A DNA stretch of 64,000 nucleotides from Capsulimonas corticalis. GTDB lineage: Bacteria; Armatimonadota; Armatimonadia; Armatimonadales; Capsulimonadaceae. Below, piece after piece: positions 1 through 64,000 of this stretch. Both the position numbers and the translations under genes were made by a program. The number at the start of each line of letters is the position of its first letter. Within the stretch, counting starts at the first letter, position 1. The stretch is from NCBI RefSeq assembly GCF_003574315.2, contig NZ_AP025739.1, positions 3,224,001 to 3,288,000 of the forward strand. The letters run 5' to 3'. The notes under the pieces are model-generated. The model had not been told where the DNA came from. It made no database searches and was given only the letters and a program-made list of their open reading frames with translations.

Positions 1-1
1 T

Positions 2-979
2 TCGCTCGCGGCGATCACGGGGCGAGCGGTCGAGTTTGAGAACATCCGGGCGGGCCGCGCGAAGCCGGGTCTGAAGGCGCAGCATCTCGCCGCCGTGCGC
101 GCGGCGGCGGAGATCTGCGGCGCGGGGCTGTCCGGGGCGGAAGTCGGATCACAGCGGCTTGGGTTTTACCCGGCGACGCCGCCGCGCCCGGGTAAGTATC
201 GCTTCGAGATCGGGACAGCGGGGGCGTCCACGCTGGTCATGCAGACGGTCCTGATCCCGCTGGCGCTTGCTCAGTCGTCGTCCGAAGTCGTGGTGACGGG
301 CGGGACGCACGCGCTGCACGCGCCGGCGTATGAGTATCTGGCGCATGTGTATGGAGATTTGATCGCCGATCATGGTCTGACGGCGATATTCGATTCGACG
401 GCCGCCGGCTTCTTTCCACGTGGCGGCGGTCAGATCCGCGCGGAAATCGCGCCGTCTTATTTGGAGCGTCCGGTCGATCTCCTCCAGCGCGGCGCGCTGG
501 TTTCCGTCACGGCGTACATCGTGACGTCGAACCTTCCCGCGACGGTCGCGGCGCGGGGCGAGACGGCGGTGATCGAAGGTCTGCGCGGCGTGGTGCGGCC
601 GAAGATCGTCACGCGCGATGCGCCGTCCCTGGGGCCGGGCGCCTGCCTTGTATTAGTCGCCCGCGCCGAAAACGCCGTCGCGGGATTCTCCGCCATCGGC
701 GAACGCGGGACGCCGATGGAGACCGTCGTGGCGAACGCCTGCGCGGACCTGCGCGCCTGGCTGACGTCCGGCGCCGCCTGCGAGGAGCACCTCGCCGACC
801 AGCTCGTCCTGCCCATGGCCCTCGTCCCCGAAACAAGCCGCTGGAGCGTCTCCGTGGTGACGGACCATCTGCGAACGGTGCTGCATATCGTCCGGCAGTT
901 TCTGGATGTGGAGACGTCGCTGGAGGAAAAGACGGACGGTTCGGGAGTGGTGACGATGCGTGGGCAAGCCTATCGCTAG
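2..979 (+). CDS. rtcA: RNA 3'-terminal phosphate cyclase, 5'-truncated by window edge
   Basis: Converts RNA 3'-phosphate ends to 2',3'-cyclic phosphates using ATP, through a covalent RtcA-AMP intermediate, in the cytoplasm. The reading frame is open from base 2, so the gene starts before the window; 325 codons are visible against about 340 in the family, and only some 15-20 residues should be missing. Family signatures seen: LKAQHLAAVRAAAEI near the start, the GFFPRGGGQ segment in the middle, and EEHLADQLVLPMAL near the C-terminus, whose His is the adenylated residue of the family. No rtcB or rtcR partner is visible on this side. A hairpin follows the stop codon and the next gene is convergent, so this is the 3' end of its transcript. 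Confidence 0.95.
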   Translation, partial: SLAAITGRAVEFENIRAGRAKPGLKAQHLAAVRAAAEICGAGLSGAEVGSQRLGFYPATPPRPGKYRFEIGTAGASTLVMQTVLIPLALAQSSSEVVVTGGTHALHAPAYEYLAHVYGDLIADHGLTAIFDSTAAGFFPRGGGQIRAEIAPSYLERPVDLLQRGALVSVTAYIVTSNLPATVAARGETAVIEGLRGVVRPKIVTRDAPSLGPGACLVLVARAENAVAGFSAIGERGTPMETVVANACADLRAWLTSGAACEEHLADQLVLPMALVPETSRWSVSVVTDHLRTVLHIVRQFLDVETSLEEKTDGSGVVTMRGQAYR

Positions 980-992
980 ACTTCGATCGCCC

Positions 993-1022
993 GGCAAAGC
1001 CACCCCCGGGCGTGGCTTTGCC
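993..1022. terminator. Bidirectional hairpin between rtcA and the TerC gene
   Basis: Perfect 11-bp inverted repeat (ggcaaagccac at 993-1003 paired with gtggctttgcc at 1012-1022) in the 60-bp gap between two convergent genes. There is no long T tract, so efficiency is uncertain, but its position fits a shared terminator. Confidence 0.6.
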
Positions 1023-1039
1023 CCCGGGATGGTTTTGCG

Positions 1040-1762
1040 TCACCTTAAAATCCCAGGGTAGCGTTGACGCCGCACGGCGTACGCAGTCCCAAGCACGATA
1101 ATCGCGGCCATGCCGGACCAGAAGGCCCAGTCGGGGAGGCCGAAGTTCCAGTCTTGGTGGTACACGGCGTCGCCGAAGACGTCGAGCGCTTCGGACAGGA
1201 GGCGGACGCCGGCCCAGCCGACCAGGGCGTAAGCGGCGTGGTCGAGGGCGGGGTAGCGCTCCAGGAGTTTCAAGAAGAGACCGGAGACGAAGCGCAGGGC
1301 GATGATGCCGATTCCGACGCCGATGTAGATGACCAGAAGTTTGTCTGTCATGGCGACGGCGACTAAAATCGAATCGATCGCGAAGGCGGCGTCGGTGAGC
1401 GCGAGGGCGAGGACGACGCTGCGGAACGCGGCTTTGCCGAGCGCGGCGGAGGCGGGCGCTGCCTCAGTGGTCTGTGGTTTTTGAGGGTTCTTCGACTTGA
1501 CGAAGTGGCCGACGCAAAGAAAGAGCAGATAAACGGCGCCCGCCGCGCGCAGATACCAGAGATGGATGATGGTCGAGGCGACCAAAAGTCCCACCATGCG
1601 CATGAGAAAAGACAGGGCGACGCCGACTGTCAGCGCCCGCGACTGCATCCTCTTATCTGGAAGGCGCCTGGCGATAATCGCCAGCACCAGCGCGTTGTCC
1701 GCCGACAGCAGCGCCTCCAGCAGCACCAGCATCCCGATCGTCGCCAAATCTTGAAGAACCAA
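1040..1762 (-). CDS. TerC-family membrane protein, probable Mn2+ exporter
   Basis: Integral membrane protein of 240 aa in the TerC/YkoY family, whose members export metal ions (Mn2+), in part to supply secreted or envelope proteins. About seven hydrophobic helices are visible. The two family motifs with membrane-embedded acidic residues are present: SADNALVLA near residue 20 and TDAAFAIDSI near residue 125. A charged loop with KNPQKPQ lies between the halves. The start is TTG at 1760-1762, with AAAGGCG seven bases upstream. A yybP-ykoY riboswitch and an intrinsic terminator lie in its 5' leader, which strongly supports manganese as the relevant ion. The tellurite-resistance label of the family is historical and not implied here. 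Confidence 0.9.
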   Translation of the reverse strand: MVLQDLATIGMLVLLEALLSADNALVLAIIARRLPDKRMQSRALTVGVALSFLMRMVGLLVASTIIHLWYLRAAGAVYLLFLCVGHFVKSKNPQKPQTTEAAPASAALGKAAFRSVVLALALTDAAFAIDSILVAVAMTDKLLVIYIGVGIGIIALRFVSGLFLKLLERYPALDHAAYALVGWAGVRLLSEALDVFGDAVYHQDWNFGLPDWAFWSGMAAIIVLGTAYAVRRQRYPGILR

Positions 1763-1792
1763 TTTCTTCGCCTTTCATCCGAGCAATTCTGT

Positions 1793-1836
1793 CCCTTCCC
1801 GCTGCGGGAGGGATGGCCCGAAGGGCCGGGGTAGGT
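1793..1836. repeat. Copy of a dispersed palindromic repeat inside the terC leader
   Basis: The segment reads cccttcccgctgcgggaggg, then a short ggccc-palindrome and gggtagg. It matches in layout and largely in sequence one arm of the inverted repeat at 58357-58508 (cccttcccg, gcgggagggg, tggcccgcagggcc, gaggtggg). It lies in the untranslated leader between the riboswitch terminator and the TerC start. This looks like a genome-dispersed REP-like element rather than a gene-specific signal. Confidence 0.5.
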
Positions 1837-1850
1837 AGAAATGAGGTCAC

Positions 1851-1906
1851 AAAAAAAGACCTTCGGTCCTGAGTTCACGAAAGACGTGAACGCGGGACCG
1901 AAGGTC
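1851..1906 (-). terminator. Riboswitch expression-platform terminator for the TerC gene
   Basis: Read on the minus strand: gaccttcggtcc (1895-1906) pairs perfectly with ggaccgaaggtc (1858-1869), followed by seven T. A second hairpin (gttcacg / cgtgaac, 1873-1891) sits within the loop. The 5' side of the stem overlaps the last bases of the aptamer, the usual layout of a switch in which ligand binding prevents termination. Confidence 0.85.
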
Positions 1907-1995
1907 TCGCTGTTTCATCGGCGGGCCGGGAGCAAAAGCTCCGTCTTGACGACCCGACGATCCACAATGGTTTGGGATGGCTACTCCCCTTCGCG
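1905..1995 (-). ncRNA. yybP-ykoY manganese riboswitch
   Basis: On the minus strand the leader begins with AAGGGGAGTAGCC (1980-1992), the conserved 5' signature of the yybP-ykoY class. It then continues through GTCGTCAAGACGG, a GGAGC-loop-GCTCC stem and GGCCCGCCGATGAAACAG before running into GAGACCTT. These are the conserved blocks of the Mn2+-sensing class in the right order, and a TerC-family exporter is its commonest target. The terminator immediately downstream predicts an ON switch: Mn2+ bound, gene transcribed. Exact boundaries were set by eye. Confidence 0.93.
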
Positions 1996-1998
1996 CCT

Positions 1999-2025
1999 GT
2001 TATACCCTGCGGCCCGCGCGTTCAA
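1999..2025 (-). promoter_or_regulatory. Candidate promoter for the Mn2+ riboswitch/TerC transcript
   Basis: Minus-strand TTGAAC (2020-2025) and TATAAC (1999-2004), separated by 15 bp. Both hexamers are close to the sigma-70 consensus but the spacer is short. A start about seven bases past the -10 would fall at roughly 1992, exactly at the first conserved base of the riboswitch, which supports the assignment. Confidence 0.6.
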
Positions 2026-2066
2026 ACCTGTGGCTTTTGCGACATATTCCGCGCCTTTTCGCATTC

Positions 2067-2096
2067 TGGACAGAGCTCGATGAAAACGGGTATCAT
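2067..2096 (+). promoter_or_regulatory. Candidate promoter for the TPP riboswitch operon
   Basis: TGGACA (2067-2072) and TATCAT (2091-2096), each five of six to the sigma-70 consensus with an 18-bp spacer. It lies about 25 bases before the TPP aptamer and diverges from the Mn2+ riboswitch promoter about 45 bp away. Confidence 0.6.
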
Positions 2097-2121
2097 AAGA
2101 GCGAAAATATCTGATGACGCG

Positions 2122-2225
2122 TCTGCTAGGGGAGCCGCCATCGCGCAAGTTTGCGCGGGCTGCTGAGAGGGCTTGAAGGCCGACCCTATCAACCTGATCC
2201 GGTTCGTACCGGCGTAGGGAAGTGG
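2122..2225 (+). ncRNA. TPP riboswitch (THI element)
   Basis: Contains the conserved blocks of the thiamine pyrophosphate aptamer in order: GGGGAGCC (2129-2136), GCTGAGAGGGC (2162-2172), GACCCT (2182-2187), ACCTGATCCGGTTCGTACCG (2192-2211) and GCGTAGGGAAGTGG. A variable stem (cgcgcaagtttgcgcg) lies between the first two blocks. Downstream is a 10-bp terminator hairpin, and the transcript leads into thiamine pyrophosphokinase, the enzyme that makes the ligand. This gives feedback repression: TPP bound, transcription stops. The prepilin-like gene that comes first in the transcript is unexpected. Confidence 0.96.
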
Positions 2226-2263
2226 ACCGCCTCGGCCGGCGTGTCCGGCCCTGCGGAAATTAC

Positions 2264-2298
2264 GCCACCTTCCCCCATGCGGAAGGTGGCTTTTGTTT
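2264..2298 (+). terminator. TPP riboswitch terminator
   Basis: Perfect 10-bp hairpin: gccaccttcc (2264-2273) pairs with ggaaggtggc (2281-2290), followed by ttttgttt. It lies about 40 bases downstream of the aptamer and before the first gene of the operon, as expected for an OFF-type transcriptional switch. Confidence 0.85.
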
Positions 2299-2339
2299 TG
2301 CCACACTGTTTCGACGCGTCCTGCCAAAGGACACCACCC

Positions 2340-3086
2340 ATGAATAGCCGAAATTTCCGCTCCTGGAATCGCCAGGGGTTTACTTTGATTGAGCTCCTCG
2401 TCGTCATAGCCATCATAGCGATTCTCGCGGCCATTCTCTTCCCCGTCTTCGCACAGGCGCGGGAAAAGGCGCGCGAAGTCACGTGCACCTCGAATATGCG
2501 CCAGATCGGCCTCGCCGTGCGTATGTACGTGCAGGACAACGATGAGACATATCCCATCTTCCAGGCTTATAACTCGGGCGTCGGCGCGCCGTCCCATCTG
2601 GGCGTTGAGGTCGAGCTGGAGCCTTACACGAAAAGCACGAACGTCTTTCTTTGTCCCGATGACTCCGGAGACCCGTTCACCGGCGGCAAGAACTACGTGA
2701 CCGTCTATGGCTCATCCTATCGGTTCGACCGCGCGTGTTTCTCGGCGATCCCCGGAGTATCGCTGCAAAACGACGCCCCCATCGATCTCACCACTCCCGG
2801 CCATCGTGAGGGCGTCGTGACCGACGCCATGTTCGAATCGACCGCCGAAACGCGCATTATGCGCGATGAGATGATGCCCTGGTTCGCGCCGCAAGTCGAC
2901 ACGACCGACAAGTACGGCTACGCCGATCCGGCGCAGCTGTATTATAAGCAGTGGCATCCGCGCGGCGGCGGCTTGATCTTTGCCGACGGGCATGCGAAGT
3001 TTACGACCTCGGAGACGACGTTCCTGAACTATAACGAAACGCCCGACGGCGCGAAGTTCCCGGCCTGCTGGACCGCCTGTGACTAA
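2340..3086 (+). CDS. Prepilin-type N-terminal domain protein (type II pseudopilin-like)
   Basis: 248-aa secreted/pilin-like protein. The N-terminus has a short basic leader, the prepilin peptidase site [11 protein letters not shown] (cleavage after Gly, methylated Phe, Glu at +5), a hydrophobic helix and then [14 protein letters not shown], the hallmark of the abundant Armatimonadota pseudopilins. The C-terminal part carries a [16 protein letters not shown] segment, the H-X9-DG type motif common in these families. ATG 2340 was chosen because AAAGGA lies ten bases upstream; the frame is open further 5' but would cross the riboswitch. The stop overlaps the GTG of the next gene by eight bases, so it is truly in the thiamine operon. 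Role unknown. Confidence 0.9.
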
Positions 3087-3744
3087 CGAACGCGCCACTA
3101 TCCTCGCCAACGGCCCCTTTGTGGACGACGGCCGCCTTCGCGCGCGCATCGCGGAAGGCGGCGGACCGCTGATCGGCGTGGACGGCGGCGCGTGGCGCTT
3201 GTACGAATTGGGATTCACGCCGCGCTGGGTAACCGGTGATTATGATTCGGTGACGCCCGCGCAGCGGGAAACGCTGGAGGCGGCCGGCGCGCGGTTCGTG
3301 GAGACGCCGGATCAGTACCGGGTGGACCTGGACAAGGCGCTCGCCTTTGCGATCGACGAAGCCGGCGCGCGGGATATCGCGGTCTTCGGCGCTGGCGGAG
3401 GCCGTCTGGACCATACCGTGGCGGCGCTGGCGGCGGCGGTCGCGCATGGGCAGAGGGCGTCGATCCAGCTGATCGACGCCCACGGCGCCGCACGGCCGGT
3501 TTATGGGGAATTGACGCTGACGGGGAGTGATTTGATAGGGCGCGTGGTCTCTTTGATCGCGCTGGGAACCGTCGAAGATGTCTGGTTCGACGGCGTCCGC
3601 TGGCCGTTGACGGGACAATCGGTCGGCCCCTATGGGAGGGATGCGACATCGAATGAGATTGTGTCGGACACGATTTGTGTCCGCGCGGGGGCGGGGGATT
3701 TGTTGATTTATCTGCATCACGGCGCGCCGGAGCGCTCGGCATGA
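3079..3744 (+). CDS. thiN: Thiamine pyrophosphokinase
   Basis: Transfers pyrophosphate from ATP to thiamine, giving thiamine pyrophosphate (TPP); cytoplasmic. 221 aa, the normal length. The N-terminal catalytic half shows [13 protein letters not shown], the metal/ATP-binding GDYDSVTP, and [10 protein letters not shown], which corresponds to the family's D-K-x-D region, followed by [15 protein letters not shown]. The C-terminal TPK beta domain ends [10 protein letters not shown]. It starts at GTG 3079 inside the end of the prepilin-like gene (8-bp overlap) and its stop overlaps the next ATG (ATGA), so the three genes are translationally coupled. Expression is under the TPP riboswitch, consistent with its product being the ligand. 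Confidence 0.93.
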
Positions 3745-5180
3745 CCAATCCCGTGCGCTTCGCGCCGCTCGATTACGCGCTGATCGCGATCTACTTTGCC
3801 TTTCTCGTGGTGATTGGGGTCTTTACGGCGCGCCGTAAGGTGACGGGGGAGAGCAGCGAGGATTTCATGCTCGCCGGGCGCAGCCTGACCCTGCCGGCCT
3901 TCGTCGCCTCGCTTGTCGCGACCTGGTACGGCGGCATTTTGGGGGTGGGGCAGTTCGCCTACGAATCCGGCGTCGCCACCTGGACGGTCTTTGGACTGCC
4001 TTACTATCTCTTTGCCGTCATTTACGCCTTTTTTCTCGCCGGCAAAGTGCGCGGCGTGGCGCGCCTGACCATTCCCGACACGCTGCAATCGGCGCACAGC
4101 CGCCCGGTCGCGCTGCTCGGATCGCTGTTTCTCTTTTGCCTCGTGACGCCCGCTCCCTACACATTGATGCTCGGGACGATGCTGCATGATATGTTCGGCT
4201 GGCCGCTGCTGCTCGCGCTCATACTCGGGACGATCCTTTCCGTCGCCTTCGTCGTGACGGGCGGCTTCAACACCGACGTCCGCACCAATATCTTCCAGTT
4301 TCTGCTGATGTTCACGTCGTTCGCCATGATCCTCGGCTTTGCGGTCGTGAAGCATGGCGGCGTCGGCGCGATGTTCGCCCAGCTTCCTCCCACCCTGCGC
4401 CAGCCGAGCGGCGGTCTTGCTTGGCCCCTGATCGTCGTCTGGTACTTCATCGCGATGTGGACATTGGTCGATCCCGGTTTCCATCAGCGCTGCTCGGCGG
4501 CGTCCAGCCCGCGCACGGCGCGCAACGGGATCTTGATCTCGGTGCTCTGCTGGGCGCTGTTCGACTTCATGACCATCACCACCGGCCTATACGCGCGGGT
4601 GCTGCTGCCCCATCTGAGCAACACCGTGGAAGCGTACCCCGCGCTGTCCCAACTGATCCTTCCGGCCGGAGCCAAGGGCTACTTCTGGGTGGGGATGCTG
4701 GCGACCGTCATGAGCACGGTGATCTCCTACACGCTGATCGCGGCGATCACCGTCGGCCGGGATATCGTCTGGCGCTTCGCGCCCCAGCGGACCGGGGAGA
4801 GCGATGTGTTCTGGACCCGTATCGGCGTCGTGGTCTCCTCGGCGCTCGCCATTCTTGCCGCGTACAAGCTTCCGACTGTGGTCGGCCTCTGGTACACCAT
4901 CGGCACGGCGTTTATCCCTGGACTGCTCCTGCCGCTGCTCACGGCCTACAGCCCCCGCGTGCGCGTGGCGCCGCCGTACACATTCGTCGCGATGCTGCTC
5001 GGCGTGGCGCTCCCGATCGTCTGGATGGTCCTCGGGTACAAGGCGGGCGGCATGGATGAAGACCACTATCCCTGGCGTATCGAGCCGATCTACCTGGGCC
5101 TGGGCGCATCCACGCTCGTCTGGGCGGCGGGGCGCATCGCGGGCGGCCGCGTGAAGTCCGCCGCTCCGGCTGCGGTATAA
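3741..5180 (+). CDS. Sodium:solute symporter (SSF/SLC5 family), candidate thiamine or precursor transporter
   Basis: 479-aa membrane protein with about 13 hydrophobic segments. SSF features seen: an N-terminal helix followed by FMLAGRSLTLPAFVASLVATWYGG, and DPGFHQRCSAASSPRTARNG, which matches the family's R-x-x-x-A-K/S-coupled loop. The family drives solute uptake with Na+. ATG 3741 overlaps the thiN stop (ATGA). Position within a TPP-riboswitch operon next to thiN suggests thiamine, HMP or a related precursor as substrate; this is inferred from context, since SSF sequence alone does not give substrate. The salvage logic fits: import thiamine, then pyrophosphorylate it. Confidence 0.85.
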   Translation: MTNPVRFAPLDYALIAIYFAFLVVIGVFTARRKVTGESSEDFMLAGRSLTLPAFVASLVATWYGGILGVGQFAYESGVATWTVFGLPYYLFAVIYAFFLAGKVRGVARLTIPDTLQSAHSRPVALLGSLFLFCLVTPAPYTLMLGTMLHDMFGWPLLLALILGTILSVAFVVTGGFNTDVRTNIFQFLLMFTSFAMILGFAVVKHGGVGAMFAQLPPTLRQPSGGLAWPLIVVWYFIAMWTLVDPGFHQRCSAASSPRTARNGILISVLCWALFDFMTITTGLYARVLLPHLSNTVEAYPALSQLILPAGAKGYFWVGMLATVMSTVISYTLIAAITVGRDIVWRFAPQRTGESDVFWTRIGVVVSSALAILAAYKLPTVVGLWYTIGTAFIPGLLLPLLTAYSPRVRVAPPYTFVAMLLGVALPIVWMVLGYKAGGMDEDHYPWRIEPIYLGLGASTLVWAAGRIAGGRVKSAAPAAV

Positions 5181-5211
5181 TGGTCTGACTATCCCAGTCA
5201 GGAGCCTCGTC

Positions 5212-6009
5212 ATGCCGTATCTCGCCGGAATCGTTCTGTATCCCATCAAAGCCCTCGATCCGATCCGCGTTTCCCAGGCGCGAATTGTCGGCAGCGGCGC
5301 GCTGGAGCATGACCGCGAGCTGGCGATTGTCGACGCCGAGGGGCGGCTGGTGAACGGCAAGCGCAACCTACTCATCCATAACCTCTGCACGGGCGTCAAT
5401 TGGGATGAAGGCGTGGTCTATCTGGACACCCGCCAGGGCGACCGGGCCGCGCAGTTCCATCTGGACCGCGAGCGCGACGCGCTGGAGGCGTGGCTCAGCG
5501 ATTACTTCTCCCAGCCCGTGACGCTTCGCCGCAACGCCGAAGGCGGCTTTCCCGACGATCCCAAGAACCCCGGCCCCACGATTATCGGACGCTCCAGCAT
5601 CGAGCAAGTCGCCTCCTGGTACGACGGCGTTACATACGATGAGACGAAGAAGCGCTTTCGGGCCAACCTGGAAATCGGCGACGCCGAGCCGTTCTGGGAG
5701 GACCGCTTGTTCGGCCCTGTCGACGAAAACATGACGTTCTCCATCGGCGATGTCCAGTTCGAGGGGACTAACCCTTGCCAGCGGTGCATCGTGCCCACAC
5801 GCGACACCAAGACGGGCGCATCGACGGATCAATTCGCCGAGATTTTCCGCGCGCGCCGGGAGGAGTCGCTGCCGGAATGGGCGACCCGCGAACGTTTTAA
5901 CCATTTTTACCGATTGTCCGTGAATACCCGTTTGGCTCCCACGGAGTTGGGTAAGATGCTCCGGGTAGGAGACGAAGTCCGATTGTCCGTGGGAACTCCC
6001 GAAGAATAA
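5212..6009 (+). CDS. MOSC domain protein (YcbX/mARC-like)
   Basis: 265 aa with an N-terminal MOSC_N beta-barrel (MPYLAGIVLYPIKALDP, typical of the YcbX/mARC family) and a C-terminal MOSC domain. The NPCQRCIVPTRDTKTG segment contains the conserved Cys that binds the molybdenum cofactor in mARC/YcbX enzymes. Those proteins reduce N-hydroxylated compounds such as base analogues. There is no fused ferredoxin domain, unlike E. coli YcbX, so an external electron donor would be needed. Apparently monocistronic; AGGAG lies about ten bases before the ATG. Confidence 0.85.
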   Translation: MPYLAGIVLYPIKALDPIRVSQARIVGSGALEHDRELAIVDAEGRLVNGKRNLLIHNLCTGVNWDEGVVYLDTRQGDRAAQFHLDRERDALEAWLSDYFSQPVTLRRNAEGGFPDDPKNPGPTIIGRSSIEQVASWYDGVTYDETKKRFRANLEIGDAEPFWEDRLFGPVDENMTFSIGDVQFEGTNPCQRCIVPTRDTKTGASTDQFAEIFRARREESLPEWATRERFNHFYRLSVNTRLAPTELGKMLRVGDEVRLSVGTPEE

Positions 6010-6070
6010 AGGGGATTGTAGCCTCGGACGCCGGTCAAAATATGAGATCTGGCGACGAAGGAGAATTCAC

Positions 6071-6865
6071 ATGGATTTAGGATTGAAGGGCAAAATCGCT
6101 CTGGTGACGGGATCCACGGCGGGCATCGGTCTGGCGACGGCGCAAGGATTGGCGAACGAGGGCGCGTCGGTCGTCGTGAACGGCCGGACTCAGGAGCGCG
6201 TGGATCAGGCGGTCGCGAAGATCAAAGAAGTGTCGCCGGGCGCGGACGTCACGGGGATCGCCGCCGATCTGAGTACGGCCGAAGGCGTCTCCGCTCTCGT
6301 CGAGAAACTGCCGCGTGTGGACGTGCTTGTCAATAACATGGGTATCTTCGAGCCGAAGGCGTTTGAAGAGATCACCGATGACGACTGGCTGAATATTTTC
6401 CAGGCGAACGTGATGAGCGGCGTCCGCCTGACCCGCCACTATCTGCCCGGTCTGCGCGAGCGCAACTGGGGCCGCGTGCTGTTCGTCTCCAGTGAATCGG
6501 CGGTGCAGATCCCGGCGGAGATGATCCACTACGGCGTCACCAAAACCGCCCAGGTCGCCGTCGCGCGCGGCATCGCCGAAACACTCGTCGGCACAGGCGT
6601 CACCGTCAACAGCGTCCTCGTCGGCCCAACGAACTCCGAAGGCGTCGGCACGTTCGTTTCCCAGATGGCGAAAAAAGAGGGCGTGGACGAGGCGACAATG
6701 GAGAAGCAATTCTTCGAGACAGCCCGTCCCTCCTCGCTGATCAAGCGCTTCGAGACAACCGAGGAAGTCGCGAACATGATCGTCTACCTCAGCAGCGAAC
6801 AAGCCTCCGCCACCACCGGCTCCGCAATCCGCGTCGACGGCGGCGTCACCCGCGCGATTCTTTAA
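6071..6865 (+). CDS. Short-chain dehydrogenase/reductase
   Basis: 264-aa classical SDR with a Rossmann fold. Cofactor motif TGSTAGIG lies at residues 14-21 and NNMG near 90. The catalytic Ser is in VSSES near 140 and the YxxxK motif is YGVTK near 155. The VNGRT segment after beta-2 favours NADP(H). Substrate unknown. AAGGAG lies about eight bases before the ATG. The last 30 bases (encoding DGGVTRAIL plus stop) recur, 27 of 30 identical, about 1.1 kb downstream beyond the ankyrin gene. Confidence 0.92.
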   Translation: MDLGLKGKIALVTGSTAGIGLATAQGLANEGASVVVNGRTQERVDQAVAKIKEVSPGADVTGIAADLSTAEGVSALVEKLPRVDVLVNNMGIFEPKAFEEITDDDWLNIFQANVMSGVRLTRHYLPGLRERNWGRVLFVSSESAVQIPAEMIHYGVTKTAQVAVARGIAETLVGTGVTVNSVLVGPTNSEGVGTFVSQMAKKEGVDEATMEKQFFETARPSSLIKRFETTEEVANMIVYLSSEQASATTGSAIRVDGGVTRAIL

Positions 6866-6879
6866 GCGCATTCAATTGG

Positions 6880-6902
6880 CCCTCGGCGCGCCGCGCCGAG
6901 GG
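6880..6902 (+). terminator. Hairpin downstream of the SDR gene
   Basis: ccctcggcg (6880-6888) pairs with cgccgaggg (6894-6902) 15 bases after the SDR stop. There is no strong T tract, so terminator activity is uncertain. Confidence 0.45.
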
Positions 6903-6944
6903 TCGGTTCTCGCGATTCAGGCGCTCTCTCTGCTACAATTGGGC

Positions 6945-7898
6945 ATGAAGCGACTGACTTTTGCCGGGAGAGCGTGTATGCTGCTGATAGCGGTTTGCCT
7001 CTCTTTCCCTGTTGCGTTCCGCGCCGTCGCACAGACGTCACATGGCGCACATCGTAATCTCGATCGCGCATTCCGTAATTCTGACTGGGATATAGCACGT
7101 CTGAAAAGGCTTCTCGCTCAGGGCGCGAATGTCGACGCCAAGGATGACGCTGGGCAGACGCGTCTGGACAGCGCAGTACGATTAGGACGAACTCGCGAAG
7201 TGCAATTCCTGCTCGACGCGGGAGCCGACGCCAATCATGCAAGTTACGAAGGAGCGCCGCTTGCGGCCGCTGTGGATAATCTATCCCAGCTTGCAAATCT
7301 TCCCTGTCAGCCCCATAGCACCCTCATCGCATTGTTTATCCAGCCGCCCCTCGCCGATCCGAAAGAGCGGGCAAAGATCTCGCAAGAGTTTTTGCAAAAG
7401 CGTGCGCGGCAACTTGCAGTGGCCGCGCAGCCCAAAATAGGCGACTATCTTCGGATCATACGCCTCCTGCTGTCACATCACGCCAACCCTAATGTCGCCG
7501 CTCTCGGGAGCGGACGCGTTTTAGGAGCTGCTGTGTCCTCAGGCAGTTTGGATTGCGTCCAAGTGCTGATTCACTATGGCTCCCGCGTAAATGCTGGGGA
7601 TGATAGGCAAATCACGCCGCTGATGTGCTGCGGAGGCAAATATGCGACAGAGATCGCTGCTTTACTAATAACACGCGGCGCAGTGGTCAACACCCACGAC
7701 CGGGATGGAGAGACACCGTTCTCTTGCGCTGTAAAGACGCGAGACGCAGCCCTCGTGCGCCTGCTTTTGCGCCATGGCGCAAACCCAAGTACACATACTC
7801 TGGATGGGACTACTCCACTTTCCTATGCCATTGAGACAAAGAACAATGAAGCCGCAGTCTTGATCCGCGCCGCACTCAAGTCGCCACGCCCCCATTAG
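6945..7898 (+). CDS. Secreted ankyrin-repeat protein
   Basis: 317 aa. The N-terminus is a signal peptide (KR, then a hydrophobic stretch LLIAVCLSFPVAF, ending AVAQ). The rest is a series of about six ankyrin repeats, visible as recurring blocks such as LLAQGANVDAKDDAGQTRL, LLDAGADANHASYEGAPL, LLSHHANPNVAALGSG, LITRGAVVNTHDRDGETPF and LLRHGANPSTHTLDGTTPL. Ankyrin repeats mediate protein binding; with a signal peptide this should act in the periplasm or outside. The ATG at 6945 is chosen because it gives the signal peptide. Codon use is less GC-rich than its neighbours, and a duplicated scrap of the SDR gene end lies on the far side, both hinting at insertion. Confidence 0.85.
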   Translation: MKRLTFAGRACMLLIAVCLSFPVAFRAVAQTSHGAHRNLDRAFRNSDWDIARLKRLLAQGANVDAKDDAGQTRLDSAVRLGRTREVQFLLDAGADANHASYEGAPLAAAVDNLSQLANLPCQPHSTLIALFIQPPLADPKERAKISQEFLQKRARQLAVAAQPKIGDYLRIIRLLLSHHANPNVAALGSGRVLGAAVSSGSLDCVQVLIHYGSRVNAGDDRQITPLMCCGGKYATEIAALLITRGAVVNTHDRDGETPFSCAVKTRDAALVRLLLRHGANPSTHTLDGTTPLSYAIETKNNEAAVLIRAALKSPRPH

Positions 7899-7956
7899 CG
7901 GAGCGTCGCCCCAAAATCGGTGGGCTTCGCGCCATAGGTTGGATGGTTTCAAGCAG

Positions 7957-7986
7957 GACGGCGGCGTCACCTGTGCGATTCTGTAA
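7957..7986 (+). pseudogene. 30-bp remnant duplicating the 3' end of the SDR gene
   Basis: The segment encodes DGGVTCAIL plus stop and matches 6836-6865 (DGGVTRAIL plus stop) at 27 of 30 bases, including the stop codon. No further SDR sequence is visible upstream of it. The two copies flank the ankyrin gene in direct orientation, so this looks like the scar of a duplication or insertion. Confidence 0.7.
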
Positions 7987-8004
7987 ATTCGGAAACGCTG
8001 GTCA

Positions 8005-8736
8005 TTAGTGAGACATGAGGGCAATTGCGCAGAGTATTGCTTCATGGATTGCGGCGGTGAAGATCGCCAGTAGTGCGATCTGACTCATTTTAGACTTGCG
8101 CGCCTGCCAGCCACACCAGATGGCTATCAAGCAGGTGATGTGGAGCAGAGGGTAGGGCGCAGGCGATTTCTGAGTGTGAAAGAGGTGAATTGCGGCGGCT
8201 CCCACGGACAGTATCAGTGCGATCCCCGCCGCTGCATTTCCGGACGCTGGCGGGGCAGAATGCCCGGCGATAGTGGACGGAGAAGGCGGTGGAGGCCATG
8301 CGCCTCGTCGATGAGAAATATCCTCCATCACTCTGGCGTGAGTTAGACCGGCGTCACGAAAACGAAAATCTTTTCGCTTCTCCGCGTGTTGAAGAATTCC
8401 TGCAAGGAGATGTTCCGGTCCGATCCATTCGTGGTTGAGTCGTCGCGCAGCATCATAGGCCCTATCAATCGACGCCTTGGATTCCCGGGTGAGACGCATT
8501 GTTTTCGTCGGTGGTTCCGCGACTGACGGCATTTGGGAGACGTGCGCAAGGATCTTTTCCGGCGGCGCGCCGCAGCGCTCCGAAATTTTAAAGGCAATAC
8601 TTTGTGAGCCGCCAATCAGAGCAGTCATGAGGTGATCTGGCGTTATAAGGTGTTGCCCGCCGCCGCATGCCGTCTGCTGCGCGTCATAAATGGCGCGCTT
8701 CGCGGCTTCCGTAAATCTACTCCACATGCTTCCCAT
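8005..8736 (-). CDS. Stand-alone Clp N-terminal domain protein with C-terminal membrane segments
   Basis: 243 aa. Residues about 5-65 and 80-145 are the two helical repeats of the Clp_N (ClpA/ClpC substrate- and adaptor-binding) domain: FTEAAKRAIYDAQQTA...LITPDHLMTALI and LTRESKASIDRAYDAARRLNHEWIGPEHLLAGIL. No AAA+ module follows. After a Pro-rich linker there are about three hydrophobic segments (residues about 165-240). Such proteins could present or sequester Clp adaptors or substrates at the membrane, but function is not established. It overlaps the upstream small gene by 20 bases, suggesting co-transcription. Confidence 0.75.
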   Translation of the reverse strand: MGSMWSRFTEAAKRAIYDAQQTACGGGQHLITPDHLMTALIGGSQSIAFKISERCGAPPEKILAHVSQMPSVAEPPTKTMRLTRESKASIDRAYDAARRLNHEWIGPEHLLAGILQHAEKRKDFRFRDAGLTHARVMEDISHRRGAWPPPPSPSTIAGHSAPPASGNAAAGIALILSVGAAAIHLFHTQKSPAPYPLLHITCLIAIWCGWQARKSKMSQIALLAIFTAAIHEAILCAIALMSH

Positions 8737-9079
8737 CCTTTAACCGTTCCGGTCCGAGAAACGGCAGCCGCAGCGTCGGCAATGCTCGAAACCCGACGGG
8801 CAGGACGAGGTACGCGGCGCCGTCGGCGTCCACCAGCACGTCGCCATCGTAGGTGGATCGGCGGGTCCGGGGATCGCCGATGATGGTGACGCCTCGGTCG
8901 CTTGTCCAGGCGACGCCTTCTTCATGGAGAGTGCGATGGAAGGCGCGGCTGAGGTCGTCTTCCGGGACGATGGCGGCGAGCTCCAGATCGTGCGGCGACG
9001 GCTGATAAGTCTGCTGCTCCTCGGGGGCCATCAGTCGGGTGGCGATGTGGTAATCGAGGTTGTGGTAGATCGTGATCAT
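8717..9079 (-). CDS. Hypothetical protein, 120 aa
   Basis: I do not recognise a family. The sequence is hydrophilic in the N-terminal half (HNLDYHIATRL, then PEDDLSRAFHRTLHEEGVAW) and has a beta-rich C-terminal half with GVTIIGDPRTRRSTYDGDVLVDADGAAYLVLPVGF. There is no signal peptide or membrane segment. Its 3' end overlaps the Clp_N gene by 20 bases, so the two are probably co-expressed. No clear ribosome-binding site is seen before the ATG. Confidence 0.6.
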   Translation of the reverse strand: MITIYHNLDYHIATRLMAPEEQQTYQPSPHDLELAAIVPEDDLSRAFHRTLHEEGVAWTSDRGVTIIGDPRTRRSTYDGDVLVDADGAAYLVLPVGFRALPTLRLPFLGPERLKDGKHVE

Positions 9080-9135
9080 TCGTTGTCTTCTTTGGCGGCC
9101 GCTTTGCCGGCGGGGATGGCGTAGGCGCTGGGCAA

Positions 9136-10005
9136 ATGGGTATGATTGATACTATGTTGTACCTCGGATGCCCCATTTGGAACTCGAAAAGCTGGCTGGG
9201 AAATTTCGTGCCGGCGTCGGCGGCGCGCGAGCCGCTGGCCGCGTACAGTCAGCGTCTGCCGATGGTGGAAGGCAATACGACCTTCTACGGCATGCCGACG
9301 CGCGAGATCGTCGCCCGCTGGCGCGATGAGACGCCGCCGGGATTTCGCTTTTGCCTAAAGTTTCCCCGCGTGATCAGCCACGACAAAGCGCTGATGAACT
9401 GCGAAGCGGACACGGAGCAGTGGATCGACCGGCTGCGCCTGCTGGAAGACCGCGCCGGTCCAAGCTTTTTGCAGCTTTCGCGTGAGTTCGGCCCCGACCG
9501 ACTGCCCGTCCTGCGCCGGTTTCTGGAGGCGCTGCCGGCGGACATACGCTTCGCGGTCGAGCCGCGCCACCCCGCCTGGTTCGCCTCGCGCAACGAAGCC
9601 ATGCTCAACGATATGCTAGCCGGGATGGACATCGCCCGCGTCCTCTACGATGTCCGCCCGCTCAACATGGCCGATCCCGCCGATCCGGAAGTCCGCCAGG
9701 CCCAGCAGAAGAAGCCGCAAGTCCCCGTGCGCATGGACCGAGTCGGCTCCTACGTGCAGGTGCGTTTCATCTCCTATCCGGATGTCCCGACCAACGATCA
9801 ATGGCTTGCCGAATGGGTCCCCCGCGTCGCCGAATGGCTTGCCGACGGCGCCGATGTCTTCTTCTGCATGCACAGCATCTACGACGTCGAAATGCCCGTT
9901 CTCTGCCGCCGCTTCCACGATCAGCTCATCGCCGCCGGCGTCCCGCTGGAGCCGATGCCCGAGTGGGAGGAAGAGGTGGATATAACACAATTGAGCTTGT
10001 TCTGA
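9136..10005 (+). CDS. DUF72 family protein (YecE-like)
   Basis: 289 aa with the TIM-barrel-like DUF72 pattern: LYLGCPIWNSKSWLGNF at the start, VEGNTTFYGMP (family motif E-x-N-x-T-F-Y), RFCLKFPRVISHDKAL, FLQLSREFGPDRLPVLRRFL and AVEPRHPAWF. The molecular role of the family is unknown. Apparently monocistronic; it is followed by a perfect 18-bp palindrome. Confidence 0.85.
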   Translation: MGMIDTMLYLGCPIWNSKSWLGNFVPASAAREPLAAYSQRLPMVEGNTTFYGMPTREIVARWRDETPPGFRFCLKFPRVISHDKALMNCEADTEQWIDRLRLLEDRAGPSFLQLSREFGPDRLPVLRRFLEALPADIRFAVEPRHPAWFASRNEAMLNDMLAGMDIARVLYDVRPLNMADPADPEVRQAQQKKPQVPVRMDRVGSYVQVRFISYPDVPTNDQWLAEWVPRVAEWLADGADVFFCMHSIYDVEMPVLCRRFHDQLIAAGVPLEPMPEWEEEVDITQLSLF

Positions 10006-10012
10006 CGGGGTG

Positions 10013-10050
10013 TCCCTATTCCCCCGCGCTAAAGCGCGGGGGAATAGGGA
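10013..10050. repeat. Perfect 18-bp palindrome, member of a dispersed 'ccctattccccc' family
   Basis: tccctattcccccgcgct (10013-10030) is followed by aa and its exact reverse complement (10033-10050). A partial extra copy (cgaataggg) follows at 10061. The same ccctattccccc arm begins the long fold-back at 47447-47738. It could act as a terminator for the DUF72 gene, but the shared sequence indicates a dispersed repeat. Confidence 0.75.
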
Positions 10051-10179
10051 TGAACGCGGGCGAATAGGGCCCACGCCTTTCCAAAGAAAATTGCGTTCAA
10101 CTGCGGTATAAATCCTACATAGCAAGCCGCCGTCGAAGGACGGCGCTCGGCCGCTGCGCCGAGAGAATGGGGGAAGGCC

Positions 10180-10755
10180 ATGGCGTCGAAACCACTGTTA
10201 GAGTTGCGGCTGCATTTGACGAACGGAAACACGCACACGTTCACGCAGGACGATCCGGAGCAGGCGCATGAGCTGCTGCATCATGTCAGCCTCAATGTCT
10301 TTACGCAGCCGACGGTGATTGTGTATGGGCGGGAGCGGGTCGCGGCCTATCCAGGCAATAAGATCACCGGGATCACGATCAGGATCGACCCGATCCCCGA
10401 CTATTTGCTCCAGCTCAATCCCAACGCAACCCATATCCGGGAGATCACCGAGGCCGACTATCGCGCGAAGCTGCGCGATGCGCCCAAATGCGTGCAGGCG
10501 CAGCCGTTTCTGATGCTCAATGAAGTGGAGATGTGCTGCGGCCATCGCTTCTGGCTCGAAGTCGATATCGTGACGGCGGTGGGCAGTGCGCAGGAGCGGA
10601 AGATCCTGTACAACGCCTTCAGCTGGCCGAGCGCTGTCTGCCAGAACCTCGATGGAAGCGTCACCATCTGGAACCGCGCGCAGATGGTGAGCTGTTCGTT
10701 TGCGCCAAAGCCGGATGTGCCGATGGGAGCGTGGCCGGCGGAGTTAGTGGAATAA
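10180..10755 (+). CDS. Hypothetical protein, 191 aa
   Basis: No family recognised. Soluble, with no signal peptide. The N-terminal 65 residues look like a small alpha/beta unit (LLELRLHLTNGNTHTFTQDD, then AHELLHHVSLNVFTQPTVIVYG) of the sort that binds or mimics ligands. The C-terminal half has a CCGHRFWLEVDIVTAV segment with two adjacent Cys. A purine-rich GGGGGAAGG lies just before the ATG. It is isolated between two repeat elements. Confidence 0.65.
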   Translation: MASKPLLELRLHLTNGNTHTFTQDDPEQAHELLHHVSLNVFTQPTVIVYGRERVAAYPGNKITGITIRIDPIPDYLLQLNPNATHIREITEADYRAKLRDAPKCVQAQPFLMLNEVEMCCGHRFWLEVDIVTAVGSAQERKILYNAFSWPSAVCQNLDGSVTIWNRAQMVSCSFAPKPDVPMGAWPAELVE

Positions 10756-10805
10756 GCGCAATACAGCGGCGCATTCGCTTATCAACTGATCTTACACAAA
10801 TGCCT

Positions 10806-10980
10806 GGCCGGCGACTGAAGTCGCGCCTGCAAGAGTGCAGAAACCCACCTTCGTGGGTTACCTGTTTGCTCACAATACCGCTTAATGCGAACCCAACGTT
10901 AGGCGGTATCGCATAGGATTATGTAGTCCGCGCAGGCGGACTTCCGCGCTCTTGCAGGCGCGGCTTCAGTCGCCGGCGAG
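10806..10980. repeat. Long inverted-repeat element (REP/MITE-like) with internal hairpins
   Basis: The left arm (10807-10835) and right arm (10949-10977) are reverse complements at 28 of 29 positions (gccggcgactgaagtcgcgc and on). Between them lie three smaller dyads: aacccacc/gtgggtt near 10842-10859, accgcttaa/ttaggcggt near 10881-10907, and agtccgc/gcggact at 10925-10942. No coding frame is evident. It fills the 328-bp gap between the hypothetical gene and the aldo/keto reductase. Confidence 0.8.
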
Positions 10981-11083
10981 AAGACTGCGTGACATCCGTT
11001 GATAAACAGGCCGGCCATTGAACGCTAATTGTTCACTGGCCGGCCTTCGCTACGTTGTCGGACGTTTGAGAATCTCGCGGATT

Positions 11084-11959
11084 TTACTTCGCCAGATCGG
11101 ACAGCGCCTGGAACTCTTCGTCCGAAAGCTCCACCGAGACCGACCCGATGTTCTCTTCCAGGTGCGCCACGCTCGATGTGCCGGGGATCGGCAGCATCGC
11201 GGGCGAGCGTTTCAGCAGCCACGCGAGCGCGAGCTGGGCGACGGTGGCGCCGTGCTGCTTGGAGTAGGTATCGAGCAGGCCGCCGGGCTTGACCAGATCG
11301 CCGCCGGCGACTGGGAACCACGGAATGAAGCCGATGTTGTTCTTCGCGCTGTAGTCCAGCAGCGCCTCGGACTGGCGGTTCGCCAGGTTATAGAGGTTCT
11401 GCACGGAGACGATATCCACGATCGTCTTCGCATGTTCCAGCTCCTCGATGGAAACTTCGCTCAGGCCGATGTGCCGAATCTTGCCGGCCTCCTGAAGCTC
11501 CTTGAGCGCGCCCAGCGACTCGTCGACGGGAACCTTAGGATCGATTCGGTGCAGCTGGTAGAGGTCGATCGTATCGACTTTCAGGCGGCGCAGGCTCAGT
11601 TCGACGCACTGCTTGAGATACTCGGCGCGGCCGACGGGAGTCCAGATATTCGGACCCTGCCGCGTGAGGCCGCCCTTGGTGGCGATGACAAGGCCGTCGG
11701 CGTACGGATACAGCGCCTCGGCGATGATCCGCTCCGAGACCTCCGGTCCGTACGAATCGGCGGTGTCGATGAAGTTGACGCCCAGCTCCACGGCCCGGCG
11801 CAGGACTGCCTTCGCCTCATCCGGATTCTTTGGCTCTCCCCAAATTCCCTCGCCCGTAATGCGCATGGCGCCGAAGCCAAGCCGATTGACCGTCAGATCG
11901 CCGCCCAGGGTAAATGTCCCGGACGCCGCCGCGTTCGCCAGCGTTTGTGTGCTGCTCAT
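11084..11959 (-). CDS. Aldo/keto reductase
   Basis: 291-aa NADPH-dependent (alpha/beta)8-barrel reductase. The catalytic tetrad is visible: Asp and Tyr in [14 protein letters not shown], Lys in VIATKGGL, His in [11 protein letters not shown]. The C-terminal cofactor region [17 protein letters not shown] is intact. The closest familiar pattern is the YdbC/plant-type small AKR group; substrate unknown. Monocistronic on the minus strand, with AAGGAGA about ten bases before the ATG. Confidence 0.92.
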
Positions 11960-12056
11960 GGTATGTCTCCTTCGAAATCTGTGGAAGTCGCTCCGGAGTT
12001 TGGAACAGAGGAAACGCCGGCGGCGTTCCCGGTTCGACGCGCGTTCGCGGGGAACG

Positions 12057-12848
12057 TTAGTCCGTCGCCTTCTCGATTGTCAGGTCGTATGTGTAGGTTT
12101 TCGAACCGTTGATGTTGCGGACGACCAGGAGGATCGGCTTCGGCTTGGTGACGACGAGAATTCCCTCGACGCGCGCCTGATTACCGACTTCGTTGACCGT
12201 GACAAACTGCATCTTGTCCGGGAAGCCGTAGGCGTTCAGAAGATCGACCTGGCCCTGAAGGTTGGTGTCTTCGCCTTTCGGAAGGTTCAATCCCAAGGAG
12301 ATGCTCCACTTGCCGGGGGGCAGGGTGACGGAGTAATAGGCGCTGTCGAAGTTGGCGAGGTCGCCGCCGACGCCGGCGTCGGTTCCGATCTTCGCCGGGG
12401 AGACGGTGTTTCCAAAGCCGAAGGGAAGAAGCTTGATCTGCTTGGCCGGGACGACGGTCATCCAGAGATCCATCGGGATTTCCTGGTCGTGCGAGACACG
12501 CAGGCGGGCTCCCAGCGGCTTGGGGATGGAGAACTTGCGGCCGACGCGGGTGGAGACGCCGATTTCGTTGCTGGAAAGCAGATTGCTGTCAACGATCACG
12601 CCGTTGGTCTTCAGCAGCTGGACTTTTGCCTGAATATTTCGGGATTGATCGTCGCTGCGCTTGACGTCGAGGATAATGTCGTAATCACCCTTGCTGAGCG
12701 CAATGGCGTAATCGGTCGATTCGCCTTTGTCGAGCGTCATATGGACCGTCTGGCCGAGCGCCATATGGATCGCGGCGTCCTTGGCCTGTGCGGAGAGGGC
12801 GGCGAAGCCCAGCACGAGAGTGAGGGCGAAAGTGAGTAAGCGCTGCAA
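12057..12848 (-). CDS. Secreted hypothetical protein with two repeated beta domains
   Basis: 263 aa starting at TTG 12846-12848, chosen because AAAGGAGG lies six bases upstream; an in-frame ATG exists further 5' (12875) but lacks a site. The N-terminus is a signal peptide ([18 protein letters not shown]). The mature part appears to be two copies of a beta-sandwich-like unit: [19 protein letters not shown]...[12 protein letters not shown] and [19 protein letters not shown]...[12 protein letters not shown], reminiscent of pre-peptidase C-terminal (PPC) domains. Probably periplasmic or extracellular; function unknown. Confidence 0.75.
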
Positions 12849-12887
12849 GTGTAGCCTCCTTTGGTTACATGTCATTTCTTCATGAAC

Positions 12888-13247
12888 CTAGGGGGTATTC
12901 GACAGCGACTCTCGAATCGCCTTCGTCAGCGACTTATACACGAGTTCGTAGGAATGCTCGATCAGGTCGTAGACGAAATCGGTGGGGACTGTTCCGTCGA
13001 GAATGACCGTGTTCCAGTGGCGTTTGTTCAGATGATAACCGGGGCGGATCGCCGCGAACTCATGACGCAGAGCGATCGCTTGATCGGGATCGCATTTGAG
13101 CGCGATGGTGAGCGGAGAAGCCTCCCAGTATGTGATCGCGAAGATCTTGCCGCCGACTTTGTGGACGGCGGTTTCGGGCCTGAAGGGATACTGCTCGACC
13201 GCGTGCGGCCGCGAGGAAAGATACTCCTGCAAAGTCTTCCAATCCAT
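12888..13247 (-). CDS. MmcQ/YjbR family protein
   Basis: 119 aa, the normal size. Family features: VEQYPFRPETAVHKVGGKIFAI near the N-terminus, LTIALKCDPDQAIALR, and IRPGYHLNKRHWNTVILDG, the conserved G-Y-H-x-x-K-x-H-W core. Members have a CyaY-like double-wing fold and are annotated as DNA-binding, though direct evidence is limited. AAGGAG lies about seven bases before the ATG. It is the downstream neighbour of the secreted phospholipase-like gene but is separated from it by a terminator. Confidence 0.88.
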   Translation of the reverse strand: MDWKTLQEYLSSRPHAVEQYPFRPETAVHKVGGKIFAITYWEASPLTIALKCDPDQAIALRHEFAAIRPGYHLNKRHWNTVILDGTVPTDFVYDLIEHSYELVYKSLTKAIRESLSNTP

Positions 13248-13310
13248 AACGTTTCTCCTTGTGCTGCGGACAGTATACCAGCCTGTCTGAGCTCACGGAT
13301 CGCACAAGAA

Positions 13311-13342
13311 AATCCCGGCGCGAATTGTTTCGCGCCGGGATT
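13311..13342 (-). terminator. Intrinsic terminator after the phospholipase C-like gene
   Basis: On the minus strand a perfect 14-bp stem (13329-13342 with 13311-13324, aatcccggcgcgaa) is followed by ttcttg. It lies 40 bases past the stop of the 13382-15205 gene. Confidence 0.8.
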
Positions 13343-13381
13343 GGGCGTTGGAGATTGGCGCGGGGCAGCGCCAGGGATTTC

Positions 13382-15205
13382 TTAGTAGTAGGTGTCGGCG
13401 ACGGTCACATGGACGATGGCCGGATCGTAGTGCTGGTTTCCGGCGGCCCAGACTTTGAAGGGGACATCGTAAGTCTGCGTTCCCGACGGGAAGACATAAG
13501 TGAACGGCTGGCCGGTCACGCCTAATTGGACGTCATCGTGAGCGGCGTCGCCCATATACACTTCGCCCTGGATCGGGACGCCCGTCTTCGAGTCGACGGC
13601 GTAGACAGTCACCTGGACAGCTTTTGCCTGCGGGATCGGGATCCCATTGATCTTGAGCAGCTGGAAGTGGATGGTGTTCGGAACCGGATAAGCGGTCATG
13701 TTCTTGTAGAAGCTTGCGTTGGCGAGCTGGAGACGATCGACCTTGACGATCATTTTCGCCTGCGCCCGATTATTCGCTCCCGGCTGTCCCGTACGCAGAA
13801 TGGAGGTCGCCGCGGTATCGTGAAGCCCCGTGGCGTCGCCCGACAGCAGTCCCGTCTGCAAATCGATATAGGACGCGAAGCCGTAATCGTAGGGCGAAGG
13901 GTTGATGTCGCAGATATCATCGGAGCCGTTCAGGCCGCCGTCTTCATCCTTGAGAATATACGTGACGTTCGCGCCCTTGCTGGACCACGGCACAAACTTC
14001 ATCGAAACCCAATTGCTCGGGTAGATCGTATTCTTATTGTCCTGTGTTGCTTCGTAGAACGGCTGGCCTCCGATGGTCAGCTGCGCGTAAAAGTCGGCTT
14101 GCGAATTGAAGTCCAAACTGGACAGCGCATTGGCCGCGAGGGTCTTGACGGTAACCGGCTGGACATCCCAGGCCGCATAAGAGTAACCGGGAACGGCCGG
14201 CGGATTGGGCGCCGGTGAATTGCTGGTCAGTCCCTGAGTCAGCACTCCGGACAGCAGAAGCTGCTGGACTTTCAAATCATAAACGGTGATGTGAGGAAGC
14301 CAAGTCGCCATGAAGTTCGCCAGGTCCGGAATACTCGTGCTGCCCGGTCCCTTCCAGTGGCCGCCGCCGCTCGGGATCCATTCGGATACCCGATATGTCG
14401 CCGTCAGATCCCAGTCCAGGTCCGTGCTGTTTTTGCCGTAGACGGCGTACTGCTGCATCTTTGCCCAGAATGTCGGATCGACCTGATCCGACCACGTCTT
14501 CATGGCGTGCGTCCACTCCCGGGAGGCGACATAGGCGTAGACATACGCTTCGGAATAGTGGCGTCTGGCCGGCGAGTCGCCCGGAGCGTCGTGATTGATA
14601 CCGTAAGTGTCGTCGCCATGATCGAGCGGGTTATTTCCGCCGTAGTTCGGATAGTGTCCGGTATGGATATCCAGATAAAGGGGCGCGGGCTGCGAGTTAA
14701 ACCAGGTCTCCGTGCGGAACGCCGCGTGCGGCGCCTTTGGATGCGCCTCCACCCAGTTCGAGTGGGAGTAGAAGTCCTGCACTGTATGCAGCGATACGCC
14801 TAAGACCGCCAGGCCCTTCAGCGGATCGTTCTGCTGCGCGGCCTGCTGAAGGGCGGTCCGGGTATTCGTCGTCAGGTGGCTCCAGTAGTTGCCGACCTGC
14901 CAGGTGGCGGAGTTATGGATCGTCGGCGTATTGTCAAAGTGCAGCTGCCGCGCATAGTCCTGAAGGACGGGATGGACGTCGCTGAAGTAGTCGGTATACC
15001 AGTTGTCGACCTGGGCGATCTTGATCGCCGTGTTGCCGAAGCCTTCCCGGTCCAGGGCGTCGCGGGTCAGATCGTGATGCGGGCCGGTGTCAAACGCATG
15101 GGACGGCGTGGCGCCGCAGATCAATGCGAGAACGCCGACGATGGCGACCGGCGCGGCGCGGCGGGCGGCGTAAAGGTTCTTTGTCAGTAATTTCTGGATA
15201 TTCAC
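13382..15205 (-). CDS. Secreted zinc-dependent phospholipase C / HET-C-like protein
   Basis: 607 aa. Signal peptide (basic start, VAIVGVLALICGAT, ending SHA), immediately followed by FDTGPHHDLTRDAL, an N-terminal His segment seen in zinc phospholipase C and HET-C/VWA7-type proteins. Further metal-binding candidates are LHTVQDFYSHSNWVE near residue 145 and HYPNYGG...DHGDDTYG near 190. The C-terminal about 250 residues are beta-rich, with PEGDINPSPYDYGF-like and VYMGDAAHDDVQLG segments, perhaps binding modules. Starts at GTG 15205 with GGAGG eight bases upstream. Hydrolysis of phospholipids or another phosphoester outside the cell is plausible, but the substrate is unknown. Confidence 0.75.
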   Translation of the reverse strand: MNIQKLLTKNLYAARRAAPVAIVGVLALICGATPSHAFDTGPHHDLTRDALDREGFGNTAIKIAQVDNWYTDYFSDVHPVLQDYARQLHFDNTPTIHNSATWQVGNYWSHLTTNTRTALQQAAQQNDPLKGLAVLGVSLHTVQDFYSHSNWVEAHPKAPHAAFRTETWFNSQPAPLYLDIHTGHYPNYGGNNPLDHGDDTYGINHDAPGDSPARRHYSEAYVYAYVASREWTHAMKTWSDQVDPTFWAKMQQYAVYGKNSTDLDWDLTATYRVSEWIPSGGGHWKGPGSTSIPDLANFMATWLPHITVYDLKVQQLLLSGVLTQGLTSNSPAPNPPAVPGYSYAAWDVQPVTVKTLAANALSSLDFNSQADFYAQLTIGGQPFYEATQDNKNTIYPSNWVSMKFVPWSSKGANVTYILKDEDGGLNGSDDICDINPSPYDYGFASYIDLQTGLLSGDATGLHDTAATSILRTGQPGANNRAQAKMIVKVDRLQLANASFYKNMTAYPVPNTIHFQLLKINGIPIPQAKAVQVTVYAVDSKTGVPIQGEVYMGDAAHDDVQLGVTGQPFTYVFPSGTQTYDVPFKVWAAGNQHYDPAIVHVTVADTYY

Positions 15206-15314
15206 AAGCTTGTCCTCCGTTGGGTTGCGCCGGCCGGTTTATCCGCCAGCGTCAGGAGGAGTATAAAGCGTGTGCGTGAGAAGAGAGTGAGCCGCGCGCG
15301 ATCTTTCCGTGATA

Positions 15315-16301
15315 TTACCGTGATTTTATCGCAATGGGGATGACATTCGCCGTGTCGGCGCCGCGTCTGACCGCGCCCGGCGCGATTCCGATGATGCGCT
15401 TGAACGCCCGGCTAAAGGCCGCTTCGGACTGATACCCGAGCCGTCCGGCGACTTCGTTCACGGCGGCGCCCTCTTCCTTGAGCCAGCTCATGCCGACATG
15501 CATGCGCCAGCGCGCGGCGTAATGCATCGCCGGCTCATCCACAAGCTCGGTGAAACGGGCGGCGAAGGCCGAGCGCGACATCGCCACCTCGCTCGCCAGC
15601 GACGCCAGAGTCCATTCCCGCGCCGGATCGCGATGGATCAGCGAGATCGCGCGGCCGATCTGCTTGTCTTGCAGCGCGCCGAGCCAACCGGTCCGCGCGG
15701 CGGCGTCTCGGTCGATCCACGACCGGATCGCCTGGATGACGAGGATATCCGAGAGGCGCGTGATGATGGTCTCGCCGCCGGGACGCATCTGCTGGGCCTC
15801 GGCGGCGATCAGCCGAAGCGTGCTCTGGATCCAGTCCATTTCCGGCGACATCGACGCTTCGATGTGAACGATCTTCGGCAGCATCCGGATCAGGCTGTGC
15901 GCCGCCGGATGGTCGAACTGCACGGCGCCGCAGATCATGTTCGTCGCGGCCCCGCCGCCGCCATGCTGAAGCGTCTCATACCGGTCGCTGATATAGTCTC
16001 GGTGGAGATCGTAGATGATCGGCGCAGCCGAACCGGCCTCGTCCCGCAGGCTGTGCCCCGCGCCGTGCGGCACGAGCGCCAGATCGCCGGGCCGCATGAG
16101 GCAGGGCGCGGCGCCCTCCACCTCCAGCCGGCATTGTCCCGACGTAATCACGTGGAACCAGAGGCAGTCGGCCATCGGCGGCAGCTCGAGTCCCCAGGGC
16201 GCCGTGAACGCCGACCGGCAGTAGAAAGTCCCGCTCATGCGCAGAAAATGCAGCGCCTCTCCCAGCGGATCTCCCGAATCCCAGCTTTGCTCTTTCTTCA
16301 T
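15315..16301 (-). CDS. AraC-family transcriptional regulator (cupin_6 type)
   Basis: 328 aa. The N-terminal cupin sensor (about 10-190) has CLWFHVITSGQCRLEVEG and PGDLALVPHGAGHSL, the pattern of the cupin_6 AraC subgroup. The C-terminal double helix-turn-helix (about 215-315) has IHRDPAREWTLASLASEVAMSRSAFAARF and EVAGRLGYQSEAAFSRAFKR. It is transcribed divergently from the NmrA-like gene. Regulators of this subgroup usually control adjacent oxidoreductase genes, so the NmrA/DUF1772 pair is its likely target. Confidence 0.93.
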   Translation of the reverse strand: MKKEQSWDSGDPLGEALHFLRMSGTFYCRSAFTAPWGLELPPMADCLWFHVITSGQCRLEVEGAAPCLMRPGDLALVPHGAGHSLRDEAGSAAPIIYDLHRDYISDRYETLQHGGGGAATNMICGAVQFDHPAAHSLIRMLPKIVHIEASMSPEMDWIQSTLRLIAAEAQQMRPGGETIITRLSDILVIQAIRSWIDRDAAARTGWLGALQDKQIGRAISLIHRDPAREWTLASLASEVAMSRSAFAARFTELVDEPAMHYAARWRMHVGMSWLKEEGAAVNEVAGRLGYQSEAAFSRAFKRIIGIAPGAVRRGADTANVIPIAIKSR

Positions 16302-16441
16302 GAGGACCAGTATACACGGCGAATATGCTTGCGTCCACAGCTATGGACGATTGGGCATGAAATGGCGACTGACAGTCATAGAAAGTCCTTCAGAAATATC
16401 AGATAATAGACCCACAGCCGATGACGAATGGAGGAAACAAA

Positions 16442-17329
16442 ATGATTACTGTGATGGGTGCAACCGGCCGCACCGGGAACGCAATCGCCAAATTACTGCT
16501 TGACGATGGGGTGAATGTGCGCGCCGCGGCGCGCTCGGAGACCAAACTTGCCGCCCTCGCCGCGCTTGGTGCGGAGACCGTGGCGGGAGACGCCGGCGAC
16601 ACGGAGTTCCTGACGCGGGCTTTTCAGGGCGCGGACGCCGTGTACACACTTCTGCCGCACGATCCGGCGGAGCCCGATTATCACGGCGCCCAGCGCCGGA
16701 TGGGGGAAGCGATTGCGGCGGCCATTCGAAGCGCCGGCGTGCGGCGCGTCGTCTTTTTGAGCAGTGTCGGCGCGGACCATCCGGTCGGAACGGGATTCGT
16801 CGCCAGCCTGTACGATCAGGAGGAGCGGCTGCGGCAATTGGACGGCGTGAACGTGCTGAACCTTCGGCCCGGCTCGTTCTTCGAGAACTTCCACGAGATG
16901 CTGCCGCTGATTCGGCAGGAAGGAATTGCGGGCGATGTCGTGACGCCCGATCTTCGCATTCCGATGGTGGCGACGCGCGATATCGCCGGCGCGGCGGCCG
17001 CAGCGCTGAAAGCCCGCGATTGGAGCGGCGTGGTCGTGCGCGAACTGCTTGGCCCGCGCGATCTCAGTTACGCCGAAGCGGTCGCGATCCTCGGCGCGCG
17101 CATCGGCAAGCCCGACCTCGCCTACGTGCAGTTTCGCGAAGGCGAGATGATCGGCGCACTCACGCACATGGGCTGCTCCGCCGATTTTGCGCGGATGTAT
17201 GTGGAACTCGCCCAGGCGATCAATCACGGCGCGGTCAAATCTCAGGAAGTTCGTAGCTCCGCGAGCACAACGCCCACGCGCTTCGAAGACTTCGCCGACG
17301 AACTGGCGCAGGCGTATTTCGCCGTTTAG
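16442..17329 (+). CDS. NmrA-like NAD(P)-binding protein
   Basis: 295 aa, atypical SDR. The nucleotide motif GATGRTG lies at residues 6-12, followed by VNVRAAARSETKLAAL and then VVFLSSVGADHPVG. The catalytic YxxxK of ordinary SDRs is not evident, as in NmrA/quinone-reductase-2-like sensors or reductases. ATG 16442 is preferred over the upstream in-frame ATG 16421 because GGAGG lies directly before it. Followed after 12 bases by the DUF1772 gene, probably as an operon, and divergent from the AraC regulator. Confidence 0.88.
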   Translation: MITVMGATGRTGNAIAKLLLDDGVNVRAAARSETKLAALAALGAETVAGDAGDTEFLTRAFQGADAVYTLLPHDPAEPDYHGAQRRMGEAIAAAIRSAGVRRVVFLSSVGADHPVGTGFVASLYDQEERLRQLDGVNVLNLRPGSFFENFHEMLPLIRQEGIAGDVVTPDLRIPMVATRDIAGAAAAALKARDWSGVVVRELLGPRDLSYAEAVAILGARIGKPDLAYVQFREGEMIGALTHMGCSADFARMYVELAQAINHGAVKSQEVRSSASTTPTRFEDFADELAQAYFAV

Positions 17330-17341
17330 AAAGGGAAAACA

Positions 17342-17932
17342 ATGATCGATGAGAAAGCCATTGACGACCGTCCGGCGGCGTATCCGTCGGACGAAGCCCG
17401 GTCGGAATCTTCGGAACGCGCCGCCGGTGCGGCGCTCGGAGCGTCCATGATCGCGATGGGGCTGATTTCCGGCGTGTACTACGCATTTTCCTGCGCGGTG
17501 ATGCCGGGCCTCGCGCGGGCGGACGACCGCACGTTTCTCGATGTCATGCGACGAATTAACGACGCGATCGTCAATCCCGTGTTCATGCTGAGCTTCTTTG
17601 GCGCATTCGTGCTTACGGGAACCGCCGCCGCGCTTCAGCGCCGTCTTGGGAAGCGCGAAGCGACCCCCTGGATCGCGGCGGCCGCCGCGCTTTACGGCGC
17701 CGCCCTTGCGGTGACGGTTGCGGCGAATATTCCGCTCAACGACGAGATCGCACGGCCCGGCTCGTTAGACGCCGTCGCCGACCTGGCGGGGCTCCGGCAG
17801 CGATTTGAAGGATCCTGGAATCTCTGGAACGACGTGCGCGGGCTGGCGTCCGTGGCGGCGCTCGCGTGCCTCGGCCGGGCGCTTGTGCTCCATGGTCGTG
17901 AGAGTCGTTCCGCGAAGGCGCCTGGAAAGTAG
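17342..17932 (+). CDS. DUF1772 / anthrone oxygenase-family membrane protein
   Basis: 196 aa with four hydrophobic helices after a 30-residue polar N-terminus. The family pattern is clear: GLISGVYYAFSCAVMPGLARADDRTFLDVMRRINDAIVNPVF, then the polar NIPLNDEIARPG loop and RFEGSWNLWNDVRGLAS before the last helix. Members include fungal anthrone oxygenases, but bacterial roles are undefined. In an operon with the NmrA-like gene, with AAAGGG before the ATG. Confidence 0.85.
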   Translation: MIDEKAIDDRPAAYPSDEARSESSERAAGAALGASMIAMGLISGVYYAFSCAVMPGLARADDRTFLDVMRRINDAIVNPVFMLSFFGAFVLTGTAAALQRRLGKREATPWIAAAAALYGAALAVTVAANIPLNDEIARPGSLDAVADLAGLRQRFEGSWNLWNDVRGLASVAALACLGRALVLHGRESRSAKAPGK

Positions 17933-17946
17933 CATGGGGACGTATG

Positions 17947-19479
17947 TCAATCGAGCTGCCGCTGAAGCGCCATCAGGGCGAAGCCGAGCAGCGCGACGCC
18001 GGCGAGCAGGGTGAAGGCGTCGAGACACGACAGCAGGAGGATCTGTCGTTCCAGCGCCTTCCCCATCAGCGCAAGCGCGGCGGCGTGCGCGTCGGCCGCC
18101 CCCAATCCATGCGCGATCAGCCCGTGACTGAGCGTCGAGATGCGCTGAGACACCGCCGCGCTGGAGGGATCGGCGTCGCCCGCCAGATCGAACCGATGGA
18201 CTGCCGCGCGGTGGTGGAGCATGACGGTCATCGCCGCCACCGCGAAGGTCTGGCACAATTGCCGAATGATATTCTTCAAACGGTATGCGTGGCTGTAAAA
18301 GTCCAGTTCAAACTCTTTGAACGCCAGGCCCGCGACGGGAAGCACGAGCATCGCCGCGAACAGGCTGCGCAGGAAGAGGGGGAGATAAAGACCGGACGCC
18401 GCGATCTGTGTCGAAAGACGCGACAGCATCCAGAAAGCCGCCGCCATGCTGAGCATGCCCGCGCACATAAGCAACTTGCGGCGGCGCAGGCGGCTGCTGA
18501 CGCCCAAATACACCATGACGCCCGCCATGGAGACGACGCCGGAAAAGAACAGCAGGCGGCCCATGAAGTCCACCGAATACAAAAGGACCTGCTCGCAAAA
18601 CACGGGAAACAGATACGAGAACGCGTAGGCGAGCAAATAGTAGATAAAGTAAAAGAGCAGCCCCCAGAGAAACTGCTTGTTGCGCAGGCCGGTCAGATGC
18701 AGGATTGGATCGGGGACGCGCAGCTGGTGGGTGACGAAGCCGACGATCGCCAGGATCGCGACCGCCAGCAGAAGCAGCAGATGCGGGGACTGCGTCAGAA
18801 ACTGGAATCGCACTCGCTGCATCACGATCTCCACGGAGACGATGCTGACGGCGAAGAGGGCGATCGGCCAGTAGTCGTAACGCACGCGGCGCTCGATCTG
18901 CTGCTCCGCCTTTTCGGCGCTCTCCGGCTCGGGGACCGTGAACCATACCAGCAGCGCGCAGGCGAGGATGATCGGGACGATGATCCAGAAGATCCAGTTC
19001 CACGTGCTCGCGTCGATCAAGCGCGTCGCGAGCAGCGGCGCTAGCGTCGATCCTCCGAATACCCCCGCCATAAAGAAGCGCAGCGCCTTGACGCGCTCTG
19101 GGCCGAGAAACGTAAATTGGATCAGGATGCGGCAGGAGGTGAACAGAGCGCCCGCCCCGGCGCCCTGGACAACGCGCCAGGCAATCAAGGTAATGACGGA
19201 ATGGGCGAAGCCGCAGCCGAGGCTCGCGGCGGCGTAAACGATCAGGGAAGCGGTGAGGTAGCGCCGGTATCCAAAGTGCTCCGTCAGATTTTGCTGAAGC
19301 AGAATCATCAGGATCGCGGCGGTGGCGTAGGCGGCCGTGACCCAGACAAACTCTTCCGGAGTCGCGCCGACGCCGCCCTGGACGTGCGCCGACGAGAGCA
19401 CGAGCATGGAGTTCTCCAGGAACTCAACGCCGGTCGTCAGACCCAGAGTGAGCATTAACAAGATACGTTTGGACAGCAA
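17947..19479 (-). CDS. DHA2-type MFS transporter, candidate lasso peptide exporter
   Basis: 510 aa with about 14 hydrophobic helices, the size and layout of DHA2 drug:H+ antiporters (EmrB/QacA type). The N-terminal half shows WVTAAYATAAILMILLQQNLTEHFGYRRYL (motif A region) and VVQGAGAGALFTSCRIL (motif C-like). It is the last gene of the lasso operon, 18 bases after the GNAT gene. Lasso clusters more often use an ABC exporter; no ABC transporter is present here, so this protein is the natural candidate for export or immunity, by context only. Confidence 0.85.
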   Translation of the reverse strand: MLSKRILLMLTLGLTTGVEFLENSMLVLSSAHVQGGVGATPEEFVWVTAAYATAAILMILLQQNLTEHFGYRRYLTASLIVYAAASLGCGFAHSVITLIAWRVVQGAGAGALFTSCRILIQFTFLGPERVKALRFFMAGVFGGSTLAPLLATRLIDASTWNWIFWIIVPIILACALLVWFTVPEPESAEKAEQQIERRVRYDYWPIALFAVSIVSVEIVMQRVRFQFLTQSPHLLLLLAVAILAIVGFVTHQLRVPDPILHLTGLRNKQFLWGLLFYFIYYLLAYAFSYLFPVFCEQVLLYSVDFMGRLLFFSGVVSMAGVMVYLGVSSRLRRRKLLMCAGMLSMAAAFWMLSRLSTQIAASGLYLPLFLRSLFAAMLVLPVAGLAFKEFELDFYSHAYRLKNIIRQLCQTFAVAAMTVMLHHRAAVHRFDLAGDADPSSAAVSQRISTLSHGLIAHGLGAADAHAAALALMGKALERQILLLSCLDAFTLLAGVALLGFALMALQRQLD

Positions 19480-19497
19480 CGATGAGTTTTGCGCGTT

Positions 19498-20064
19498 TCA
19501 GGACGGCGCCAGCCGCTTTCGCATCCGTACAACCGGAAGCGTCAGGCCGTCCCGCATCGGGATTTCGAACCGCTCCGATTCGTGATACCCAAAAACTGCG
19601 TACAAAGGCTCGCCCGCGAGGGTGGCGACGATCTCGACGTCCCGGAAACCCGCCTGAAGGATCGCATCCTCGCAGGCCGACATAATCCGGCGTCCGATGC
19701 CGCGCCGGGCGAACTCCGGATGCACAAAGAAAGCTCGGACGCGCGCCGAGTCGCGAGTGGGGTCGAGCAGGGAATCGTCGTCGGGGTTCCTGCCGTCATC
19801 GCCGCCGAAGAGCGTCTTGCGCCGGCTCCATCCGCCGCATCCCACGATCCGCCCGGCTGCCTCCACGACAAAATAAGTCCCATCGGCAATCAACTGGCGG
19901 TCGACGCCGAAGATCGGCCCAAGCGCCGCCTCGATCTGTATGGGCGTATAATAGTCCGCCTGAAGCGCATGCGCGGAAAGAGGGATCAGCTCCGCGAGCG
20001 CGTCTGCATCGCCGAGGCGCGCGAGCCGAAGCGTTAGGGCAGGAAGCTTGGGATCGTCATTCAT
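19498..20064 (-). CDS. GNAT N-acetyltransferase in the lasso operon
   Basis: 188 aa with a complete GNAT fold: VVEAAGRIVGCGGW (beta-4), VRAFFVHPEFARRGIGRRIMSACED (motif A, acetyl-CoA pyrophosphate loop RRGIGR) and LYAVFGYHESERFEIP. It overlaps the nucleotidyltransferase stop by eight bases and precedes the MFS gene by 18, so it is in the lasso operon. It may acetylate the peptide (as tailoring or self-protection), or may be an unrelated passenger. The 17-residue core predicted here has no lysine, so any modification of it would have to be on a hydroxyl or on another substrate. Confidence 0.85.
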   Translation of the reverse strand: MNDDPKLPALTLRLARLGDADALAELIPLSAHALQADYYTPIQIEAALGPIFGVDRQLIADGTYFVVEAAGRIVGCGGWSRRKTLFGGDDGRNPDDDSLLDPTRDSARVRAFFVHPEFARRGIGRRIMSACEDAILQAGFRDVEIVATLAGEPLYAVFGYHESERFEIPMRDGLTLPVVRMRKRLAPS

Positions 20065-21268
20065 CGTTTAGTATCACTTGGGCGCTCTGTCGGTGAAACA
20101 ATGTGTGCAGCATGGAGGCGGCGTAGGTCTTTACAATGCGCAGTGGACGCGAAACGCCATAGAGCGGCCTTGGCAGGCGCATTGTCTCCACATCGGCTAG
20201 GGTGGGAGTGGTGAGCGCGAACCAGCAGTAGACACATCGCTCCCGCATCTTGTGGGCGCGAAGATTATAGAAAAACAGCTCGCCGACTTCCGGCTGCTTT
20301 TCCTCCACACATACGCGCCGACGAGCCTCCTCCGCCAGCGCATGCGCCACACGGTCGCGGCGCGCCATGGGCGCTAGCGCTTCAGGAATAGGGACTCCCG
20401 TCAGCGCTTCCGCGAGCAAAAGACCGACGAACACGATTCGCTCATTGCCGGAGTCGCGCGCGCGGGATGCGACAACCTCCCAATCTTCAACCATTGAGCC
20501 GCGCGCCATCGCGGACACCGCGCAGATCCACTCTAGACGCTCCCAAAGGTGTTTTACCCCATGCACGCAAAGATAGAGAAACTGATCTTCTGGACTGAGA
20601 GTGCGGACGGAGGATCCGGCGAGAGGAATGGGAGTCGCTCGGCCAATGATGTCCCGCACCTGCTTCTCGGATTGAAAACAAGGGTTGGTAAGCCGGTGGT
20701 GCAGCTCAACCCGGACGCCGGTTGCCGCCGAAGCGAAACAGAAGTTGTGGTAGGATCGCATGTGGATGTCGCTATCTGCCTCAGAGCCGCAGAATTCGTC
20801 CACATAACCGAGGCCGCGCAATACACGGGCGGCCCGTTCGATCTCGTCCGGAGACGTCAGCAGATCTAAATCGCCGAAACACCGCAATGCAATGCTGTCG
20901 TAGAGAGACTGCGCCAGCGCCGGTCCTTTGATCGCGACCGCCATTACCCCCTCGGCTTCCATCGCTTTCGCGATCCGAAGAAGCTCGGCCGTCATGTGCA
21001 GACTATGACGCCCTGCGCCGTGTGAGAGCTGAGCCAGACGCGCGATCACATCGGCGGGAACGCGTGCTGGCTGCGTTTCGCAAAGATGCTTGTGGAGAAG
21101 CGGAACAAGACCATGCTTCATCGCGAGCGAAACCGTGGAGGGCCAGTCGACAGGAGCGTCCAGCAGGCGCGCGAGACGCGTCTGCGCGGCGGCGTCCAAA
21201 TGAACTCGGCCGCAAACGGTGAGCAGTTCTCGTTCACGAAAAGCGGAGTTAAGTGGCGCAGACGTCAT
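20057..21268 (-). CDS. Lasso-cluster nucleotidyltransferase family protein
   Basis: 403 aa of the NTP_transf_5-like family found in many lasso peptide and other RiPP clusters. Diagnostic region near residues 110-150: VMAVAIKGPALAQSLYDSIALRCFGDLDLL, with the metal-binding DLDLL and following ERAARVLRGLGY. In kinase-containing lasso clusters such enzymes are thought to add further phosphate or nucleotide groups to the phosphorylated peptide. It overlaps the B2 peptidase by 20 bases upstream and the GNAT by eight downstream. The C-terminal LFFYNLRAHKMRERCVYCW segment has a Cys pair. Confidence 0.88.
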   Translation of the reverse strand: MTSAPLNSAFRERELLTVCGRVHLDAAAQTRLARLLDAPVDWPSTVSLAMKHGLVPLLHKHLCETQPARVPADVIARLAQLSHGAGRHSLHMTAELLRIAKAMEAEGVMAVAIKGPALAQSLYDSIALRCFGDLDLLTSPDEIERAARVLRGLGYVDEFCGSEADSDIHMRSYHNFCFASAATGVRVELHHRLTNPCFQSEKQVRDIIGRATPIPLAGSSVRTLSPEDQFLYLCVHGVKHLWERLEWICAVSAMARGSMVEDWEVVASRARDSGNERIVFVGLLLAEALTGVPIPEALAPMARRDRVAHALAEEARRRVCVEEKQPEVGELFFYNLRAHKMRERCVYCWFALTTPTLADVETMRLPRPLYGVSRPLRIVKTYAASMLHTLFHRQSAQVILNDE

Positions 21269-21728
21269 TCTCGACCTTCATCAATAGCTGAAAACTTCCC
21301 GGTCCGGCAGAGGTCATGCAGCGTCCATCCGGCGTTTCCACCCAGGCGTGCGCGAGAAACTCGCCATTCTCGGCTTTCGCCACGCCGATTTTGAGGGACG
21401 CTGGGTTTCCGAGTCTTTTGATAAGGACAAATGTCGCCAGCGACTGAGTTAGGCACGTCGCGGCAGGCACATACCGCGCCATGGATCCAACCGCGCGCGC
21501 GCAGACCAGGCAATCACGGTTACTGGCCGCCGAAGCGTTGCGTGCTGGATGGACGCGACGCTCGATCCATCGGAGCACCCATGGGAACGGCGCCGTCCAA
21601 AGAGCGATCCGAATGACAGCCAGGAGCGCTAGGGCGCGCAGATAGACGCCTTGATCCCGTATGCTCAGCGATCGCCACTTCGCGCCGTGGCGACGAAGTA
21701 TGGCGAGGCGATTAGTACGAAGCGTCAT
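21249..21728 (-). CDS. Lasso peptide leader peptidase (B2 protein)
   Basis: 159 aa, transglutaminase-like cysteine protease that removes the leader peptide. The catalytic Cys is in VPAATCLTQSLA, His in FLAHAWVE, followed by TPDGRCM with the candidate Asp. An N-terminal helix-rich segment (ALALLAVIRIALWTAPF) precedes the domain, as usual. ATG 21728 (MTLRTNRLAIL) is chosen: the frame is open to 21848, but the extra 40 residues lie across the B1 gene and look non-coding. Overlaps the B1 stop by 17 bases and the nucleotidyltransferase start by 20. Confidence 0.92.
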   Translation of the reverse strand: MTLRTNRLAILRRHGAKWRSLSIRDQGVYLRALALLAVIRIALWTAPFPWVLRWIERRVHPARNASAASNRDCLVCARAVGSMARYVPAATCLTQSLATFVLIKRLGNPASLKIGVAKAENGEFLAHAWVETPDGRCMTSAGPGSFQLLMKVENDVCAT

Positions 21729-21999
21729 GGGTGATGACCACCAGATCGTGCCGCTCCAGATCCGCCAGCAGCACCGCGAGATCCGCCTGCGCTCGCTCCG
21801 GTTCGACATCGTACTCGCCGATAATATTTTGCCGCAGATCGCTGACATGGATTGGGTTTTGAACCCACTCCCAGATGCGCGCGCCGATTGGATTGAGGCC
21901 GTAATACGTGCTGTTCTTCAAATTGAGGATTGCCATGTCGCCCTGCAAATCGCAGGAGACCTGTTCTTTGCTTGCGGTGATAGTGGCGTTGTCGTCCAT
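21712..21999 (-). CDS. Lasso peptide RRE protein (B1, PqqD-like)
   Basis: 95-aa winged-helix RiPP recognition element that binds the precursor leader and delivers it to the B2 peptidase. PqqD/B1 pattern: MAILNLKNSTYYGLNPIGARIWEWVQNP, then LRQNIIGEYDVEPERAQADLAVLLADLERHDLV. ATG 21999 is preferred (GGGAG five bases upstream); an ATG at 22014 overlapping the kinase stop is also possible. It sits between the kinase and B2 genes. Confidence 0.93.
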   Translation of the reverse strand: MDDNATITASKEQVSCDLQGDMAILNLKNSTYYGLNPIGARIWEWVQNPIHVSDLRQNIIGEYDVEPERAQADLAVLLADLERHDLVVITHDASY

Positions 22000-22010
22000 A
22001 GATGCTCCCT

Positions 22011-22955
22011 TCATCGAACTATTCCAGCGTTTGCTTCCCCGCAGTCGCTTTCGACGAGCGCCGCGACCTCATGCAGCGCCTGGAAATCCAGCGGCCGCTT
22101 CAGACGCCGAATGTGCGCCTCAGCGGTTAGAGCGGCGCATTGACGCATATGCGTCGTCTTATTCTCCTGCGATACCAGCATCCCCACCGCATAAGTATGC
22201 CGGATGATCTCCACGACCGCATGTTGACGTTCCAGACATTCGATCTCAGGCCAGTCGCCTTGCGCGAGGATATAAATGCGTTCCAATCTTAAAGAACTGC
22301 GGCCCGCGCCTTCCGCGACGGGGAAGCCGTACTTCGGATGTGTGGCGTGTACTTTATTCAGCTGGGCTGTATTATGTCCCAGAGCGGCGGCGGAATCGGG
22401 AGTGAGTTTTAGTCGCGGAAAGCCGGACTGGACGGTCGGCCGCGCCGGATCGGCGAGGCAGACCGCCACGATATCGTCGGCGACCACTGTATGTCCGCGC
22501 GCTTGCAGCGCGGCGGTCATTGTGGATTTTCCGGCGCCGGCGGCGCCTAAAAAGGCGACGACGCTTCCATTCACAACTGCCGCGCTCGCGTGCAATGTCA
22601 GGAAACCCCGTTGATGCAGCAGAGCGCCCAGAGCAACGCCGAGAACAAAAAGACGCAGGACGCTATTATCGACGCCGGACTCTCCCTCCACTAAGATTTC
22701 TCGGCCGCCACGGATACAAATTCGGCACGCTCCTTCGAAAGAAAGCCACACGGCGTCGCCATACATCCAGTGCCCCTCGCGGATATCGCTGGCGTTGCTG
22801 GGAATCGCAGGAAGACTTTCTACTCGAATTGCTACATCAGCCGTTTCAAACTCTGCCGACGAGAGAGGAGTAAGTTCCGGCAAAGGCAGCGTCGAGTCGA
22901 TTGTGAGGCCGTAGGCGACATATCGATATCGTGTGGCTGGAAGAGCGAGAATCAT
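22011..22955 (-). CDS. HprK-like kinase, predicted lasso peptide tailoring kinase
   Basis: 314 aa. HPr-kinase/phosphorylase-like C-terminal domain: TLHASAAVVNGSVVAFL leads into the P-loop GAAGAGKST at residues 137-145, followed by VVADDIVAV (metal-binding acidic pair) and SGFPRLKLTPDS. The N-terminal about 120 residues form the usual accessory beta domain (YVAYGLTIDSTLPLPEL). Relatives in lasso clusters (paeninodin type) phosphorylate the C-terminal Ser of the peptide. Here the predicted core ends in Ile just before Ser56 of the precursor, so the acceptor is not obvious (core Ser44 or Ser51, or Ser56 if processing differs). It starts 16 bases after the precursor stop. Confidence 0.9.
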   Translation of the reverse strand: MILALPATRYRYVAYGLTIDSTLPLPELTPLSSAEFETADVAIRVESLPAIPSNASDIREGHWMYGDAVWLSFEGACRICIRGGREILVEGESGVDNSVLRLFVLGVALGALLHQRGFLTLHASAAVVNGSVVAFLGAAGAGKSTMTAALQARGHTVVADDIVAVCLADPARPTVQSGFPRLKLTPDSAAALGHNTAQLNKVHATHPKYGFPVAEGAGRSSLRLERIYILAQGDWPEIECLERQHAVVEIIRHTYAVGMLVSQENKTTHMRQCAALTAEAHIRRLKRPLDFQALHEVAALVESDCGEANAGIVR

Positions 22956-22971
22956 CGATAGCGCCTCATGA

Positions 22972-23451
22972 TCACTGGATCATCTTCCGCTTCAGCATGT
23001 CAATCTCTCGGCGCAGTTCGCCGATTTGTTCGTCACGCTGCTGCACCAGATCGTAAAGCGCCTGGATCGCCGCGATCGTCACTCCGTTCGCGTCGACCAT
23101 ATTGATATGCTTATCGTTTTCGCCGACACCGAACGCCGCCGCGAAGTCCTGGGCCATCGGGCCGATATGACGGATCGCGGGGTTTTGGAAGTGATAGCTC
23201 CACGACGCCACGGGGATAGAAACCAGACGCGCCAGAACATCGTGTGCGTCAACAGTCGCGAAGTCCTGCTTCATGGATCGGTCGCTAATGATGACTTGAC
23301 TTCCAATAATTCCATCGCCAGAGTTTGGTCCAATAAATTCAGTGATATTGGCAATGGTTCCATGGACGGTCAGCTCCGGCGTTTCGTACGCCTTCTTCGC
23401 GGGTTCCTGATCCTCAGCGCGGCTCGTGAAATCTTGCGGGGTGTCGGTCAT
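22972..23451 (-). CDS. Lasso-type precursor fused to a peptidase S74 chaperone domain
   Basis: 159 aa in three parts. Residues 1-38: lasso-family leader with KKAYETPELTVHG, matching Y22-x2-P25-x-L27-x3-G31-x5-T37 at every position. Residues 39-55: candidate core. If Thr is at -2 as usual, the core begins at F39, and D46, its only acidic residue, is at position 8, suitable for an 8-membered macrolactam ring. Residues 56-159: full-length peptidase S74 (endosialidase-type intramolecular chaperone) domain, with SDRSMK (Ser56 and Lys61, five apart as in the S911/K916 dyad of phage endosialidase), IRHIGPMAQDFAAAFG, GVTIAAIQALYDLV and a C-terminal coiled-coil helix. S74 domains trimerise and self-cleave just before the Ser. 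AAAGGAG precedes the ATG. It lies between cyclase and kinase genes. The lasso assignment rests on leader plus neighbours; maturation is inferred. Confidence 0.88.
   Translation of the reverse strand: MTDTPQDFTSRAEDQEPAKKAYETPELTVHGTIANITEFIGPNSGDGIIGSQVIISDRSMKQDFATVDAHDVLARLVSIPVASWSYHFQNPAIRHIGPMAQDFAAAFGVGENDKHINMVDANGVTIAAIQALYDLVQQRDEQIGELRREIDMLKRKMIQ
23287..23337 (-). other. Predicted lasso core peptide region
   Basis: Codons 39-55 of the precursor, FIGPNSGDGIIGSQVII. Start set by Thr at -2 (T37), end set by the S74 cleavage point before Ser56. The ring would be Phe1 amine to Asp8 side chain, with a nine-residue tail containing no large plug other than Gln/Val/Ile. Seventeen residues is a normal lasso length. 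All three boundaries (leader cut, ring residue, S74 cut) are predictions. Confidence 0.6.
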
Positions 23452-23553
23452 TTGTTTTCTCCTTTAGCGAACGCGGATGATTTTTTGAGGAACAGCACTG
23501 TCATGGTTCCATGAAATGTCGTGAAAATTAAAAATATTTAATTTGATATGGGT
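23452..23553 (-). promoter_or_regulatory. AT-rich gap upstream of the lasso precursor with a dyad
   Basis: The only sizeable gap inside the lasso operon (102 bp), and far more AT-rich than its surroundings. It holds an AT-only stretch around 23527-23545 (aaaattaaaaatatttaatt) and a ggaac-N12-gttcc dyad at 23489-23510. An internal promoter or operator raising precursor expression over the enzymes is plausible; nothing diagnostic is seen. Confidence 0.4.
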
Positions 23554-25440
23554 TTACGTCATCTTTTGCAGCCATAGGGCAAGAAGAGACGCCTTGAGCG
23601 GAAGCTCGGCGTCCTCCCACGACGGCTGAATCGCGAAGCGATCCAAGCTGGAGCGAATGGAACTCATGTTGACGTATTGCGAAAGCGAATTTCCGTCGCT
23701 TGCTAACATCGCTTCGATACGCTGTATATCGAAAGCCGCGAAAGTATGAAGGAAGTTATGTCCCAAATCGGATTTTCCGCCCCTCCATTGAATTTGTTCG
23801 GGTAAGACGCCCGTCATTGCCTTTCGCATGATCCAGCGCGTCCAACCATCGCGAAGTTTTTGATCCGGCGGGACTCCCAGACAGAATTCCACCAGCCGGC
23901 GATCGAAAAACGGATAGCGTACTTCGAGAGAGAAGGCGGCGGACGCATGGTCGGTGATCTCCAGCACATGCGGAACAATCCCCCTCGACATTCGGTAGTG
24001 ATGACTTTCTTTTTCCGTGAGGCAGGGGCGCCGGCCAACGCCCAGCAGCACGTTCGACCGCTCATGAAAACGAGTGCGAGTTTGAAAGTCAGCGTTCAAA
24101 CAGGCCGAAAGGACGCTGGCGGGCGGCTGTCGCCGACGGGCGGCTTTCCATACGCCGAGCATGGCTTTGGGGACGAATGGGTAAACCGCCTGGGTCGCAA
24201 TGAGAGTTCGAGTGGAGCCGTTGAGATTGCGCGCCACCCCCTTCGCCTCCCTCAGCAGGGTCGGCCAGCGCATTGCGCGCGCGAGTTCGGTCAGGCGGGA
24301 GACGCCGTGAGAGACTGTTGTATCGCCGTCAAGACCGTCGAGAAGCACGCCGACCCCAGCCGTTTTCGCGGCTGCGTACATTGCCCAGTGCAAAAATAGA
24401 TTGGGACCAGTAAAAGGCTGGTCTTGAGCGCTGAGCATCTGGTCGATATTTGAAAAAGGGCCGATCCGGTCTCCATGGACTTTGTGCGGCTCCATGCCTC
24501 CCATATCCAGAGCCGCACGCATATAGTCGCGTTCATCGGACTTAGGCACGTCGTCAAAAACGACGGAAAATGTCTGGAGGGGCTCCCGCCCATCCTTTTG
24601 CAGGTATTGTGAGGCGGCGCAGGCGATGGACGACGAATCGAGGCCGCCGCTGAGCGTGGAGCCAAGCGGAGTATTTGCGCGGGATCGGGAATGGACTGCT
24701 TGGAGGAAGATGGAGCGAAATGCTTCGGCGTACTCGGCGTCTGATGATAGCCGGATGTCCTGAGCGGCTTCCACGGACCAGTAGGGCTGCATCGAGATCT
24801 CGCCGTCACGCACCATCATGCTGTGCGCTGGCGGCAGCTTGAAAATCCGCTGATAGAACGTATGCTGCAAATCTTCCGCGTAACCCGCCAGATACTCTAA
24901 GACGCGGTCTTCATTGACGAGGCGCTGCGCCTCCGGCATTGCCAGCAGGCCCTTAATCTCCGAGGCGAATAGGAAAAGATCGTGATGTTTGTAATAGTAA
25001 AATGGCCGAACGCCAAAGTGATCTCTGGCGCAGAATAATGTCTTGTCGCTTCGGTCCCAGATAGCAAACGCGAAATCTCCGAGAAGCTTCTCAGGGCATT
25101 GTGGTCCCCACTTTTCATAGGAGGCAAGGATGATCTGGCCGTCGGTAATTGGATCTGGGGATCGCTGGGGAATTTGCAGACGCGCGATGAGTTCGTCTCG
25201 GTTGTCCAGTCGGGCGTCGGCGGTCATTACTCGGTCGTTCGCGGCGTCACGAAGGGGCGCCTGCTCGAAGTGCGATTCGCGCGTCGTTCTCAGAAGACTG
25301 CTTCCGAATGCGGCTGAGCCGTCCACCCAGCAGTTAACAGGGCTCGAGCCGCGATGCGCAAGCGCCTCCATCATTTGCTCAAGCCCATGCGGCGGAGCCG
25401 GTCGATCGTCTGCAAGCAAAATACCCGCAATAGCGCTCAA
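23554..25440 (-). CDS. Lasso cyclase (asparagine synthetase-like, C protein)
   Basis: 628 aa. Asparagine synthetase B-like: an N-terminal glutaminase-like domain (about 1-210, MSAIAGILLADDRP, HRGSSPVNCW, DGQIILASYEKWG, LLGDFAFAIWD, RDHFGVRPFYY) and a C-terminal ATP-pyrophosphatase domain with the PP-loop SGGLDSSS near 265-272. Start is TTG 25438-25440 with GGAGAG eight bases upstream. This gives M-S-A-I-A-G, so the catalytic Cys2 of true glutaminases is replaced by Ser, as in lasso cyclases, which adenylate the ring Asp/Glu instead of making Asn. First gene of the lasso operon, 102 bp before the precursor. Confidence 0.92.
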   Translation of the reverse strand: MSAIAGILLADDRPAPPHGLEQMMEALAHRGSSPVNCWVDGSAAFGSSLLRTTRESHFEQAPLRDAANDRVMTADARLDNRDELIARLQIPQRSPDPITDGQIILASYEKWGPQCPEKLLGDFAFAIWDRSDKTLFCARDHFGVRPFYYYKHHDLFLFASEIKGLLAMPEAQRLVNEDRVLEYLAGYAEDLQHTFYQRIFKLPPAHSMMVRDGEISMQPYWSVEAAQDIRLSSDAEYAEAFRSIFLQAVHSRSRANTPLGSTLSGGLDSSSIACAASQYLQKDGREPLQTFSVVFDDVPKSDERDYMRAALDMGGMEPHKVHGDRIGPFSNIDQMLSAQDQPFTGPNLFLHWAMYAAAKTAGVGVLLDGLDGDTTVSHGVSRLTELARAMRWPTLLREAKGVARNLNGSTRTLIATQAVYPFVPKAMLGVWKAARRRQPPASVLSACLNADFQTRTRFHERSNVLLGVGRRPCLTEKESHHYRMSRGIVPHVLEITDHASAAFSLEVRYPFFDRRLVEFCLGVPPDQKLRDGWTRWIMRKAMTGVLPEQIQWRGGKSDLGHNFLHTFAAFDIQRIEAMLASDGNSLSQYVNMSSIRSSLDRFAIQPSWEDAELPLKASLLALWLQKMT

Positions 25441-25537
25441 ATCTGATGCTCTCCAAACGATTACTGGGCAGACTTCGACTGTAAAGCGAAGTCTACCCAG
25501 CAAATGGCTCTTCGAAGCATGACAAAATTTTTGGCGG

Positions 25538-28219
25538 CTACGCGGCTCTCACATCGCGTTCTTTCGCCATGGGAGTGTGCGCGGGCGAGGATGTCTCCGG
25601 GACGATTGGGCGGCGGCGCTGGGCGGCGCGCAGGAACGCCGTGGCGGAGACCGGGTCGAACTGCGTGCCGATATTTTTCTCGATTTCCGCGAGCGCTTTG
25701 TCCCAGTCCATGCCCTTGCGGTAAGGCCGGTCGGTCGTCATCGCGCTGAAGGCGTCCGCAACCGCCAGGATCCGTCCCAGCAGGGGGATTTCATTGCCGG
25801 CGAGGCCGTTCGGGTATCCCTTCCCGTCCCAGCGTTCGTGATGGGAGCGCACCGCGTCCAGCGACGATTCCATGCCGGGCAGCGCGCCGACGAGCAGGGC
25901 GCCCAGATGGGGGTGCTGCTTCATGATCTCGTACTCTTCGGCGGTGAGGCGACCCGGCTTGCGCAGGATGCTGTCCGGGACGCCGATCTTGCCGACATCG
26001 TGCAGAAGGCCGCCGATGCGGATGTCGCGCATCGTCTCGTCGGATTGGCCTAGCTCGGCGGCGATCCACAGCGCGAAGTCCGTGACGTCTTCGGAGTGGC
26101 GGCGCGTATATCGGTCTTTGTTGTCGACGGCGGTCACCATGGAGTCCAGAGTGCCGAAGGACTGTTCCGCGCGAAGCTTTCGGTTCGACCGCTGCGTGGA
26201 GCTCGTCTGCGCGATGCCGGTGTCCGAAACCTTGGCTTCATAGAGGTTGCCGTCGGCGGCGTTCAAAAGGTCGTGGCGGGTCAGGCCGTCGTTGGGGAAA
26301 TCCGCGATGCCGAGGCTCAGGCCGATGGGGACGATGCGCTCGTCGCCGGGGCGGCGGAACCCGTCGAAGTTGATCCGGTCGCGCAGCGTCTCCGCGAGTT
26401 TCCGGGCGTCGTTCGCCGTGGTGTCCGGCAGGAGCATGATAAACTCGTCCCCGCCGTAGCGGCCCGCCAGATCGCCTTCGCGGCACGTTTCACTCAGCGC
26501 GCTCGCCACGTGCTTGAGAACCTGATCTCCCGTCGGGTGCCCATAGGTATCGTTGAACAGCTTGAAGTTGTCCAGGTCCATCATGATGACGGACAGCGGG
26601 CGGTTCGTCGCCGTCGCCACTTCGAACTCCCGATCCAGGCGCTGGTGGATGGCGCGATGGTTGAAGAGGTCGGTGACGGAATCGCGATCGGCCGCATCCT
26701 TGGCGGTTTGATATTGGCGCGCATTGTTCAGCGCGGCCCCGACTTCCAGGCCGACGCCCTCGACGACTTTGATATCGGAGGAGTCAAACGCGCTTGCCCA
26801 GCGAACGAAACCGATCGACCCGAGAACCTGTCCGTGCCACAGCAAAGGCGCGCGCAGATAGGCTCCGCCGCATGGCAAATCGAGGATTTCGATCGCGCCG
26901 CAGCGCTCCAGGCTTTCGATCCAGGCGAAGTCGGTTCCATGCTCTTCGAACCCTGTTTCCCGGACGATGGGGAAAATTGAGCCGAGCGGATCGTCGATAT
27001 TGCCGAGGCGAATGACCGCCGCATCGGAACCAAGAACGGTGGGGGCGTGCGTGATCACCTGATTGAGCACTTGATCGTAGTCGAGCGTGGTGTTGATTTC
27101 TTTGGTCAGGCGATGGAGCGCCGCGAGCTGCTCCGTGCGCCACTCGAGCTGGCGGGTTCGCTGGGCGACCGTTTCCTCCAGCCCTTCATTCGTATGTTTG
27201 AGCTGAATGGTCAAACGCCGGTTTTCCGTCAGCGTGAAAACCTGGCGCAGAATCACCAGCAAAATCAGCACAAGGCCGGTCACGAGGGTGGAGGCGCCGA
27301 TCTGGTGGAGCGGCGGTTCATTATAATCGCGAACGCAGATCACGGCGAACGCGGCGAAGGCGGCCATGTACGGGAAGAGCATTTGCAGGATGCTGCCCTG
27401 CGTGTTCGTGACAAGCGTGCGCTCTCTGGCCGCTTCATCCTTTTTGGTGGCGGGCAGCCACATCGGCAAAACCAGCGCGTATCCCATCATAATCCAGCCG
27501 AACGAGCAGGCCCAGTCCGACCAGCTGCCCGTATGATAGGAATTGTTCAGGGTCATGATGGCGAATGATGTGTCGAAAAACGCGAGCAGGGCCATGCCGA
27601 TTGCGAGGAAGATGCAGGAGCGGCGCAGCACACGGTCCGTGACCATGGTTTTGATCAAGACGATCACGCCGAAGATCGTCACGACGTCTCCGAGTGGATA
27701 AGCGACGGTAATCACTTTTCCTACAAAAGTCATGTCCGACTGCGCCCATTGCCGGTCGATGACGAAGTGCCAGCTCAGCATTCCCGCCGCGAGCGCGGCG
27801 ATGGCGCTGTCGAGGACCAGGCGCGCTCGTCCGGCGACGGGCATACTGCCGAACAGCAGGAAAACGCCCACGATCAGGCACGGATACGCGCCGAGGTAGC
27901 CGGCGTCCGACCATCCAGGGAACGGCACTTCGACGCCGCGAACGCTTTCGTAATACGTCCACGTGATCTGTCCCAGCGCGAAGGAAAAGCCCGCCATGCC
28001 GATCAGCAGCCAGCCGATACGGCGTAAAGCGCTCGTGTGCTTGCCGTGCAGAAAGTAGGAGATGCCCCCAACTCCCGTCAGCAGCGGCGGAGCGATCTGG
28101 TACGTATTGAAGAAGGCGTCATAAAACTTGCGCGTCCCGGGATGGAGGATGAGCATGAACACGAACAGCAAGGCGTAACAGATCGTGGCCCAAACTATTC
28201 CTTTATGTATTCTGGACAT
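25538..28219 (-). CDS. Membrane-bound GAF-GGDEF-HD-GYP protein (c-di-GMP turnover)
   Basis: 893 aa. N-terminal about ten hydrophobic helices (residues 1-325), a coiled linker with NEGLEETVAQRTRQLEWRTEQLAALHRL, a GAF domain (about 385-515), a GGDEF diguanylate cyclase domain with intact RYGGDEF near 588, and an HD-GYP phosphodiesterase domain with IGGLLHDVGKIGVPDS near 745 and HHERWDGKGYPNG. Both catalytic motifs look intact, so it may make and break cyclic di-GMP, gated by the membrane/GAF sensor. No clear ribosome-binding site directly before the ATG. Same GGDEF-HD-GYP pairing as the regulator at 33865. Confidence 0.93.
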   Translation of the reverse strand: MSRIHKGIVWATICYALLFVFMLILHPGTRKFYDAFFNTYQIAPPLLTGVGGISYFLHGKHTSALRRIGWLLIGMAGFSFALGQITWTYYESVRGVEVPFPGWSDAGYLGAYPCLIVGVFLLFGSMPVAGRARLVLDSAIAALAAGMLSWHFVIDRQWAQSDMTFVGKVITVAYPLGDVVTIFGVIVLIKTMVTDRVLRRSCIFLAIGMALLAFFDTSFAIMTLNNSYHTGSWSDWACSFGWIMMGYALVLPMWLPATKKDEAARERTLVTNTQGSILQMLFPYMAAFAAFAVICVRDYNEPPLHQIGASTLVTGLVLILLVILRQVFTLTENRRLTIQLKHTNEGLEETVAQRTRQLEWRTEQLAALHRLTKEINTTLDYDQVLNQVITHAPTVLGSDAAVIRLGNIDDPLGSIFPIVRETGFEEHGTDFAWIESLERCGAIEILDLPCGGAYLRAPLLWHGQVLGSIGFVRWASAFDSSDIKVVEGVGLEVGAALNNARQYQTAKDAADRDSVTDLFNHRAIHQRLDREFEVATATNRPLSVIMMDLDNFKLFNDTYGHPTGDQVLKHVASALSETCREGDLAGRYGGDEFIMLLPDTTANDARKLAETLRDRINFDGFRRPGDERIVPIGLSLGIADFPNDGLTRHDLLNAADGNLYEAKVSDTGIAQTSSTQRSNRKLRAEQSFGTLDSMVTAVDNKDRYTRRHSEDVTDFALWIAAELGQSDETMRDIRIGGLLHDVGKIGVPDSILRKPGRLTAEEYEIMKQHPHLGALLVGALPGMESSLDAVRSHHERWDGKGYPNGLAGNEIPLLGRILAVADAFSAMTTDRPYRKGMDWDKALAEIEKNIGTQFDPVSATAFLRAAQRRRPIVPETSSPAHTPMAKERDVRAA

Positions 28220-28386
28220 GCGTTAGCTACTCTTTTCCTCCGTATCGAATTCCACATGGATGGAATTGTCTCGGAGACAACCATCGTGACGTGCGCCGAA
28301 CGCGCTTCTTCACTTTGGTAATAATACTCGCTTAATGTTTCGGCAAAAATCGCTCCGAGCATTAGGTCGTCATGACGGAATGTCAC
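28195..28386 (-). CDS. Possible small protein between the Crp and GGDEF genes
   Basis: A 63-codon frame from GTG 28386, overlapping the Crp/Fnr stop by 17 bases and the start of the GGDEF gene by 25. The product contains ETLSEYYYQSEEARSAHVTM and ends in a basic stretch. Family unknown. It fills the 150-bp gap well, but no clear ribosome-binding site precedes it and the frame may be chance. Confidence 0.3.
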   Translation of the reverse strand: MTFRHDDLMLGAIFAETLSEYYYQSEEARSAHVTMVVSETIPSMWNSIRRKRVANACPEYIKE

Positions 28387-29050
28387 CGGAATCCGAAATT
28401 CTGCGGAGAATATCGAAATTCTGGATCGTGACGGTGCGTCCGTTGACAGTGATGGCCCCGGCTTCTTTCAAACTTCCCAGCGTTCGCGAGACCACATCGC
28501 GCACCGTTCCGATCTGGCTGGCGATCTCCTCGTTCGTATCGGCGAGTCGAAAGGTCGCGCGTCCTTCCGAAGCGCGCATCAAATGGGCCGCCAAACGCAC
28601 GCGCACGCTGTGCATCGTCTGGGCCTCTAGCATCACCACCAGTTTGCGCATTCGTATTGACAGGGCGCGCAGGGCCAGGATCGCGATCTGCGGGTGCAGC
28701 GCCATCATCTTTTGAAACTGAGCGCGCGGCACGACAAGGACGCGCGTCCCGTCCTCGGCGGCCTCCGCGCTCGCCGGATAGTTCCCCCCGTCGAACAAGG
28801 GCAGCTCGCTCACGCTGGCGCCCGGCGTTTCCAGTCCAAGCGTCAATTCGCGGCCCCGATTGTCCAGCTTATAGACCTTGACGGATCCCGACAGCACCAC
28901 GATGAGGCCCACGCAGGCGTCATGCTCCGAGACTAGCAGCTCGCCTCGGGTCAGTTTTCGCTCTCGCCCCGCCTCCGCGATCTCCATCAAAACTGTTTCC
29001 GGCAGTTCTTTGAGGAACGGAACCCGCGCTAGTGCTTCTTTACGCTCCAC
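28370..29050 (-). CDS. Crp/Fnr-family transcriptional regulator
   Basis: 226 aa. Cyclic nucleotide-binding-like N-terminal domain (FLKELPETVLMEIAEAGRERKLTRGELL, IVVLSGSVKVYKLDNRGRELTLGL, PGASVSELPLFDGGNYPASAEA), dimerisation helix and C-terminal winged helix-turn-helix (TNEEIASQIGTVRDVVSRTLGSLKEAGAITV). It has no N-terminal Cys cluster of the FNR type, so direct oxygen sensing through an iron-sulfur cluster is unlikely. Divergent from the ferredoxin gene across 160 bp, which makes the ferredoxin a plausible target. Confidence 0.93.
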   Translation of the reverse strand: MERKEALARVPFLKELPETVLMEIAEAGRERKLTRGELLVSEHDACVGLIVVLSGSVKVYKLDNRGRELTLGLETPGASVSELPLFDGGNYPASAEAAEDGTRVLVVPRAQFQKMMALHPQIAILALRALSIRMRKLVVMLEAQTMHSVRVRLAAHLMRASEGRATFRLADTNEEIASQIGTVRDVVSRTLGSLKEAGAITVNGRTVTIQNFDILRRISDSGDIPS

Positions 29051-29212
29051 AATGCCCCATTTCCTGCTCCCGTATGCCCGCTATGACGAAAGTCATTGCC
29101 GGAGCCCGTATTCTCACGGTATCTTAGAACCGTGATCGTGCTCATTGCGATTAGTATAGCGTACTACGGTGATTAGCGCCAGACGCTTTTTTGTGGAAAG
29201 GAACACGAAACC

Positions 29213-29485
29213 ATGCCGTATGTCATTACCGAGCCCTGCGCCGGAACGAAAGATAAATCGTGCGTCGCCGTCTGCCCGGTCGATTGTATTCACGAAGGAA
29301 CCGTGGAAGTCGACGGCGTTCTGATCGACCAGCTCTTCATCGATCCCGCCGAATGCATCGACTGCGGCCTATGCGAGCCGGAGTGCCCCGTGGACGCCAT
29401 CTTCATGGAGGATGAAGTCCCGGCGCAATGGTCCCAGTATATTGAGATCAACGCGGAGTTCTATAAGACGGGCAAGCGCGCTTAA
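29213..29485 (+). CDS. fdxA: 7Fe ferredoxin
   Basis: 90-aa electron carrier of the FdxA type. The first cluster region is EPCAGTKDKSCVAVCPVDC (C-x7-C-x3-C-P pattern of [3Fe-4S] plus [4Fe-4S] ferredoxins) and the second is CIDCGLCEPECP. The C-terminal extension (QWSQYIEINAEFY) is typical of the family. AAAGGA lies about ten bases before the ATG. Followed by a very strong terminator, so it is monocistronic. Partner enzymes are not in the window. Confidence 0.95.
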   Translation: MPYVITEPCAGTKDKSCVAVCPVDCIHEGTVEVDGVLIDQLFIDPAECIDCGLCEPECPVDAIFMEDEVPAQWSQYIEINAEFYKTGKRA

Positions 29486-29521
29486 ACAATCTCCCCCGGC
29501 CACACGGCCGGGGGAGATTGT
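29486..29521 (+). terminator. Strong hairpin after the ferredoxin gene
   Basis: Perfect 16-bp stem with a 4-base loop: acaatctcccccggcc, acac, ggccgggggagattgt, starting at the base after the stop codon. It is followed by cggatt rather than a T run. Confidence 0.8.
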
Positions 29522-29629
29522 CGGATTCGGCGTTCGCTTCCGGAACAATGCGCCCGTCAAAGTCGTAAATCACTTTGCATGCACAACGCGCCGAGCAGCC
29601 GAAGCTGCGCGCATTCTCAAGGAGCTGGA

Positions 29630-30118
29630 ATGAACGAAGATATGCAAGGATTGAACCGCCGAGAAGTTTTGCAGGCGGCGGCGGGCGCGGGCGCCCTTCT
29701 GCTGCTGCCCGCCGCAAGCCAGGCGAAGGACGACGCCGCGACTCCGAAGGATACCGCCCAGTGGACATCCGTGGGGAAGGCCGCCGACTTTCCGCTGAAT
29801 ACGCCCACGCGCGTCGCGGTCGGAGACCTGGCGCTGTCCGTCACGCGCACGAGTGAAAAGGACGTCACCGCCGTCAACCTGAAGTGCACGCATCGCGGGT
29901 GCGAAGTCAAGTGGGACGGCGGCAAAACGCGTTATGCGTGTCCTTGCCATGAAGCGCAGTTTGCCGCTGACGGAAAAAACCTTGTCGGGACCCGGCGCTC
30001 GCCCGCCGAGCTGCTGCCCGCGCTCTCAACCGCGCCGGCGCGCCGGAACGGCGATCAGATTGAAGTCGATTTGAGCGCGCTCACCGCAGGCGCTGCGGAC
30101 CCCGCGCCCGCCCACTAA
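29630..30118 (+). CDS. Tat-exported Rieske [2Fe-2S] protein
   Basis: 162 aa. A twin-arginine signal (NRREVLQAAAGAGALLLLP ending SQA) is followed by a Rieske domain with cluster ligands CTHRGC and CPCHEAQF. Start ATG 29630 is chosen for AAGGAG six bases upstream and for placing the RR motif at the N-terminus. Periplasmic electron transfer is likely. No cytochrome b or oxygenase subunit is adjacent, so the partner is unknown. A second protein of the same type is at 57234. Confidence 0.9.
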   Translation: MNEDMQGLNRREVLQAAAGAGALLLLPAASQAKDDAATPKDTAQWTSVGKAADFPLNTPTRVAVGDLALSVTRTSEKDVTAVNLKCTHRGCEVKWDGGKTRYACPCHEAQFAADGKNLVGTRRSPAELLPALSTAPARRNGDQIEVDLSALTAGAADPAPAH

Positions 30119-30148
30119 CTCTGCGTCGATCGAAGACACAATTTCACG

Positions 30149-30184
30149 GCCCGGAAAACACCTGTGTTTTCCGGGCTTGTTTTA
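30149..30184 (+). terminator. Intrinsic terminator after the Rieske gene
   Basis: gcccggaaaacac (30149-30161) pairs perfectly with gtgttttccgggc (30164-30176), followed by ttgtttta. Confidence 0.88.
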
Positions 30185-30352
30185 TTTCCGGGCTCGCATT
30201 CCTCAAATCCTCGTATCGTTTCCAGATATTTATTTCCTCGCAATTTTGCGTAAGTCCGCTAAATATGTCGGTGGGAAATGCCGATACTAAAACCGTCGAA
30301 CCCTGCGGGTTCATCCCTTTTCGTTTTCCATTCCGGTGAGAGTCGTCTACTT

Positions 30353-31363
30353 GTGAAGCGTTTTATTTCTCTGACAATGCTTGTCGCGGCCGTCGTATGC
30401 GGAATGGTCTGCGTCCGAGCGAATGCGGATTCCAGTCCGCCCAAGCGGCGCGTGCTGGTCGTGAAATCGCGCGACATCAGCTTTTACGCGCCTGCGTCAC
30501 AGGGGTTTGTCAAGGGATTGAAGTCCCGAGGATATGGCGACACGACCGACATCACCATCCTCGCGCTGTCGGGAGACAAAAATCAGGATCAGCAGACGAT
30601 CAAGGCGCAGATTCAGAAAAACAACAGCCTGATCTTTACCCTGGGAACGGACGCGACACGGACGATCGCCGAAGCGCATCCGACATGTCCCTGCGTGTTC
30701 AGCATGATCCTGGATCCGATCAGCCTGGGCGTCGCCAAATCTCTGGCGCAGCCCGGCGGCGTCTTTACCGGCACGACGCTCCAGGTTAGCGCGGGCAAGC
30801 AGCTCGATGCGCTGCAGCAGATTCTGCCCCAGGCGCAAAAAGTCGGCCTGCTCTATACCGACGGCGACGCCACCTCGCTCGCGTTTTTGAGCGCCGCCAC
30901 TCAGGACGCCGCCAAGCTGAATATCGAAATCGTGTCGAAGGCGATGACGCCCACGACCGATCGGAAGGCGGCGCTGGAGGAATTGGCGGGGAAAGTCGGC
31001 GCCTTCTGGCTGATCGTCGACCCCGCTTCGGCCGGCCCGCAGGCGCTGGCCGATACGCTGGACGTCGCGAAAAGCCACAAGCTGCCGGTGCTGGGAACGT
31101 CGAGCGCCAACGTTCACGCCGGCGCGCTGCTGGCGCTTTCGGCCAATCTTCAAGACCTGGGCGATGTGAACGCCGAGATGGCGGCGCCGCTTCTGGATGG
31201 ATCGGCGCAGCCCGGACAGACCAGCGTGCGCGGACCGCGCCAGACGATGCTTTCGGTGAACCTGGACGCCGCTTCGGCGCTTGGTCTGACGGTGCCCAAC
31301 TCCGTACTTCGATTGGCTGATGAAGTTGTCGATTCCGGCGCGGCTAAGAGCGGCTCGAAATAA
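30353..31363 (+). CDS. ABC-type substrate-binding protein (TrpX/PF04392-like)
   Basis: 336 aa. Signal peptide (KRFISLTMLVAAVVCGMV...ANA), then a two-lobed periplasmic-binding fold: RRVLVVKSRDISFYAPASQGFVKGL, FTLGTDATRTIAE, TCPCVFSMILDPISLGVAKSLAQPGGVFTGTT (hallmark of the family), QKVGLLYTDGDATS. GTG 30353 gives the signal peptide; the frame is open from 30278 but the added residues lack a site. No ABC permease or ATPase is present. It is two bases upstream of the histidine kinase, so it probably serves as a periplasmic ligand sensor for that kinase rather than for import. Confidence 0.85.
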   Translation: MKRFISLTMLVAAVVCGMVCVRANADSSPPKRRVLVVKSRDISFYAPASQGFVKGLKSRGYGDTTDITILALSGDKNQDQQTIKAQIQKNNSLIFTLGTDATRTIAEAHPTCPCVFSMILDPISLGVAKSLAQPGGVFTGTTLQVSAGKQLDALQQILPQAQKVGLLYTDGDATSLAFLSAATQDAAKLNIEIVSKAMTPTTDRKAALEELAGKVGAFWLIVDPASAGPQALADTLDVAKSHKLPVLGTSSANVHAGALLALSANLQDLGDVNAEMAAPLLDGSAQPGQTSVRGPRQTMLSVNLDAASALGLTVPNSVLRLADEVVDSGAAKSGSK

Positions 31364-31365
31364 CC

Positions 31366-33834
31366 ATGAACGAAACACGATTGAACTTCAAAACGATTTT
31401 GACCAGTAAGCTGGCCCGGCGCCTGGTGCCGATCCTGATGGCGGTGGTCGCCGTCCCGATCGCCGTGACGGTCCTGACGGTCGGCCATGTCGCCCGCGAG
31501 CAGATCGTCACAATGACTCACACCATGGAGCGGATCAACGGCTCGGCCGTCAAGGACGCCGGCAAGGAGTTCCAGCGGGTCGGCCAGGAAACGGTGCGCA
31601 GCTCCGGCAAGAAGATGGCGCAGATTTCGCTCCAGGCCGGCCAGAACGTTTCGCGGCAATGGGAAAAGGGCCAGGCGGACTCGATCTCCAAGACGGGGGA
31701 CGATTTTGCCCGGGTGACGCAAAGCAGCTTTGACGGCGCCATGCGCCAGTCGCTGTCCACGAACCGCGATATCCTGCACGACGTCAACGGCCAGATGGGA
31801 CGCCTGTTCGCCAGCTCCGCGCGCTACACGCAGGTCCGGGTCGCCGACCGGGTGCAGACGGCGATGCTGGACCAGAGCAACCGGCAGATGCAGGAGCGCG
31901 CCCGGCAGCTCGCCCAGCTCGCTCAGGTCTACCTTCAGACCAATCAGAACTATCTGGCGCTCACGGCGCAGATGCTCAATGTTTACGACGGCGACCGCGC
32001 CGGCGAAAAGGCCGTTCTGGACGCCCTGGTGCGCCGTTTCCCCATGTTTACGCTGGTGAGCGTCATGGACATGAACGGGCAGGAGACGGCGATGTCTGCT
32101 TCGGACCGCGCCGTGACGGCCTCTGACCTTTCCAATCACTTCACGGCCGATTACTTCCGAACCGCGATGGGCGGGCAATCGTATGTCGGTCTCGAAACGC
32201 CGCCGCAGTATGGACGCGCTCCCGTGCTTCGTCTCTCCGTCCCGGTCGAGCTTTACCGGGGCAAGGTGATCGGCGTTCTCACCGCCCGCCTGGCCCTGGA
32301 GGATCTCTGGGACACGATCCGCAACACGCGCATCGGCAAGAACGGCTATGCCTATGTCACCGGCCCCGGCGACGCCATCTTTCTGAAGGAGCGGCCCAGC
32401 GACGCGCAGATGATGCGGCAGGTGGCGCCAATCGAGCCGCTTGGCTGGAAGCTGATTGTGGCGCAGCCGAGCGATGAAGTGATGCTGCCCGTCCGGTCCT
32501 TCAAAAACGACATCGCGCGGAACACGCAGCACTCTCTCCTGCAGATGAACCAGGACATCCAGAACTCCTCGGAGATCGCGGCGAAGCGCCTGCAAATCGA
32601 TGCGGGACGCCTGCACTCCGACACCGCCGCCCAGGTGCGGACACGCACCGGCGAGATCTTTGGACAGCTTCAGCGCAAAACCAGTCTCCAGACCGGCGCG
32701 GAGCTGAAGGGCATGCAGGAGGCGATCCGGTCCCAGGCCGAGCAGGCCCAGCAGGACAACGACCGGCAGATGGCCGCCGCCGCCGGCGCGGCGTCGACGG
32801 AGCTGGCGCGCCGGATCCCGCCGCTCACCGCCAACGCGCTTCGCCTGGCCAGCCGCCGCCTTTCGGTGTGGGCGCTGGCGATCATTTTGATCTCCTGCGC
32901 GATCAGCTGCGTCATCGGCCTGATCCTGGCGAGCGCCATCCTTCGCCCGATCCTGCGTCTCGCTCAAGGAACGCACGCCATCGCCGAAGGGGAGCTCGCC
33001 AAGCGCGTGGATGAGCGGGCGCCGGCCGAGATCGGCGACCTCGCGGTCGCGTTCAACACCATGGCCGCGTCCTTGCAGCAGAGCCGCACCGAGCTCGACA
33101 GCGCCGAGGCGCAGCTCGTGCAGTCCGCCAAGCTGGCGTCGCTCGGCACGCTGTCCGCCGGCGTCGCCCACGAATTGAACCAGCCGGTCGCGATCGTGCG
33201 CGGCATCTCCCAGCAGCTTCAGGGCGAGCCGAATCTTTCGCCCGACGTCCTGGACGACCTCGTGCTAATCGAGGGCCAGACGACGCGTATGATGAAGATC
33301 ATCAAGCACCTGCGCACCTTCTGCCGCGCCGGCGGATATGAGATGACGCGCGTGACGGTCGATCAGGTCGTGGAGAACTGCTTCATTCTGATCGACGCCC
33401 AGCTCAAGGCGCACGATATCCGCGTCAAGCTGAACCTGACCGCCGGAGCATCGCAGGTCATGGGCGACGCCAACGAGCTGGAGCAGGTCTTTATCAACCT
33501 GATCACCAATGCGCGCGACGCCATGGAAGGCCGTAAGGACGCCGAGATCGCGATCCGTTCCTGGACAGAGAGCGGCCGCCTCTGCATCGAGTTCCACGAC
33601 AACGGAACCGGCATTCCCGAGGAAGTCGCGGCGCATATCTTCGATCCTTTCTTCACCACGAAAGAGGCCGGCAAGGGGACGGGCCTGGGCCTGTCGATCA
33701 GCCACGGCATCATACAAAAGCACAAGGGCCTGATCGCGACGCATAACGACGGCGGCGCCGTCTTCACCATCACCTTACCGCTGCTTGAGGCGGACATAAC
33801 GGAACAGGAAAGCGAACTGCGGCAGGCGGCTTAA
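31366..33834 (+). CDS. Membrane sensor histidine kinase
   Basis: 822 aa. One TM near residues 15-38, a long periplasmic part with coiled-coil flanks and a Cache-like domain in the middle (MFTLVSVMDMNGQETAMS, YVGLETPPQYGRAPVLRLSVPV, YAYVTGPGDAIF), second TM near 500-525, HAMP (LRLAQGTHAIAEGELAKRVDERAPAEIGDLAVAFNTM), HisKA with phospho-acceptor H602 in GVAHELNQPVAIVRG, and HATPase (NLITNARDAMEG, DNGTGIPEE, GTGLGLSIS). It phosphorylates a cognate regulator, almost certainly the one encoded 30 bases downstream. The preceding gene supplies a binding protein. Confidence 0.94.
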   Translation: MNETRLNFKTILTSKLARRLVPILMAVVAVPIAVTVLTVGHVAREQIVTMTHTMERINGSAVKDAGKEFQRVGQETVRSSGKKMAQISLQAGQNVSRQWEKGQADSISKTGDDFARVTQSSFDGAMRQSLSTNRDILHDVNGQMGRLFASSARYTQVRVADRVQTAMLDQSNRQMQERARQLAQLAQVYLQTNQNYLALTAQMLNVYDGDRAGEKAVLDALVRRFPMFTLVSVMDMNGQETAMSASDRAVTASDLSNHFTADYFRTAMGGQSYVGLETPPQYGRAPVLRLSVPVELYRGKVIGVLTARLALEDLWDTIRNTRIGKNGYAYVTGPGDAIFLKERPSDAQMMRQVAPIEPLGWKLIVAQPSDEVMLPVRSFKNDIARNTQHSLLQMNQDIQNSSEIAAKRLQIDAGRLHSDTAAQVRTRTGEIFGQLQRKTSLQTGAELKGMQEAIRSQAEQAQQDNDRQMAAAAGAASTELARRIPPLTANALRLASRRLSVWALAIILISCAISCVIGLILASAILRPILRLAQGTHAIAEGELAKRVDERAPAEIGDLAVAFNTMAASLQQSRTELDSAEAQLVQSAKLASLGTLSAGVAHELNQPVAIVRGISQQLQGEPNLSPDVLDDLVLIEGQTTRMMKIIKHLRTFCRAGGYEMTRVTVDQVVENCFILIDAQLKAHDIRVKLNLTAGASQVMGDANELEQVFINLITNARDAMEGRKDAEIAIRSWTESGRLCIEFHDNGTGIPEEVAAHIFDPFFTTKEAGKGTGLGLSISHGIIQKHKGLIATHNDGGAVFTITLPLLEADITEQESELRQAA

Positions 33835-33864
33835 GCGCCGCCCACCACAGAGGATGATAGAACT

Positions 33865-35418
33865 ATGGCAAAAGTATTATTAGCAGACGATGAAGAAGCG
33901 CTCCGACTGATGCTGGGCCGCCAGCTCCGCCGCGGCGGGCACGAAGTGACGCTGGCGGAAGATGGACAGATGGCGCTGGAGCTCTTGCAGCAGGGCGTAT
34001 ACGATCTGGTCGTTTCCGACATGAAAATGCCTCGTCTGGACGGCATGGGACTTCTGGAGGCGGCGCACAAGCTGACGCCGGAGACGGAGTTCATCATCCT
34101 GACCGGACACGGCTCAATGGAAAACGCCGTCGAAGCCTTCAAGACCGGCCGGGTCTTCGACTATCTTCTGAAGCCGCTGGAGGATATCCGCGAACTGGAC
34201 GCCGTTGTGGCGCGCGCCGTGGAGCGCCGCCAGCTTCGTTCGGAAAACGGGCGTCTGGTCACTGAGCTCCAGGTGCGGATCGAAGAGCTCGAAGCGGCCA
34301 AAGCGCAGCTCGCGGACCTCGCGGAGCGCGACGGTCTTACGGGCCTCTACAACCACAAGACCATCCATCATCGATTGGAGGAGCTGCTGGAGACGATCCC
34401 GGACGACACCGTCTCGGTGATGATGCTCGACATGGACGGCTTCAAGCTGATCAACGACACTTACGGCCATCCGACGGGAGACAAAGTGCTGCGCCATCTG
34501 GCGCGCGCCCTGGAAGCCGTCTGCGGCGCCAAGGGGATCCTGGGCCGGTGCGGCGGCGACGAGTTCATGGTGATCCTGCCGACAACGACGGGCGTCGAGG
34601 CGCAGGGCGTCGCGAACGAGATCAAGCACTATCTGAGCCTGAACCCTTTCACCAGTCCCGACGGCGGCAACCTGCCGGTCCGCCTCTGCTTCGGCGTCGC
34701 CGACACGCGTACGGCGGGGTGCTCGGCGCCCAATCTCGTTACGGCGGCGGACACCGCGCTGTACGAAGGCAAGAGCCATGGCGGAGATCAGGTCACGCTG
34801 CACCTCTCGCACATCCTCGAAGACGTGGACCCGTCGCATGGCAAGTTCCAGGTGCTGGACGGCTTGGTGACGGCCATCGACCGCAAGGACCACTACACCA
34901 AGCGCCACTCGGAAGATGTGACCGGCTACGCGCTCAAGCTCGTGAACGCGCTCGGGCTGTCCGGCGAGACCCTGGACGCCGTCCGGGTCGCGGGACTGCT
35001 GCATGACATCGGCAAGATCGGCGTTCCGGACAGCATCCTGCGCAAGCCTGGCAAGCTGACCGCCGAAGAGTACGAAGTCATGAAGGGGCATGTGACGCTG
35101 TCCATGCTGATCATCCACGGACTGCCCCGCCTGAACGATATTCTCGACGCCGTTTCGCACCACCACGAGCGCTGGGACGGCAAAGGGTATCCAAGCGGCG
35201 TTTCCGGCGAAGAAATCCCGCTGCTGGGCCGCGTCATGGCGGTCGCCGACGCGTTCAGCGCCATGACGCTGGATCGCCCGTATCGCTCGGGAATGCCGAT
35301 CGAGGCCGCTCTGGAAGAGATCGAGCGCGGCGCCGGCACGCAGTTCGACCCGCAGCTCGCGGAACTGTTCGTGCAGATCATTCGGACTCAGGAAGCGCTC
35401 CATCAGCAGGCCGCATGA
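33865..35418 (+). CDS. Response regulator REC-GGDEF-HD-GYP
   Basis: 517 aa. Receiver domain with acidic pocket D8/D9 and phospho-acceptor D52 (VVSDMKMPRLDG), a coiled linker, a GGDEF domain with intact RCGGDEF near 228-234, and an HD-GYP domain with AGLLHDIGKIGVPDS near 377 and HHERWDGKGYPSG. It couples kinase signalling to cyclic di-GMP synthesis and breakdown. The catalytic half is closely similar to the 25538-28219 protein (shared LLHD-GKIGVPDSILRKPG), suggesting duplication. Starts 30 bases after the kinase, with GAGGATGATAG upstream. Confidence 0.95.
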   Translation: MAKVLLADDEEALRLMLGRQLRRGGHEVTLAEDGQMALELLQQGVYDLVVSDMKMPRLDGMGLLEAAHKLTPETEFIILTGHGSMENAVEAFKTGRVFDYLLKPLEDIRELDAVVARAVERRQLRSENGRLVTELQVRIEELEAAKAQLADLAERDGLTGLYNHKTIHHRLEELLETIPDDTVSVMMLDMDGFKLINDTYGHPTGDKVLRHLARALEAVCGAKGILGRCGGDEFMVILPTTTGVEAQGVANEIKHYLSLNPFTSPDGGNLPVRLCFGVADTRTAGCSAPNLVTAADTALYEGKSHGGDQVTLHLSHILEDVDPSHGKFQVLDGLVTAIDRKDHYTKRHSEDVTGYALKLVNALGLSGETLDAVRVAGLLHDIGKIGVPDSILRKPGKLTAEEYEVMKGHVTLSMLIIHGLPRLNDILDAVSHHHERWDGKGYPSGVSGEEIPLLGRVMAVADAFSAMTLDRPYRSGMPIEAALEEIERGAGTQFDPQLAELFVQIIRTQEALHQQAA

Positions 35419-35431
35419 TAGAGGGAATTTT

Positions 35432-37435
35432 ATGATTGTCGATCTGAAAATGAGCGCGGCTCGGCGAGGCCGCCGGATGCTGTGTGCGGCCATGGGGCTG
35501 GCGATCGGCCTCCCGTGCGCCTCCGCGCACGCGCAGGGTCCCAAGATGACGGCCGGCGCGGCCGCCGGCGACCGCGATACGTCCGCCGACACCGAGCTTC
35601 TGCTCGCCGGCGACATGATCGTGACGGCCTCCAAGACGGCGCAGCGCATCAGCGATTCGCCGGCCGCCGCCACGGTCATCACCGCCGATCAGATCGAGCG
35701 CTCCGGCGCGACGAGCATCGTTGAGCTGCTGCGGTCGGTGCCGGGCGTGGATGTGATGGAGCCGAATAAATCGCAGGCGAACGTCGCGATTCGCGGCTTC
35801 AACAAGATCTTCTCCAATCAGATCTTAGTAATGGTGGACGGGCGCTCCATCAATCAGGACATTGAAGGCAATGTCTTCTGGAATACGCAGCCGCTGCTGC
35901 TTTCGCGGATCGCGCGCATCGAAGTCGTGCGCGGCCCAGGGTCCGTGCTTTATGGCGCGAACGCGTTCGGCGGCGTCATCAATATCATCACGAAGACTCC
36001 GGCGGAACTGCTCGCCGCGCAAAACCACAGCTCGTTCGCCGGCGCTTACGGCGAACATAACAGTACGTTCGTGGAAGTGGCGACCACGCAGGGCAAGGCG
36101 GGAGATTGGGCTCTTACGGTTGGCGCCGGTTACCATGGAACGAATGGTTACGGGGAGCGCAAGCCGAGCCAAATCCGCGACAGCGACAGTGTCCCGATCG
36201 AAACCCTCGATCTGGAAAAGCAAACCCGGCGCGGATCGCTGACGCTTTCGGTGGACAATTCCGACGCCACCGCGGACCTCTCCGTGCAAGCGCTTCTGGA
36301 CGACGCAAAGTGGCATACCACCTCGGAAACACTGACGTACAATGAAGACAAAGGGGCGACGCCGATCATGGGTCGCATTTATCATACGTCCGAACGACTG
36401 GTCAATCCGACATTCGGTCTCAACTCAGAGGTCATAAACCTGGAGATCCAGCAGCAGCGCCAGATCTCCGCGCGCCATCAGCTGCTCTATGGCGGCAGCT
36501 ACCGGCAGGGAGAATTCACGTCGACACCGACCGGGACGATGAGCCATGGGCAGAGCCTGAAAAGCCTGTTTTTCCAGGACCAGATCCTGATCGATTCGAT
36601 GACGAATCTGTTCGCCGGCGTGCGCTGGGACGACAACTCCATCTATGGATCTCAGACATCGCCGCGCCTCAGCCTCGTCCGGCATCTGCCGAAAGAGCAG
36701 ACCGTGCGCCTTTCCTATGGAACCGCGTTCCGTGCGCCGACGATCATTGAGACGTATCTGAACTTCGCTTCGCCGCTGGCTCCGGGATTGAACTTTGAGA
36801 TGCTCGGCAGCACGGATTTGAAACCGGAGAAGGTGACCAGCATCGAAGCGGGCTATCGCAAGGATACGCCGTCCGGCTATGTCGGTTTGAGCCTGTTCGC
36901 CAACCATATTACGGATGTTATCAGCAGCGCCGTGCTGGAGACCGCTCCGTCGCCGCCGTTTCCGCCGAATATTCCTATCAAGCTCCAGCTGACCAATATC
37001 GGCGGCGTGCGCGCCACGGGGTTCGAACTGGAAAGCGGTTTCCGCCTTGGCGGCGGCGCGCATGGGCTGCTGAACTACGCTTATCAGGATGTGACGAACG
37101 ATGACGGCTCGCAGGCCGACTTCTCGCCGCATCACAAAATCAATCTCGTGCTGCAAACCGACGATCGCCGCAAGGCGATCGGATATCTCGCGGCGCACTT
37201 TGTCAGTCAGGCCAAATACGGGTCGGCGCCGATCCGGCAGTACACAACCCTGGACGCCAACCTCAGCTATCGTGTGGGCGGCCTCAGCAAGCCGTGGACG
37301 ATTTCGCTTGCCGCCACCAACTTGCTCGATGACCGCCATGAGGAGTATGTGGACGTTCTCAACCCGCTTGCGCCGTCTAAAATCGCCGAGTCCCAGCGCC
37401 GCACCCTCTGGGTCCGCGCCGACGGCAAGTTCTGA
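35432..37435 (+). CDS. TonB-dependent outer-membrane receptor
   Basis: 667 aa. Signal peptide (ARRGRRMLCAAMGLAIGL...AHA), TonB-box-like DMIVTASKTAQ, plug domain (VITADQIERSGATSIVELLRSVPGV, IRGFNKIFSNQILVMVDGRSI, RIEVVRGPGSVLYGANAFGGVINIITK) and a 22-strand-type barrel ending in the aromatic-terminated LWVRADGKF. Imports a scarce ligand across the outer membrane using TonB energy. It is the last gene of the binding protein/kinase/regulator operon (14-bp gap), so the ligand is probably the one sensed. Colicin I/siderophore-receptor-like pattern; the actual ligand cannot be told from the sequence. Confidence 0.93.
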   Translation: MIVDLKMSAARRGRRMLCAAMGLAIGLPCASAHAQGPKMTAGAAAGDRDTSADTELLLAGDMIVTASKTAQRISDSPAAATVITADQIERSGATSIVELLRSVPGVDVMEPNKSQANVAIRGFNKIFSNQILVMVDGRSINQDIEGNVFWNTQPLLLSRIARIEVVRGPGSVLYGANAFGGVINIITKTPAELLAAQNHSSFAGAYGEHNSTFVEVATTQGKAGDWALTVGAGYHGTNGYGERKPSQIRDSDSVPIETLDLEKQTRRGSLTLSVDNSDATADLSVQALLDDAKWHTTSETLTYNEDKGATPIMGRIYHTSERLVNPTFGLNSEVINLEIQQQRQISARHQLLYGGSYRQGEFTSTPTGTMSHGQSLKSLFFQDQILIDSMTNLFAGVRWDDNSIYGSQTSPRLSLVRHLPKEQTVRLSYGTAFRAPTIIETYLNFASPLAPGLNFEMLGSTDLKPEKVTSIEAGYRKDTPSGYVGLSLFANHITDVISSAVLETAPSPPFPPNIPIKLQLTNIGGVRATGFELESGFRLGGGAHGLLNYAYQDVTNDDGSQADFSPHHKINLVLQTDDRRKAIGYLAAHFVSQAKYGSAPIRQYTTLDANLSYRVGGLSKPWTISLAATNLLDDRHEEYVDVLNPLAPSKIAESQRRTLWVRADGKF

Positions 37436-37439
37436 TCGA

Positions 37440-37482
37440 CGCGGAAAGGCCCGCGCGGCGATGCCGCGCGGGCCTTTCCGCG
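37440..37482. terminator. Bidirectional 20-bp perfect hairpin
   Basis: cgcggaaaggcccgcgcggc (37440-37459) pairs perfectly with its complement at 37463-37482 around a three-base loop. It lies between the receptor gene and a convergent gene and should stop transcription from both sides. Confidence 0.82.
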
Positions 37483-37486
37483 ACCA

Positions 37487-37909
37487 TTACTTCTTCGGTT
37501 GTTCCTCGGCCAGCATATCCGCATGACGATGGATTAGCTTCCATTCGTCGTCTTCACGGCGAAAGACCTCCGTGATCCGCAGTTTCATCGGGATCGCCTC
37601 GGGCTTACCCGGCATACGCACGGTCGCCGTTTGGAATCCTGTCCAGAAGCCGACGCCGTCGCCGGCGGCCATCTGCAAAATCTCCAGGTCGCTGTCCCCG
37701 CCGGGCTCGAATGATCCCGCGTCCCTCGCATAGCGCGCGCGAACATCGTCCGCGCCCTTGGTAAAGCCGCCTCCCGGACCGAAGAATGTCGCGGGCGAAT
37801 TATGCGCCGTGAGAGTGCTCAGCGGCTGAGCATCCCCGTTGACATAGGCGTTCGCCGCTTTCGCGCGGCGCTTCATGAACTCCTCGAAGTCTTTCGTGAC
37901 TGCGCTCAT
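37487..37909 (-). CDS. SnoaL/NTF2-like protein
   Basis: 140 aa with the cone-shaped alpha+beta NTF2-like pattern of DUF4440/SnoaL proteins: an N-terminal helix pair (FMKRRAKAANAYVNGDAQPLSTL), PATFFGPGGG, and C-terminal strands IPMKLRITEVFRREDDEWKLIHRHADML. Often ketosteroid-isomerase-like or a binding scaffold; substrate unknown. ATG 37909 is chosen because GGAGGG lies just upstream; two in-frame ATGs further 5' overlap that site. Confidence 0.82.
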   Translation of the reverse strand: MSAVTKDFEEFMKRRAKAANAYVNGDAQPLSTLTAHNSPATFFGPGGGFTKGADDVRARYARDAGSFEPGGDSDLEILQMAAGDGVGFWTGFQTATVRMPGKPEAIPMKLRITEVFRREDDEWKLIHRHADMLAEEQPKK

Positions 37910-37982
37910 CATTCCCTCCAATCATCGGCGTGCTGACGCCGAAGAATCGTTCGAGAATTACTTTACCCGTCAGAAAGATTTC

Positions 37983-38501
37983 TTATTCTTGCTCGCCTGC
38001 CGCGATAAGACCCTGGAGATCCAGCCTCCGCGTATACATCGTCACTTCCCCGTCGGGCGTTCGCGGCCACAGGTCGCGCGGGCGGTCCCAGTAAAGCTCC
38101 ACGCCGTTGCCGTCCGGATCGGAAAGATACAGCGCTTCGCTCACGCCGTGATCGCTTGCCCCGTCCAGCGAGACGCCGGCCGCCGTGAGCCGCTTCAGGG
38201 CGTCGCCCAGCGCCGCGCGCGTCGGGTAGAGGATCGCGACGTGGTACAGTCCCGTCGTTCCCGCCGGCGGGGGCGATCCGCCTTTGCTTTCCCACGTGTT
38301 CAACCCAATGTGGTGATGGTATCCGCCCGCCGAGATAAACGCGGCGCTGTCGCCCATGCGGACAATCACTTCAAATCCGAGCACTCCCTGATAGAACGCC
38401 AAGGCCCGGTCGATATTCGCCACCTTCAAATGCACGTGTCCGATAGAAACGCCGGGGTCAATCGGACGCGCCGTGATCTCACTCTTCTTTGAGCTATTCA
38501 A
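37983..38501 (-). CDS. Glyoxalase/VOC-family protein (catechol dioxygenase-like)
   Basis: 172 aa with two VOC beta-alpha-beta-beta-beta units. SIGHVHLKVANIDRALAFYQGVLGFEV carries the first metal His, GGYHHHIGLNTWESKGG and LYHVAILYP the second region, and ALYLSDPDGNGVELYWDRP the C-terminal Glu. This matches CatE-type ring-cleavage dioxygenases. TTG 38499-38501 is the best start: GGGAGG lies six bases upstream. An in-frame ATG at 38525 has no site. Monocistronic. Confidence 0.85.
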   Translation of the reverse strand: MNSSKKSEITARPIDPGVSIGHVHLKVANIDRALAFYQGVLGFEVIVRMGDSAAFISAGGYHHHIGLNTWESKGGSPPPAGTTGLYHVAILYPTRAALGDALKRLTAAGVSLDGASDHGVSEALYLSDPDGNGVELYWDRPRDLWPRTPDGEVTMYTRRLDLQGLIAAGEQE

Positions 38502-38691
38502 CTCTTTCCTCCCACGATCTTCCATTGATTCTGTAACCGGTCTCATTACAGGTAAGTTCCGGACCGTAATCTCCCAATGGCGCCGTGACAAATAAATTGG
38601 TCTTCGTCTTGAAAAAAAGTGATACGTTCGGAGATTTTCTGCGTCTACAGAGTCAGATGAAGTCGAAATCACCGGAGCAGGCGGAGCAAGT

Positions 38692-39351
38692 GTGGCGATG
38701 AGCAGGACAGCGCCGCTGCGATTCGCAGGCGGGCCACAGAGCGACAATTTGCGCGATCATCCGGTGGATCCCCTGATGCGGGACGAATTGGATTCGGATC
38801 TGCGGCTCGTCCAGCGCTGCGCGCAGGACGATCCCGCCGCCATGCGCGAGATCGTACGCCGCTACCAGCCCAAGCTCTATCGGTATCTGCGTCCGCTGCT
38901 GGGCACGCAGGAAGACGCAGAGGAGGCGGCGCTCGACGTGTTTCTGCGCGTATGGCGGGACGCCGGACGGTTTGAGCGCCGCTCCAGCGTTTCGACCTGG
39001 GTTTATCGGATCGCCACCAATATCGCCCACGATCGGATCCGCCGCCAGCAGGCGCAGCGGCGCACGGCGCCGCCCGTCGATTGGACGGATGTCGTCGCTC
39101 CCGACGCGGAAGCGGTCGCGATTGAGAACCTGGAAGCGGCGGAGCGCGGACGACTTCTGGAGCGCTGTCTTCACCAGCTTCGCGTGGACGACCGCCTGCT
39201 GCTGACACTGTACTATGGCGAGGATCTGGGGTACGACGAGATTGCTCGGATCACCCAGTGTCCCGCGCCGCTGCTGCGGGTTCGATTGATGCGCGCCCGT
39301 CGCCGGCTGCGCGCCGTGATGGACGCCGCCGCTCCCGAGGAAATGGAATGA
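38692..39351 (+). CDS. ECF-type RNA polymerase sigma factor
   Basis: 219 aa. Sigma region 2 (DLRLVQRCAQDDPAAMREIVRRYQPKLYRYLRPLLGTQEDAEEAALDVFLRVWRDAGRF, then SVSTWVYRIATNIAHDRIRR) and region 4 (LLERCLHQLRVDDRLLLTLYYGEDLGYDEIARITQCPAPLLRVRLMRARRRL). GTG 38692 (GGAG five bases upstream) or ATG 38698 could be the start. The stop overlaps the anti-sigma ATG (ATGA), so the pair is co-translated and the sigma factor should be held by the membrane protein encoded next. Confidence 0.94.
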   Translation: MAMSRTAPLRFAGGPQSDNLRDHPVDPLMRDELDSDLRLVQRCAQDDPAAMREIVRRYQPKLYRYLRPLLGTQEDAEEAALDVFLRVWRDAGRFERRSSVSTWVYRIATNIAHDRIRRQQAQRRTAPPVDWTDVVAPDAEAVAIENLEAAERGRLLERCLHQLRVDDRLLLTLYYGEDLGYDEIARITQCPAPLLRVRLMRARRRLRAVMDAAAPEEME

Positions 39352-39860
39352 ACTGTCGAATATTTGAATCCCAGGCGCCGGATTGGGCTGCGGGCAGACT
39401 CTCCGCCGGCGATGTCGCCGCGCTGGAGCGTCACCGGGATCGCTGCGCGGCGTGCGCGCGCTGGATGCAGGCCGAAGCCGAGATCCGCCGGGCGTTTCGC
39501 GAGAACTCTCTGGAAGGCGCGGCCGAGCCGGACCTCTGGCCCCGCCTCGCGCATCGGCTGGAGCCAAGGCGGCGCCGGATGGCCCCGGCTCCGCGTTTGA
39601 TCTGGAGCGGAGCGGCGGCGCTCGCCCTGGCGGCGCTGATCGCTTACCCGTCGGTCGCGCCGCAGCCGAGGCCCGCGCCGCCTGGGGGCGCGTCTACGAA
39701 GACGGCGCCCGGCAATCCCGCTCTCCACGCCCCGACGGCGGAGGCCCTCGCCTCCCTGCCCAGCATTCAGGACGTTTCCGCGCCCAATCCGGCGATGGAC
39801 GATCCGGCGGGCACGTCAATGGAAGACATATGGACACACATCAACTCAGAAAACAATTGA
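39348..39860 (+). CDS. Zinc-finger anti-sigma factor, single-pass membrane protein
   Basis: 170 aa. The N-terminal zinc-binding anti-sigma motif H29-x3-C33-x2-C36 (RHRDRCAACARW), with C3 as a possible fourth ligand, is followed by one TM helix near residues 84-100 (LIWSGAAALALAALIAYPSV) and a Pro/Ala-rich periplasmic tail ending SMEDIWTHI. It should bind and silence the sigma factor until a periplasmic signal arrives. The start overlaps the sigma stop, and the next gene begins 31 bases before its end. Confidence 0.88.
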   Translation: MNCRIFESQAPDWAAGRLSAGDVAALERHRDRCAACARWMQAEAEIRRAFRENSLEGAAEPDLWPRLAHRLEPRRRRMAPAPRLIWSGAAALALAALIAYPSVAPQPRPAPPGGASTKTAPGNPALHAPTAEALASLPSIQDVSAPNPAMDDPAGTSMEDIWTHINSENN

Positions 39861-40324
39861 AGCGCGCTCGATGGGGCGCCGCGATCGGTTTCGCGGTCTT
39901 CCTGGCGGGCGTTCTCCCCGGGGCGGCCTTTGCCGGCTCGCCCGGATCGGTCCATCTTGCCGACGCCGACGCGCCCGGCATGAATTTGACTCCGGCGCAG
40001 CAGCAAAAGCTGGCGGCGCTGGAAAGCGCGTCCCGGGCGCAGTCCCACGATCTGTTCACGCAGCTTCAGCAGATTCGCGGCAAGCTTTCGGATCTGTACC
40101 GCAAGTACGATCTGGATGTGGCCGCCGCCACGCGGCTGAACCAGGATCTGAACCGGGTGCAGGGACAGCTGCTCGATCAGCGGCTTTCCGACCAGCAGCA
40201 GCTGCGCCGAATCCTGACGCCGGATCAGTTCGCGCAGCTTCAATCGTCGATCCTGCGTCGCCCCCATCCGGGCGAGGGGCATGAAGGACACGATCACCGG
40301 GATCAGGGCTGGAACTCGCAATAA
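39830..40324 (+). CDS. Spy/CpxP/CnrX-like periplasmic protein
   Basis: 164 aa. Signal peptide (KQLKRARWGAAIGFAVFLAGVLPGAAFA), then an all-helical domain with two LTxxQ-type motifs: MNLTPAQQQKLAALES and RRILTPDQFAQLQ. The C-terminal tail is His-rich (HPGEGHEGHDHRDQ), able to bind metal. Proteins of this fold act as periplasmic chaperones or metal sensors. With sigma and anti-sigma genes upstream the trio resembles the CnrYXH metal-responsive system in logic. The start overlaps the anti-sigma gene; GGAAG lies four bases upstream. Confidence 0.85.
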   Translation: MDTHQLRKQLKRARWGAAIGFAVFLAGVLPGAAFAGSPGSVHLADADAPGMNLTPAQQQKLAALESASRAQSHDLFTQLQQIRGKLSDLYRKYDLDVAAATRLNQDLNRVQGQLLDQRLSDQQQLRRILTPDQFAQLQSSILRRPHPGEGHEGHDHRDQGWNSQ

Positions 40325-40401
40325 GTTTGCCGCTGCCCGGGGTTTCAATTTCACTGACCATATCAATTGTTCGGACCGAATCGAAGAGGATGGAGAAAAG
40401 C

Positions 40402-41085
40402 ATGATGATCAAGAAGGCATTTTGGCCCGCCATGGCGGCTATGACGGTGATCGCGGCGACGTCGGCGGTTTATGCGGCGCCCGGAGACGCCGTCGATCAC
40501 GTTCGCGGCCAGGTCTCGGCGGCGGATTCGACGGCGAAAACTATCACCGTCACGAATCCGCGCGACCAAACCGCGACGACATTCAAGGTCACCGACGCCA
40601 CGAAATACACTGTGGATGTCGCGAAAACACTCGACTCGCTCAAGGTTGGAGACAACATCCGCGTCATGGGCCAGCCCGATGACACCGGTAATGTCGAAGC
40701 CCGCTTCATCATGGTCGTTCCCGCCGGTCAGGGCGCCGGACGACCGGGCGGCGGCGGTCCGGGCGGCCGTGGCGGTCGCCGGGGCGGTACGACCGGCGTC
40801 ATCGCGACGGTCAAGCCGGCGCTGACGATCACGACAGCCGACGCGAAGACCGTGACCGTCACCACGACGGCCGACACGCGCGTCACCGGCCCGCAGGCCG
40901 GATCCTGGTCGGACGTGAAGACCGGAACGTTCGTGACGGCCGATGTCACCGGCGACTCCGGCTCGCAGGTCGCGTCCGCCGTGCATGTCTCCGCCAACAT
41001 GGGCTTCGGCCGGGGCGGTGGCGGCGGCCGCCGTCAAGGCGGCGGCGGAGCGGGAGGCGATGCTCCGCCGCCGCCCGCGCAGTAA
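40402..41085 (+). CDS. Secreted DUF5666-like protein
   Basis: 227 aa. Signal peptide (MMIKKAFWPAMAAMTVIAATSAVYA), followed by two beta-barrel-like DUF5666 units: VRGQVSAADSTAKTITVTN...TKYTVDVAKTLDSLKVGDNIRVMG and GVIATVKPALTITTADAKTVTV...SWSDVKTGTFVTADV. They are joined by a Gly/Arg-rich linker and end in a Gly/Arg/Pro-rich tail. ATG 40402 has GGAG seven bases upstream. It lies 77 bases after the Spy-like gene and may belong to the same sigma-controlled operon. Function unknown. Confidence 0.8.
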   Translation: MMIKKAFWPAMAAMTVIAATSAVYAAPGDAVDHVRGQVSAADSTAKTITVTNPRDQTATTFKVTDATKYTVDVAKTLDSLKVGDNIRVMGQPDDTGNVEARFIMVVPAGQGAGRPGGGGPGGRGGRRGGTTGVIATVKPALTITTADAKTVTVTTTADTRVTGPQAGSWSDVKTGTFVTADVTGDSGSQVASAVHVSANMGFGRGGGGGRRQGGGGAGGDAPPPPAQ

Positions 41086-41100
41086 TCTCGCGATACCCAC

Positions 41101-41150
41101 GAAAAGCCGTCCCGGCTACGCCTGCTCAAGCGCGGCCGGGACGGCTTTTC
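41101..41150 (+). terminator. Terminator of the sigma-factor operon
   Basis: gaaaagccgtcccggc (41101-41116) pairs perfectly with gccgggacggcttttc (41135-41150), closing an 18-base loop and ending in a T run. The A run on the other side would let it serve the convergent gene as well. Confidence 0.88.
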
Positions 41151-41196
41151 ATTTTGCTTCCACTTGGATTTTGCCTCCATCTTGGGAGGCGCGTGA

Positions 41197-42291
41197 TTAC
41201 CGCCGCCGTCGATTGACGACGACGAGAGCGATTGCGAGCAGGACGCCGGCGCCGATCGCCAGGCCGGTGAACGAGCGGCGGGCGACGGCTTCCGGCGTCT
41301 CCGAGGCGTCCATGGCGGCGGGGCCGCCTTCAGGGAGCAATACGCTCACGCAGCGCGGGACAACTTCAACATTCCATTCGCGCGTGTCGCCGCCCGATTC
41401 GCCGTCGAATTCGATCGGCTCGGGATTGGGCGTCCGCACGGAGATCTTCTTTGCCTGATAGACATCCAGATCCGGAGCATCATGGGCTCGCCCGATCAGC
41501 GCGTATCCCGCGATCCGCAGCCACTGTCCCAAAGTCTCGGCCTTGATCACGCCCACATCCAGCAGGCCGTCGTTGGGCGAGGCGGTGGGCATTGCTTCTA
41601 GGCCCCCCGTCACTTTGCCCATATTGGCGATCAGCACGCTTTTTGCGCGGCTTCGGATGGGCGGACGCCCGTCTAAAACGATCTCCACGTATGCGCCTCG
41701 GCGCGGCAGGTTCTTCAGCGCGGCCCAGAGGTAGGCGAACACCCCCAGCCGTTTCTTGGCTTCCCGGTCGGCGTCGTTGATCATGCGGGCGTCCAGGCCA
41801 AGCCCCCCCATGATCGCGAAGTGCTTCCCGTCGTTCGAACGCCCCAGGTCCAGCTGATACGGCTGGCCGGAGAGCGCGACGTGGACGGCTTCGGGAACGG
41901 TGGCGGGAATGCCGAGGTTGACGGACAACAGGTTGCCGGTGCCCGCGGGAAGGACCGCGATGGGGATGTCGGAGCCGATGGCCGCCGAAAGGACTTCGAT
42001 GACGGTGCCGTCTCCGCCGGAAACGGCGATCAGATCGACGCCGTCGCTGATCGCCTTTTTGGCAAGCTCCTCGCCTCCGACTTCCTTGCTGGTTTCAATA
42101 AAGATGCAGGTATAGCCGTGCTCGGTCAGGGCGTCGGTAATGCTTTTTTTACGAGCCTCGGGATCGGTTTGTCCCGAGACCGGATTGAAGATGATCGAGA
42201 CGCACTTCTGATCGGGCGCGCTGCTTTCGGCGCTCCGCTCGTTGTCCGTGTGGTCGGCAGTTGCTGTGTTAGGCTGGGGTGTGGCGCTCAT
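41197..42291 (-). CDS. Diacylglycerol/sphingosine kinase-family lipid kinase (YegS-like)
   Basis: 364 aa. DAGK catalytic domain: IIFNPVSGQTDPEARK, LIAVSGGDGTVIEVLSA (nucleotide motif GGDGT) and IAVLPAGTGNLLSVNLGIP, then the C-terminal beta-sandwich with GGLEAMPTASPNDGLLDV. A hydrophobic anchor (GLAIGAGVLLAIALVVV) and RRRR end the protein, unusual for the soluble YegS type and suggesting membrane attachment near its lipid substrate. Phosphorylates a lipid alcohol with ATP. Confidence 0.92.
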   Translation of the reverse strand: MSATPQPNTATADHTDNERSAESSAPDQKCVSIIFNPVSGQTDPEARKKSITDALTEHGYTCIFIETSKEVGGEELAKKAISDGVDLIAVSGGDGTVIEVLSAAIGSDIPIAVLPAGTGNLLSVNLGIPATVPEAVHVALSGQPYQLDLGRSNDGKHFAIMGGLGLDARMINDADREAKKRLGVFAYLWAALKNLPRRGAYVEIVLDGRPPIRSRAKSVLIANMGKVTGGLEAMPTASPNDGLLDVGVIKAETLGQWLRIAGYALIGRAHDAPDLDVYQAKKISVRTPNPEPIEFDGESGGDTREWNVEVVPRCVSVLLPEGGPAAMDASETPEAVARRSFTGLAIGAGVLLAIALVVVNRRRR

Positions 42292-42342
42292 GCGATCTAT
42301 GTACCCAGAAACGAGCGGGCTGTACCAGGCGGGCGAAACCGT

Positions 42343-43716
42343 TCACGCGGCGCGGCGCAGCACGGTGGGCTCGGCGGGCATAGCGTATTTTTTGAGGACG
42401 TCGATACAGTCGGCGTCGAGCGCGATCCCGCGATCTTTGTCCAGAATGGCGAACACCTCCTCCTGGGGAAGCGCTCCTCGGTAGGGGCGTTCGGCGGAAA
42501 GGGCGTCGTAGACATCCGCGACGGCCAGAATGCGCATGTCGAGGTCCAATTGGTCGGCGTTCAATCCCTGAAAGTACCCACGGCCGTCCAGGCGTTCATG
42601 GTGCGCCGAGGCGATCTGCGTGATTCGCTCAAAGCCGGGGATCTGATGCAGGATCTGCTGGGTATGGAAAGGATGGAGGCGAATGCACTTCCACTCCTCC
42701 TCATCGGGCTTGCCGGGCTTATCCAGAATCGTATTGGGGACGGCGAGTTTGCCGACATCGTGCAGCAGCGCCGCGCGCCGCATCGTGGTGAGACGGGCGC
42801 CGGAGATCCCCAGGCCGCGCGCGATCTGCACGCTGTAGTCGCGCACGCGGGAAGAGTGCTGGCCGGTAAAGGGCGACTTCGCGTCGACGATTTGCGCAAA
42901 GGCGTCGCAGATAGAATCGATCCGCGATTCGGTCGCCATTTCGATGGCGGCGCGGATATCGAGATCCAGCAGCGTCTCGCGCGCGGAGTTCCGCACCTCA
43001 TGCCAGAAGTTCAGATCGTTGCGGAAACGCTGCGCGATCCGGACCAGTTCGGGATCGAACCAGCGGCCGGAGCGTTTCTCCGCCATTTCGTAGGCGGCGT
43101 CCAGCCCAAAGGTTCGGTCAAAGACGTCGATCGTCTGCGCCAGCGACGCAATGCGGGAAAGCAGGGGGATGGCTTCCCCGCATAACCCCTGCGGCGCTCC
43201 AGAGCCGTTCCAGCGCTCCGGGAGCGAGCGGATGCAGTCCGCCGCTTGTTTGCCCAGTCCGAGCATCATGGCGATCTGAGAGCCCCGGTTACAGCGGGAT
43301 TCTTGAATTTCCTGATTTTGACGCGAGCCCTGAACGCCGATCTTCAGCACGCGCGCCGCCCGCATGCAAAGCGATCCCGAAGGGAGCGCGTGCGCCGCCG
43401 CGTAGCGCGCCGCCTCGAAGATATTCGACCAGTCGACGACGGAAGCGTCGCCCTTCGCCTTGAGGTCATCGCTGCCGAAGATCTCATACATGCGCGCGGC
43501 GTTGCTGGAGCAGCCGGCGTCCTTCATGAGAACCGCGTAATAAAGACTCGTCAGCTCGTTCTCGGAAAGGCCGTAAAGCGAACCGATCCGCATCCCGATC
43601 AGACAGGAACGCTGCGCGTGCCCCATCGGCTGGCCCCCGGTAAGATCCAGCGCATAACTGAGCGAGGACAGGATCTCGGCGAGCGAAAGTGCGGTCGGTT
43701 TGAGCGACTCGTCCAT
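42343..43716 (-). CDS. Tandem HD / HD-GYP-type phosphohydrolase
   Basis: 457 aa. The N-terminal half is a degenerate HD domain: GHAQRSCLIGMRIG, then LMKDAGCSSNAARM, where the HD pair of LHD is replaced by K-D, and SLPERWNGSGAPQGLCGEAIPLLSR. The C-terminal half is an intact HD domain (TGQHSSRVRDYSVQIARGLG, RAALLHDVGKLAVPN, SAHHERLDGRGYFQGL), with GYF instead of GYP. Probable cyclic di-GMP phosphodiesterase; the substitution leaves specificity open. Third HD-GYP-like protein in the window. Confidence 0.88.
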   Translation of the reverse strand: MDESLKPTALSLAEILSSLSYALDLTGGQPMGHAQRSCLIGMRIGSLYGLSENELTSLYYAVLMKDAGCSSNAARMYEIFGSDDLKAKGDASVVDWSNIFEAARYAAAHALPSGSLCMRAARVLKIGVQGSRQNQEIQESRCNRGSQIAMMLGLGKQAADCIRSLPERWNGSGAPQGLCGEAIPLLSRIASLAQTIDVFDRTFGLDAAYEMAEKRSGRWFDPELVRIAQRFRNDLNFWHEVRNSARETLLDLDIRAAIEMATESRIDSICDAFAQIVDAKSPFTGQHSSRVRDYSVQIARGLGISGARLTTMRRAALLHDVGKLAVPNTILDKPGKPDEEEWKCIRLHPFHTQQILHQIPGFERITQIASAHHERLDGRGYFQGLNADQLDLDMRILAVADVYDALSAERPYRGALPQEEVFAILDKDRGIALDADCIDVLKKYAMPAEPTVLRRAA

Positions 43717-43911
43717 AAAAATTGAAACGGCCTTCCTATTGATGATTATATCATTGGCAGAATGGGGAGAGTTTCATACTGAGCGAATTACCTGGGCGAT
43801 TGGAATTGTTGGGAAATCCCTATGAAAATTGGCAATTGTAGCCATATTACGATATACTGTAGCGAGCAAGCATATATTACAGGATCGTTTCGGATGCGGT
43901 AATATCAAACG

Positions 43912-44862
43912 ATGCGAATGAGAAAGTTTGGCCGGACGGGCTGGAAGGTTTCGGAGATCGGTTTTGGCGGCTGGGCCATCGGCGGGGATGGTTTTGGCAA
44001 CAGTTACGGAGCGACGGATGACGAGGTTTCCAAAGCCGCGCTGCGGCGGGCGCTGGAGCTGGGCGTCAACCTGATCGACACCGCCGATATCTACGGACAT
44101 GGGCATAGCGAAGCGCTGATCGGCGAGGTGCTGCGGGACTGGGCGGGAACGCAGCCGATCGTGGTGACCAAGGGCGGCGTCAATTTTTACCGCCGGGACG
44201 ATACGCTGGAACAGGACTGGACTCCTTTGGCTATCGCCCACGCCGTGCAGCAAAGCCTGATGCGTCTGCGTCGCGAGACGCTGGATCTGTTTCTTCTGAT
44301 GAATCCGCCGGTCGAGGAGCTGGAGCGGATGCGCGTCTGGCAGACGCTGGAGGCGCTCCAGCGCGGCGGCAAGATCGCGCAGTATGGAGTGTCCGTGGCA
44401 GAGCCGCAGGACGGCGTCTGGCTTCTGGAGAACGACGCGCCCGTGGCGGCGATCGAGGTCGCGTACAGTTTGTTTTATCAGGGCGCCACGACGGATTTGC
44501 TGCCGCTCGCGCGGCGCAAGAAGGTCGCCGTTCTGGCGCGCGAGCCGCTCGCGAACGGCTTTCTCGCCGGCGCGCACGGCGCGAATGCGGTGTTTCCGGA
44601 AGGGGACATTCGGGCGTTGCTGCCGCCGGAGTATGTGAGAGCGATGGCGGAGACGGCGGACCGTCTTCGCTTTTTGTCGGACGGAGCCGGCCGGACGCCG
44701 GCGCAGGCGGCGCTTCGGTTCGTGCTGGACGACCCCGCCGTCGCCAGCGTGGTCGTCGGCGCCAAAACCCCCGCGCAGGTGGAGGAGAATATCGCGGCGG
44801 TAAGCGCTCCGTCAATCACGGAGGCCGAGCGAAGGCAGGTCTTAGAGGTGTTTTCCGAATGA
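43912..44862 (+). CDS. Aldo/keto reductase lacking the usual catalytic His
   Basis: 316 aa, AKR barrel: RKFGRTGWKVSEIGFGGWAIGG at the start, FIDTADIYG-type LIDTADIYGHGHSE (Asp and Tyr), IVVTKGGVNFY (Lys), and the C-terminal cofactor loop ASVVVGAKTPAQVEENI. At the position normally reading D-L-x-x-L-H the sequence is LDLFLLMNPPVEE, so the active-site His is Met. Activity may be reduced or altered. Overlaps the start of the next gene by four bases. Confidence 0.88.
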   Translation: MRMRKFGRTGWKVSEIGFGGWAIGGDGFGNSYGATDDEVSKAALRRALELGVNLIDTADIYGHGHSEALIGEVLRDWAGTQPIVVTKGGVNFYRRDDTLEQDWTPLAIAHAVQQSLMRLRRETLDLFLLMNPPVEELERMRVWQTLEALQRGGKIAQYGVSVAEPQDGVWLLENDAPVAAIEVAYSLFYQGATTDLLPLARRKKVAVLAREPLANGFLAGAHGANAVFPEGDIRALLPPEYVRAMAETADRLRFLSDGAGRTPAQAALRFVLDDPAVASVVVGAKTPAQVEENIAAVSAPSITEAERRQVLEVFSE

Positions 44863-46472
44863 ATGTCGCAACATCCCAGGAGATGCGTGAGATCGATCGG
44901 CGTACGATCGAGGAATTCGGCGTTCCCAGTTTGATCCTGATGGAGAACGCCGCGACGCGCGTGGTGGAAACACTGGCGCAGCGCCGTCCCACGCTGCGCG
45001 GCGCGCGTGTCGCGATTGTGTGCGGGAAAGGGAATAATGGCGGAGATGGTCTCGCGATCGCCCGTCATCTCGCCGTTCGCTTCCACGCGCGCGTCACCGT
45101 CTGGATGATCGCGCCCGACCCGGGCGCGCTTTCTCCCGACGCCGCCGCGAACCTGGAGATGGCGGAGAAGTTCGGCCTGACGATCCACTGGATCGCGGAC
45201 GGAGTATCCGTTGAATTGGGCCAATCGCTGGCGTCGTCGGATATCGTTATCGACGCCCTGCTGGGTACGGGATTTCGCGGTGCGCTGGAAGGCGGCGGCG
45301 CTTCGGCGGTCGAAGCGATCAACGCCGCCGGGAGCGCGGGAGCGTATGTCGTCGCGGTCGATATTCCCTCGGGAGCCGAGGCCGACACGGGGAATGTGAA
45401 TGGCCCCGCCGTGCGCGCCGCGATCACGGTGACGTTCGCGCTGCCCAAGATCGGCCTGCTGCTGTTCCCCGCCGCGGAGCTGGCCGGCGAAGTGATTGTG
45501 GGGGAGATCGGAACGCCGCCGGCGCTGCTGGAGGGCGTGCGGGCGCGCGCGACGAGCGCCGCCGATGTGGCCCAGTGGATCCCGGCGCGAATCAATGGAC
45601 GCGATAGCAATAAAGGCAAATTTGGCCACGTGACCGTCTTCGCCGGATCCGCCGGATTGATCGGCGCCGCCGCGCTCAGCGCGGAATCGGCGGCGCGCAT
45701 GGGGTCCGGCCTGGTGACCCTGGCCGTGCCGGAGGGGCTTTTGACGGCGGCGATGAGCGTGGCGAATCCCGTCGTGATGACCGCCGGCCTTCCGCAGACG
45801 CCCAAGCAGACGTTTTCCTCGCGGGCGCTGGATGACGCGCTTGCCCTGGCGGAGAAGGGAACCGCCGCCGCCATCGGGCCGGGACTGGGCGGCGTCAAGG
45901 ATGAGGATCTTCAGAAGTTTGTTCGGGAGTTTGTGGCGCGCTGCCCGGTCCCGCTGGTGATTGACGCCGACGCGCTCAACGTGCTATCGCTCGAGCCGGA
46001 TCGCGGGGCGTCCCTTGTGCGCGGCCGCAAGGCGGCGACTGTATTGACGCCGCACCCGGGCGAGATGGGGCGGCTGCTGGGAATCGAGACCGCGCAGGTT
46101 CAGGAGCGCCGTTTGGAGCATGTCCGCCACGCCGCCGAGACATACGGCTGCGCCGTGCTGCTGAAGGGCTCGCGCACGCTGATTGCGACGCCGGACGGGC
46201 GTTTGACGATCAATACGACCAGCAACCCCGGCATGGCGACCGGCGGGGCGGGGGACGTCTTGACGGGAGTGATTGCGACGCTGCTCGGGCAAAAGCTCGC
46301 CGCTGGCGACGCGGCGGCGGCCGGCGCGTACGCGCACGGTCTTGCGGGAGATTTGGCGGTCCTGAGTTTGGGAGGCGCGGCGGGCCTGATCGCCAAAGAT
46401 ATTGTGGATTATTTGCCGAAAGCGATAGGAAAATGCCAATTAGAAAGCGATGGAATAATCTCCGGCTCTTAA
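44859..46472 (+). CDS. nnr: Bifunctional NAD(P)H-hydrate epimerase / ADP- or ATP-dependent dehydratase
   Basis: 537 aa. Repairs hydrated NADH/NADPH (NADHX/NADPHX). The N-terminal YjeF_N epimerase domain (1-215) has EMREIDRRTIEEFGVPSLILMENAA and GKGNNGGDGLAIARHL. The C-terminal ribokinase-like dehydratase domain (about 235-525) has HVTVFAGSAGLIGAAALSAESAARMGSGLVTLA, AIGPGLGG, DADALNVL, LTPHPGEMGRLLG and NPGMATGGAGDVLTG. Both halves look complete. ATG overlaps the stop of the AKR gene (ATGA), and its end overlaps the FHA gene by 40 bases. Confidence 0.95.
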   Translation: MNVATSQEMREIDRRTIEEFGVPSLILMENAATRVVETLAQRRPTLRGARVAIVCGKGNNGGDGLAIARHLAVRFHARVTVWMIAPDPGALSPDAAANLEMAEKFGLTIHWIADGVSVELGQSLASSDIVIDALLGTGFRGALEGGGASAVEAINAAGSAGAYVVAVDIPSGAEADTGNVNGPAVRAAITVTFALPKIGLLLFPAAELAGEVIVGEIGTPPALLEGVRARATSAADVAQWIPARINGRDSNKGKFGHVTVFAGSAGLIGAAALSAESAARMGSGLVTLAVPEGLLTAAMSVANPVVMTAGLPQTPKQTFSSRALDDALALAEKGTAAAIGPGLGGVKDEDLQKFVREFVARCPVPLVIDADALNVLSLEPDRGASLVRGRKAATVLTPHPGEMGRLLGIETAQVQERRLEHVRHAAETYGCAVLLKGSRTLIATPDGRLTINTTSNPGMATGGAGDVLTGVIATLLGQKLAAGDAAAAGAYAHGLAGDLAVLSLGGAAGLIAKDIVDYLPKAIGKCQLESDGIISGS

Positions 46473-47446
46473 TACTCTGCATCCTCGCTGTTGTGTCGAG
46501 CGCACCCGCGCACGCGCAGCAAGTGGTGGTGACCCTGCCGGACAACGGTCTCTTTACCGCTTGGGTTACCTCGGAAAAGGGCGGGATCTCGACGGTGCCC
46601 TTCAACGTCCGAGGCCACGAAACGATCGCGGTGCGGATCCGTACGGTGGACGGGCAGACGCTGTATGTGCTGGATGGCGCCACGGGCCGTATGGCGGCGT
46701 CCCGCCTGCGTATCAATCCCGATGGATCCGCTTCGCCGGTGGCGTTGCTGGTGAGTGACTTTCAGCTGATTGGACAGCCTGGCGCCGCCGCCGCCGCGCT
46801 GCCGTCCTCCCGGCCGAACAACAACGTGCTTCTGGGGCACGCCGAAACCGTCAGCACCGTCGATCCCGACGCGGAGGACGCCGCGCCGGCGGCCGTGAAA
46901 GAGGGAGACGAGTGGACGACGCCGCTGGCCACTTTCTTAATCGGGGCGACGCTCGCCGGGATCTGCGCCTGGATCATCCAAAAACTGATGCGCCGTTCGC
47001 AGCCCGAGTTCCAGTACGCCAGCTCCTCCGCGCCGATGTGGGAGCCGGCAGGGCCGGAGCCAGGCGATCGCGATATCGCCGCGAGAAGCAATGGACGCCA
47101 GCGTTACCGCGTGACGAAGAGCGCTGCGCGTCGATCGCGCCATCGAAGCCGCATCCACGTCCCGCAGCTTGTCGGCACCGATGGCCTGGCCGCCGGAGCG
47201 CGGTTCGTGCTTTCCACCCCCACGGTCTCCATCGGACGCGACGGCGACAATGAGATCGTGCTGGCCGAAACCAAAGTCTCGCGCCATCATGCGCGGATCG
47301 AGCACGAGCAAAGCGGCAATATCATGCTGATCGATGAAGCGAGCGCTAACGGGGTGTTTGTGAATGGAATGCGCGTGGAGAAGGCGGTGCTTCACCAGGG
47401 CGATGAGATCAAGATCGGGGATAGTTTCTTTCGGTACGAGGAGTAG
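46433..47446 (+). CDS. FHA-domain membrane protein
   Basis: 337 aa. Signal peptide (RLLILCILAVVSSAPAHA), a periplasmic beta-rich region to about residue 160, one TM near 164-182 (LATFLIGATLAGICAWIIQ), a basic linker, then a cytoplasmic FHA domain (about 240-335) with STPTVSIGRDGDNEIVLAETKVSRHHARI and DEASANGVFVNG. FHA domains bind phosphothreonine, so a Ser/Thr kinase elsewhere should act with it. ATG 46433 lies inside the end of nnr. A second FHA membrane protein is at 59485. Confidence 0.88.
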   Translation: MPIRKRWNNLRLLILCILAVVSSAPAHAQQVVVTLPDNGLFTAWVTSEKGGISTVPFNVRGHETIAVRIRTVDGQTLYVLDGATGRMAASRLRINPDGSASPVALLVSDFQLIGQPGAAAAALPSSRPNNNVLLGHAETVSTVDPDAEDAAPAAVKEGDEWTTPLATFLIGATLAGICAWIIQKLMRRSQPEFQYASSSAPMWEPAGPEPGDRDIAARSNGRQRYRVTKSAARRSRHRSRIHVPQLVGTDGLAAGARFVLSTPTVSIGRDGDNEIVLAETKVSRHHARIEHEQSGNIMLIDEASANGVFVNGMRVEKAVLHQGDEIKIGDSFFRYEE

Positions 47447-47738
47447 GGAAGCCTAAATCCCTATTCCCCCAACTCGCTTAAGCTCGTTCTCCCCTTTTTC
47501 CCAACAAGCTGCTTCGCAGGGGAAAAGGGGAGCCACTCATTAAGTTCCATTCACTCGTTTCGCTGCCGTGAAGAGATTGTTTGTGAACGCCACAAGTTTT
47601 TCACTTTCTTCATTGCTACTTGTCGAGCGAGCAAGGCCAATAATGACAAGCACCCCTTTTCCCCCGCGAAGCGGCTTGCTGGGAAAAAGGGGAGAACGAG
47701 CTTAAGCGAGTTGGGGGAATAGGGATTTAGGCTTTCCT
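47447..47738. repeat. Long fold-back (inverted repeat) element
   Basis: Left arm about 47447-47532 and right arm about 47651-47738 are near-perfect reverse complements over some 85 bp (shared ggaa-gcctaaatccctattcc and aactcgcttaagctcgttct segments). They enclose about 118 bp that is more AT-rich. No convincing gene is inside. It fills the gap between the FHA gene and the convergent prenyltransferase gene and shares its ccctattccccc end with the palindrome at 10013-10050. MITE-like; no target-site duplication was identified by eye. Confidence 0.82.
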
Positions 47739-48631
47739 CAGTTATCCCGCTCCACCATATACCGCGCCAGCGCTCGCAGGGGATCGGCTTTTTCGTCGAA
47801 GATCGACAGCGCGGCGATTGCGTCTTCGGCGGCTCGGTTCGCCAGCGTGCGGGACTCTTCAATGCCCAGGATCTTGGGGTAGGTCGCTTTGTCCTGCTTG
47901 AGATCACTGCCGAGCGGTTTGCCCAGCTTCTCCGCGTCCCCTTCTAAATCCAGAATGTCATCCGTGATCTGAAAGGCCAGGCCGATCTTTTCGCCGTAGC
48001 GGCGCAGGGCGTTCTCCTGGGCGCCGGACGCGCCGCAAAGGCGGGCGCCGGCGACGAGCGAGGCGATGAGCAGAGCGCCGGTCTTGCGCTCGTGGATCGA
48101 CGCCACGGTCTTCTCGTCGACATCGGTCCGGCCTTCGCACTCGATGTCCGACACCTGTCCCCCCACCATTCCGCGCGTGCCTGACGCCTGCGCGACCATG
48201 ACGAGCGCTTCGAGGACCCGGTCGGCGGGGCAGAACGCGCGGCATTCGGCGATCAGCTCGAAGGCGAAGGCCAGGAGGGCGTCGCCGGCCAGGATCGCCA
48301 TCGCTTCGCCATAGACGACATGGTTGGTTGGAGCGCCGCGCCTCAGGGCGTCGTCATCGATGGCGGGCAGGTCGTCGTGGATCAGCGAAAAGGTGTGGAT
48401 GCACTCCAGCGCGCAGGCGAGCGGAGTCACATGCGAGAAATCGCAGCCCACGGCGTCGGCGGCGGCGAGGGCCAGAATGGGGCGGAGGCGCTTGCCGCCG
48501 CAGAAGATGGAGTAGCGGATCGAGGCGTGGAGATTGTCCGGCTCCTGATCCGCCGTGGGCAGGTATTTGTCGAGCGCCGCGTCGACGATGACACGGCGCT
48601 CGCTGAGGTAGGCCGGCAGGTCGAAACTCAC
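47738..48631 (-). CDS. ispA: Polyprenyl (farnesyl/geranyl) diphosphate synthase
   Basis: 297 aa. Condenses IPP with allylic diphosphates to build isoprenoids. First aspartate-rich motif DDLPAIDDD (FARM), second DDILDLEGD (SARM), GGKRLRPILALAAADAVG substrate region, and KTGALLIASLVAGARLCGA. The layout is that of short-chain IspA enzymes. Four-base overlap with folD upstream, so it is the last gene of the efp-acc-nusB-folD cluster. Confidence 0.94.
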   Translation of the reverse strand: MSFDLPAYLSERRVIVDAALDKYLPTADQEPDNLHASIRYSIFCGGKRLRPILALAAADAVGCDFSHVTPLACALECIHTFSLIHDDLPAIDDDALRRGAPTNHVVYGEAMAILAGDALLAFAFELIAECRAFCPADRVLEALVMVAQASGTRGMVGGQVSDIECEGRTDVDEKTVASIHERKTGALLIASLVAGARLCGASGAQENALRRYGEKIGLAFQITDDILDLEGDAEKLGKPLGSDLKQDKATYPKILGIEESRTLANRAAEDAIAALSIFDEKADPLRALARYMVERDN

Positions 48632-49509
48632 ACCGTCTCCGGTTCTAGCGAGAAGCCCGCAGCGCGGGCGGCTGCGGTCAGCGTATTGCGCAGAAGCATG
48701 GCGATGGTCATCGGGCCGACGCCGCCGGGAACCGGGGTAATCGCCGACGCGACCTGCAAAGCGCTTTCAAACTCGACATCGCCGACGTCTTTTGCGCGGC
48801 CTTCGACTTTGTTATAGCCGGCGTCCAGCACCACGGCGCCGGGTTTGATCATATCGCCTTTGATCAGCTCGGGACGGCCGACGGCGGCGCAGAGGATATC
48901 GGCCTGGCGGGTGATCTCGGCGAGGTTCGGCGTGCGCGAGTGGCAGATCGTGACCGTGGCGTTCTCGGCGAGCAGCAGCAGGGCGAGCGGCTTGCCGAGA
49001 ATGACGCTGCGGCCGACGACCACGGCGTGCTTGCCGGCGATCGGCAGATTATAGCGCTTCAAAAGCTCGATCATGCCTTCGGGCGTACAGGAATGAAATG
49101 AATCCAGACCGGCGACCAGGCGGCCCAGCGAGATCGGCGCGATGCCGTCCACGTCCTTCTCGGCGCTCAGGTCCGAGAGGATGCTCGGCTCATCCATATG
49201 CTTGGGCAGCGGGTGCTGGATCAGGATGCCGTGCACGGTCGGGTCGGCATTGAGCTGCGCGAGGCGGTGGCGGACTTCGGATTCCGGCGCGTCGTTGGTA
49301 ATCGGATAGGTCACGGACTCGATGCCGGCCTTGGCCGAGGCGCGGGCCTTCATCTGTACGTACGTCGCCGACGCGGGATCGTCGCCGGCCAGGATCGCGG
49401 CGAGTTTGGGAACGACGCCGGTCGCGGCGGTCAGGCGCGCCGTATCCCGCGCGATCTCCGCGCGAATCGCCTTTGAAGTCGCGTTACCGTCCAAGAGAAT
49501 AGCTGTCAT
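48628..49509 (-). CDS. folD: Methylenetetrahydrofolate dehydrogenase/cyclohydrolase
   Basis: 293 aa, normal length. Interconverts methylene-, methenyl- and formyl-tetrahydrofolate. Signatures: SATYVQMKARASAKAGI (catalytic Tyr/Lys region), GILIQHPLPKHM, EKDVDGIAPISLGRL, VVVGRSVILGKPLALLL (dinucleotide site) and ITPVPGGVGPMTIAMLL. ATG 49509 is chosen; the frame is open further but those residues overlap the esterase gene and are not family-like. Overlaps both neighbours by four bases. Confidence 0.96.
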   Translation of the reverse strand: MTAILLDGNATSKAIRAEIARDTARLTAATGVVPKLAAILAGDDPASATYVQMKARASAKAGIESVTYPITNDAPESEVRHRLAQLNADPTVHGILIQHPLPKHMDEPSILSDLSAEKDVDGIAPISLGRLVAGLDSFHSCTPEGMIELLKRYNLPIAGKHAVVVGRSVILGKPLALLLLAENATVTICHSRTPNLAEITRQADILCAAVGRPELIKGDMIKPGAVVLDAGYNKVEGRAKDVGDVEFESALQVASAITPVPGGVGPMTIAMLLRNTLTAAARAAGFSLEPETV

Positions 49510-50741
49510 AGTGATGAATCCGTTGAAATTGAGATCGGGCCGAAGGCCGGTATGGCGGCGTCCTCGGCGTCGGTGATGTTGCAGTAAGAATCCAGGCCAT
49601 ATCCATACCAGAGGCTCAGTCCCGCCGGCAGGACCTCGCATCCCACATGCAGGATCGCCGTATCGCCTTCGAGCGTGGTCTTGAAGATCTGGTGGATATC
49701 GTTCCCGGCGGCGTCGCGCAGGCTGAAGCCGTAGGGACGTCCTTCGGCGCGCAGGCCGCCGCGCACATTCTGGAACGAGACGCGCACAATGGTGTAATTG
49801 CCGACAGCGGGCCGCGCGACTTTGATCTCGCCCAGTTCGGGGGAGGGGAAGCCGCTGACGACATTGGCGAGCCGCTTGCCGAGGCGCTTGAGACCGGCTG
49901 TGCTGATGTGAATGCCGTCGTCCAGATCGAGATCGATGGCGCTCACCACGCCGACATAGGGCAGGGCTTGCGGCAGAAGGCGTTGGGCTTCGCGGATCGC
50001 GCTCCAGCTATGATGCTGATCGGCGTCTCCCGGGGTAACGAACGTCCCCAGCTGCACCAGATAGAACGGCAGATCGGGCTGGCCGAGATCGGTTCGGAAC
50101 GATTGGATGAGATGGATCATCCGATCGGCGTATTTGGGAGCGTCCTCAGGGCTGGCGTCGCTTTCCCCCTGATACCAGAGGATGCCCGCGACCTTACCGC
50201 CGCTCTCGCGGATGCGCGAAAGGGTGGCGCCGTACAGCGAATGGTCGCCTTCGGTTGCGGCGCGCGCGGGGTTCCACTGGTCCATCGACGTTCCGCCATG
50301 CGCGCTTGGGATCAGGCCGACGGGAACGCCGGTCCGCGCCTGAATCAGCTTGGCGAAGGTCAGGCCCAGACCCGCGCCGTAATCGCGGCTGTTCCGAGGA
50401 TCGGGAACTTCCGGAGGCGGAGGCATGCCGTTGATTTTGCGGTGAACGGGGCGGGGGGATTCATCGAGCCAGTGCAGCGGCTCTTCGGCGACGGCCCAAA
50501 CTTCCCGGCTCTGGAGGGACCGCACGAGGGGCGAGCTTGTCTCCATATCGACCTGGCGGCCGCAGCCTTCCATGTTGCTCTGCCCGGCCAGCACCCAGAT
50601 ATCGCCGACAAGGACATCGGTCGCGTCGCCGATCTCATACGGGCCGCCGGTGGTGATCTCGACGATGGTTCCGTTATCCTGCGTGATCTGCGCGGCGCCG
50701 TTCGCGGCGCGCTGCAATACTTGGAAGCTTTGAAGCGTCAT
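49506..50741 (-). CDS. Sialate O-acetylesterase-like (SASA) hydrolase
   Basis: 411 aa SGNH-type esterase. VLAGQSNMEGCG carries the catalytic Ser, IPSAHGGTSMDQWNP the oxyanion region, ILWYQGESDAS the block with the conserved Gln-Gly-Glu, and DDGIHISTAGLKRLG the Asp-x-x-His pair. No signal peptide is evident, whereas many relatives are secreted. Removes acetyl groups from sugars; specific substrate unknown. It sits, with four-base overlaps on both sides, between dcd and folD, an unusual guest in a housekeeping operon. Confidence 0.88.
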   Translation of the reverse strand: MTLQSFQVLQRAANGAAQITQDNGTIVEITTGGPYEIGDATDVLVGDIWVLAGQSNMEGCGRQVDMETSSPLVRSLQSREVWAVAEEPLHWLDESPRPVHRKINGMPPPPEVPDPRNSRDYGAGLGLTFAKLIQARTGVPVGLIPSAHGGTSMDQWNPARAATEGDHSLYGATLSRIRESGGKVAGILWYQGESDASPEDAPKYADRMIHLIQSFRTDLGQPDLPFYLVQLGTFVTPGDADQHHSWSAIREAQRLLPQALPYVGVVSAIDLDLDDGIHISTAGLKRLGKRLANVVSGFPSPELGEIKVARPAVGNYTIVRVSFQNVRGGLRAEGRPYGFSLRDAAGNDIHQIFKTTLEGDTAILHVGCEVLPAGLSLWYGYGLDSYCNITDAEDAAIPAFGPISISTDSSL

Positions 50742-51322
50742 CCGTGTGTTTCCTCTCCGTCGGGGAAGTTCATGTGCATTCGGCTTGCGGTGGGAACGCT
50801 CTGGCCTTTGTACTTGCTGCCCAGATCCGGGTGTCCGTAGGGGCGGTCGGCGGGGGTGCTCATCGCGAAGAACGAGATCTGTCCCACCTTCATTCCCGGA
50901 TAAAGCAGGATCGGCAAGTTGGCGACATTCGAGAGCTCCAGCGTGATGTGGCCCTCAAAGCCCGGATCGATATAGCCCGCCGTCGCGTGCACCACCAGGC
51001 CCAGCCGCCCGAGCGAGCTTTTGCCTTCCAGGCGCGCGACGAGGTCATCGCCGAGCGCGATGCTTTCCAGAGTGCTCGCCAGAATAAACTCGCCGGGATG
51101 GATGACGAAGGGGGAGCCCTCTTCGGCGGTCACCATTTCGGTGAGCCCATCCTGCGCGGCTTTGGGATCGATGGCGGAGTATTTGTAGTTGCGGAAGACG
51201 CGAAATCGGTGGTCGAGACGGATATCGATCGACGCCGGCTGGACGAGGCTTTCATCGTAGGGCGTGATGGTGATGCGTCCGGCGGCGACGCCTTCTTTGA
51301 TGCTGCGGTCGGAGAGGATCAT
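50738..51322 (-). CDS. dcd: dCTP deaminase
   Basis: 194 aa. Deaminates dCTP to dUTP for thymidylate synthesis. Family pattern: MILSDRSIKEGVAAGRI, VQPASIDIRLDHRFRVF, FILASTLESIALGDDLVARLEGKSSLGRLGLVVHATAGYIDPGFEGHITLELSN (catalytic Glu in ARLEGKSS) and GQISFF. Whether it also carries the dUTPase activity of bifunctional enzymes cannot be decided by eye. In operon with the esterase (overlap) and GNAT (13-bp gap). Confidence 0.94.
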   Translation of the reverse strand: MILSDRSIKEGVAAGRITITPYDESLVQPASIDIRLDHRFRVFRNYKYSAIDPKAAQDGLTEMVTAEEGSPFVIHPGEFILASTLESIALGDDLVARLEGKSSLGRLGLVVHATAGYIDPGFEGHITLELSNVANLPILLYPGMKVGQISFFAMSTPADRPYGHPDLGSKYKGQSVPTASRMHMNFPDGEETHG

Positions 51323-51335
51323 GGGGCGTCTCGTC

Positions 51336-51803
51336 TTATTCGGCGTACAGGGATTTTTTCATCCAGAGATAGCGCTCTCCGGAAAGTGTTTGGTCCGGCT
51401 GAAACCCGGCGCCGAGGGCGCATTGGATCGCGGCTTCATTGTCGCGGCCGACGCGCGTCCAGACATCCGGGTATTTGTGATACTCCGTGAGAAAGGCGCA
51501 AAGCTTGCTCATCAGTACGGAGGCGACGCCCGCGCGGCGCATGTCCGGGGCGACGATCACATGCTGGATCTCGACATCGCCTTCCACATCGTCCTCGATG
51601 ATATCGCCATAGGCGACGATGTCTCCGTCACGGCGCAGGGTAAAGGCGAAGTTCGTTTCGTAGATCCACGCGGCCACTTGATCGGCCGTGAGGGGGAAGC
51701 CCTGAGCGCCGGTCAGTTTCCAAAATTCGTCCGGCGTCGTCACCCAATGCGCGACCGTCTCCGCTTCGGCTAGGTCGAACGGCCGGAGTTCGAAGTACGG
51801 CAT
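51336..51803 (-). CDS. GNAT N-acetyltransferase
   Basis: 155 aa. GNAT fold with FTLRRDGDIVAYGDII, VEIQHVIVAPDMRRAGVASVLMSKLCAFL (acetyl-CoA loop DMRRAGVA) and RVGRDNEAAIQCALGAGF. ATG 51803 (MPYFELRPF) is chosen; upstream in-frame codons lie within nusB. It begins two bases after the nusB stop. Substrate unknown. Confidence 0.85.
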   Translation of the reverse strand: MPYFELRPFDLAEAETVAHWVTTPDEFWKLTGAQGFPLTADQVAAWIYETNFAFTLRRDGDIVAYGDIIEDDVEGDVEIQHVIVAPDMRRAGVASVLMSKLCAFLTEYHKYPDVWTRVGRDNEAAIQCALGAGFQPDQTLSGERYLWMKKSLYAE

Positions 51804-51804
51804 A

Positions 51805-52290
51805 TCATGCAAGGTCCTGCTCACTGCTGTCGGAAGAAACCTCGCCGTCGCCGCGCGGCTCGCGCGCCAGCGCGCCCAGCACGCCGTTGACGAAGCGGCC
51901 CGATTCGGCGGTGCTGTACTTCTTGGCGAGCTCCACGGCTTCGTTGACGACCGCCGCGACCGGCGAATCCGGACGGTAGATCATCTCAAACGAAGCGAGG
52001 CGAAGGATATTGCGGTCCACGGCGGCCTGACGATCCAGCGCCCAGTCGGAGGCGAGGACGGTAAGGCGGGCGTCGATGGAGCTTTGATGCTCCAGGACTC
52101 CGCGCACGAGCTCCTGGGCAAACGTGCTGTTCTTATCGTCGAGCTGGGACTGCTCCAGCGCCGCGTCGATCACTTCCGACGGGGGCTGGTGGCCGATTTC
52201 GATTTGGTAGAGCATACGCAGGGCCAGCTCGCGCGCGTCTCGGCGCGTATTCTTGCCCGCGGTGTTCGGAATGTGAGAATCTGGTGTCAT
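51805..52290 (-). CDS. nusB: Transcription antitermination factor NusB
   Basis: 161 aa, all-helical. Joins NusE/S10 in binding boxA RNA for rRNA antitermination. Signature RRDARELALRMLYQIEIG at residue 16, then VDRNILRLASFEMIYRPDSPVAAVVNEAVELAKKYSTAESGRFVNGVLGALA, the conserved C-terminal block. Its start overlaps the small membrane-protein gene upstream by four bases. Conserved place in the efp-acc-nusB-folD cluster. Confidence 0.95.
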   Translation of the reverse strand: MTPDSHIPNTAGKNTRRDARELALRMLYQIEIGHQPPSEVIDAALEQSQLDDKNSTFAQELVRGVLEHQSSIDARLTVLASDWALDRQAAVDRNILRLASFEMIYRPDSPVAAVVNEAVELAKKYSTAESGRFVNGVLGALAREPRGDGEVSSDSSEQDLA

Positions 52291-52667
52291 TTCGCTTTAT
52301 TGTACCCCGAACGGGCGCGGGTTCGTTTCGCCATTTTGGGAATGGGAAAGCGTAAAACCAGCTCCGGCCGCAGCGCGCGCCACGCTTTCGCGGTCGGGAC
52401 GCGCCCGCTGAGGCGCCGCGCGGGCGCTTCCTCGGTGCGCGTCAGATAGATCCCGGCTAGCGACAGCAGGCCGACGCAAAGAAAACCGTTGGCGTAAAAA
52501 TCCCACGGATGTTCGGCGCCCGGCGGCAGGTTCGCCTGCCGGTATACGGCGATCGCCGAGTTATGCGCGAAGCCGAACACGCAGCCGATGAGCCCCGCGC
52601 AGAGCAGCGCCCGCAGGGCGAGCGCTGTTTTCCAGAAGGGGATACGATGACGCTTGCGGCGTTTCAT
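52287..52667 (-). CDS. Small membrane protein, hypothetical
   Basis: 126 aa. Basic N-terminus (KRRKRHRIPFWK), two hydrophobic helices (ALRALLCAGLIGCVFGFAH and ANGFLCVGLLSLAGIYL), and a basic C-terminal tail. No family recognised. It occupies the slot between accC and nusB where Firmicutes carry the Asp23-family gene (yqhY), but shows no resemblance to Asp23. Ten bases after accC; overlaps nusB by four. Confidence 0.7.
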   Translation of the reverse strand: MKRRKRHRIPFWKTALALRALLCAGLIGCVFGFAHNSAIAVYRQANLPPGAEHPWDFYANGFLCVGLLSLAGIYLTRTEEAPARRLSGRVPTAKAWRALRPELVLRFPIPKMAKRTRARSGYNKAK

Positions 52668-52676
52668 GAAGTGTTG

Positions 52677-54026
52677 CTAGCTCGCATCCACGTGGGTCGC
52701 CAGGAACTTCGTCGTCAGGTCGCCCTTTTGGAACGCTTCGCTGGCGAAGATCTTCTTGTGATATTCTAAGTCCGTTTTGACGCCGACGATCTCGACTTCG
52801 TCCAGGCACCGCTGCATGCGCGCGATGGCGCCGGCGCGGTCGGTGTCCCAGACGATGATCTTGGCGAGCATCGAATCGTAATACGGCGGCACTTCGTACC
52901 CCGAAAAGATCTGCGTGTCGATGCGAACGCCCAGGCCGCCCGGCAGGCGAACGGTGGCGATCTTGCCCGCGCTCGGCGCGAAGTCGCGCAAGGGGTCACG
53001 CGCCGTCAAACGCACTTCAATGGCGTGTCCCGTCCATTCGATCTGGCGCTGGGAGAAGGCGAGTTTTTCGCCGGACGCGACCCGGATCTGCCACTTCACC
53101 AGGTCGATCCCCGTGACGGTTTCCGTGATCGGGTGCTCGATCTGGAGACGCGTGTTCATCTCCATGAAGTAAAACGTGTGATCGGGAGCGACGATGAATT
53201 CGATGGTGCCGGCGCTCGCGTAACCCGCCGCCTTGGCGGCGCGCACGGCGGCGTCGCAGATGCGCTTGCGGGCCGGCGCCGGCAGGTTGGGGGCGGGCGC
53301 CTCCTCCACCATCTTCTGATAGCGCTGCGTTTGGAGCGAGCAGTCCCGCTCGCCCAAATGCACGACATTGCCATGCTCGTCGGCGAGGATCTGCACTTCG
53401 ATATGCCGGAACGTCTCGATATACTTTTCGATATAGACGTCGGGATTGCCGAAGCTGGTCTCGGCTTCCATCTGCGCGGTTTTGAGCGTCTTCGGGAAGT
53501 CCGCTTCTTCGCGAACGACACGGATCCCGCGCCCGCCGCCGCCGGCGGCGGCCTTGATCATGACCGGGAAGCCGATCTTGGCGGCGATCTTCGCCGCTTC
53601 GGCCGGATCGCGCAGGGCGATGTTCGTGCCGGGGACGATCGGAACGCCGGCCTTCTCCATCGTCATGCGCGCCTGGATCTTGTCGCCCATCATCTCGATG
53701 GACTTGACCGGCGGCCCGATATATTTGAGGCCGATCTGGGCGCACTTCTCGGCGAACGACGCATCCTCAGCCAGAAATCCGATGCCGGGATGGATCGCGT
53801 CGCATCCGGTGATCAGGGCGGCGCTTAAGATATTCGCGGCGTTGAGATAAGAGCCCTTGCTGTCGGGCGGGCCGATACAGACACGCTCATCGGCGAGCTG
53901 GACATGGAGCGCATCGACATCCGCTTCGGAGTAAACCGCGACAGTGGCGATCTTCATCTCGCGTGCGGCGCGGATGACGCGAACGGCGATATCGCCGCGG
54001 TTGGCAATCAGTATTTTTTTGAACAT
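52677..54026 (-). CDS. accC: Acetyl-CoA carboxylase, biotin carboxylase subunit
   Basis: 449 aa, standard length. Carboxylates the biotin of AccB using ATP and bicarbonate, the first half of malonyl-CoA formation. [38 protein letters not shown], the ATP-grasp loop [41 protein letters not shown] and [10 protein letters not shown] are all present. ATG 54026 is chosen; the longer frame runs into the pilin-like gene. A 31-bp gap separates it from that gene, which intervenes between accB and accC. Confidence 0.96.
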   Translation of the reverse strand: [449 protein letters not shown]

Positions 54027-54057
54027 AATTTGGGAAGGCGGCTCGGAGCGGCCCTTT

Positions 54058-54642
54058 CTACATGCCGCCGCCGGCCGTCGGGATATTCGGCATCCGGATT
54101 CCGCCGGGCAGTACGGTCCCGGCGGCGGGAGCGCCGTTCGTGGGCGGCGCGGCGGCCGGGGCGGGATTCGGGGCGTAATATGGCGCGGGCGTCGACCCTG
54201 GGGGCGGAAGGCCGATTCCATCGGGATGGAACCCTTGCGGCAGCTGCGGCTGGGCCGACGGGGGCGGGGCGTTGTTCGCGCGTCCGCCGCCGACATCGGT
54301 CACGGTTCCCGTGTCCGGGTCGATCTGATACGAGCAGCCCTGCGCGTAGATCATGTCGTCGGTCACGCCATATTTTTTGAGCTGCGTCACGGAGCGCGGC
54401 GAACGGTCGTCGTGGTCGGCTTTGTACATCTGGACGGCCTGGTTCATCTGCGAGGCGTATTCGGAGCAGGCCGAGCCATAGGCGCGCTCGCGCGGGGTGG
54501 CGGCCTCGCCGGGCTTGGAGTGCTCCGCCGCCATCTGGGGAACGATCGTCGCCGCAAGGATCATCAGGATCGCAAGCGCCGCGAGCATACCGACAAGGGA
54601 CCACTGGCCGCGCTGCCGCGCCGCCGAACGTCGCATCGCCAT
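54058..54642 (-). CDS. Degenerate prepilin-like protein between accB and accC
   Basis: 194 aa. The N-terminus RGQWSLVGMLAALAILMILAATIVPQMA has the leader-plus-helix shape of type IV prepilins, but Phe+1 is Trp and the conserved Glu+5 is missing (W-S-L-V-G). A short globular part follows, with C-S-E-Y-A-S-Q...QMYKADHDDRSP and a QLKKYGVTDDMIYAQGCSYQIDPDTG block (two Cys that could pair), then a long Pro/Gly/Ala tail. Probably membrane-anchored. Twelve bases after accB and 31 before accC, so co-transcribed with them. Role unknown. Confidence 0.72.
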   Translation of the reverse strand: MAMRRSAARQRGQWSLVGMLAALAILMILAATIVPQMAAEHSKPGEAATPRERAYGSACSEYASQMNQAVQMYKADHDDRSPRSVTQLKKYGVTDDMIYAQGCSYQIDPDTGTVTDVGGGRANNAPPPSAQPQLPQGFHPDGIGLPPPGSTPAPYYAPNPAPAAAPPTNGAPAAGTVLPGGIRMPNIPTAGGGM

Positions 54643-54654
54643 GACGAAAATCTC

Positions 54655-55095
54655 CTAGACAGGCTCGATACGGAACAGCGGCTGGCCGTATCCGACGGCG
54701 GTGTTATCCTCAAGGACTTCCGTCACGCGTCCGCCGATATCCGCCGTGACTTCATTCATCAGCTTGAGCGATTCGATGTATCCGACGAGCTGGCCCGTCT
54801 GGATGATCGCGCCGTAACGGATCGGCGGATCGTGATGGTGGAAGATCCCGACCATCGGCGCCGTCAAAAGAATGCTGGGGGCGGGCTCCGCGGGCGCCGT
54901 CTCGGACGCCTCGGCGGCTTCCGCCTGCGGCGTCGTTTGTGTCTCCTCGACGATGGCGGGAACGGGAGCCGGGCGGGTCACGGACGCTTTGCGCACCAGG
55001 ATCCGGCGGCCCTCTTCCTCGATCTCAATCTCGGCGACCGGATGCTCCTCCAGCAGAGCGACGATCTCTTCGATACTTTCCAGGGTCATAAGCAA
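54655..55095 (-). CDS. accB: Acetyl-CoA carboxylase, biotin carboxyl carrier protein
   Basis: 146 aa. Acidic N-terminal helix region, an Ala/Pro/Glu linker, and the C-terminal biotinyl domain with APMVGIFHHH, GQLVGYIESLKLMNEVTADIGG and LFRIEPV. The biotinylated Lys is in SLKLM, where most carriers have AMKM or AMKL. Works with AccC (gene further downstream); the carboxyltransferase genes accA/accD are not in the window. Confidence 0.93.
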   Translation of the reverse strand: MLMTLESIEEIVALLEEHPVAEIEIEEEGRRILVRKASVTRPAPVPAIVEETQTTPQAEAAEASETAPAEPAPSILLTAPMVGIFHHHDPPIRYGAIIQTGQLVGYIESLKLMNEVTADIGGRVTEVLEDNTAVGYGQPLFRIEPV

Positions 55096-55162
55096 ATTTT
55101 AGCAAACTTTCCGGCGCGCCTCGTTTCGAGGAGGCGCGCCGCGTGAGATCTTCAGATTCAAT

Positions 55163-56350
55163 TTAGATCTTCAGCTTGAAGCAGCAATACTCCACCAGCT
55201 TCAGCGCCTGCGAGAGAATCACCAGGCCGAGACAGACGATCAGGAAGGAGACCAATCCCGAGGTCGCCGTCGAGCTAAGCGTCGATCCATGGTTCCCCGC
55301 GCTCAGCGCGAAGCGCGATGTGGCGCCGTCGACAACCTTCAGGATCGCGCCCACCCAGCCTTCCATCAGCGGCAAGTTCAGATAGAGCAGCGCCGGGACG
55401 GCGAGCACCGTCACCGCCGTCAGCGCCTTGTACTTGTCGCGCTGGTGCTCGTTGTAGATGATGCACTTGCGGCACCGATCGCGCTTGGCGGCCGGCGACA
55501 GGATCGTCTTCGGCATTCCGGCGGCGCCGGCGCCCAGGCTCAGGCTATTATCCACCGCCTTGGTCTTCTGTTTCCAGTCGCTGCTGATGACGGCCTGAAG
55601 GACGATATGCTCTTCGCACATGCATCCCTCTTTGTACCACCAGCAGGGGCCGCGCCGCTTGATGTAGATCGGGCACTTCTCCCGCACATGATCGCGGCAG
55701 AAGGCTGTTTCCCAGCACCGGCCCAGGAAGCGCTGGCGCTGCTTGCTTGACTGCCGGGCGACGTCGGACCCGTACTTCAGGTTGGCGCGCTGGACGGCGG
55801 TGTTCTCGGACAGCGCCTTGAAGCGGCGAACGAGGTCCGCCGCCACCCAGCCGGAGCCGGGGATCACGAAGATCATCCAGAGGCTTTGCAGATAAGTCAG
55901 CGCGGAGCGCGTCGCGTTGCTCGCGCTCAGTCCCCGCGCGTCGTAGATCTGCGATGTGGCGAACGGCAGCCCCAGATAGAAGACCGCGCCGACCGCGACC
56001 AGGATATACCCGATCATTTCGTCGCGAAGACACATGATCAGGACGCTTAGCACCGCCACACATGTAGAGATGCGCAGCATCCCAAAGATCAGGTCGATGT
56101 TTCCAAGCTGGCGCGCTTTGTCGGCGTGAACGAGCTGTCCGAACGCCGGGTTGGCCCATGCGCCTCCAAAGAGACCCCAGAAGAGGTATCCCAGGAAGAG
56201 CACGCTGGCCGCCAGGGCGATATAGAAGATCGTTCGCGCAATATCGTCAAGCTGAGTCCCGGTGCCTCGGCCGCCTCCGGACGAGGAGCCGAACTGGGGC
56301 TGCTGCGGGGAAGGATTTGGTCCTTCCGAGATGTCGAATGTCGTGGGCAT
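55163..56350 (-). CDS. Cys-rich multi-pass membrane protein, hypothetical
   Basis: 395 aa. Disordered Gly/Ser/Pro N-terminus, about four TM helices between residues 38 and 175, a central soluble Cys-rich segment (about 205-310) and two TM helices at the C-terminus. Cys pattern: RCWETAFCRDHVREKCPIY, GPCWWYKEGCMCEEH and, further on, RDRCRKCIIYNEHQRDKY, nine or so Cys plus His that could hold zinc or an iron-sulfur cluster. No family recognised. Between efp and accB on the same strand, with gaps of 67 and 94 bp. Confidence 0.72.
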   Translation of the reverse strand: MPTTFDISEGPNPSPQQPQFGSSSGGGRGTGTQLDDIARTIFYIALAASVLFLGYLFWGLFGGAWANPAFGQLVHADKARQLGNIDLIFGMLRISTCVAVLSVLIMCLRDEMIGYILVAVGAVFYLGLPFATSQIYDARGLSASNATRSALTYLQSLWMIFVIPGSGWVAADLVRRFKALSENTAVQRANLKYGSDVARQSSKQRQRFLGRCWETAFCRDHVREKCPIYIKRRGPCWWYKEGCMCEEHIVLQAVISSDWKQKTKAVDNSLSLGAGAAGMPKTILSPAAKRDRCRKCIIYNEHQRDKYKALTAVTVLAVPALLYLNLPLMEGWVGAILKVVDGATSRFALSAGNHGSTLSSTATSGLVSFLIVCLGLVILSQALKLVEYCCFKLKI

Positions 56351-56444
56351 GAAAGTACGCTCTTATTAATGCGGTCGATACAACACGGGGTTTGGGCGCG
56401 CTGATCCCACACGCGCAGCGACTCGATACCCAGCTTCGGCAATG

Positions 56445-56999
56445 TTACTTGACGCGCTCGAGATACTGGTCGTTGCGGGTGTCGATTTTGATGCGATCGC
56501 CCTGTTTGACGAAAAACGGCACGGTGACGACGGCGCCGGTTTCCACGGTCGCCGGCTTGCCTCCGCCCGAAGCGGTATCGCCTTTTTCACTGCCTGCGGT
56601 TTCCGTCACTTCCAGCTCGACGAAGTTCGGGACTTCGATCCCGATCATCTTCTCGTTATGGACTATGACGGACAGATCCATGTTTTCCTTCAGGTATTTG
56701 ACGCCTTCGATCTGTTCCTTGGCGACGGCGACCTGCTCAAAAGTTTCCGGGTCCATGACCCAGTAGTCGGTCCCGTCGTTGTAAAGGTACTGCATGGTCT
56801 TGCGCTCAAGGATCGCTTGCTCCATGCGCTCGCCTGCCCGCCACGTCTTGTCGATGGTGCGGCCGGTCTTCAGGTTCTTGATCGAAGAGCGGACGAACGC
56901 GCCGCCCTTACCTGGCTTAACATGCTGAAAATCCACGATCGTATAGATGTCGTTATCCATAATGATCGAGATTCCGTTCCGGAAATCGCTGGTATCCAT
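56445..56999 (-). CDS. efp: Elongation factor P
   Basis: 184 aa with three beta domains. Relieves ribosome stalling at polyproline stretches. The loop that reaches the peptidyl-transferase centre is VKPGKGGAFVR, with Lys31 at its tip; modification enzymes (EpmA/EpmB, or others) are not in the window. The C-terminal signature KGDTASGGGKPATVETGAVVTVPFFVKQGDRIKIDTR is intact. First gene of the efp-acc-nusB-folD-ispA cluster. Proline-rich proteins are frequent in this region, which fits a need for EF-P. Confidence 0.96.
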   Translation of the reverse strand: MDTSDFRNGISIIMDNDIYTIVDFQHVKPGKGGAFVRSSIKNLKTGRTIDKTWRAGERMEQAILERKTMQYLYNDGTDYWVMDPETFEQVAVAKEQIEGVKYLKENMDLSVIVHNEKMIGIEVPNFVELEVTETAGSEKGDTASGGGKPATVETGAVVTVPFFVKQGDRIKIDTRNDQYLERVK

Positions 57000-57233
57000 A
57001 AGTAAAAAGGAGTTGCTCCTGGCGTTAAATTTCCCTCAATTATAACATAATTTGCCCCTCCAGCGCAAGGCGAGACCCCGTCACGAGGCCGCTTTACAAA
57101 TTCTCGTCATCCCTACATTCCGTTTGACGCGGGAATTCGGAATTTGTTGCAGAATCCTTTACGGTGATTTGGGCGAACGTGACATAACGCGCGTGAAGCA
57201 GGAGTTTCGGACGAAAATCGCGAATGGGGAGCC

Positions 57234-57803
57234 ATGCCTGAAGAGACAACAAAACATTCCGGGACTGCCCCGGTCACCTATCCCGCCGACGGCCCCCAGG
57301 GCGTCAGCACTCCGTCGGATCGCCTGCGCCGCCAGCTCATCAAGGGCGGAGCGGGCACGGTGCTCGCGGTCGCCGCCGTCTGGGCCGGCTGGACAAAAGT
57401 CCTGTTCCCCGAAGGCGCGGACAAAATCGCCGCCGCCCCGCCTTCGCCCCAGGGCGCCGCGGCGCCGGGAGCCGGACCGGCCGCGCCCGCCGGCCCCGCG
57501 AAGTCCCTCGGGGCGGCCGCCTCGTTCAAGGCGGGGGATCCGCCAAAGCTCGTCTTGATCGGAACGGACAACCCGCAGCCCTATCTCGTCGAGAATCTGG
57601 GCGGCGATCAGTTCCGCGTTCTGTCCGCGCTGTGCACGCACAAGGGCTGCACCGTCGACTGGAGCGCGAAGGACAACGTTTATATCTGCCCCTGTCACTA
57701 CGGCAAATTCAGCCGCGACGGGAAAAATGTCTCCGGGCCGCCGCCGTCCCCGCTGGAGGCCGTTCCGGCCCACGTTGAAAACGGCAATCTCGTCGTCTCG
57801 TAA
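57234..57803 (+). CDS. Rieske [2Fe-2S] protein with Tat-like signal
   Basis: 189 aa. A 30-residue polar lead-in, then SDRLRRQLIKGGAGTVLAVAAVWAGW (twin-arginine signal/anchor), a Pro/Ala linker, and a Rieske domain with ALCTHKGCTVDW and CPCHYGKFSRDGKNVSGPPPSPL, both ligand motifs complete. The uncleaved anchor and Gly-Pro-Pro flexible region resemble those of bc-type or QcrA-like Rieske subunits, but no cytochrome gene is adjacent. Divergent from efp; followed 58 bases later by a FixH/YtkA-like lipoprotein, probably in operon. Confidence 0.9.
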   Translation: MPEETTKHSGTAPVTYPADGPQGVSTPSDRLRRQLIKGGAGTVLAVAAVWAGWTKVLFPEGADKIAAAPPSPQGAAAPGAGPAAPAGPAKSLGAAASFKAGDPPKLVLIGTDNPQPYLVENLGGDQFRVLSALCTHKGCTVDWSAKDNVYICPCHYGKFSRDGKNVSGPPPSPLEAVPAHVENGNLVVS

Positions 57804-57861
57804 TCACTTTGTTCGGCCCGGAGGGAGCGCCCGCCGGGCGCTGATTTTTCTGGGAGTTCCC

Positions 57862-58263
57862 ATGCGTTCCATCTTCGTCCTCACGCTCGCGTGCGCCGCC
57901 CTCCTGGCGGGCTGCTCCAAGCCGCCCGCCGATGTCGCGCGCGCCGAGCAAACCTCCGGCGATCTCCATGTCGAGTTCTCCACCAATCCCGCGCCGCCCC
58001 ACAGCGGCCTGGACACGATTATCCTGACCGTCACCGACGCCGCCAGCGGCGCGCCCGTCGGCGACGCGAACATCACCGGCTCCGCCGCCATGGTCAGCCC
58101 CAAAATGCCCGGCTCCTCCGCCAGCGGCCGCTCACAGGGCAATGGCCGCTACGAAATCCCGCTGACCCTGCCGGTCGCGACAAAATACGAAATCAAGGTG
58201 CATATCGAACGCCCGCAAAAGCCGGCGGTCGATGTGGCCTTTCCTATTGAAGCTTGGAGTTAG
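57862..58263 (+). CDS. FixH/YtkA-like lipoprotein
   Basis: 133 aa. Lipoprotein signal with lipobox LLAGC (Cys18), then a single Ig-like beta domain: SGDLHVEFSTNPAPPHSGLDTIILTVTDAASGAPVGDANITGSAAMVSPKMPGSSASG...GNGRYEIPLTLPVATKYEIKVHI. The P-x-x-G-x-N-x-x-x-x-x-V-x-D pattern and Met residues recall YtkA/FixH domains, which accompany copper or cytochrome oxidase assembly. ATG 57862 gives the signal; the frame is open upstream inside the Rieske gene. Membrane-tethered, probably periplasmic. Confidence 0.8.
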   Translation: MRSIFVLTLACAALLAGCSKPPADVARAEQTSGDLHVEFSTNPAPPHSGLDTIILTVTDAASGAPVGDANITGSAAMVSPKMPGSSASGRSQGNGRYEIPLTLPVATKYEIKVHIERPQKPAVDVAFPIEAWS

Positions 58264-58589
58264 GTGCAAACCCGCGCCCGGCCTTCGTGTGGCAAACCCA
58301 CTTGGCGTTTCACGCCACCCGGGTGATCTACCTCGGCCTTCGACCGATCCCTCCCGGGCAAACCCACCCCCGGCCTTCGGCCGACCCCTCCCGCCGACGG
58401 GAAGGGTGATTTCAGAGTGTGTTATCGCGCGGGGCTTTCGTCAGAGGCAATCCTACGAACCCTTCCCGTCGCGGGAGGGGTGGCCCGCAGGGCCGAGGTG
58501 GGTTTGCCAAGGGAGTACGCGAAGGCTGAGGGTAAAGACCAGCCAAAGGCCCTGAAGTTCAAGAGAGAAACAAAAACAAGGAGAAGTAA
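58264..58589. other. 326-bp intergenic region with repeats
   Basis: No gene seen. It holds several ggcaaaccca(c) units (58286, 58357 and reversed at 58500), the inverted repeat annotated separately at 58357-58508, and, just before the OsmC gene, AAGGAG at 58578-58583. No clear promoter. Confidence 0.6.
58357..58508. repeat. Imperfect inverted repeat, about 50-bp arms
   Basis: Left arm 58357-58407 (ggcaaacccacc ... gacgggaagggt) and right arm 58459-58508 (acccttcccgtc ... ggtgggtttgcc) are reverse complements apart from a variable ggcc-rich centre, around a 51-bp spacer. A single related arm lies at 1793-1836, in the terC leader. Dispersed repeat family. Confidence 0.72.
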
Positions 58590-58991
58590 GTGGTAGAGAT
58601 CGACGCCCGTTACGACGGAAATAAGAAGTGCTCGCTGACCCATCAAGAAGGGCCGACCCTGAATACGGATGCGCCCAAGGATATCGGCGGCGACGCCTCC
58701 GCCTTCAGCCCGACCGACTTGGTCGCCTCCGGGCTCGCGGCCTGCATTCTGACCACGATCGCGATGTTCGCCGAGCGTCACGACCTAGACATCACCGGCG
58801 CGACGGCGCATGTCACTAAGATCATGAACGCGAGCCCCCGCCGCATTGGGGGCCTGCCGGTGTCGGTCGTTCTGCCGGCTAGCATTCCCGAAGACTTCCG
58901 GCCGACGCTGGAGCGCGTCGGGCATTTGTGCCCGGTCCACGCCAGTCTGCATCCCGATATCGACGCGCCAATTGAGTATCGATACGAGTAA
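58590..58991 (+). CDS. OsmC-family peroxide-reducing protein
   Basis: 133 aa. OsmC/Ohr fold: DIGGDASAFSPTDLVASGLAACILTTIAMFAERHDLDI holds the first Cys, and HLCPVHASL the second; the two form the redox pair that reduces organic hydroperoxides. Short form of the family. GTG 58590 start with AAGGAG six bases upstream. Monocistronic, ending at a hairpin shared with the convergent PRC-barrel gene. Confidence 0.92.
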   Translation: MVEIDARYDGNKKCSLTHQEGPTLNTDAPKDIGGDASAFSPTDLVASGLAACILTTIAMFAERHDLDITGATAHVTKIMNASPRRIGGLPVSVVLPASIPEDFRPTLERVGHLCPVHASLHPDIDAPIEYRYE

Positions 58992-59003
58992 GACGGCCCG
59001 GAT

Positions 59004-59034
59004 GCCCCCCGAAGCCCTGTAAAGGTCGGGGGGC
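59004..59034. terminator. Bidirectional hairpin between OsmC and PRC-barrel genes
   Basis: gccccccga (59004-59012) pairs with tcggggggc (59026-59034) between two convergent genes. The flanking aga/tct could extend the stem. Confidence 0.65.
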
Positions 59035-59049
59035 GTCTCGATTCAAACT

Positions 59050-59406
59050 TTACAGTCCCGCGACCTTCACCCGGGCCTTCTTGTCGCTGTCGCTGGTGAT
59101 GTCGTCATACGACACCAGCACGCGGCGGTCGCCGATGCCGAGGGGATGGTTGCCGAGCGCCAGCAGCGCGTAGAACGGCTGGCGGGTGTGCGGGTCGACG
59201 TAGAGATCGTCCACCTTGCCGACATCGTGGCCGGTGGGATTGACGACCGTGAAGCCGCGCGGATCGGCGAAGCCGGTTCCTGCGGTGGATCCAGCCTGGA
59301 TAGCGCCCTTGCTGTCCTGATCACGCTTTTCCAGTTCGCTCAGAAGCTCCAGAATGGCCGGCGCGCCTGTGCGCTGCTGTTCGTTGAAAGTCTGCGTCTG
59401 TGTCAT
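59050..59406 (-). CDS. PRC-barrel domain protein
   Basis: 118 aa. The C-terminal PRC-barrel (about 45-115) has GFTVVNPTGHDVGKVDDLYVDPHTRQPFYALLALG and RRVLVSYDDI. The N-terminal part is a Gln/Glu-rich helix. PRC-barrels occur in photosynthetic reaction-centre H subunits, RimM and many small stress proteins; here it is free-standing, so the specific role is unknown. ATG 59406 has GGAGGG seven bases upstream. Confidence 0.85.
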   Translation of the reverse strand: MTQTQTFNEQQRTGAPAILELLSELEKRDQDSKGAIQAGSTAGTGFADPRGFTVVNPTGHDVGKVDDLYVDPHTRQPFYALLALGNHPLGIGDRRVLVSYDDITSDSDKKARVKVAGL

Positions 59407-59484
59407 CGTATGTCCCTCCGAAAATTGTGTCACTCATAGTGACTATTCCCGGTGGATAAGCGCGATAAACGTCGGCGGGTAGGC

Positions 59485-60834
59485 TTATTCGTAGCGCAGG
59501 AGGGTTTCGCCAAGACAGATGACGTCTCCGGCGCTGAGCGGGGTGGGAGCGACGACAAGCGCGTCGTTGACGTGGACGCCGTTGGAGGCGCCGATATCGG
59601 AGAGGATATGGCGCGCGTCCGTGTATTCGATCCGCGCATGGACCCGGGAGATGTGCGTGTCGGCCGGCAGCGCGATCTCGTTTGCGGAGGCGCGGCCGAT
59701 CGTGACGGGATCGTGCTGCACCGGGAAGCTGTGCCCGATGTAAGCGCCGGAGATGCACACGAGGCGTGAGCCGATGGCGCCGCGGCTACGAGGCTCCCCG
59801 CCTCCAGAGTGCGCCAGGCGCGCCGCCTGCATCGCGGGTGAATCCATATCCATCGCCGTGACCAGCAGCTCTTCCGGCAGGGAGAATGGGGCCTGCGCTA
59901 TCGGTTCCGGCCGGCTGGCGCTGGGCTCCGGTTCGGCAGGACGCGGCGGAGCCGGCGGCAGAGCCATCGACTGCGTGGCGGGTTCGAGAAAGACAAAGAT
60001 CCGGTCGCCGACCTGGATCCGATCCCCATGGGTGAGCCACTTTTCGGACGTCATGGGCGATTCGTTGAGCAGGGTCGCCTTCTGTCCGGTGCGCGCCATA
60101 TGCCGCAGTCGACGCCGCTGCTCCTGGGGCAGGTATTCGATGACGGCGTGCACCGACGCGACGCCGCCGGCGAAGATCTCGCATTCGGAGCCGCTGCCGA
60201 TGCGGGTGACGATGCTGGCGAGAGGATATTCGTTGCCTGGATGCGGCGCGCGCAGCGACCGCAGCCATGCCTTCTTGCGCAGATCGGGAGCGAGTCCGGA
60301 ACCCAGGCCGATCAGACCGGCGGCGGCGGACAGCGCCACAAGCCGGCTGAAGGTCGCCGACCATGGGCCGCCGTCAAACGCCGTGGCCGCCTGGAGCGCG
60401 ACTTCCCCCATCGCGGCGCCGACAATCGCGCCGATCGAACCCTGGAGCGCCAGCGGAGCGCTCCGCCGCGCCAATCCCTGCGTCGCGCCCGTCAGCGTGG
60501 CGATGAGCAGTAAGCCCCCGGTAACCGATCCCGGCCAAAATCCGCTGTCGGGGACAAAGAGGCCGAAGATGCTCACTCCGCAGCCGGCGGCGAACCCCAG
60601 CAGCGCCCCCGAACCCAGCGCCTTGCGCCGCTGCGCGGGATTATCGCTAACCATCGCTTCCACAATGCCCGCCGAGAACCCGATCAGCACACTGAGCATC
60701 GCCGCCTGCCACGGCGCATGCGGAACCACACCGGTGTCCGTGGGGCTGCGCAGGACTTCGGTCAGAATCCAGGTAAGCGCGCCGGACGCGACTCCGGCGA
60801 TCATCAGCAAAAGCGCCTTGGTCTGCAGTGACAT
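59485..60834 (-). CDS. Membrane protein with two FHA domains
   Basis: 449 aa. Six or so hydrophobic helices in residues 1-180 (many Gly/Ala), then a first FHA domain (about 195-285: SIVTRIGSGSECEIFAGGVASVHAVIEY, LNESPMTSEKWLTHGDRIQVGDRIFVFLE) that lacks some canonical residues, a Pro-rich linker, and a second, canonical FHA domain (about 355-448: DPVTIGRASANEIALPADTHISRVHARIEY, DIGASNGVHVNDAL). It should bind phosphothreonine proteins at the inner membrane. Related in concept to the FHA protein at 46433. Confidence 0.87.
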   Translation of the reverse strand: MSLQTKALLLMIAGVASGALTWILTEVLRSPTDTGVVPHAPWQAAMLSVLIGFSAGIVEAMVSDNPAQRRKALGSGALLGFAAGCGVSIFGLFVPDSGFWPGSVTGGLLLIATLTGATQGLARRSAPLALQGSIGAIVGAAMGEVALQAATAFDGGPWSATFSRLVALSAAAGLIGLGSGLAPDLRKKAWLRSLRAPHPGNEYPLASIVTRIGSGSECEIFAGGVASVHAVIEYLPQEQRRRLRHMARTGQKATLLNESPMTSEKWLTHGDRIQVGDRIFVFLEPATQSMALPPAPPRPAEPEPSASRPEPIAQAPFSLPEELLVTAMDMDSPAMQAARLAHSGGGEPRSRGAIGSRLVCISGAYIGHSFPVQHDPVTIGRASANEIALPADTHISRVHARIEYTDARHILSDIGASNGVHVNDALVVAPTPLSAGDVICLGETLLRYE

Positions 60835-60901
60835 AGTGGTGTTTGTGGGTTAGGCGATCGATTCGATTAGTGCTGGCGTGATTCACTGTCTCCGAACCCG
60901 C

Positions 60902-61039
60902 GTGGAAGACGCCCTCCAGCCCCCACTGCTTATTGGGCTAGGTTTTCTGTATTTCATATCGCCGGCATGCCACCCGGTGAAATTGGCCGAACAAAAAAAC
61001 GATCCCAATGAACAGTGGGGCCGGGGGGCCATCTTCCAC
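60902..61039. repeat. Imperfect 35-bp inverted repeat, possible structured RNA
   Basis: 60902-60936 (gtggaagacgccctccagcc and on) and 61005-61039 are reverse complements at about 27 of 35 positions, with a 68-bp loop. It lies in the 245-bp gap between two minus-strand genes, 5' of the FHA gene's start and 3' of nothing but the glycosyltransferase. No ORF inside. Confidence 0.5.
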
Positions 61040-61079
61040 ACGGGGTGATGGCGGAAGGCCTCTCAAATAACGATAGGTT

Positions 61080-61778
61080 TTACGACCCCGCGATGGTCCG
61101 CGCCACGTCTCGGAATTGCTTTCCCCGGTGCACGATGTCCGACCACTCGCCGCCGGTGACGTGATGCCGGAACTCCGTTTCGACTTCGACGACTTTGAAA
61201 CCGGCTTTGATCGCGGCGATCGTCAGCGCCACTTCCACGCCGAAGCCGTTTGCGAATTTGCCATCCACGGCCTCTAACACTTCGCGCCGTACGGCGCGCT
61301 GGCCGGAGAGCGGCTGCCGAAACGTCTGGCCGGTCCGGCGCTGGATCCCCCAGTTGGCGAGGCGCACCACGAAACCGCGCCCGCCGCTCTGGCCGGTCGC
61401 GGCGAAGGCGGGATCGGGCGGGAGCAGCCCGATCGCCATGTCGGCCTCGCCGCGAAGCAGGGGCGGGAGCAGCTTGACGGCTTCCGTCGCCGAGGCGCCC
61501 AGGTCGGCGTCCAAAAGCAGGAAAATCTGGCCGATTTCTTTCGCGGCGCTGTACGCCGCGGTCAGGGCCGCGCCTTTGCCCTGGTTCTTTTGCTGCAAGA
61601 CGATGTCCGCGCCGGCGGCTTTGGCGGCGCTCACCGTGTGGTCGGACGAACCGTCGTCGACCACGACGATGGTGTGGATCTCGCGGCGGAAGCGCAGGGC
61701 GGCGACGGTCTTTGCAATGCGCTCTTGTTCATTATACGCCGGAATAAGCGCACAGACATGAAGATCGGGTTCGCTCAC
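61080..61778 (-). CDS. Family 2 glycosyltransferase
   Basis: 232 aa GT-A fold enzyme. VCALIPAYNEQERIAKTVAAL, IVVVDDGSSDHT (nucleotide-sugar site) and LLLDADLGAS (DxD-like metal site) are followed by SGQRAVRREVLEAVDGKFANGFGVEVALTIAAIKAG. Resembles dolichyl/polyprenyl-phosphate sugar transferases but without C-terminal TM helices. Four-base overlap with the MctB-like gene upstream, so it is in the SteA operon and may act in envelope glycan synthesis. Confidence 0.9.
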   Translation of the reverse strand: MSEPDLHVCALIPAYNEQERIAKTVAALRFRREIHTIVVVDDGSSDHTVSAAKAAGADIVLQQKNQGKGAALTAAYSAAKEIGQIFLLLDADLGASATEAVKLLPPLLRGEADMAIGLLPPDPAFAATGQSGGRGFVVRLANWGIQRRTGQTFRQPLSGQRAVRREVLEAVDGKFANGFGVEVALTIAAIKAGFKVVEVETEFRHHVTGGEWSDIVHRGKQFRDVARTIAGS

Positions 61779-62713
61779 GACGATTGATCCTCCAGGACCG
61801 GGGGAAGCTGGCGCGTCGCCGTAGGTTTGAGGCCGTAATCGGCGCGGTCGCCGGCGTCCGTGCGCAGCGTATACGGCAGATCGAGCTGGCCCAGCGAGCG
61901 GTCGACGCAGTCGATGGTCGTCAGTCCATATTTCTGGTAAGTCTTGATCGAGGAGACGCCGACGTCGAACGGCTCGCAGCCGACAATCGTGACGGGGGCG
62001 GTCGGCGTGGAAGAATCTTCGAGGCGCTGGATCAGATTACCGTCGATGGGATTGGCGCTGTCGTCCGGCCAATCGATCTTGCGGCCGCCGACGAAGACGA
62101 ACGAGGCGCAGGGCGCGGCCACGTCGCCGTCGACCGTCAGGAGCCCCTGCGTTTGAAGGATTTGCAGCGCCTGACCGAGGCTCGGCTTGCTCGTGGAGCC
62201 GCTGCGCAGGATGGAGGCGATCGCCGCCAAAATGGGGCCGTTATCGGCGCTGTTGGCGCCGGCGTCGGGCGTCTCCGCCGGCGCGGGGTAGGAGTCCGCG
62301 GGGAGGGTGCCAAGCAGGGTGGTGATCTGCGAACTCGTCAGCGCGTCCATCTTGTCCTCGATCACGACGGTCGCCGCGACATTGGCGCCCGAAAGCTGAA
62401 GGGCGGCGGCGGCGGACGCGGTGGCCTGCGGGTAGTCGCCGCACTGGACGACCACGACGCGACGGCCCGTGAGCTTGCCGTGGGTCAGCTTGGGGCGCAA
62501 TGAGTTCAGGGCGCGCTCCACCTGCACGAGCTGGCTTTTGGCATCCCGGCCCTCCTGAACGGCGCCGTCCACCTGGACTTGCAGCGCCGCCAGGCTCTTG
62601 GCCTGCTGGATGACCTGCACCGGCAGGGTAACGTGCTCGCCGATCAAAATGCCGAAGCCCAGCATGAGAAAGACGGCGCAAAGGTAGACAATATGGTAGC
62701 GGACATCAAGCAT
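61775..62713 (-). CDS. MctB/SteB-like protein (copper transporter family label)
   Basis: 312 aa. One N-terminal TM helix (YHIVYLCAVFLMLGFGILIGEHV), a coiled coil (LAALQVQVDGAVQEGRDAKSQLVQVERALNSLRPKL), then a globular periplasmic domain with RRVVVVQCGDYPQATASAAAALQLSGANVAATVVI. This is the MctB layout; family members pair with SteA in Actinobacteria, where the SteA-SteB pair affects cell separation. ATG 62713 starts nine bases after the SteA stop. A role with SteA at the division site is more likely than copper transport, inferred from the pairing. Confidence 0.85.
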   Translation of the reverse strand: MLDVRYHIVYLCAVFLMLGFGILIGEHVTLPVQVIQQAKSLAALQVQVDGAVQEGRDAKSQLVQVERALNSLRPKLTHGKLTGRRVVVVQCGDYPQATASAAAALQLSGANVAATVVIEDKMDALTSSQITTLLGTLPADSYPAPAETPDAGANSADNGPILAAIASILRSGSTSKPSLGQALQILQTQGLLTVDGDVAAPCASFVFVGGRKIDWPDDSANPIDGNLIQRLEDSSTPTAPVTIVGCEPFDVGVSSIKTYQKYGLTTIDCVDRSLGQLDLPYTLRTDAGDRADYGLKPTATRQLPPVLEDQSS

Positions 62714-62721
62714 AGTGAGGG

Positions 62722-63909
62722 TCAGTGGCTGTGGAATCGCCATCCGAAATGGAGCTGCCACCAGATGTGGAACATCTCCGTGATGTTGCGCCAGATCGGC
62801 GACTTCGCGAGCAGAACGACGAACGGAAACATAGCCGAGAGAATCACGGCGACAAAGGCGCTGAAGGGCGGCTTGGGCCGGTAAAGCTTGAAGACGCCCC
62901 GGGCGTCCACCAGACGCGTTCCGATCTTGAGCCGGACGAGAAAGGTGCTCGCCATCCCCGCGCGGCCCTTGTCGAGAAAGTCTTCCAGGTTTGAATGCGT
63001 GCCGACGGCGACGATCAGGTCCGCGTTGTGCTCGTACGCCAGCAGCATCGCCGCGTCCTCGCTCGTGCCGGGAACGGGAAACGTGTCGGCTTCCAGGCCA
63101 AGCTCGCGAATACGCGCCATGCCGGGCGCTTCGCCGCCGCGCCGCGCGTAGGCGTGGACGATCAGCTGGGCGCCGCACTCCAGCGCTTCGTCCGAGACGC
63201 TGTCCATATCGCCCAAAATGATCTCGGGCGTGCAGCCGATGGCGAGCAGCGCGTCGGCGGCGCCGTCCACGGCGATGACAACAGGGCGAACCTCGGTCAG
63301 ATAGGCGCGCAGCAGCGCCAGGTCTTCTTTATAGTGCGCGCCGCGAACGACCACCAGCACATGCCGTCCGGCCATCTTGGTCCCCCGCAGCATGGGAACA
63401 TTGGTCGGATCGAGCAGCAGGTCTTTGTCGGCGTCGAGATATTGCAGGGTGTTGCGCGCGAACTTCTCCAGTTCCGCGCCGAGATTGGCCCGCGCGTCCT
63501 GTGTAGCCGTTAAGATCGCGGAATCGTCCCAGAGCTTCACCGGGCCGACCGCAGAGTCGCCTTGATAGAGAATGCTCTCGGAATCCAGCGCCAGCGCCGA
63601 GCCCTCCCGGATGCGCGCAAACGCCTCCGCGTCGGACAGCTCATACATGGGGATACCGGCGTCCGCCAGCACGCCGGGGCCACGGTTGGGATACTTGCCG
63701 CTGATGAACGGCCGCGCATTGATCACCGCCGCCACGCGCGCGTCCGCCAGCGAGCGCGCCGCCAGCGCGTCCAGGTCCGAATGGTCGATCACCGCCACAT
63801 CGCCCGGCCTTAGCCGCGCGGTCAGGTTTTTGGTGCGTTTGTCCACGCGCGCCGAGCCCAGCACGGTATGCTCCAGGCTCGTCGAAGGCTGTGGCCGGGT
63901 AGTCGCCAA
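62722..63909 (-). CDS. steA: SteA-like protein (thiamine pyrophosphokinase fold)
   Basis: 395 aa. The N-terminal domain has LEHTVLGSARVDKRTKNLTARLRPGDVAVIDHSDLDALAARSL and AVINARPFISGKYPNRGPGVL, the signature of the SteA/DUF family. The middle (about 195-320) is a TPK-like catalytic fold with AVDGAADALLAIGCTPEIILGDMDSVSDEAL. The C-terminus has a TM helix (FVAVILSAMFPFVVLLA). Actinobacterial SteA localises to the cytokinetic ring with SteB. Operon SteA - MctB-like - glycosyltransferase. The upstream 91 bp to the window edge show no further gene. Confidence 0.88.
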   Translation of the reverse strand: MATTRPQPSTSLEHTVLGSARVDKRTKNLTARLRPGDVAVIDHSDLDALAARSLADARVAAVINARPFISGKYPNRGPGVLADAGIPMYELSDAEAFARIREGSALALDSESILYQGDSAVGPVKLWDDSAILTATQDARANLGAELEKFARNTLQYLDADKDLLLDPTNVPMLRGTKMAGRHVLVVVRGAHYKEDLALLRAYLTEVRPVVIAVDGAADALLAIGCTPEIILGDMDSVSDEALECGAQLIVHAYARRGGEAPGMARIRELGLEADTFPVPGTSEDAAMLLAYEHNADLIVAVGTHSNLEDFLDKGRAGMASTFLVRLKIGTRLVDARGVFKLYRPKPPFSAFVAVILSAMFPFVVLLAKSPIWRNITEMFHIWWQLHFGWRFHSH

Positions 63910-64000
63910 ATTTCCAAACTCCCTGATGCGGCTCTTTCACGCAGACGAATAATTTTATAGTATAGCACACGCCGCGATACAGACGCGCAAGACGCCCTCG

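Follow-up and report, generated by a model that had tools for sequence, protein, structure and literature searches.

Organization of the Lasso Peptide Operon

The window, a 64,000-nucleotide stretch of the Capsulimonas corticalis genome (a single contig of about 7.65 Mb; among its sequenced family relatives is an Armatimonadetes MAG), contains an eight-gene lasso peptide operon at positions 17947–25440. Profile searches of the window place all eight genes on the minus strand in the order C-A-K-B1-B2-NTF-GNAT-MFS, and the hallmark components of a lasso cluster, namely the PqqD/RRE protein B1, the transglutaminase-like protease B2, and the AsnB-like cyclase C, are all present (Table 1). The gene order, the leading position of the cyclase, and the division of B1 and B2 into two genes agree with the initial annotation, as does the tight packing of the genes everywhere except before A. 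The gap between C and A is 102 bp, compared with at most 18 bp elsewhere (16 bp between A and K, 18 bp between GNAT and MFS), and the remaining neighbors overlap by 4 bp (K/B1), 17 bp (B1/B2), 20 bp (B2/NTF), and 8 bp (NTF/GNAT). The overlap of B1 and B2 reflects a B2 start at 21728, which is the most likely one. Translation of the cyclase begins at a TTG codon at 25440 with GGAGAG upstream, and the ribosome binding site of A is AAAGGAG. An inverted repeat that occurs once in the window is located 23 bp upstream of the cyclase start and is a possible operator or RNA hairpin. No ABC transporter is encoded within the operon (17947–25440). The absence of such an exporter had been noted previously and is confirmed here. 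The accompanying proposals, that the MFS protein replaces it and that the cluster holds three tailoring enzymes, are interpretations rather than observations.

Table 1. Features of the lasso peptide operon and of precursor A.
Feature	Position	Strand	Evidence
14-bp inverted repeat CTGGGTAGACTTCG-N9-CGAAGTCTGCCCAG, one mismatch, 9-bp spacer	25464..25500	.	Sequence
Lasso cyclase C (AsnB-like)	23554..25440	-	NF033535 749 bits, E=4.8e-225; Asn_synthase
Precursor A, 159 aa	22972..23451	-	NF033528 lasso_cyano E=1.6e-7 (aa 19-44); PF13884 E=2.3e-9 (aa 56-107)
Leader of A, aa 1-38 (KKAYETPELTVHG...ITE; Thr at -2)	23338..23451	-	Alignment with relatives' precursors; motif rules (PMC10368454)
Predicted core of A, aa 39-55, FIGPNSGDGIIGSQVII, ring F1-D8	23287..23337	-	T(-2) rule; Asp at position 8, aligned in relatives
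S74/ICA domain of A, aa 56-159, catalytic Ser56/Lys61, C-terminal helix 118-158	22975..23286	-	Conserved dyad, AF2, fold match
HPr-kinase-like lasso kinase K	22011..22955	-	P-loop GxxGxGKS, Asp160-Asp161
B1, PqqD-type RiPP recognition protein	21712..22014	-	PF05402, NF033536; 52% to L050
B2, transglutaminase-like leader protease	21249..21728	-	NF033537 76.8 bits; Cys92, His127 in alignment
Nucleotidyltransferase-like NTF, PsmN-like role	20057..21268	-	NTP_transf_5, PF14907 E=2e-60; GDLD motif kept, D133/D135 invariant
GNAT acetyltransferase	19498..20064	-	PF13508
DHA2-like MFS transporter, TTG start, candidate exporter	17947..19479	-	PF07690; TIGR00711 below cut-off

The Leader and Predicted Core of Precursor A

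Most lasso precursors are short peptides made up of a leader and a core. Precursor A joins a lasso leader and predicted core to a C-terminal Peptidase_S74 domain, and this fusion, the most unusual feature of the operon, was absent from the initial annotation. Residues 1–44 match the lasso leader profiles NF033528 and NF033521, and precursor A is the only protein in its own genome that scores above the cut-off for NF033528. A chance open reading frame was considered and rejected based on two independent profile matches in one continuous frame, and an assembly chimera was rejected based on the single contig, the open frame, and the distances of 102 and 16 bp to the neighboring genes.

The leader contains the lasso motif YxxPxL as YETPEL and a Thr at the −2 position (Thr37), which places the start of the core at Phe39 and makes Asp46 core residue 8, within the range of positions 7–9 expected for the ring-forming Asp or Glu. 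Application of the Thr(−2) rule also gives an Asp at residue 8 or 9 in precursors from four related clusters (L050, L051, L052, and L053), while the second L050 precursor and the L176 precursor show no clean fit to the Thr(−2)/Asp rule. This second L050 precursor is found in an Anaerolineae cluster that carries a second cyclase and precursor just upstream (L050:1-849 and 1022-1189), and its core (TCNVKTFGLYD...) lacks an Asp or Glu at positions 7–9. The first core residue is Phe in A as opposed to Gly or Ala in most relatives, which counts against the mechanism proposed below. Since the nucleophile of the S74 domain is Ser56, cleavage there would leave the 17-residue core FIGPNSGDGIIGSQVII, for which the calculated [M+H]+ of the predicted lasso is 1668.90. 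The GC3 of the core-coding segment (23287–23337) is 0.24 versus 0.68–0.75 in the leader and S74 segments on either side, which fits a foreign or fast-changing core. A pattern scan of the window for a second, hidden precursor found none.

The S74/ICA Domain

The C-terminal part of A matches Peptidase_S74 (chaperone of endosialidase, PF13884) with 37.8 bits (cut-off 22), and A is the only protein above this cut-off in its own genome. Both Ser56 and Lys61 are invariant in an alignment of 28 cellular homologs (28/28), and among 56 phage homologs Lys61 is found in all and Ser56 in 54. Precursor A matches 16/16 of the columns that are at least 85% conserved in the 56 phage S74 domains, with part of the conservation at 95–102 and 108 owed to the search patterns by which the phage loci were retrieved; at the strongly conserved columns that are not fixed by these patterns, A matches 9/9. 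Overall, A carries the phage majority residue at 41/93 positions (44%).

An AF2 model of the monomer (57 sequences) predicts residues 61–159 with pLDDT values of 93–98, and the leader and core are disordered. Re-alignment ranks four ICA domains at the top of the structural matches (7dc3, 3gw6, 4uw8, and 3gud). The best of these is a moderate match to the crystal structure of the MyRF ICA domain (7dc3; Z 7.4, rmsd 2.2, 98 aa), and the next structure unrelated to ICA domains has a Z of 2.9. Alignment of model residues 55–152 on residues 586–705 of the 7dc3 chain places Ile55-Ser56 on the scissile P586-S587 bond, which MyRF cuts using S587 and K592 with the assistance of Y615 and Y617. Trp84 and Tyr86 in A sit at +28 and +30 from Ser56, the same spacing as Y615 and Y617 from S587. 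A sequence search of the PDB gave no S74 match. Cleavage by the MyRF ICA domain needs the Ser/Lys pair and trimerization, mainly through the C-terminal helix, and proceeds autonomously in E. coli (PMC8326128, PMC3742443).

Two differences from known ICA domains count against or qualify this comparison. The endoNF domain uses an upstream Arg (R897) with no evident counterpart in A, which weighs against self-cleavage; mutating the MyRF residue at the equivalent place does not stop cleavage. Additionally, phage and cellular S74 homologs usually sit C-terminal to a long fiber, stalk, or β-helix region, whereas the upstream part of A is a disordered leader-core of 55 residues.

Distribution and Related Clusters

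No S74-lasso fusion was found in 291 Armatimonadota genomes or in 400 Chloroflexota genomes, such that the fusion is known from one genome among the Armatimonadota and Chloroflexota searched. The other S74 matches in those genomes begin at approximately residue 50 of A, most of them within long open frames. Scanning viral contigs with A alone gave no match, and scanning them with an S74 alignment gave 80 loci, with a lasso leader in 0/60 of those checked. Plasmid tblastn matches cover the S74 part only and are mostly in tail-fiber-like proteins. Several plasmid matches from Rhodococcus and Streptomyces (H6, H7, H8, H12, and H14) begin past the catalytic Ser/Lys, and these may be S74 domains that lack the cleavage pair. 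No relevant report of a lasso peptide with an S74 domain or with a fused or follower-type precursor, or of one connected with endosialidases, tail fibers, or Armatimonadota, was found in the open-licence literature.

A scan of genome contigs with the cyclase as a single query gave no match, and a scan with a B1 alignment gave four loci. Eight related cyclase loci were examined (L050–L053 and L176–L179). The closest cyclases found are from Chloroflexota (44–46% identity) as opposed to Armatimonadota (33–35%). Precursors in the related clusters are ordinary, with lengths of 54–96 aa and most ending in Ser; a pattern search found none in L178. An ABC transporter is present in 7/8 clusters (L050–L053 and L176–L178) with none matched in L179, and the window operon lacks the ABC exporter that characterizes paeninodin-type clusters. 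The nucleotidyltransferase is found in 5/8 clusters (L050, L052, L053, L177, and L178), which share the set of split B1/B2, C, K, and nucleotidyltransferase. In L051, a cytochrome P450-reductase fusion with a P450-flavodoxin-FAD-NAD layout (L051:14669-17860) lies between the kinase and the ABC transporter and is a possible lasso oxidation enzyme.

Accessory Enzymes

The kinase contains the hallmarks of paeninodin-type kinases, an HPr-kinase-like P-loop (Gly137–Ser144) and an Asp-Asp pair (Asp160/Asp161) that is invariant in the alignment. In paeninodin and pseudomycoidin biosynthesis the kinase acts on a C-terminal Ser, and PsmN adds a hexose to the phosphate (PMC9266682). Such a Ser is missing from A, which ends in ...KRKMIQ and has a predicted core ending at Ile55. 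BsfK, whose precursor is also without a C-terminal Ser, phosphorylates Ser3 of the ring (PMC10368454). By analogy, with the usual C-terminal Ser gone, K would, if active, most likely act on Ser6 of the ring (Ser44), and NTF may act on the phosphate placed by K. The kinase and nucleotidyltransferase are standard partners of the paeninodin/pseudomycoidin type.

The GNAT is probably neither a tailoring enzyme nor specific to lasso biosynthesis. The expectation that it would stay with the cluster is contradicted by the two closest relatives within the order (in G023 and G016, with 56% and 49% identity), which lie near non-lasso genes; neither of these genomes gave a lasso cyclase match at E 1e-30. 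Albusnodin is acetylated at Lys10 (PMC9266682), whereas FIGPNSGDGIIGSQVII contains no Lys, and with the N-terminus used in the ring the core offers no amine to the GNAT. No relatives of the MFS protein above 30% identity were found in the order. The GC3 values of C, K, and NTF are 0.60–0.65 as compared to 0.75 for GNAT, 0.83 for MFS, and 0.77 ± 0.06 for 31 ORFs outside the operon, such that the codon composition of GNAT and MFS is host-like and unlike that of the lasso genes. This contrast is suggestive, and only suggestive, of acquired lasso genes to which host-derived GNAT and MFS genes were joined.

Proposed Mechanism and Alternatives

A three-part lasso precursor whose S74 domain trimerizes and cuts before Ser56 is the best explanation for these features and, in our judgment, a reasonably probable one. 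As the fused domain is of a known self-cutting, trimer-forming kind, A probably removes its own tail to free the peptide. In this mechanism, the leader (residues 1–38) would be bound by B1 and cut by B2, and C would form the macrolactam between Phe1 and Asp8 of the core (residues 39–55). The C-terminal helix of A would drive formation of an S74 trimer, and the assembled Ser56/Lys61 site would then cut the Ile55-Ser56 bond, freeing either the leader-core or an already formed lasso. Cleavage may come before or after threading, since lasso enzymes accept engineered C-terminal protein fusions. In this way, the C-terminus of the peptide would be set at Ile55 with no need for an external protease. 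The small freed peptide would be exported, perhaps via the MFS protein, through which the 11.7-kDa folded domain could hardly pass. The more general proposal, that a trimerizing, self-cleaving chaperone of the phage-tail type sets the C-terminus of a RiPP and serves as a natural self-removing follower domain that couples assembly to release (or threading), seems to us about evenly balanced.

The single occurrence of the fusion is compatible with an evolutionary accident, in which recombination with an S74 fragment deprived an acquired precursor of its original tail and stop codon, and either host proteases trim the remainder or no lasso is made. The foreign codon composition of C, K, and NTF next to a host-like S74 part (GC3 0.75) and the loss of two features of the relatives, the C-terminal Ser and the ABC exporter, point the same way. 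We regard this account as unlikely, as the 9/9 conserved S74 positions outside of the search patterns are intact, as are the reading frame, the ribosome binding site, and all of the biosynthetic enzymes. Alternatively, the S74 domain may be kept as a permanent trimerizing anchor with little or late self-cleavage. In that case, B2 and C would process the N-terminal end of the fusion to give a trimeric lasso protein, whose coiled-coil base bears three lassos at the N-termini. GFP or a leucine zipper at the C-terminus is tolerated by lasso enzymes, and ICA domains trimerize strongly through the C-terminal helix, which is present in the model of A. Nevertheless, the fully retained dyad and Trp84/Tyr86 would be needless in a non-cleaving anchor, and the sole transporter of the operon is an MFS protein unsuited to a folded protein, making an anchor unlikely.

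The initial annotation envisaged three tailoring enzymes acting on the core (kinase, nucleotidyltransferase, and GNAT) and a heavily modified lasso exported by the MFS protein. The tight operon, the intact active-site motifs of the kinase and NTF, and the known pairing of a kinase with PsmN to yield phosphorylated and hexosylated products (PMC9266682) agree with part of this model. As a whole it is weakly supported and highly improbable: the core has no Lys, its N-terminus is taken up by the ring, it lacks a C-terminal Ser, and relatives of the GNAT are unlinked to lasso genes.

To our knowledge, little attention has been paid to how the C-terminus of a lasso core is fixed or protected. If the self-cleaving precursor proposed above is correct, an autoprotease within the precursor itself would provide a means of fixing this end, and lasso biosynthesis would join phage fibers and the human transcription factor MYRF as the third context of the ICA domain. 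It would also provide a natural model for lasso-protein fusions. Long lasso precursors of this kind may be discarded by length filters in genome searches.

Comparison with Known Systems

The ICA domains of endoNF, T5 LTF, GA-1 gp12, and MyRF share with A the Ser-x4-Lys dyad, the fold, the C-terminal trimerizing helix, and the position of the cleavage site. In contrast, the region upstream of the domain in A is a RiPP leader and core rather than a fiber, a β-helix stalk, or a DNA-binding domain. Engineered C-terminal fusions of astexin-1 to GFP and to a leucine zipper are described as still being lassoed (Zong 2016, in PMC7549694; PMC13352647), and in these accounts they resemble A in that a lasso core is followed by a folded or coiled-coil protein. 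Unlike these constructs, A is natural and carries a self-cleaving domain. The BsfK pathway of Bradymonas sediminis (PMC10368454) is similar in pairing a kinase with a precursor that lacks a C-terminal Ser; it differs in having Ile where A has Thr(−2), and no S74 domain is reported in BsfA. The closest resemblance in gene content is to the paeninodin/pseudomycoidin-type clusters (PadeK, PsmK, PsmN), with which the window operon shares split B1/B2, C, an HPr-kinase-like K, and a nucleotidyltransferase, and from which it is set apart by the missing ABC exporter, by a precursor that lacks a C-terminal Ser, and by the S74 fusion. The operon is a known kind of lasso cluster with one new element, the precursor-S74 fusion, which is absent from all relatives searched.

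Follow-up and report, generated by a model that had tools for sequence, protein, structure and literature searches.

A lasso peptide precursor joined to a C-terminal peptidase S74 domain in Capsulimonas corticalis and in Proteobacteria

Introduction

In the usual description, a lasso peptide precursor has a short leader and, at its C-terminus, the core; ending at the core is not mechanistically required. The closest known relatives of the locus studied here are the split-B lasso clusters that carry an HprK-like kinase and a nucleotidyltransferase, together with the plain sister precursors L115-L119. These share the cyclase (C), kinase, B1 and B2 gene set of our locus, and their precursors have the same leader motif with Thr at position -2, the same Asp at ring position 8 and the same core length. 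They differ in that their precursors are plain: within the searchable literature, no natural one is known with a folded domain after the core.

Peptidase S74 domains (PF13884) are found in phage endosialidases, the GA-1 neck appendage, the T5 fibre chaperone and the intramolecular chaperone (ICA) domain of MyRF. They are C-terminal to their client, which in known S74 systems is a trimeric β-helix, and they begin with the motif SDxxxK. MyRF is cut before Ser587, and either S587A or K592A abolishes cutting; a C-terminal coiled coil drives trimer formation, without which cutting does not occur (PMC8326128). Proteins have also been placed on the C-terminus of lasso peptides (astexin-1, pandonodin), in man-made fusions that do not cut themselves, and lasso enzymes tolerate proteins fused to some cores, for example that of astexin-1 (PMC13352647). 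Our search, mostly of literature open without subscription, found no relevant paper joining lasso peptides or other RiPPs with S74, endosialidase, tail fibre or intramolecular chaperone domains.

Results

The window analysed is a 64,000-nucleotide stretch of the Capsulimonas corticalis genome. Its precursor gene (22972..23451, minus strand) encodes a 159-residue protein and has a good ribosome-binding site, AAAGGAG, just upstream of the ATG. Residues 1-38 form the leader (23338..23451, minus strand), in which the motif YETPELTVHGTIANIT (residues 22-37) fits the lasso rule YxxPxLxxxGxxxxxT with Thr at -2. The NCBIfam leader model NF033528 matches with E = 1.6e-7 (31.2 bits; cut-off 33), and a second model with E = 0.005. 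The T-at-(-2) rule places the predicted core, FIGPNSGDGIIGSQVII, at residues 39-55 (23287..23337, minus strand), with a predicted ring from F39 to D46; D46, at core position 8 and thus within the expected 7-9, is the only acidic residue of the 17. The protein does not end with the core, and 104 residues of S74 domain follow (residues 56-159; 22975..23286, minus strand). Pfam Peptidase_S74 matches residues 56-107 with E = 2.3e-9 and 37.8 bits (cut-off 22), and no shuffle of the window reproduced the combined leader and S74 DNA pattern. The original prediction for this DNA had named Y22, P25, L27, G31 and T37 in the leader, a single acidic residue at ring position 8, and an S74 domain with S56 and K61; every one of these residues is in place. 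At the level of sequence, the gene is thus confirmed to join a lasso precursor and an S74 domain.

Core codons in the window (23287-23337) are AT-rich, with a GC3 of 0.24 versus 0.68 in the leader and 0.74 in the S74 part (p about 5e-5, simple binomial). The six further fused genes described below did not show this bias, which may mark a recently exchanged core.

The AlphaFold model has leader and core disordered and becomes confident at about residue 54; the alignment used as input left out five plasmid rows. The PDB was searched with profiles, a sequence search with the single window protein being uninformative. The best structural match of the model is the MyRF ICA domain (7dc3; Z 8.6, rmsd 2.6 Å over 110 aligned residues). 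The top matches are 7dc3, 4uw8, 3gw6 and 3gud, and the T5 fibre, K1F endosialidase and GA-1 chaperones are among the folds recovered. S56 (23284-23286, minus strand) and K61 (23269-23271, minus strand), a Lys five residues past the Ser at the domain start, align in profiles with the catalytic positions of MyRF and GA-1, and the GA-1 structure starts at the Ser equivalent to S56. Because these two residues are conserved across S74 domains generally, their presence alone does not prove that they are used here. The C-terminal helix, residues 118-158, has a heptad pattern (p about 0.001 in shuffles) that predicts a coiled coil, through which the window's S74 domain would likely form a trimer. The window protein is therefore predicted to match both the fold and the coiled coil of the phage and MyRF domains, and its would-be client is a short disordered peptide instead of a β-helix.

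The precursor lies in a one-strand array in the order cyclase, precursor, HprK-like kinase, RRE (B1), B2, nucleotidyltransferase, GNAT and MFS, all on the minus strand. The cyclase (23554..25440; NF033535 E 5e-225, 749 bits against a cut-off of 525) probably starts at TTG 25440 and not at 25503, where its reading frame has its first start codon. The kinase (22011..22955) matches PF07475 below the cut-off (E 2e-6), and the PqqD-type RRE (21712..22014) matches PF05402 (E 7e-15). The B2 leader peptidase matches NF033537 (E 2e-21, 76.8 bits against a cut-off of 33) and PF13471, and its true start probably lies inside the open reading frame 21249..21848. These matches bear out the cyclase, RRE, leader peptidase and kinase neighbours that had been claimed. 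The NTP_transf_5 nucleotidyltransferase (20057..21268; PF14907 E 2e-60) completes the set known from split-B clusters. The operon extends further, into an acetyltransferase gene overlapping that of the nucleotidyltransferase (19498-20064; GNAT, PF13508 E 2e-10) and a transporter gene (17947-19479; MFS, PF07690 E 1e-36). A tailoring or immunity role is possible for the former, the core offering no Lys as a target, and the latter is a possible exporter.

The cyclase closest to that of the window, at 37% identity, belongs to an archaeal lasso cluster on a Halopiger plasmid (L047), which also has RRE, B2, kinase and nucleotidyltransferase homologues and an unannotated 53-residue reading frame (6964-7125, plus strand) that fits the leader motif. 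Two related clusters of the window's own phylum (L052, L055) have plain, long-cored precursors.

Six more leader-core-S74 proteins, all from Proteobacteria and most within lasso clusters, were recovered by a DNA-pattern scan and profile searches. A degenerate pattern combining leader and S74 start matched seven stretches in 84,980 species genomes, two of which are real fusions with a lasso cyclase gene next to them, one in Ramlibacter albus and one in a Methylocystaceae MAG; the other five are chance matches, as is one on a viral contig (L070). Profile searches added a second fusion from the genus of R. albus and three from a single alphaproteobacterial family, probably Sphingomonadaceae. The fusion was found in 2 of 60 genomes of the R. 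albus genus; a sample of 385 genomes from the class gave 3, and one of 299 from the family likewise 3, counts that may be low as the initial search filter may have missed some. Among 291 genomes of the window's phylum, the window's own was the only one in which the fused gene was seen. The window protein had no match in a tblastn-type scan of the 84,980 species genomes, the plasmid and phage collections yielded ordinary S74 proteins only, among those examined, and a Burkholderia candidate (H78) proved to be an ordinary protein of 394 residues. The genome search that the original prediction had proposed as a check thus returned the architecture in six further genomes, with a variable core between conserved flanks.

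Some of these loci have features of their own. One fused gene (L111, 9782-10174, plus strand) adjoins a sodium:solute-symporter-like gene, and no lasso genes were seen in the 10 kb or so around it; the plain lasso cluster of this genome (L123, genome G941) is at a distance of 200 kb. In two clusters, the gene after the fused precursor encodes a PRMT-like methyltransferase (L110, 9831-10961, plus strand; L106, 13922-15127, plus strand), which suggests further modification of the peptide. Another fused core, SATGCGMDDNVSCDVGGGMGPKP (L104, 2039-2449, minus strand), contains two Cys and may give a disulfide-bearing lasso. Outside the set, a 155-residue S74 protein (L201, 8870-9337, plus strand) has a leader-like N-terminus, DLNDAELLGFEHIETA...GPVII|SDRRLK; it has no lasso motif and no lasso genes were seen nearby, and it is possibly another peptide with an S74 follower.

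All seven fused precursors keep the leader Tyr, Pro, Leu, Gly and Thr, Asp at core position 8, and the Ser, Asp and Lys of an S-D-x-x-x-K start, and in each the Pfam S74 match begins exactly at the Ser and exceeds the cut-off (26-35 bits in the six relatives). No fused precursor that had lost the Ser-Lys pair, which the prediction had named as refuting, was found among the seven. Acidic residues other than Asp8 make up 3% of the fused cores. Residue 1 of the core is Phe in the window and Gly or Ser in the others, and the core tails vary in both sequence and length. Among the proteobacterial fused precursors, mean identity is 30% in the core tails, 55% in the leader and 57% in the S74 domain; such variation in the tail is what a product segment between working parts would be expected to show.

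A cyclase search of the alphaproteobacterial family uncovered five clusters with plain precursors whose leaders closely resemble the fused ones (YVRPELTVFGSVRNLT versus YVRPALTVFGSVRNLT in fused L110). Their cores, such as GSSGDLGDGNVAKRGPK, reach a stop codon where the fused ones run on into SD...K. Asp8 is present in all six sister plain precursors, and the ring motif GSxGxxxD is common to fused and plain forms. No difference in core length was detected (14-25 residues fused versus 15-24 plain; p 0.94, n = 7 and 6). The Methylocystaceae locus (L106) has both forms in tandem, a plain precursor with core GSGGTMVDGNMVNKR and a fused one with core GRAGSGTDFSMMTRRG.

Rows with fused and with plain precursors are intermixed in the cyclase tree, with at least five changes, and the AU test rejects a single clade both for all five fused rows (p 6e-49) and for the fused rows within Proteobacteria (p 0.0017). 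A tree of the S74 domains groups that of the window with long ones from its own phylum; it is 58% identical to the domain of an otherwise unrelated large protein (L007). The six proteobacterial domains fall in a separate, well-supported group of short proteobacterial S74 domains, and a common clade of fused domains is rejected (p 0.003, on only 109 columns). Since both trees reject a single fused clade, the fusion probably arose at least twice. The proteobacterial domains could reflect one origin with losses, or exchange between precursors.

The six proteobacterial domains stop about 75 residues past the Ser and have no coiled-coil helix. A model of this short form again has 7dc3 as its best match, at a weak Z of 4.4. 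With no coiled coil and so weak a fold match, cutting by the short form is in doubt and its trimer formation doubtful.

Discussion

The joining of lasso leader, core and S74 domain in one protein, its recurrence, and the conservation of the ring Asp and the Ser/Lys pair are established here, and the fold of the window's S74 domain is indicated by structure prediction. That the pairing recurs in six other genomes and seems to have arisen at least twice suggests that the S74 domain helps in making the peptide, probably by setting its end. We regard it as probable that the C-terminal S74 domain of this lasso precursor is a follower that removes itself, cutting before Ser56 and so fixing the lasso C-terminus. 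The S74 domain would fold, and its Ser56/Lys61 dyad would cut the Ile55-Ser56 bond, so that leader and core remain as a chain with a defined end. The leader would be bound by B1 and residues 1-38 removed by B2, and the cyclase would link the Phe39 amine to Asp46; the resulting 17-residue lasso peptide may be tailored further by the kinase. Because engineered C-terminal fusions can still mature (PMC13352647), cutting before and cutting after cyclisation are both conceivable. The original prediction had proposed that the S74 cut defines the C-terminus, and comparison backs it: plain sisters stop where the S74 domain starts in their fused relatives, and Ser-Asp...Lys is kept throughout. Of the indirect evidence that the core ends where the S74 domain starts, these sisters, with the tandem and co-resident pairs, are the strongest part.

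The engineered fusions, astexin-1 among them, that still form lassos (PMC13352647) also lend themselves to a different reading, in which the ring closes around the tail while the S74 domain is cut late or never and serves as a display or export handle on a lasso-capped oligomeric protein. The short S74 domains, which have no counterpart of the helix needed for MyRF cutting, and the Gly-rich, linker-like tails of L111 and L113 agree with such a handle. A handle, however, would need neither an invariant Ser, Asp and Lys nor a start at the end of a core of lasso-typical length, precisely where plain sisters stop, and we consider this reading unlikely. More improbable still is that leader and pseudo-core merely dock an S74 protein onto B1 and yield no lasso. 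Plain precursors do accompany fused ones in two genomes (L106, and G941 with L123 and L111), and L111 is an orphan; but Asp8 is invariant amid cores otherwise poor in acids, the ring motif GSxGxxxD is common to plain sisters, and in L110 and L113 the leader motif finds the fused gene as the sole precursor. S74 domains are common in phages, so that an accidental fusion of a lasso gene to a phage tail gene, real or introduced during assembly, also has to be weighed. Recurrence contradicts it: the fusion is present in seven genomes, its frames are intact and the leader-to-Asp8 spacing is conserved. The window, moreover, sits in a 7.65-Mb single-contig genome in which no other S74 gene was detected, and we give this explanation almost no weight.

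If the S74 domain is a self-removing follower, the most likely benefit to the cell would be a fixed tail length and a tail that stays protected while the domain folds. The pre-folding or protection of the core and the delay of export raised in the original prediction are guesses. The domain could also act as a folding sensor, three precursors per trimer being cut only once each tail is correctly in the cutting hole, which would couple cutting to threading; we think this distinctly unlikely. Were it true, a self-excising follower domain would have been recruited at least twice for RiPP maturation. Clusters without any S74 domain exist, so enzymes of this family do not generally need one.

A phage-type autoprotease at the end of the core, on different cyclase lineages and drawn from different S74 subfamilies, points to selection. 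Such genes tend to be missed by filters for short precursors, or when the S74 domain leads to the name 'tail fiber domain-containing protein'. Where a plain and a fused precursor stand in tandem within one cluster, the role of the domain can be tested directly. The fused precursors would represent a natural means of fixing the C-terminus of a peptide, and would serve lasso production as a tagless-release device of natural origin.
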